Of a DNA stretch of 21,616 nucleotides, positions 1-21,616 are shown piece after piece (the stretch's first letter is position 1; the number at the start of each line of letters is the position of its first letter). The stretch lies in the IMG/VR virus record IMGVR_UViG_3300017760_000126, positions 1 to 21,616 of that record. One strand, given 5' to 3'. The notes beneath the pieces were generated by a model. It saw only the letters and a program-made list of their open reading frames with translations, was not told the origin of the DNA and searched no databases. This stretch comes from a virus. Both the position numbers and the translations under genes were made by a program.

Positions 1-1
1 A

Positions 2-556
2 ATTTCACCTCCAGGCGGACATGCAACAGATATTATTGCTGAGTTAGGTGGATTCTTTGTAATGATGAATGTTGACTTTGCAACTAGTGAAAGTGGCGAG
101 TTCAATACATCAAATGATTTTAGAAGAATTGCATTATTAAGAAACCCAACTGATAGTACAACAGGTGCAACAGCAACTGCTTCAACACTTGACGCAACTA
201 AATCAATTACTTTCTCTGGCACGCCAGGTAGTTTTCAAGCAGATGAAAAGATTACACAAGCAAGTACAGGTGCTGTAGGGTTTGTAGTTGACTTTAATTC
301 TACAACAAAAGTTTTAAGATACATACAACCACAGTTTGCAAACCAAGGTATTGATACAAACCAAAACGCAACGGCTTTCTCTGGAACGAATACAGTAACA
401 GGCGGTACTTCAAGTGCAACAGGTACGCCAAGTTCACATGACGTTACTCCTGAATTAACGGCAGATACAGGTGATATTCTGTACATAGAAAACAGAAAAC
501 CTATTAGTCGTGCTTCAGACCAAACGGAGAATGTAAAGTTAATAGTAGAGTTTTAG
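2..556 (+). CDS. Baseplate wedge subunit gp8-like protein, C-terminal part (5' end outside window)
   Basis: The reading frame is open from the first bases, so this is the last 184 residues of a longer protein; the Met codons at 62 and 65 are internal. The visible start reads SPPGGHATDIIAELGG, then FFVMMNV and NDFRRIALLRNP, and the protein ends ILYIENRKPISRASDQTE followed by KLIVEF. This pattern resembles gp8 of T4-like phages, one of the wedge proteins forming the baseplate periphery; recognition is from memory of the family, not a search. Between these conserved parts lies a Thr/Ser/Gly-rich stretch of about 110 residues with a GxxGxxV motif of the kind also found in the next gene. The stop TAG overlaps the AGGAGA ribosome site of the following gene, so the two are probably co-translated. 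Another baseplate or neck protein remains possible. Confidence 0.7.
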   Translation: MSPPGGHATDIIAELGGFFVMMNVDFATSESGEFNTSNDFRRIALLRNPTDSTTGATATASTLDATKSITFSGTPGSFQADEKITQASTGAVGFVVDFNSTTKVLRYIQPQFANQGIDTNQNATAFSGTNTVTGGTSSATGTPSSHDVTPELTADTGDILYIENRKPISRASDQTENVKLIVEF

Positions 557-565
557 GAGATTTAA

Positions 566-3500
566 ATGGCAACAAATTTTAACGTCTCTCCTTACTTTGA
601 TGACTTTTCAGAAGCAAAGAATTTTCATAGAATATTATTTCGTCCTGCTTTTGCAGTTCAAGCAAGAGAGTTAACACAACTACAAACTATCTTACAAAAC
701 CAAATTGAAAGATTTGGTGAACATATGTTCAAAGATGGTAGTATGGTAATACCAGGTGAGATAGCACTTAACACAAAATACGAATATGTTAAATTAGCAA
801 GTCATTCTACTTCAACAGTTTCTAACTTACAAGATTTAATTGTAACAGGTTCTACTTCAGGTATTACAGCAACAGTTGTAAACACAACTGAAGCAACATC
901 AACAGCAGCTGCAACAGTCTATGTTTTATATACTGCCTCAGGTACAGACAATGCAACGAAAAGATTTACTGAGGGAGAAACTTTAACATTTACATACAAT
1001 AGCATATCTTCAACAGCAGTTGTAGGTACCTCAGGTACTTCGTTACCAACAGATAGTAACGCAACTGGTTTTGCTAGTTCAGTAAATGTTCAAGCAGGTG
1101 TATATTTCATTAATGGTTTCTTTGTTGCAAATACTGAACAGACTTTAATACTAGACCCATATTCAAACACACCATCATATAGAGTTGGTTTCAATGTAAC
1201 AGAAAGTTTTGTTACACCGTCAGACGATAGTTCGTTAAATGATAACGCAGCCGGTTCATCAAATGTAAATGCTCCAGGTGCTCACAGATTTAAAACATCA
1301 TTAACATTAGTTAAAAAACTTACAACTGAAACAGATGATGAAAACTTTGTAGAGTTACTAAGAACAGGATCAGGTAACATTGAAACAATTGTACAAAGAA
1401 CAGATTACAATATACTAGAAGAAACATTAGCAAGAAGAACGGCAGATGAAAGTGGTGATTATGTTACTAAATCATTTGACATAGATGTAAGAGAACATAA
1501 AAATGACGGATCAAATCGTGGTATATATTCTGCTGATGGTTCAAGTTTATATAATGGATTAAGCACAGCTAACTCAGAAGCTAGATTAGCAATTGGTTTA
1601 TCTCCTGGTAAAGCATATGTTCAAGGTTACGAAATAGAAACAACAGGACAAAAATTTGTTACAGTAGAAAAAGCAAGAGACTTTGATACAATACAAAACT
1701 CTACTACAAGATTAGCAATAGGTAATTTTGTTGATGTAACAAATGTACATGGTACGCCAGATATAGGGACAGTTTCAGGAGAAACAGAAGCGTTTAAAGA
1801 ATTACAATTATTTAAAAATGCAAATGCTACCAGAGGCACAAACCTATCTACAACCAATGTTGATGTAGAACAAATTGGTAGAGCAAAACCTAGATACTTT
1901 GAATACAAATCAGGTACTGCTGGTGCAACATTAACAAACACATCTTCAATTTATAAATTAGGTTTATTTAATGTTGATATGTTTACACACATTGGTGTTA
2001 CAAGTTCAGTTGAGTTTGATACAGGTGAAACTCTAACAGGTTCTACTTCAGGTGCAACTGGTGTTGTAGAGGCAATATCATCTAATACATCAACGGATCC
2101 TGACCAGTTTATAACTGAGGACGGATTTAACCTTGTTGATGAAACAGATGGTGACGATTTAATTTTAGAACAATCTGTATTTACAACAGTTGTATTAAGT
2201 AATGTATCAGGTTCTTTTGCAACTGGTGAAACTATAACAGACGAAAGTTCAAATAGTGGCGTAGTAATATCAAACACACCAGAAAGAAAAGGTGTAACTG
2301 AATTTGATTTTGCACAAGTTAAGTCAGTTGGTATGACTGGTTCGCCAAACTTTACTGCTGATACAGTATTAACAACTACAGCTGCAAATGAAAAAGATGA
2401 AAGTAATGTAACTATAGGCGGACTAATTAATATAGACGCAAACTCAAATGTAGTAAAAGGTAACAACACAGAATTTAATTCAGACTTAAAAGTTGGCGAC
2501 AACATTGTGTTTGAAGATAACAATGGTAATCAACAAAGTAGATTTGTTGGTGCGATTGCAAATAATAAATCATTAACATTAACGGCGACAGTAACAGTTG
2601 CTGTAACATCAGCGTCAACACAAAGAAGAAGAACAAAATTACAAAACATTAATACTACTTCTCTAGTATATAAATTACCTGAGAATGTTATCAAAACATT
2701 AAAGACTACAGACAATGCAGGTATCACAGATACAAGTCATAAAGTTAGAAGACAATTTGTTGAAACTTTATCATCATCTGGTGTTGCTACATTCTCTGCT
2801 GGTGCAAACGAAACATTTGACGCACACTCAGAAGCAGATTACACATTATCAATAATGACTGCCGGTGCAAGTGCAGGTGCTATAGGTGATATAGTGAGTT
2901 TATCAGGCAACAACCATGAAGGTGACGCCGTATTCTCATTAACTGGTAGTCCATCAGGTCGTCAAGTACAAATAGATTTAGGTGCTAACTATGCAACTGC
3001 TAAAGTTAAATTAATTGCAACAATAACTAAATCAGTTGCAGGTGAAAAAACAAAAGCATTAGTTTCAGACCAAACACAAACAGTTTCTACACAAGCATTA
3101 GCTGAAGAAAGAACAATCAGTTTAGGTAAAGCAGACGCATTTGCTTTAACAAGTGTATTCATGGCACCAGACTTTAGTACGGCAGCAACAACAAGTCATA
3201 CAGATATTACAGATAGATTTACACTAGACACAGGACAAAGAGATAGTTTCTATGACATTGCTAGAATAGTAAGAAAAGACGGTGCTCAATTACCAACTGG
3301 TAGATTACTAATTACATTTAGTTTCTTTACACACGGTACAGGTAACTACTTCTCAGTAGATAGTTATGCTGGTGTTGTAGATTATGAAAACATTCCTTCT
3401 TTTGAAAGTCCAACAAAAGGTAAAATACAATTAAGAGACGCATTAGACTTTAGACCTAGAGTAGCGGACAATAGTGAAGTTGTAGGTTATGGTAATGTAG

Positions 3501-6500
3501 ATAGTATTGGTGCAAAAAATTATACTGGAGGCGGTGCTTCAACAGTTGATATGCCAAAACCTAGTTCAGACGCAACACTAGACTTTGAATTTTATTTAAG
3601 TAGAATAGATGGTATCTTTGTAACTACAGACGGTCTATTTAAACAAGCAAAAGGTACTTCAGCAATTGATCCTCAAAGAGCAGAACCTATTGATGACGCA
3701 ATGCCTTTATATTATCTAACTTTACCACCATATACTTTCTCTACAGATGATGTAGCAATAACAGTAGTTGATAATAGAAGATATACAATGAGAGACATTG
3801 GTAAGTTAGAACAAAGAATTAAAAATATAGAATACTATACTCAGTTATCTCTACTAGAACAACAAGCAGTTAATACACAAATACAAGACGCAGCTACAGG
3901 TTTAGATAGATTTAAAAATGGTATTGTAGTAGATAGTTTCAAAGGTCATAATGTTGGTGACACTTTATCAAGTGAATACAGATGTTCAGTTGATATGTCA
4001 GAAGGTGAGTTAAGACCAGAACATAATACAAACATTGTAAAACTTGTTGAGTTAGCCGCAAATGATACAGACGCAGAAAGAACAACTGCTGGTTATCAAA
4101 AAACAGGTGACTTAATAACTTTACCATATACACATTCTAAGTTAACTGAAAATCCTTATGCAACTAAATCAGTTAACTGTAATCCATTCTTAGTATTTCA
4201 ATATCAAGGTGATGTCGCATTAACACCAGATGTTGATGAATGGTACGATACAACTAGAAGACCTGATTTAATTGTAAACGATAATAACTTATTTGATACA
4301 ATGACTAATCTTGCAGGAACAAATAACAACTTAGGTACAGTTTGGAATAACTGGCAAACTAACTGGTCTGGTCGTTGGGCAAATACAACTTCAATAGCAA
4401 GACGAGAAGGTGGAAATATTAATACAACTACTACTACAGTAGGTGGAGATATTACAACAAGAAGTAGAACAGGTATTACTAGAGAAATTTCAGGTTCAAA
4501 TGTTGTAAGACAATCTTTTGGTGAAAGAATTGTTGATGTTGCGTTCATACCTTTTATTCGTTCTCAAACAATTACATTCACAGGTACAAGATTAAAACCA
4601 AACACAAGAGTTTATCCTTTCTTTGATAATGTAAATGTATCAACACATGTAACACCATCTGGTGGTGTATTAGGTGGTAACTTAGTTACTGGTACGACAG
4701 GTACAATTGAAGGAACATTTACAATACCAAATACAGCAAGTGAAAGATTTAGAACAGGTGATAGAATATTCAGATTAACAAGTTCGTCAACAAATGCAAC
4801 AGATGAGGATTCTGTTGATACTTTTGCTCAAGGTACATATACTGCTCGTGGTTTACAAACAACGACACAAGAAACAGTACAGTCAACTAGAGTACCAATT
4901 ATTGGTAGACAAACTGTAAGTGAACAAGATACAAGAAGAACAACAGATACTTTTGGTATAACACAAACGTCAGTTAGTGAAAATCCAGATCCATTAGCAC
5001 AAACATTTAGTGTTGAAGAACCTAGTGGTGTATTCTTATCTAAAGTTGATGTATATTTTGAAGAAAAAGATGATACAGTTCCAATTAAAGTTTATCTAGT
5101 AGAAACTATTAATAGTAGACCTGGTCAAAGAATACTTCCTTTCTCAGAGGTTACGCTTCAATCAAGTCAAGTTCTTACAAGTGCAACTGCTTCGACAGCA
5201 ACTACAGTAACATTCCCATCTCCTGTATTTTTACAAGGTGGTAAAGAATATGCAATCATATTAAAACCTAACAGTCAAAAGTATAAAGCATGGGTAAGTA
5301 GATTAGGTGATACAGACGTTGGTGGTACAAGACGAGTAACACAACAACCTTTATTTGGTTCTTTATTCCGTTCTCAAAATGCAAAACTGTGGACAGAAGA
5401 CCAAATGGAAGATTTAAAAATTACTTTATACAAAGCTGCATTTGATACAACTACAAACGGTACATTGTCACTAACGAATGATGATATTGAAACTAAGACA
5501 CTTGATAACAATGCTATTGAAACAAATGCTACTGCCGGTTCAGGTACAACATTTGGTGGCAACCCAGCGATAATTAAAATCAATCATCAACATCACGGCA
5601 TGAATGATAATAAACCAAGTAAGGTTACAATCTCTGGTCTTGGTGGTTCAACTGACTATAATGGTATTCAAGGTAGTGTAATTAATGGTACACATGATAT
5701 TGCTAATGCAACTGAGGACAGTTATACAATTACATTAACTGGTGATACAGCAACATCAACTGGTAGTGTTGGTGGTTCAACTATAGTTGCAACACAAGAT
5801 AGAACATTTGAAAGTGTTATGCCTAAAATTGGTATGATGAATTTCCCAGATACTACTACTGAACACAAAATTAAAACTACTTCAGCAACATCAATAGATG
5901 GTACAGAAGCGTCATATTCAACTGATAGTGCATTTACAAATATTGTACCAAATGAAAACTTTTACTTTACAAGTGCAAGAGCAGTTGCTAGTTCTATAAA
6001 CGAAACAACTCACTTATCAAGTACAAAATCTTTATTCTATGATATTGTATTAAATACTTCAAATGCTAATATATCTCCTGTGATTGACTTAGCAAGAACA
6101 AATATTTTCTGTACACATAACAGATTAGATAATCCAACTTCTAGTAATAGAACAGGATTTGTTGCAGAAACAGACCCAACTGGTGGTAGTGCGGCTGCTA
6201 AATATATTACAAGAGAAATTTCTTTAGAAAACCCAGCAACAGCATTAGATATTAGAATAGCTGCTAGTGTTTTCCCAACATCTTCAATTGAAGTTTTTAG
6301 AAAAGTTAAGTTTGAAGGTGATGATAGAGAAATGAAAGATATACCTTATGTACAAATGACACAATCTAATACAGCAGTAAGTGCTGAAGGTAGAAGTCAA
6401 TCACCATACAATGCAGGATTTAAAACTGATTTTGCTGACTTTGAGTTTAGTGAAGAAGGTATTAATGAGTTTGCAACATTCAAAATTAAAATAGTTATGA

Positions 6501-6565
6501 AAGGAACTAACCCAGCATATCCTCCTCGTCTAACAGATATGAGAGCGATTGCTTTAGCAGTATAA
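566..6565 (+). CDS. Giant DUF4815-domain virion structural protein (1,999 aa)
   Basis: Residues 7-65 carry the DUF4815 signature of marine T4-like phages: NVSPYFDDFSEAKNFHRILF, then RPAFAVQARELTQLQTILQNQ and DGSMVIPGE. The family is a virion component of unknown exact place; its position right after gp8 suggests baseplate or proximal fibre. Around residues 490-580 are two copies of a GETxTxxxSxxSGVV-type beta motif. Residues about 1081-1110 form a charged helix (KLEQRIKNIEYYTQLSLLEQQ), likely coiled coil. Residues about 1474-1530 contain DPLAQTFSVEEPSGVFLSKV, a stretch typical of the family. No signal peptide or membrane segment is visible. The start ATG follows AGGAGA at 555-560 with a five-base spacer. 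The stop TAA is one base before the next ATG. The DUF4815 assignment is strong; the structural role is inferred. Confidence 0.85.
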   Translation: MATNFNVSPYFDDFSEAKNFHRILFRPAFAVQARELTQLQTILQNQIERFGEHMFKDGSMVIPGEIALNTKYEYVKLASHSTSTVSNLQDLIVTGSTSGITATVVNTTEATSTAAATVYVLYTASGTDNATKRFTEGETLTFTYNSISSTAVVGTSGTSLPTDSNATGFASSVNVQAGVYFINGFFVANTEQTLILDPYSNTPSYRVGFNVTESFVTPSDDSSLNDNAAGSSNVNAPGAHRFKTSLTLVKKLTTETDDENFVELLRTGSGNIETIVQRTDYNILEETLARRTADESGDYVTKSFDIDVREHKNDGSNRGIYSADGSSLYNGLSTANSEARLAIGLSPGKAYVQGYEIETTGQKFVTVEKARDFDTIQNSTTRLAIGNFVDVTNVHGTPDIGTVSGETEAFKELQLFKNANATRGTNLSTTNVDVEQIGRAKPRYFEYKSGTAGATLTNTSSIYKLGLFNVDMFTHIGVTSSVEFDTGETLTGSTSGATGVVEAISSNTSTDPDQFITEDGFNLVDETDGDDLILEQSVFTTVVLSNVSGSFATGETITDESSNSGVVISNTPERKGVTEFDFAQVKSVGMTGSPNFTADTVLTTTAANEKDESNVTIGGLINIDANSNVVKGNNTEFNSDLKVGDNIVFEDNNGNQQSRFVGAIANNKSLTLTATVTVAVTSASTQRRRTKLQNINTTSLVYKLPENVIKTLKTTDNAGITDTSHKVRRQFVETLSSSGVATFSAGANETFDAHSEADYTLSIMTAGASAGAIGDIVSLSGNNHEGDAVFSLTGSPSGRQVQIDLGANYATAKVKLIATITKSVAGEKTKALVSDQTQTVSTQALAEERTISLGKADAFALTSVFMAPDFSTAATTSHTDITDRFTLDTGQRDSFYDIARIVRKDGAQLPTGRLLITFSFFTHGTGNYFSVDSYAGVVDYENIPSFESPTKGKIQLRDALDFRPRVADNSEVVGYGNVDSIGAKNYTGGGASTVDMPKPSSDATLDFEFYLSRIDGIFVTTDGLFKQAKGTSAIDPQRAEPIDDAMPLYYLTLPPYTFSTDDVAITVVDNRRYTMRDIGKLEQRIKNIEYYTQLSLLEQQAVNTQIQDAATGLDRFKNGIVVDSFKGHNVGDTLSSEYRCSVDMSEGELRPEHNTNIVKLVELAANDTDAERTTAGYQKTGDLITLPYTHSKLTENPYATKSVNCNPFLVFQYQGDVALTPDVDEWYDTTRRPDLIVNDNNLFDTMTNLAGTNNNLGTVWNNWQTNWSGRWANTTSIARREGGNINTTTTTVGGDITTRSRTGITREISGSNVVRQSFGERIVDVAFIPFIRSQTITFTGTRLKPNTRVYPFFDNVNVSTHVTPSGGVLGGNLVTGTTGTIEGTFTIPNTASERFRTGDRIFRLTSSSTNATDEDSVDTFAQGTYTARGLQTTTQETVQSTRVPIIGRQTVSEQDTRRTTDTFGITQTSVSENPDPLAQTFSVEEPSGVFLSKVDVYFEEKDDTVPIKVYLVETINSRPGQRILPFSEVTLQSSQVLTSATASTATTVTFPSPVFLQGGKEYAIILKPNSQKYKAWVSRLGDTDVGGTRRVTQQPLFGSLFRSQNAKLWTEDQMEDLKITLYKAAFDTTTNGTLSLTNDDIETKTLDNNAIETNATAGSGTTFGGNPAIIKINHQHHGMNDNKPSKVTISGLGGSTDYNGIQGSVINGTHDIANATEDSYTITLTGDTATSTGSVGGSTIVATQDRTFESVMPKIGMMNFPDTTTEHKIKTTSATSIDGTEASYSTDSAFTNIVPNENFYFTSARAVASSINETTHLSSTKSLFYDIVLNTSNANISPVIDLARTNIFCTHNRLDNPTSSNRTGFVAETDPTGGSAAAKYITREISLENPATALDIRIAASVFPTSSIEVFRKVKFEGDDREMKDIPYVQMTQSNTAVSAEGRSQSPYNAGFKTDFADFEFSEEGINEFATFKIKIVMKGTNPAYPPRLTDMRAIALAV

Positions 6566-6566
6566 T

Positions 6567-6785
6567 ATGACATATTTAAAAGTAGAAGGTCATCAACATA
6601 TTGTAAGAGATACAAGTTCTAATGGTATAATAAATACTGATAAGAATGCTTATCAAATACATGTAAGACGTATTAGAGAAGCAAGACAATCTAGTAATGA
6701 TTTAAGAAATGCGGTAAGAGATATAAATAATTTAAAACAAGAAATGTCTGAAATAAAAGGACTTTTATTAAAACTGGTAAAATAA
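6567..6785 (+). CDS. Small helical protein of unknown function (72 aa)
   Basis: A 72-residue, charged protein whose second half (about 33-72) has a heptad-like pattern, RQSSNDLRNAVRDINNLKQE then MSEIKGLLLKLVK, suggesting a short coiled coil. Its ATG lies one base after the stop of the DUF4815 gene and its own stop lies one base before the next fibre gene; both junctions read TAATATG. No good Shine-Dalgarno precedes it, so termination-reinitiation coupling is likely. Its place between a baseplate-type protein and a fibre suggests a connector, assembly factor or trimerisation helper, but this is inference from location. I do not recognise a named family. Confidence 0.75.
   Translation: MTYLKVEGHQHIVRDTSSNGIINTDKNAYQIHVRRIREARQSSNDLRNAVRDINNLKQEMSEIKGLLLKLVK
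6722..6729 (+). promoter_or_regulatory. Possible internal late promoter (TATAAATA)
   Basis: An exact TATAAATA octamer lies inside the 72-aa gene, 57 bases before the first fibre's ATG at 6787. It would give that fibre its own late transcript. In such AT-rich DNA a few chance copies are expected, and this one is inside coding sequence, so support is weak. Confidence 0.25.
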
Positions 6786-6786
6786 T

Positions 6787-8673
6787 ATGGCAGCAAGACA
6801 AGTAGCAGCAACGGCAACGATAGAACAATTAAGAACAACTTTTAATACTCTATCAGCGACAGACTTTGGAGATATAGACCAACTTAGTTCATCTATAAGT
6901 GCAAGTAATCTTGTAGCGGCGATGAACGAGTTAGAGAGTGAAGTATCACCTTTTAATGCTTCATTTGTTGCAACACAAACAGATTTAGGTGCCGCTCCAG
7001 CAACTGGTGATAGTATAGTTATTAGAGATACTTCAGCAAGTGCATTAAAAGAAATGACTATTGCTAATTTATTTACTAGTCCAGCAATAGATACAATTAC
7101 TGCCGGTACATTTACATTAGACGCTTCAGCAGATATTAATATAGACGCTGGTGGCGGAGATATAATTTTAAAAGATGACGGTACTGAATTTGGTAGATTA
7201 ACAAACAATGCAGGTCAATTATTAATTAAATCAAGTTCAAGTGCTACAACAGCATTATCATTAAATGGTGCCAATGTTACTGTTGCAGGTAACTTAACTG
7301 TATCAGGTACTACAACAACTGTGGATTCATCTACTGTTAATTTACAAACTGGATTTATATTTGAAGGTTCAAGTGCTGATAGTTTTGAAACAACATTAAC
7401 AGCAACTGACCCAACAGCAGATAGAACAATTACTTTACCAAACTTAACAGGTACAGTATCATTAACGAGTGCAACAGAAACTTTAACAAATAAAACTTTA
7501 ACATCACCAGTTCTTACAACACCTATATTTACAGGTGCAACTGACCAAAGAGGTTCATTTGTATTTGAAGGTAGCACAGCAGACAGTTTTGAAACAACTG
7601 TAAGTGTTGTTGACCCAACAGCAGATAGAACAATAAACTTTCCAAATGTTTCTGGTACTGTTTTAACAACAGGTAATTTTTCTGATATTACAACAGTAGG
7701 TACATTAACAGGTGCAAGTCCACTTGTATTTGAAGGTAACACAGCAAACAGTTTTGAAACTACAATTGCAGTAACAGACGCTACTGCTGATAGAACAATT
7801 ACATTACCAGATTTAACTGGTACAGTTTCTTTGATTACAGCAACTGAAACATTAACAAACAAAACACTTACAACTCCAGTAATCGTTGAAGCTACTTCAG
7901 GTTCAACTATAACACTTAACGCTACAACTGATATTGTATTAGACGCTGATGGCGGTGATGTGTTCTTTAAAGATGATGGTACTACTTTTGGTAGTGCTAC
8001 AAATACTTCAGGCAACTTAATACTTAAATCAGGTACTACAACAGCATTAACATTTAGTGGTGCTAACGTTGCAGGTGCAGGTACATTAAGTGCAACAACA
8101 ATTACTGCTTCTACTGGACTAGAAACAAAAAATGGTGCTACTGGTGCCGGTTTTGTTAAGTTCTTTGAGGATAGTGATAACGGTTCAAACGCTGTAACAC
8201 TTTTAGGTCCTGCTTCAACAGGTGATATTGATATTACATTACCAACTCAAGCAGGTACAGTTGTTGTTTCTAATACAACTGATGGTAATGATGTTCAACT
8301 AGATAGTTTAGGACTGAATACTGCTGCCTCTGGTACTGCTGGAGAGTTGAGAGCAACAAATGATATAACTGCCTTTTATAGTTCAGATGTATCATTGAAG
8401 GAAAATATTGTAGAAATACCATCTGCCTTAGATATGGTAGATAAAATAAGAGGAGTTTTCTTTGATTGGAAAGATGACTATATAGAAAGTAAAGGCGGCG
8501 AAGACGGATACTTTATGAGAAAACGTGATGTAGGTTTAATTGCACAAGAAGTTGAGGCAGTTTTACCTGAGATTGTAGGTACTAGACAAGACGGTATTAA
8601 AGCAATCAAGTATGACAGATTAACTGCTTTACTATTGCAAGCGATTAAAGAATTGCAAGCGAAAATTAAATAA
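6787..8673 (+). CDS. Tail fibre-like protein with S74 intramolecular chaperone (628 aa), fibre 1
   Basis: N-terminal residues 1-60 (MAARQVAATATIEQLRTTFN) form a probable virion-attachment helix region. Two copies of the LDAxxDI-DAxGGD-KDDGT module begin near 109 and 375, and three copies of the FEGxxxxSFETT-DPTADRTIxLP module near 192, 260 and 315. Residues about 442-533 lead into a Peptidase_S74 domain. Its S533-D534 pair, with LKEN at 537-540, matches the known autocleavage site, in which Ser and the Lys five residues later act together; cleavage would release the last 95 residues. Family knowledge: such domains trimerise and fold fibres, then cut themselves off. DFDWKD-type and DVGLIAQEVE motifs follow. 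The start is coupled to the previous stop (TAATATG). Host-receptor binding is inferred. Confidence 0.85.
   Translation: MAARQVAATATIEQLRTTFNTLSATDFGDIDQLSSSISASNLVAAMNELESEVSPFNASFVATQTDLGAAPATGDSIVIRDTSASALKEMTIANLFTSPAIDTITAGTFTLDASADINIDAGGGDIILKDDGTEFGRLTNNAGQLLIKSSSSATTALSLNGANVTVAGNLTVSGTTTTVDSSTVNLQTGFIFEGSSADSFETTLTATDPTADRTITLPNLTGTVSLTSATETLTNKTLTSPVLTTPIFTGATDQRGSFVFEGSTADSFETTVSVVDPTADRTINFPNVSGTVLTTGNFSDITTVGTLTGASPLVFEGNTANSFETTIAVTDATADRTITLPDLTGTVSLITATETLTNKTLTTPVIVEATSGSTITLNATTDIVLDADGGDVFFKDDGTTFGSATNTSGNLILKSGTTTALTFSGANVAGAGTLSATTITASTGLETKNGATGAGFVKFFEDSDNGSNAVTLLGPASTGDIDITLPTQAGTVVVSNTTDGNDVQLDSLGLNTAASGTAGELRATNDITAFYSSDVSLKENIVEIPSALDMVDKIRGVFFDWKDDYIESKGGEDGYFMRKRDVGLIAQEVEAVLPEIVGTRQDGIKAIKYDRLTALLLQAIKELQAKIK
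8110..8670 (+). repeat. S74 chaperone cassette, copy 1
   Basis: The DNA encoding residues 442-628 of fibre 1 closely matches 16981-17559 of fibre 4. Over the first 92 residues, up to the S74 cleavage serine, I count only about five substitutions; the following chaperone part is more diverged but collinear. The two copies point to duplication or gene conversion of a fibre end. Confidence 0.85.
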
Positions 8674-8693
8674 TAACTAACGGAGAATAAATC

Positions 8694-8930
8694 ATGGCTG
8701 AGAAAGCAAAAGAACAACCTAAAGATATTAATTTAGATATGGAACACCTTACAGTAAAAGGTAAGATACATGCTGAACAATATAACAATCTTAGAGCACA
8801 AAAAATCCAACATCAAGTTGAAATAGAAAAGATAGATGTCCTATTGGCATACTATACTAAAGTTATTCCAACTGAGGTGTTACCTGAAGACCAAAGACCA
8901 AAAAAAGAAACTGAAAAGAAAGATAAGTAA
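8694..8930 (+). CDS. Small charged helical protein (78 aa), unknown function
   Basis: A hydrophilic 78-residue protein rich in Lys, Glu and Gln. Residues about 20-50 (KGKIHAEQYNNLRAQKIQHQ onward) look like one long amphipathic helix, and the C-terminus is a charged tail, PKKETEKKDK. It starts with ATG after GGAGA at 8682-8686, 20 bases after the fibre 1 stop. Small helical proteins next to fibres are often chaperones or assembly factors in phages, as T4 gp57A is, but no sequence likeness to a named one is evident. Function unknown. Confidence 0.7.
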   Translation: MAEKAKEQPKDINLDMEHLTVKGKIHAEQYNNLRAQKIQHQVEIEKIDVLLAYYTKVIPTEVLPEDQRPKKETEKKDK

Positions 8931-8931
8931 T

Positions 8932-8939
8932 TATAAATA
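8932..8939 (+). promoter_or_regulatory. T4-type late promoter (TATAAATA) for the 112-aa gene
   Basis: An exact TATAAATA octamer lies in the 27-base gap before the ATG at 8958. T4-like late promoters start a few bases downstream, here near 8945. That leaves a short leader holding AAGGAGA (8947-8953) at normal spacing. The placement is typical for a phage late gene. Confidence 0.8.
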
Positions 8940-8957
8940 GTCCCATAAGGAGAAATT

Positions 8958-9296
8958 ATGGCAGCTATTACTAATCTACTAATTGAACAAGGTGCAAACT
9001 TTTCAAGTACAATAACGCTTTTCAATGATGATGACACAGTATTTAACCTAACTGGATACACAGCTGCAGGTCAAATACGAAAGTCATACTCATCAAGTTC
9101 AGCGTCAGCTACATTTACAATATCGTTTTCTGCTGATAGGTCAGAAGGACAAATAACACTTTCTCTAACTTCTACTCAAACGGCTGCCGTTGAAGAAGGA
9201 AGATATGTGTATGATATTGAAGTAACATCAAGCGATAGTGTGGTAACAAGAGTATTGCAAGGAACCGTAACGGTGAGTCCAAATGTCACACGTTAA
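8958..9296 (+). CDS. Small beta-rich virion-type protein (112 aa)
   Basis: The sequence alternates hydrophobic and polar residues in a beta pattern: GANFSSTITLFNDDDTVFNL, GYTAAGQIRKSY, then EGQITLSLTSTQTAAVEEGR and RYVYDIEVTSSD, ending in VLQGTVTVSPNVTR. This layout resembles small Ig-like or BppU N-terminal-like domain proteins common near fibres of marine phages, where they may decorate or adapt fibres; this is a fold-level guess. It has its own late promoter at 8932-8939 and a strong ribosome site. It is followed 24 bases later by fibre 2 and may share a transcript with it. Confidence 0.75.
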   Translation: MAAITNLLIEQGANFSSTITLFNDDDTVFNLTGYTAAGQIRKSYSSSSASATFTISFSADRSEGQITLSLTSTQTAAVEEGRYVYDIEVTSSDSVVTRVLQGTVTVSPNVTR

Positions 9297-9320
9297 TATA
9301 TTATGTCATAAAGGGGTATT

Positions 9321-12300
9321 ATGGCAATTAAAGCAAAGATAACATCAACCAATAGCGCAGGTCCTCAAAAAGTTTCTGTTACAGTTCCCGCAGGAGGCGG
9401 TGCTGTTACATCTGTTACTGCTATAGGTGATTTAACAAACGTTACTGCTTCATCATTACCTGACGGTGCTATTTTACAATATGCAACTGCCTCAGGTCAA
9501 TTCGTATCAGGTGCGCCAATTGATGATGATACATTTCCTGCCGTAACGGCAACTGCTAAAAGTATTCACTCTGGTGAAAGTATTAGAAATTTTATTTTAG
9601 ATGGCACAGCAACACTTACTAACAAGACAATAGATTTAGACGCCAACTCCTTAACAGGTACAATAACAGAATTTAATAGTGCATTACAAAGTGCTGACTT
9701 TGCTACTTTAGCAAATACAGAAACATTTACAAATAAAACTATAACACAACCAAAGATTGCTGAAATAGATTCCTTATCAAGTGGTGGTATTGTACTAGAC
9801 GCTGATGCTGATATTACATTAGACGCTGATGGTGCAGATATAATTTTAAAAGACGGTGGTACTGAGTTTGGTAGATTTACAAACTCATCTGGTGAATTAG
9901 TAATTAAATCAAGTTCAAGTTCTACAACAGCATTAACATTTAGTGGTTCAAGTGCCACGTTAGCAGGTAACTTAACAGTTACAGGTACATCTACATTCAA
10001 TGGTGGTACAATTAATCTTGGTGACGCAGCTACAGATACAATTGCTTTCAATGGTACAATTACTGGCAGTTTAGTATTTGAAGGTAGTACAAGTGATAGT
10101 TTTGAAACTACATTAACACCAGGTAATCCAACTGCTGATATTACACTTACATTACCATCAAGCGCTAGTGATACACTTGTAGGTAAAGCAACTACTGATA
10201 CACTTACAAACAAATCAATAGATTTAGCAAACAATACTATAACAGGTTCAGTTGCAGAATTTAATAGTGCATTACAAAGTGATAGTTTCGTTACACTTAC
10301 AGGTTCAGAAACTTTATCAAACAAACAGTTTACAAATCCAGTTATAGCACATATAGACGGTACTGGTGGTATAGAATTAGACGCAGTACAAGACATTACT
10401 TTAGACGCAGGTGGCGGAGATATATTTTTAAAAGATGATACAGCTGCTTTTGGTGCGTTAACAAATAGTTCAGGTAACTTAATAATTAAATCTGGTACTA
10501 CAACTGCTATGACATTTAGTGGTGCTAATGTAACTATGGCAGGTAATGCTACAGTTGCAGGTAACTTAACAGTTCAAGGTACTACAACTACGGTTGACAG
10601 TTCATCTATAAATGTTCAGAATGCTTTAGTCTTTGAAGGTGCAACAGCAGATAGTTTTGAAACAACATTAACTACAGTTGACCCTACAGCAGATAGAACA
10701 GTATCATTACCAAATGCAACAGACACATTAATAGGTAAAGCAACTACTGATACATTAACAAATAAAACTTTAACAACTCCTGTAATTGCAGAAATAGATT
10801 CCAATGCTTCTATAACTTTAGACGCTGCTACTGATATTATATTAGACGCAGGTGAACAAGATATAATTTTAAAAGATGACGGTACTGAGTTTGGTAGATT
10901 TACTAATAGTTCAGGTGAGTTAGTAATTAAATCAGGTTCAAGTTCTACAACGGCAATCTCAATGTCAGGTGCCAATGTTACAATTGCAGGTAATTTAGTA
11001 GTAACTGGTGCAACAGAAAATGATGGCAATATAACAATTGGTGACGCTGCTACAGATACTATTACTTTTGGTGGTACTATTCAAGGTAGTTTAGTCTTTG
11101 AGGGTAGTACAGCAGACAGTTTTGAAACAACTTTAACACCAGGTAATCCTAGTGGAGATATTACTCTTACATTACCGTCAAGTGCTACTGATACTATAGT
11201 TGCAAGAAACACTACAGACACATTAACAAACAAAACTTTAACAAGTCCAACAATCAATGCAGGAACATTAAGTGGTGCATTTACTGGAACGGCAGACTTA
11301 ACAGGACTAGTTCTTTCAGGTGCAAGTCCTCTTGTTTTTGAAGGTTCAACAAATAATAGTTTTGAAACAACTTTAGCAGTTACAGACCCAACAGCAGATA
11401 GAACAATTAGTTTACCTAACTCTACAGGTACTTTAGTTGTAACTGCTGATGTATCTGGTGACGCTACAATGGCAACATCTGGTGCATTAACATTAACAAC
11501 AGTCAATAGTAACGTAGGTCAGTTTGGTAGTACAACAGCAATACCAGTAGTAACAGTTAACGCAAAAGGTCTTGTTACTGCCTTATCAACAGCAACAATT
11601 GTAACAACATTAACTGTAGGTGCAGATAGTGGTTCAAATGACGCTGTTTCTTTGGCGACAGACACACTTAATTATGAGGGTGGTGCAAACATTACAACAA
11701 CGGTTTCTAATAACAATATAGCGATTGCCTTAGACGCTTCTCCATCAGTAACAGCATTAACAACAAGTGCTAATGTAAACGTTGGTGGTAGCATTGTATT
11801 TGAAGGTAGTACAGCAGATAGTTTTGAGACAACACTTGCAGTTACAGACCCTACAGCAGATAGAACAATAACTTTCCCTAACTCAACAGGTACAGTTGCG
11901 TTAACAAGCGATATTACTGGTGGTGGTCAAGCAGGTTCATTTACAAATTTAACATCTTCAGGTAATACTGTAGTTGGTAATGCAACTGGTGATACAGTAA
12001 CATTTAACGCTAGAGTGGCGTCAGATTTTGTACCTAGTGCTAATGATACTCATAGTTTAGGTTCTGCTTCTTTAAAATGGGCAGCATTGCATGTATCAGG
12101 AAGTACAATCTTCTTAGGTAACGCACAATTATCCTCTACTGGAACAACAGTAGTATTACCGGCGAATAGTAAGGTAGGTGATAGAGCGATTCCAGACGCT
12201 GACCCTATTACAGGTATTGTAACAAGAGGTGTGCCACTATTTACAAAAACTGGTGGTTTAGCTTCAGCTGCAGCCACTTTGAACTTTAAAGCGTCTGGTC

Positions 12301-12383
12301 GTTCAGACTTTGTATTTGAAGGATTTACTAAGGCAGATGGTTCATCAATAACAACACAAGAGAGAGCATTATTTTCATTTTAA
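9321..12383 (+). CDS. Tail fibre-like repeat protein (1,020 aa), fibre 2
   Basis: N-terminus MAIKAKITSTNSAGPQKVSV followed by a Gly/Ala stretch is an attachment-type module seen in marine phage fibres. The body holds five FEG-SFET repeats (F near 253, 438, 593, 673, 827) and three LDAxxDI-DGT modules. A GQFGSTTAIPVVTVNAKGLV block lies near residues 730-755, close in DNA to a block in fibre 3. Residues about 907-935 (NDTHSLGSASLKWAALHVSG) start a different C-terminal domain ending in TTQERALFSF. No S74 chaperone is present, so folding or trimerisation must rely on something else. AAGGGG at 9311-9316 is the ribosome site; no late promoter is seen in the short gap, so it is probably read from 8932. 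Receptor-binding role inferred. Confidence 0.85.
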   Translation: MAIKAKITSTNSAGPQKVSVTVPAGGGAVTSVTAIGDLTNVTASSLPDGAILQYATASGQFVSGAPIDDDTFPAVTATAKSIHSGESIRNFILDGTATLTNKTIDLDANSLTGTITEFNSALQSADFATLANTETFTNKTITQPKIAEIDSLSSGGIVLDADADITLDADGADIILKDGGTEFGRFTNSSGELVIKSSSSSTTALTFSGSSATLAGNLTVTGTSTFNGGTINLGDAATDTIAFNGTITGSLVFEGSTSDSFETTLTPGNPTADITLTLPSSASDTLVGKATTDTLTNKSIDLANNTITGSVAEFNSALQSDSFVTLTGSETLSNKQFTNPVIAHIDGTGGIELDAVQDITLDAGGGDIFLKDDTAAFGALTNSSGNLIIKSGTTTAMTFSGANVTMAGNATVAGNLTVQGTTTTVDSSSINVQNALVFEGATADSFETTLTTVDPTADRTVSLPNATDTLIGKATTDTLTNKTLTTPVIAEIDSNASITLDAATDIILDAGEQDIILKDDGTEFGRFTNSSGELVIKSGSSSTTAISMSGANVTIAGNLVVTGATENDGNITIGDAATDTITFGGTIQGSLVFEGSTADSFETTLTPGNPSGDITLTLPSSATDTIVARNTTDTLTNKTLTSPTINAGTLSGAFTGTADLTGLVLSGASPLVFEGSTNNSFETTLAVTDPTADRTISLPNSTGTLVVTADVSGDATMATSGALTLTTVNSNVGQFGSTTAIPVVTVNAKGLVTALSTATIVTTLTVGADSGSNDAVSLATDTLNYEGGANITTTVSNNNIAIALDASPSVTALTTSANVNVGGSIVFEGSTADSFETTLAVTDPTADRTITFPNSTGTVALTSDITGGGQAGSFTNLTSSGNTVVGNATGDTVTFNARVASDFVPSANDTHSLGSASLKWAALHVSGSTIFLGNAQLSSTGTTVVLPANSKVGDRAIPDADPITGIVTRGVPLFTKTGGLASAAATLNFKASGRSDFVFEGFTKADGSSITTQERALFSF
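9971..10020 (+). repeat. 50-bp near-identical block shared with 13271-13320
   Basis: This block in fibre 2 differs from 13271-13320 in fibre 3 by only two silent bases. It encodes LTVTGTSTFNGGTINLG. It lies at the joint between the LDA module and the next FEG repeat and could act as a homologous exchange point. Confidence 0.85.
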
Positions 12384-12394
12384 CACTAAAAGGA

Positions 12395-12402
12395 TATAAA
12401 TA
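12395..12402 (+). promoter_or_regulatory. T4-type late promoter (TATAAATA) abutting the fibre 3 start codon
   Basis: An exact TATAAATA ends only five bases before the ATG at 12408. Because T4-type late transcription begins a few bases downstream of the octamer, the predicted start is at or next to the ATG, giving a leaderless or nearly leaderless message. The only Shine-Dalgarno-like stretch, AAAAGGA at 12387-12393, lies upstream of the promoter core and 14 bases from the ATG. Confidence 0.7.
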
Positions 12403-12407
12403 GTATT

Positions 12408-14309
12408 ATGGCAGATAAAGTACCAATAAGGACGGTCTTCGACAGTAGTGGAAACGCTACTGGACTAGCAGAATATCAATCAGGAGAAACAGTAGGTTTC
12501 GTACACGGTGGTACAGGTTTAGCCGCTGTAGGAACTGCCGGTCAGGTATTAAGAGTAAATGCAGGTGCAAACGGTTTAGAATACGGTGACGGTTTTTCTG
12601 CTAACGCAATCACATTAGACGCAGCTACAGACATTACATTAGACGCTGGTGGCGCAGATATTATTTTAAAAGATGACGGTACTGAATTTGGTAGATTTAG
12701 TAACTCATCAGGACAACTTGTCATTAAATCAAGTGGTAGTGCTACTACTGCTATTTCAATGTCAGGTGCAAATGTTACCATTGCAGGTAACTTAACAGTC
12801 ACAGGTACAACTGAGGGTGATAGTAATATTACTTTAGGTGACGCTGCTACAGATACAGTAACCTTTGGTGGTACTATTGCAGGTAGTTTAGTATTTGAAG
12901 GTTCAAGTGCTGATAGTTTTGAAACTACTTTAGTACCAGGTAATCCAAGTGCTGATATTAGTTTAACATTACCCGCTACTGCTAGTGATACATTAGCAGG
13001 TATTGCTTCAACACAAACACTTACAAATAAAACATTAACGACACCTGTTATTGCTGAAATAGATAGTGGTTCTACAATTACATTAGACGCAACCACAGAT
13101 ATCGTATTAGACGCTGACGGTGGTGATGTATTCTTAAAAGACGCAGGTACAACTTATGGGTCATTAACAAATACATCTGGTAACTTAATAATCAAATCAG
13201 GTACTACAACAGCATTAACAATGAGTGGTGCAAACGTAACAGCTGCAAATGATTTATCAGTTGGTGGTGACTTAACAGTTACAGGTACATCTACATTTAA
13301 CGGTGGTACAATTAATCTTGGTGATAGTGCTTCAGATACAGTTGTCTTCAATGGTCTTATATCAGGAAGTATTGTCTTTGAAGGTTCAACAGTAGATAGT
13401 TTTGAAACTACTTTAACACCAGGTAATCCAAGTTCAGATATTACATTAACATTACCAAGTGCAGCTTCAGACCAATTAGTTGCAAGAAACACCACAGACA
13501 CATTAACAAATAAAACTTTAACAAGTCCAACAGTTTCAGGTTTAACATTATCAGATAGTGCAATCAGTTTTGAAGGTTCTACTGCTAACTCATTTGAAAC
13601 TTCTTTAACTGTAACAGACCCTACAGCAGATAGAACAATTACATTACCAAACGCAACTGGTACTCTTATATCTCATGGAATGTTTAGTGGTGACGCTACA
13701 GTAGCAACAAACGGTGCATTGACATTAGCAACAGTTAATTCAAACGTAGGTCAAGCAGGTAGTGCTACAGCAATACCAGTAGTAACAGTTAACGCAAAAG
13801 GACTTGTAACAGCAGTATCAACTGCCTCAATCACAACTACTTTAACAGTAGGTGCAGATAGTGGGTCAAACGATACAATATCATTAGCAAGTGATACATT
13901 AGATTTTTCAGGTGGTAGTAATATCACTACAACAGTTTCAAACAATGATATCTCAATCGCTTTAGACGCAAGTCCAAGCGTTACCAACTTAACAGTTGGT
14001 GGTAACATTGTATTTGAAGGTTCAACAGCAGACAGTTTTGAGACTACTTTAGCAGTAACAGACCCAACCGCTGATAGAACAATCACAATACCTAATAAAA
14101 CAGGTACTGTGGCAATGACAATTGATACATCATTCCCACAATCAACACTAACAGAACACCCAGCGGCGCAAGGAAATGCTGACTTAGCAGGAGGTGAGAC
14201 ACCTTTTCAAGCAATCGTTGACGCATTCCAAGTTATTACATCTGATTTGTATGACCACATGGAACCTAGAGGTTCTGTAGTTACAGTTGATTTAGGAAGT
14301 GTAGCATAA
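12408..14309 (+). CDS. Tail fibre-like repeat protein (633 aa), fibre 3
   Basis: The N-terminus VPIRTVFDSSGNATGLAEYQ, then HGGTGLAAVGTAGQVLRVN to about residue 61, is a conserved attachment-type module of marine phage fibres. Two LDAxxDI-DGT modules and four FEG-SFET repeats (F near 163, 324, 388, 536) follow, with a TAIPVVTVNAKGLVTAV block at about 455-475 shared with fibre 2. After residue 570 the C-terminus is unlike the other fibres: TIDTSFPQSTLTEHPAAQGN, then a helix TPFQAIVDAFQVITSDLYDH and PRGSVVTVDLGSVA. There is no S74 domain. It has its own late promoter immediately upstream with no usual ribosome site. Receptor binding or a structural fibre segment is inferred. Confidence 0.85.
   Translation: MADKVPIRTVFDSSGNATGLAEYQSGETVGFVHGGTGLAAVGTAGQVLRVNAGANGLEYGDGFSANAITLDAATDITLDAGGADIILKDDGTEFGRFSNSSGQLVIKSSGSATTAISMSGANVTIAGNLTVTGTTEGDSNITLGDAATDTVTFGGTIAGSLVFEGSSADSFETTLVPGNPSADISLTLPATASDTLAGIASTQTLTNKTLTTPVIAEIDSGSTITLDATTDIVLDADGGDVFLKDAGTTYGSLTNTSGNLIIKSGTTTALTMSGANVTAANDLSVGGDLTVTGTSTFNGGTINLGDSASDTVVFNGLISGSIVFEGSTVDSFETTLTPGNPSSDITLTLPSAASDQLVARNTTDTLTNKTLTSPTVSGLTLSDSAISFEGSTANSFETSLTVTDPTADRTITLPNATGTLISHGMFSGDATVATNGALTLATVNSNVGQAGSATAIPVVTVNAKGLVTAVSTASITTTLTVGADSGSNDTISLASDTLDFSGGSNITTTVSNNDISIALDASPSVTNLTVGGNIVFEGSTADSFETTLAVTDPTADRTITIPNKTGTVAMTIDTSFPQSTLTEHPAAQGNADLAGGETPFQAIVDAFQVITSDLYDHMEPRGSVVTVDLGSVA
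13271..13320 (+). repeat. 50-bp near-identical block shared with 9971-10020
   Basis: Second copy of the block described in fibre 2, differing at two bases. The flanks diverge quickly on the downstream side (TAGTGCTTCA against CGCAGCTACA), which marks the edge of close identity. Confidence 0.85.
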
Positions 14310-14314
14310 TAGAT

Positions 14315-14322
14315 TATAAATA
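14315..14322 (+). promoter_or_regulatory. T4-type late promoter, first of a tandem pair
   Basis: An exact TATAAATA lies six bases after the fibre 3 stop, in the 49-base gap before fibre 4. The predicted transcript start is near 14328. Confidence 0.75.
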
Positions 14323-14323
14323 G

Positions 14324-14331
14324 TATAAATA
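14324..14331 (+). promoter_or_regulatory. T4-type late promoter, second of a tandem pair
   Basis: A second exact TATAAATA begins nine bases after the first, so the cores are separated by one G. The predicted start is near 14337, leaving a leader with AGGAGA (14348-14353) five bases before the ATG at 14359. Confidence 0.75.
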
Positions 14332-14358
14332 TAGCATAGAATTAACTAGGAGAAAAAT

Positions 14359-17300
14359 ATGCCAACAGCATTACAATTAAGACGAGGTAACACGTCTCAA
14401 AATAATAGTTTTACAGGTGCTGTAGGTGAGGTAAGTGTAGATACTGATAAAGATACTCTTAGAGTCCATGACGGCTCGACAGCAGGTGGTTTTGAAGTAG
14501 TAACAACAACCGCTACACAAACACTCACAAACAAAACCTTAACGAGTCCAAATATTTCAGGCGCTTCTTTTACAGGTGCAAGTTTCACTTTTGAAGGTGC
14601 TTCAGACGACAGTTTTGAAACAACTCTAACTGTTACAGACCCAACAGCAGATAGAACAGTAACTATCCCTAACGCTACTACTACACTAGTAGGAAGAGAT
14701 ACAACTGATACTTTAACAAACAAAACTTTAACAACACCAGTTATCAACGAGATTGATGGTTCTACTATCACATTAGACGCTTCAGCAGATATTATATTAG
14801 ACGCTGATGGTGCTAATGTAACTATAAAAGACGGTGGTACAACAACACTAGATTTTGTTAGTAACGGTGCAACAGATATTACTTTAGACGCTCCAGGCGA
14901 TGTCAAAATAGACGCTGATGGCGGAGACATAATCTTTATGGATGGTGGTGCTGTCTATGGTAGTGCAACAAACAATTCAGGTAACTTGATTATCAAATCA
15001 GGAACTACAACAGCTGCAACATTTAGTGGTGCAAACGTAACATTGGCAGGTACAGTTGCTTCAGGTGCAATTACATCATCTGGTTCACTTACTGGTACTC
15101 AAGCAATATTATCAAATGCAAGTCCATTAGTATTTGAAGGTGCAACAGCAGATAGTTTTGAAACAACTATTGCAGTTACAGACCCAACAGCAGATAGAAC
15201 ACTTACATTACCAGACGCAACAGACACATTAGTGGGAAGAGCAACAACAGATACGTTGACTAACAAAACACTAACTACTCCAGTTATTGCTGAAATAGAT
15301 AGTGCTGGCAACTTTACAGTTGACGCAGCTACAGATATCATATTAGACGCAGATGGCGGAGATGTTTTCTTAAAAGACGCTGGTACTACTTACGGTTCAT
15401 TAACGAACACAGGCGGTAACTTGATTATTAAATCAGGTACAACTACTGCTATGACCATGTCAGGTGCAAACGTAACAATCGCAGGTAACTTAACAGTATC
15501 AGGTTCTACAACTACAGTTGATAGTTCAACAGTTAACTTACAAACAGGTTTCGTTTTTGAAGGTTCAACAGCAGATAGTTTTGAAACAACACTAGTTGCT
15601 ACTGACCCAACAGCAGATAGAACAGTAACTATACCAGATTTAACTGGTACAGTTTCTTTAATAACTGCTACAGAAACATTAACAAATAAAACACTTACAA
15701 CTCCCGTAATTGCAGAAATAGATAGTGGTTCAACAATCACACTTGACGCAACTACAGACATTATCTTAGACGCTGATGGTGATAACATCACTTTGAAAGC
15801 GGGTGGTACAACTGCCTTAGATTTTGTTTTAAATGGTGCAACTGATATTACATTAGACGCTCCAGGTGATATTAAGATAGACGCTGATGGCGGAGATATT
15901 TTCTTCCTAGACGCAGGTACTACTTATGGTAGTGCAACTAATAACTCTGGTAACTTAATCATTAAATCAGGCACAACTACGGCGGCAACATTTGATGGTG
16001 CAAACGTAACATTAGCAGGGACAGTAGGTTCAGGTGCAATCACATCATCAAGTACAGTAACAGCAACAGGCGCAGTATTAAGTGGTTCTGTAGTATTTGA
16101 AGGTGCAAGTGCAGACAGTTTTGAAACAACATTAGGTGTAGTTGACCCAACTGCTGACAGAGCAGTCAACATCGCTAACGTTGCAGGTACAATACAACCA
16201 TTTGCTGCTGCTTCAACAGACCAAATTACGGCAACACCGGCAGAATTAAACTTAATTGACGGTGGTACTGCTAGAGGTACTACAGCAATTGCAGACGGTG
16301 ATGGTGTACTAATCAATGACGGCGGTACAATGAGAATGACTACAGTTCAAACTCTTGCTGCCTACCTTGATGACGAAATTACAGCAATGCCAAATCTTGT
16401 GTCAACAGGTGCTTTGGACTCTGGTACAATTACATCAGGTTTTGGTACTATAAACAATGGTTCATCAACAATCACAACTACAGGTGCTTTGAGTGCAGTT
16501 GCAATCACAGCGGGTGGTAATTTATCACTAGGACAAAGTTATTCAGTTATCTTTGAAGGTTCTTCAAATGATAGTTTTGAAACAACATTAGGTGTAGTTG
16601 ACCCAACTGCTGATAGAGCAATTAATCTTGCAAACGTAGCAGGTACTTTACAACCTTTTGCCGCTGCTAGTACAGACGCTATTAGTGCAACACCGGCAGA
16701 AATTAATTTAATAGATGGTGGTACTGCTAGAGGTACTACTGCTGTCGCTTCAGGTGATGGTATATTAATTAATGATGGCGGTACTATGAGAATGACAAAC
16801 GTTGATACAGTATCAACATATTTTGCAGGTCATAGTGTTGGTGGTGGTAACATAGTTACAACTGGTGCTTTAAATGCAGGTTCAATCACTTCAGGTTTTG
16901 GTAACATAGATAACGGTTCATCTACATTAGATACAGGTGCCTTAACGGCAACTACAATTGCAGGTACAACAGGTACATTCTCAACTGGACTAGAAACAAA
17001 AAATGCGGCTACTAGTGCTGGTTTTGTTAAGTTCTTTGAAGATAGTGATAACGGTACTAACGCAGTAACTTTAATAGGTCCTGCTTCAACAGGTGATATA
17101 ACAATCACTTTACCAACTCAAGCAGGTACAGTTGTTGTATCAAACACAACAGACGGTAATGACGTACAGTTAGACAGTTTAGGTCTTAATACTGCCGCTT
17201 CAGGTACTGCTGGTGAGTTAAGAGCAACAAACGATATTACTGCCTTCTACAGTTCAGACGTAGCGCTTAAGGAAAACATTATCAACATTCCTTCTCCACT

Positions 17301-17562
17301 TGAAATGATTAAGAAAATCAACGGTGTATTCTTTGATTGGAAAGATAGTTTCATTGAGAGTAAAGGTGGCGAAGACGGATACTTTGTAAGAAAAAGAGAC
17401 GTTGGTGTTATCGCACAAGATGTTGAAAAAGTTATGCCAGAAATCGTTGGTACAAGACCTGACGGTATCAAAGCAGTTAAGTATGACAGACTAGTATCAG
17501 TATTGATTGAAGCTGTCAAAGAATTAACAGACGAAGTTAATACTTTAAAAAAGAATAAATAA
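14359..17562 (+). CDS. Tail fibre-like protein with S74 chaperone (1,067 aa), fibre 4
   Basis: Residues 1-47 (TALQLRRGNTSQNNSFTGAV then GEVSVDTDKDTLRVHDGS) resemble the N-terminal domain of phage tropism-determinant and fibre proteins. Five FEG-SFET repeats follow (F near 78, 259, 400, 580, 732) with three LDAxxDI modules, two of them extended by a DITLDAPGDxKIDADGGDI insert. Residues 578-729 and 730-868 are a tandem duplication carrying ATPAExNLIDGGTARGTTA and LINDGGTMRMT. Residues 875-966 and the Peptidase_S74 domain repeat the end of fibre 1; S966-D967 is the predicted autocleavage site, with K971 as partner Lys. After about 1045 the chain ends in a helix, VKELTDEVNTLKKNK. Two tandem late promoters precede it, suggesting high expression. 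It is the largest fibre and the best candidate for the main distal fibre, by inference. Confidence 0.87.
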   Translation: MPTALQLRRGNTSQNNSFTGAVGEVSVDTDKDTLRVHDGSTAGGFEVVTTTATQTLTNKTLTSPNISGASFTGASFTFEGASDDSFETTLTVTDPTADRTVTIPNATTTLVGRDTTDTLTNKTLTTPVINEIDGSTITLDASADIILDADGANVTIKDGGTTTLDFVSNGATDITLDAPGDVKIDADGGDIIFMDGGAVYGSATNNSGNLIIKSGTTTAATFSGANVTLAGTVASGAITSSGSLTGTQAILSNASPLVFEGATADSFETTIAVTDPTADRTLTLPDATDTLVGRATTDTLTNKTLTTPVIAEIDSAGNFTVDAATDIILDADGGDVFLKDAGTTYGSLTNTGGNLIIKSGTTTAMTMSGANVTIAGNLTVSGSTTTVDSSTVNLQTGFVFEGSTADSFETTLVATDPTADRTVTIPDLTGTVSLITATETLTNKTLTTPVIAEIDSGSTITLDATTDIILDADGDNITLKAGGTTALDFVLNGATDITLDAPGDIKIDADGGDIFFLDAGTTYGSATNNSGNLIIKSGTTTAATFDGANVTLAGTVGSGAITSSSTVTATGAVLSGSVVFEGASADSFETTLGVVDPTADRAVNIANVAGTIQPFAAASTDQITATPAELNLIDGGTARGTTAIADGDGVLINDGGTMRMTTVQTLAAYLDDEITAMPNLVSTGALDSGTITSGFGTINNGSSTITTTGALSAVAITAGGNLSLGQSYSVIFEGSSNDSFETTLGVVDPTADRAINLANVAGTLQPFAAASTDAISATPAEINLIDGGTARGTTAVASGDGILINDGGTMRMTNVDTVSTYFAGHSVGGGNIVTTGALNAGSITSGFGNIDNGSSTLDTGALTATTIAGTTGTFSTGLETKNAATSAGFVKFFEDSDNGTNAVTLIGPASTGDITITLPTQAGTVVVSNTTDGNDVQLDSLGLNTAASGTAGELRATNDITAFYSSDVALKENIINIPSPLEMIKKINGVFFDWKDSFIESKGGEDGYFVRKRDVGVIAQDVEKVMPEIVGTRPDGIKAVKYDRLVSVLIEAVKELTDEVNTLKKNK
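16090..16962 (+). repeat. 456-bp tandem duplication inside fibre 4
   Basis: The unit starting at 16090 repeats from 16546, a 456-base (152-codon) offset that keeps the frame. Both copies encode FEG-SFETTLGVVDPTADRA, IANVAGT or LANVAGT, QPFAAASTD, the LIDGGTARGTTA block, INDGGTMRMT and GSITSGFG-type ends. Similarity fades at the 3' end of each unit, so the event is not recent. Confidence 0.85.
16981..17559 (+). repeat. S74 chaperone cassette, copy 2
   Basis: Matches 8110-8670 in fibre 1. The first 92 codons, starting STGLETKN, are nearly the same; the chaperone portion differs more, and copy 2 has a longer C-terminal helix. Confidence 0.85.
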
Positions 17563-17579
17563 TTTGAGGAGAAATTAAG

Positions 17580-18476
17580 ATGGCAACACCAAATGGACAG
17601 ATAGGTTTATCAGACGTAAATGATGAATTAGGTGAAAGTTCAACGGCACAAATAAACATGGGTTCAACACCTGTGAGAAGTTTAGCAGGTCAACCTAGTG
17701 GTGCTGTTGCTATGTCAGACTTACAAAATAAAACAAACACTTACACATTCACATATCTAGTTGTTGCAGGCGGCGGAGGCGGCGGCGAAAACCAAGGTGC
17801 TGGAGGTGGTGCAGGTGGTATGAGAACAGGATCAATAGAAACGGCACCAGGTAGTAACTTCCCTGCTTCAATAGGTGGTGGCGGCGGACCAAACACAGGT
17901 TTTACAAATAGAGGTAATAATGGTTCAGCTTCATCATTCAACAGTATACCATCAACTGGTGGTGGTTCTGGTGGTGCAGAAAACTCCAGATCCGGTAATC
18001 CTGGTGGATCAGGCGGCGGTGGTAGTAATGGTACTGGTGGTGGTTCAGGTATTTCAGGACAAGGTAATAGTGGTAGTACAGGTCCCGGCGGCGGCGGCGG
18101 TGGTGCTGGAGGTGGTAAATCAAACTCTGCTTCAGGTACAAGTGGTGGTAACGGAGCATCTTTCCCAGGTGACGGTATCACTTATGCAGGCGGCGGCGGA
18201 GGTCACAGCCCTGGTAATGGTCCTGGTGGATCAGGCGGAGGTGGTCGAGGTCAACAACAACACCCAGAAAATGCATCAGCAGTGTCAGGTACTTCTAACA
18301 GAGGTGGTGGTGGCGGAGGCATGCGTCATTGGAATGGTGCTGCCGGTTCAGGTGGTTCTGGTAGAGTTGTTATTGCTTATCCAGGTACTGCTCCAAAAGG
18401 TTCAGGTGGTACACAATCTATTGTAGGTAGTAATAGAGTTCACAGTTTTAATAGTCCAGGAACATATACAAGTTAA
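17580..18476 (+). CDS. Gly-rich adhesin-like tail protein (298 aa)
   Basis: Residues 4-52 (NGQIGLSDVNDELGESSTAQ then VRSLAGQPSGAVAMSDLQNK) form an N-terminal module widespread in marine phage tail proteins. From about 58 (YTFTYLVVAGGGGGG) to about 260 the chain is dominated by Gly with Ser and Asn, like the glycine-rich tail domain families. It closes with GSGRVVIAYPGTAPKGSGG and HSFNSPGTYTS. Gly-rich stretches recall the polyglycine adhesin gp38 of T-even phages, which sits at the fibre tip, though no direct homology is claimed. The many GGC and GGT codons make a GC-rich island in AT-rich DNA, and long open frames on both strands here are only side effects. GAGGAGA at 17566-17572 is the ribosome site. 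Fibre-tip host recognition is an inference from content and position. Confidence 0.8.
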   Translation: MATPNGQIGLSDVNDELGESSTAQINMGSTPVRSLAGQPSGAVAMSDLQNKTNTYTFTYLVVAGGGGGGENQGAGGGAGGMRTGSIETAPGSNFPASIGGGGGPNTGFTNRGNNGSASSFNSIPSTGGGSGGAENSRSGNPGGSGGGGSNGTGGGSGISGQGNSGSTGPGGGGGGAGGGKSNSASGTSGGNGASFPGDGITYAGGGGGHSPGNGPGGSGGGGRGQQQHPENASAVSGTSNRGGGGGGMRHWNGAAGSGGSGRVVIAYPGTAPKGSGGTQSIVGSNRVHSFNSPGTYTS

Positions 18477-18489
18477 TTAAGGAGAAATA

Positions 18490-19053
18490 ATGGCACATTT
18501 TGCGGAATTAGATAGTAACAAAAAAGTTTTAAGAGTAAACGTAGTAGATGACAGTAATGTATCTGCTGATATGGCAGTTGACGGAGAAACTTGGTGTGCT
18601 AATAATATTTCTGAGGATCCTTCAATTGCATATGTAGATGGTGCTTATCCAGGTGTCGCATGGAAACAAACGTCATACAATCATAACTTTAGAAAAAGAT
18701 TTGCATGTATTGATGGTTATTTTATTGATGATGGTGGTAATGGATACTTTACAGCAATTAAACCACATTCTAATTGGGTATTAAGTTCAGTTGATGGTGC
18801 TTATTATGAACCAGTCGCACAACCAACTGTAACAACTTATGAAGATGGTGGTAAAACTTATGAGTATAATTTGAGTTGGGACCAAGACAATACAAGATGG
18901 ATATGTCAAAAACTTAGGGAAAGTTCTCATCACGGTGGGTGGATAAGAAGTGCATTAGGTTCAGACGCAGATACGCCAGAAGTAATTACTTCTCCAACAA
19001 CGGATCAAACAGTAGTAAGAATTTGGAACCCAGACGACAAAAGTTGGTCTTAA
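18490..19053 (+). CDS. Marine phage MAHFAEL-type protein (187 aa), unknown function
   Basis: The N-terminus MAHFAELDSNKKVLRVNVVD and the core WKQTSYNHNFRKRFACIDGY, then FTAIKPHSNWVLSS near 87-100, match a small protein family often found beside structural genes in marine phages; I know no proven function. Residues 113-187 (VTTYEDGGKTYEYNLSWDQD on to VVRIWNPDDKSWS) look like a second small beta domain. AAGGAGA at 18479-18485 is a strong ribosome site and only 13 bases separate it from the Gly-rich gene, so both probably belong to one late transcript. Its stop shares TTAA with the stop of the converging oxygenase gene. A tail-associated role is inferred from location. Confidence 0.8.
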   Translation: MAHFAELDSNKKVLRVNVVDDSNVSADMAVDGETWCANNISEDPSIAYVDGAYPGVAWKQTSYNHNFRKRFACIDGYFIDDGGNGYFTAIKPHSNWVLSSVDGAYYEPVAQPTVTTYEDGGKTYEYNLSWDQDNTRWICQKLRESSHHGGWIRSALGSDADTPEVITSPTTDQTVVRIWNPDDKSWS

Positions 19054-19676
19054 TCTAAATAATATTTAGCAATATGACCCGGTAAACCTAATACAGGTCT
19101 TCTATCAAATTTTAATTTTTTTGATTGAGGATCACTAGCGTCATTATAATGAAAGAATACTTGACCACAGATTTCGCCTTTAAATTCATCACGCCAATGT
19201 TCTAATTCACAACCACGATACATTAAACAATCACCTGGTTCTAAATCAACTTTAGTACCTGGATTATTTGTACCACCTGTATTATCAACATAGATAGACC
19301 AAGGTTCACCACCTAAAAACATTGTAGCAGATATTTGACATGATGGTCTGTCTTTATGTCTTCTAAGTATATCACCATGTTTATATAATCTTGCATAAGT
19401 ATATGTTTCAACAAGTTTATAGTCTATTTCTTTTTCTATAGTTTCTTTTTTTTCTGTAAGTATTGTGTCAAATAAAACATCACCATAATTTGCCCATGTA
19501 TTCTTTACAGTAAGGTCATTCATATAACCATAATCTTCACTAAACGGAGATATTTGTTTATTTTCATGTAAGATATTAAATACTCTCCTTTTGTTTAATA
19601 AGTAACGATATCCTAATTCTGCCATTTCAGGACTAATTAAATTTTTTATTACTTGATAGTGTTTTTCTCTAAACAT
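19050..19676 (-). CDS. 2-oxoglutarate/Fe(II)-dependent oxygenase-like protein (208 aa), oxygenase 5
   Basis: A prolyl-hydroxylase-like double-stranded beta-helix is indicated by YARLYKHGDILRRHKDRPSC, where HxD is H107-K108-D109, then ISATMFLGGEPWSIYVD and LEPGDCLMYRGCELEHWRDE with the distal iron ligand H160, and GQVFFHYND. Such enzymes use Fe(II), O2 and 2-oxoglutarate to hydroxylate proteins, nucleic acids or small molecules; the substrate here is unknown. The reading frame extends to a TTG at 19697, but I choose ATG at 19676: it follows AAAGG and sits one base after the previous stop (TAATATG). It is last in the oxygenase operon, and its stop overlaps the stop of the converging gene. Confidence 0.82.
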   Translation of the reverse strand: MFREKHYQVIKNLISPEMAELGYRYLLNKRRVFNILHENKQISPFSEDYGYMNDLTVKNTWANYGDVLFDTILTEKKETIEKEIDYKLVETYTYARLYKHGDILRRHKDRPSCQISATMFLGGEPWSIYVDNTGGTNNPGTKVDLEPGDCLMYRGCELEHWRDEFKGEICGQVFFHYNDASDPQSKKLKFDRRPVLGLPGHIAKYYLD

Positions 19677-19685
19677 ATTACCTTT
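19674..19685 (-). promoter_or_regulatory. Ribosome site and stop-start junction that decides the oxygenase 5 start
   Basis: On the minus strand AAAGG (19685-19681) is followed by TAA (stop of the upstream gene), one T, then ATG at 19676. The same TAATATG junction occurs at 6563-6569 and 6783-6789. This favours ATG at 19676 over the upstream TTG. Confidence 0.7.
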
Positions 19686-20151
19686 CTCTATAGACAAAAA
19701 ACGTCAAAGTCATTCTTGCATTTGTTATATTATCACCAAACGTATAATCTGGTGAATGTGTAATTTTTGAATTATATGCTACTAATTTATTGTATTTGTT
19801 TTCAATAATAGTTTGTATATTTTCTTTATTATATAGTATTGTACCAGAATTAGGTTTAGGATTAGGTGTAAGATATATTACACCTGCCCAATCAGATTTA
19901 TCTGTATGTTTACTATATTTATCTTTAGTAATTATATCGCTTGTTTGATATGAAAAATACATTTCTACTTTAGCACGTTCTAAATTAAGTACCCCTAATA
20001 TATCATTTGCAATAGTGTGATAATATTCTTCTGGTACATCTGCTCTAAACCCTCTATAAAAAGTGTTGTGTTCATTTGTTCTATATGTTGAGTTAAGTGC
20101 AACTTGCCTTACATCATTAACATTTTTTAAAAAGTTATTTTTGATCCACAT
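19678..20151 (-). CDS. 2-oxoglutarate/Fe(II) oxygenase-like protein, DUF6445-like (157 aa), oxygenase 4
   Basis: The core reads SKHTDKSDWAGVIYLTPNPK, with HxD at H82-T83-D84, then NSGTILYNKE, and NKLVAYNSKITHSPDYTFGD with the distal H132 and R146 as a likely 2-oxoglutarate-binding Arg (NARMTLTFFV). The order H-D, YLTP, GT-hydrophobic, distal H, R fits compact phage and marine bacterial oxygenase families of the DUF6445 kind; the substrate is not known. It starts with ATG after TAGAGA, inside the end of the preceding gene (17-base overlap), and its stop is one base before the next ATG, so translation is coupled on both sides. All metal ligands are present, so activity is plausible. Confidence 0.78.
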   Translation of the reverse strand: MWIKNNFLKNVNDVRQVALNSTYRTNEHNTFYRGFRADVPEEYYHTIANDILGVLNLERAKVEMYFSYQTSDIITKDKYSKHTDKSDWAGVIYLTPNPKPNSGTILYNKENIQTIIENKYNKLVAYNSKITHSPDYTFGDNITNARMTLTFFVYRER

Positions 20152-20710
20152 AATCTCTAAAAGAAATCCAACCTGTTATAATATATTTTTCTTGTGTTAA
20201 TGATGGTACACCTTTATGAGTATGAGTCCAACTTGCTGGCCAAATAAGTGTAAGACCTTTACGAGGTTGTATAATTCTTTTTTGATAAAAAAATTCAGTT
20301 TCACCTTCATCTGTTACATCATTTAAATAAGTCATAAAGACTAAGTGTCTTTTTGCCATTGTTAAATCATTTGGATTATTAACATCTCTTTGCCAAGTAT
20401 TTTCATAGTGCCAAATTTTAAAACCACCACCTGGTGGGTAATATTGTATGTTTGGACATTCTAAAACATCATAATAATATTGGTCTTTGTCCGAAAATAT
20501 ATAAGTTTGTTTATATTTTTCAATACATACATTTAAATAATCATAATAATAAGGTATATCTTTGCCAGCAACATCTATACTATCTTTAGTGTCTTTATCA
20601 ATCATATCATAACCAGAAAGACCTTGTTTTTTCTTTCCGTTTTTGTGATGTTCAATAAGTCTATCACAAATACTATCGTCTATCTTATATTCACCTATAA
20701 ACGTTGTCAT
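20135..20710 (-). CDS. 2-oxoglutarate/Fe(II) oxygenase-like protein with HxE motif (191 aa), oxygenase 3
   Basis: Residues 87-103 read NIQYYPPGGGFKIWHYE, placing H101-Y102-E103 where HxD is usual. RHLVFMTYLNDVTDEGETEF (121-140) and PRKGLTLIWPASWTHTHKG follow, with H163 or H165 as distal ligand, then EKYIITGWISF in which K175 may take the place of the usual 2-oxoglutarate Arg. This pattern is familiar from oxygenase-like proteins of marine T4-like phages. Glu in place of Asp can still bind iron in this superfamily, but activity is unproven. The start ATG shares ATGA with the upstream stop (20707-20710). Fold assignment is firm; the reaction and substrate are unknown. Confidence 0.8.
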   Translation of the reverse strand: MTTFIGEYKIDDSICDRLIEHHKNGKKKQGLSGYDMIDKDTKDSIDVAGKDIPYYYDYLNVCIEKYKQTYIFSDKDQYYYDVLECPNIQYYPPGGGFKIWHYENTWQRDVNNPNDLTMAKRHLVFMTYLNDVTDEGETEFFYQKRIIQPRKGLTLIWPASWTHTHKGVPSLTQEKYIITGWISFRDYVDQK

Positions 20711-21273
20711 ACAATATTAAAATCCTTTAAATCAGTAACTACAAAATTACCAGCAACACTATATCTTTCATTATTAGTTTTCATAACTTTATGAGGTAAA
20801 CTAGATTTAAATATTAGTAGTGTACCTCTTTCTACTGGCATGTCAAAACTTTTCATATTAAATATATTATATTTATCATACTTTGGGTCAAACAATTCTT
20901 CTTGCCCAAATGATTGAAACTGACAACTCATACCTTTATCTAAGTATAATACAAAACTATACGTTGAGTTTTTATGATAGTGTACTTCGCCTTGTTGACC
21001 AGGTAAAAATTTAGTTCCCCACATTCTAGTCATTTTGATAGGTGTTTGAAAGAACATTACATTATCATTAAATGCTTTTACTTGATGTTCTATATCTCTA
21101 GTTAAATCAGGTAGTCTATCCCATATCATATCATCTACAGATTGAAAACCATCAGGTTCTATTTGTTTATATTCTAAATCTTTTATTATCTGTATATCAC
21201 TTTCGTGTATAGAAATTTTAGTAAATGCAAGAGGTTTAGCAAAAAGTGGTTGTATTTTTATTTCATCAAGCAT
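20707..21273 (-). CDS. 2-oxoglutarate/Fe(II) oxygenase-like protein, 2OG-FeII_Oxy_5-like (188 aa), oxygenase 2
   Basis: The core MTRMWGTKFLPGQQGEVHYH then KNSTYSFVLYLDKG, followed by GTLLIFKSSLPHKVMKTNNE and RYSVAGNFVV, matches the layout of the Oxy_5 group: HxHxNS, a hydrophobic strand, distal H161, R170. The near-side ligands are H98-Y-H100-K-N102, so the usual HxD Asp is missing and Asn or a second His occupies the area. That is common for this group, but it leaves metal binding uncertain. It starts with ATG at 21273, 28 bases after the stop of the upstream oxygenase, with only a weak AAGAGA ribosome site. Its stop overlaps the next ATG by four bases (ATGA). Substrate unknown. Confidence 0.78.
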   Translation of the reverse strand: MLDEIKIQPLFAKPLAFTKISIHESDIQIIKDLEYKQIEPDGFQSVDDMIWDRLPDLTRDIEHQVKAFNDNVMFFQTPIKMTRMWGTKFLPGQQGEVHYHKNSTYSFVLYLDKGMSCQFQSFGQEELFDPKYDKYNIFNMKSFDMPVERGTLLIFKSSLPHKVMKTNNERYSVAGNFVVTDLKDFNIV

Positions 21274-21301
21274 GACTAATCTCTTATTTTACCGTAAAAA
21301 A

Positions 21302-21616
21302 TCATTTATATGGGTATCCTAAATTCCACATTACTAAACTATTTCTTGTACCAGATGTAACAGTTGTAACTCTATGAGTAACAAAAGACGGAAAGATACA
21401 TATAGACCCTTTTGGTTTTATTTCATTACAAGTAAACTCACCATGTGGTGTTCTAAACTGTAAATCACCACCCTCATATTCGTGTGGGTGATTTAGTTGT
21501 ATTGTACATGATAATTTTCTTATCTTACCTTCATGTTGAGGGTGTCCGTTGTTATAAGGTTCAGCTTGTTGGTCAGCATGCCAATTATAATATTGATTTA
21601 ATTTGTACCTTGTAAA
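21302..21616 (-). CDS. PKHD-type 2-oxoglutarate/Fe(II) oxygenase, C-terminal half (5' end outside window), oxygenase 1
   Basis: The minus frame is open from the window edge for 104 residues. It begins FTRYKLNQYYNWHADQQAEP, with HxD at H13-A14-D15 of this fragment, then RKLSCTIQLNHPHEYEGGDL, IKPKGSICIFPSFVTHRVTT with distal H81, and SGTRNSLVMWNLG with R91 as 2-oxoglutarate ligand. This order is that of PKHD-type (PiuC/YbiX-like) hydroxylases, here with every catalytic residue in place. Roughly the N-terminal half is missing. The stop TGA is followed by 28 bases before the next oxygenase, so it may be the first gene of the array or one in a longer series. Confidence 0.85.
   Translation of the reverse strand, partial: FTRYKLNQYYNWHADQQAEPYNNGHPQHEGKIRKLSCTIQLNHPHEYEGGDLQFRTPHGEFTCNEIKPKGSICIFPSFVTHRVTTVTSGTRNSLVMWNLGYPYK

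Follow-up and report, generated by a model that had tools for sequence, protein, structure and literature searches.

Among the genes of marine phages that lack an explanation, those for 2-oxoglutarate (2OG)/Fe(II) oxygenases are some of the commonest, and they are mostly classed with host metabolism. Their arrays and multiplicity in such phages, among them HTVC008M and cyanophages, are already known (PMC3037559, PMC9602691, PMC9599517), as is the fold similarity of such oxygenases to EGLN3 (PMC12774648). The present locus, at the end of a 21.6 kb virus record (21,616 nucleotides, the whole of which is called the window here), raises the question why five unlike members should lie side by side next to tail-fibre genes, and on what their products might act. 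The window looks to be from a T4-like Pelagibacter phage, a near relative of HTVC008M. Its plus strand carries the end of gp8, a giant protein of VrlC type, four genes for tail fibres, a Gly-rich protein and F, followed by genes A to E on the minus strand (Table 1).

Layout, limits and history of the array

All ORFs of the five adjacent minus-strand genes given in the preliminary description were located at 19050-21616, and the coupling of the complete genes that it proposed is seen in a 17 nt overlap of C and B, an ATGA common to D and C and a single base between the stop codon of B (TAA) and the ATG of A. A gap of 28 bp lies between D and E, and F and A are convergent with overlapping stop codons. 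The ORF listed for A (19050-19697) begins with TTG, but the real start is likely the ATG at 19676, which is preceded by AGAAAGG and agrees with gp068 of HTVC008M. No terminator was found and promoter matches were uninformative in this AT-rich DNA.

Table 1. Position and basis of assignment of the array genes and their neighbours in the window
Feature	Position	Strand	Basis
Gly-rich putative tail adhesin, 298 aa	17580..18476	+	phrog_2295 5.7e-46; homologues beside oxygenase arrays
F, phrog_7759 protein (MAHFAEL...)	18490..19053	+	phrog_7759 9.2e-28
A, 2OG/Fe(II) oxygenase-fold protein, phrog_2954	19050..19676	-	AlphaFold/Foldseek; conserved residues
B, DUF6445-type 2OG/Fe(II) oxygenase	19678..20151	-	Pfam and AlphaFold/Foldseek
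C, prolyl-4-hydroxylase-like oxygenase, HxE triad, Lys at H+10	20135..20710	-	Pfam Oxy_3 and residues
D, 2OG-FeII_Oxy_5 / TIGR02466-type, HxH in place of HxD	20707..21273	-	Pfam Oxy_5 and residues
Stub MIFYGKIRD and stop codon, about 9-10 codons	21276..21305	-	same start as intact L090 gene / HTVC008M gp071
E, Oxy_3 / PKHD-YbiX-like oxygenase, open at window edge	21302..21616	-	Pfam Oxy_3 and residues

HTVC008M is 76% identical in nucleotide sequence to window positions 17580-21616 across 84% of that stretch. Its genes gp067-gp072 (NC_020484), annotated as four 2OG oxygenases and a 'ferrochelatase', resemble the array in position, strand and neighbours and include orthologues of A, C, D and E, with identities over the shared part of 68, 58, 82 and 70%, respectively. 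Since HTVC008M and related contigs have this block in the same order, the array is not a chance arrangement, and the expected recurrence of the gene order in other phages was found there as well as in further marine phages.

The suggestion that the array might run on past the window edge was not borne out. A contig 99.8% identical to the window over 2875 bp (L007) completes E (202 aa, L007:2931-3539), after which homologues of gp13, gp14 and gp15 follow on the other strand, so that the array abuts gp13 and consists here of exactly five genes; past the gp13-gp15 homologues there is another oxygenase-like gene, of the gp076 type.

The window's sequence between E and D, ATGATTTTTTACGGTAAAATAAGAGATTAG, encodes the short stub of Table 1, while at the same place in contig L090 an intact gene starts with MIFYGKIKEH and gp071 of HTVC008M starts likewise. 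On this comparison the stub is the scar of a cleanly deleted sixth oxygenase, the orthologue of gp071. HTVC008M differs further from the window in that it lacks B and carries gp067, and related contigs have other combinations of oxygenases at the same place. Each array member can be dispensed with on its own within a short span of evolution, and this counts against an obligatory chain of steps. A successive pathway was rejected as the leading reading in view of the gain and loss of single genes (B, gp067 and gp071); the proposal of a pathway with successive or alternative substrates holds better in its second part, and parallel or alternative substrates fit the data better.

Assignment of the five proteins to the 2OG/Fe(II) superfamily

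Profile and structure searches placed all five proteins in the 2OG/Fe(II) oxygenase superfamily, in line with the oxygenase pattern described before: C, D and E by Pfam, B by Pfam together with its fold, and A by its fold. The Pfam matches of E (2OG-FeII_Oxy_3, 4.5e-14), C (Oxy_3, 3.6e-9), D (Oxy_5, 2.4e-9) and B (DUF6445, 8.3e-8) are all above the cut-off, and B also matches Oxy_3 at 0.0076; A had no match in the Pfam search, and none of the five matched a TET/JBP or AlkB family in Pfam. Among the NCBIfam models, TIGR02466 matched D at 2.4e-8, under the cut-off of that model, and PRK05467-type models matched E at 6e-17 to 3e-8, every one under its curated cut-off, which makes E a relative and not a member of the PKHD-type YbiX/PiuC proteins. 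The five proteins do belong to five distinct families, as had been described, but the PKHD/YbiX models come closest to E and not to A.

AlphaFold models of A and B were built from alignments of environmental homologues and run through Foldseek against the PDB. For A (pLDDT 89) the best match was the prolyl-4-hydroxylase of P. putida (4iw3, E 3.3e-9), followed by PHD-type enzymes, and for B (pLDDT 93) the matches included PasI, OGFOD1, PPHD, PHD2, PiuC and a mimivirus lysyl hydroxylase. Small-molecule enzymes also occur in both lists, and AlkB structures in that of A. A and B share the fold of the PPHD/PHD-type prolyl hydroxylases at low identity (11-18%), A differing from these in the absence of the usual Arg/Lys. 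As no oxygenase came up when A and B were compared with PDB sequences by profile, their kinship to the PDB oxygenases is visible by fold comparison alone.

Conserved residues were analysed for each family and showed the motif HxD...H in A, B and E, HxE...H in C and HxH...H in D. In A the HxD (residues 114/116), H167, R169 and Q179 are invariant (n=160 sequences), the Gln standing where an Arg or Lys of strand VIII is usual, while Arg 103 and 169 are invariant elsewhere. H82, D84 and H132 of B are found in 85/86 sequences and R146 in 86/86; in C, H101 and H165 are conserved in 100/100, position 103 is Glu in 91 and Asp in 9, and position 175 is Lys in 94 and Arg in 6. D has H98, H100, H161 and R170 in 34/34, with its HxH...H motif invariant, and in E the counts are 162/162 for H111, 161/162 for both D113 and H179 and 160/162 for R189. 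The basic residue past the distal His is consequently Arg in B, D and E and Lys (in some cases Arg) in C, with Gln at this place in A. The Lys of C lies ten residues past the distal His, as does that of collagen prolyl-4-hydroxylase (P4H). Judging from these residues, A, without the usual Arg/Lys, and D, with its HxH, may be atypical 2OG enzymes or lack this activity. No pair among A, B, C, D and E was similar in BLAST at E<0.01 and the conserved motifs differ, so the five are unlike members and not one duplicated gene, as had been proposed.

Recurrence of the array beside a Gly-rich protein and F

Distinct loci containing A (157) were gathered with A-E as queries, a collection biased to close relatives. 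Runs of at least three oxygenases were present at 133/157 and single-strand oxygenase runs at 149/157, E was located 5' of A in 141/144, and 293/416 junctions were overlapping or abutting; the oxygenase composition varies widely. Within 5 kb of A, a Gly-rich protein was found in 76% and F in 71%. The Gly-rich region reaches 51% Gly in 80 aa (in the identical or near-identical copy in L087), and the protein is presumably an adhesin. Homologues of it lie beside arrays in HTVC008M, HTVC023P, HTVC033P, Mosig, S-SM1, S-RSM4 and S-CAM8, and F-like proteins do so in Pelagibacter phages and cyanophages. In HTVC008M, HTVC033P, S-SM1 and S-RSM4 the Gly-rich protein and F are directly beside the array, and in HTVC023P, Mosig and S-CAM8 one extra gene lies in between. 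The array belongs to a cassette of Gly-rich putative adhesin, F, oxygenase E, further members and oxygenase A, which was found in Pelagibacter myophages, Pelagibacter podophages and cyanophages. Across these groups the Gly-rich protein adjoins the array or is one or two genes away from it, in most cases together with F.

In the cyanophages S-SM1 (SSM1_051-061), S-RSM4 (132-142) and S-CAM8, 6-9 mixed oxygenases are located beside the Gly-rich protein and tail genes. The C-/E-type members of S-SM1 and S-RSM4 lie near the adhesin end with the A-type last, and in S-RSM4 the neighbourhood reaches gp13. Unlike the window, the arrays of these three phages are co-directional with the tail genes, have more members and contain an internal 4Fe-4S protein (phrog_33749). 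Pelagi-podophages of the HTVC023P/HTVC033P type share the Gly-rich protein, F, E and A, also with an H23_66-type gene, but the set is shorter and co-directional and the morphotype unrelated. S-SCSM1 likewise has many unlike 2OG oxygenases (24 genes) in one marine phage, but by ORF number these are spread genome-wide, and they were read as host metabolism without a link to an adhesin (PMC9602691).

To avoid the circularity of A-E queries a reverse search was performed from F alone, and an oxygenase was found within 5 kb at 55/80 loci and none within 5 kb at 25/80. The oxygenase density around F was 0.312/kb within 3 kb and 0.065/kb at 3-10 kb, that is, five times denser near F. When contigs of 10 kb or more were taken, there were 23 independent F loci, of which 14 had an oxygenase within 2.5 kb against 7.8 expected from random placement (P 0.0005 or less), where F is central in the clipped loci and edge effects are not fully corrected. 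A first permutation, on short contigs and with the limit set at 1.5 kb, gave a weak signal (21 vs 15.8, P about 0.025), as F and E frequently have the Gly-rich gene between them. In many other phages a single D-type oxygenase is located 0-4 bp from F, and in the window the array is close to the adhesin gene and F although it is on the opposite strand.

Possible substrates and the ferrochelatase label of A

The reading that we prefer, tentatively and at a little under even chances, is that A-E are protein hydroxylases modifying the adjacent tail and adhesin proteins. The enzymes would be made as a translationally coupled unit and would oxidise amino-acid side chains in the proteins with which the phage recognises its host (the Gly-rich putative adhesin, F or the neighbouring tail fibres). 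Each would have a residue type or site to itself and would work largely without the rest; possible effects of the hydroxylation are a more stable adhesin, new glycosylation sites or a varied receptor-binding surface. We infer that the genes form a single transcript, that their products are catalytically active and act on proteins, and that the adhesin is the substrate. The modification of tail proteins is suggested by the likeness of the models of A and B to protein hydroxylases (PPHD on EF-Tu, PHD2, OGFOD1) and prolyl hydroxylases, by the collagen-P4H-like Lys of C, by the recurrence of the cassette with its conserved order, the excess of oxygenases seen from F alone and the closeness in spite of opposite strands, and by dN being below dS (dN/dS < 1) for each of A-E. 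It is also consistent with homologues of B in S-SSM7 and Sf-FS3, which are flanked by fucosyltransferases on one side and a GT25 glycosyltransferase on the other, and with the 'PrnA' (a Trp-halogenase-like flavoenzyme) near the array of HTVC008M, which weakly matches QhpG, LodB and GoxB, proteins that we take to be flavoenzyme maturases acting on protein Trp.

Counted against it are the F loci lacking a nearby oxygenase, the Gln of A and the HxH of D, and the sometimes remote position of A (among replication genes in P-SSM7, beyond a helicase in S-RIM32). Collagen-like Pro-Gly targets were rejected, as the Gly-rich regions have no Pro-Gly enrichment (0.86 of shuffled), and this too counts against the reading. 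The array's conserved genomic association with the Gly-rich adhesin points to modification of the virion. It is quite possible, if still short of an even chance, that one mobile cassette is common to marine phages whose morphotypes are unrelated, and that its several unlike 2OG oxygenases, the 'ferrochelatase' family among them, post-translationally hydroxylate receptor-binding tail proteins, which would amount to a dedicated virion-modification system. The cassette linking Gly-rich adhesin and F across lineages, like the correction of phrog_2954 given below, looks new and was not found in the open-access papers searched, which contained nothing relevant on oxygenases linked to Gly-rich or tail proteins.

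The leading alternative, which we regard as rather unlikely, is a recombination-prone boundary between tail-fibre and neck genes where accessory oxygenases collect while acting elsewhere, their proximity to the adhesin being due to cassette shuffling. The varying composition with gain and loss of members would fit, as would prnA, heme oxygenase and PcyA in the same region of some phages and the multigene transfer from myo- to podophage reported for another gene set (PMC9599517), but the gene order is strongly conserved and oxygenases are predicted by F alone, including the lone D-type gene. An auxiliary role in which the oxygenases use up 2-oxoglutarate or oxidise small molecules, steering host nitrogen or energy metabolism, was proposed for cyanophages from gene content (PMC3037559) and repeated later (PMC9602691), and small-molecule enzymes are among the Foldseek matches of A and B. 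Such a role would need neither five to nine unlike enzymes nor closeness to tail genes. Moreover, 2OG turnover in this superfamily is coupled to the substrate, and we consider the role improbable. Still less probable is DNA/RNA modification or AlkB-like repair, as was inferred for Syn9 oxygenase genes adjoining uvsX/uvsY (PMC2984593); the AlkB structures among the matches of A would agree with it, but A-E sit within the tail/neck block and the Pfam search gave no family of that kind. At least as doubtful is a modification of the host surface or its glycans, leading to superinfection exclusion or receptor change: homologues of B do occur among glycosyltransferases in two cyanophages, but the array of the window is without glycan genes and is linked to tail proteins instead.

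A is a member of phrog_2954 (3e-50), named ferrochelatase both in PHROGs and in the annotation of HTVC008M. The pelagiphage 'ferrochelatase', whenever present, is adjoined by a 2OG oxygenase (PMC9599517), and phrog2954 is reported to be enriched, along with oxygenases, in seasonal phages (PMC11561400), so a true ferrochelatase serving as partner of the oxygenases via iron or heme would have both the database and these papers on its side. A had, however, no match to a ferrochelatase family in Pfam or NCBIfam at E<=1, the PDB profile search gave no ferrochelatase chain, the 50 Foldseek matches listed contain no ferrochelatase fold, those named being 2OG/Fe(II) oxygenases, and HxD...H is invariant in 160/160. 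Given the absence of any profile or fold signal for it, the label is very likely wrong, and the chance of a genuine ferrochelatase is close to nil. The re-assignment would correct the seasonal auxiliary 'viral ferrochelatase' co-occurring with 2OG oxygenases (PMC11561400, PMC9599517), and the partnership of the two would then be one between two members of one oxygenase array.

Similar mislabels occur in the cyanophage arrays, where members are called DNA endonuclease, denV or ferrochelatase. SSM1_054 ('denV', a relative of phrog_274) has no Pfam match at E<=1 and hence none to a DNA glycosylase or endonuclease, and according to a 2010 review cyanophages lack denV (PMC2984593); the protein matches the oxygenase-like Mo58 profile at 1e-47, and the 'DNA endonuclease' SSM1_053 matches Oxy_3 at 4.7e-10.

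The B family and glycosyltransferase genes

Genes for a GT11 fucosyltransferase and a GT25 glycosyltransferase flank the B-family oxygenase in two cyanophages (L250 and L251), which suggests that hydroxylation is followed by glycosylation in these phages. B itself matches phrog_1644, a family named "minor coat protein", a name at odds with both the fold and the residues of B.

Cyanophage array genes

In S-SM1 and S-RSM4, the genes labelled as endonucleases look like 2OG oxygenases and the cyanophage "denV", as reported, may therefore be a mislabel. The arrays of both phages also contain a conserved 4Fe-4S protein, a possible electron donor.

Pelagiphage genes

The "Tryptophan halogenase" gp079 of HTVC008M, adjoining the additional oxygenase gp078, weakly matches QhpG, LodB and GoxB, and its substrate could be a protein. 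The array members gp067 of HTVC008M and gp64 of HTVC023P resemble oxygenase relatives devoid of the iron ligands, and are possible pseudoenzymes.

Coordinates of the genes discussed
Gene	Source	Position
B	window	19678-20151
B-family oxygenase	cyanophage	L250:4983-5504
B-family oxygenase	cyanophage	L251:4740-5246
4Fe-4S protein (phrog_33749)	S-SM1	L330:10317-11018
4Fe-4S protein (phrog_33749)	S-RSM4	L331:3941-4642
denV / DNA endonuclease V (phrog_274), DNA endonuclease (phrog_2297)	S-SM1	L330:8249-8737, L330:7722-8246
gene with an endonuclease label, as above	S-RSM4	L331:6219-6698
gp079	HTVC008M	L003:33764-35158
gp067	HTVC008M	L003:26403-26825
gp64	HTVC023P	L005:12549-13052
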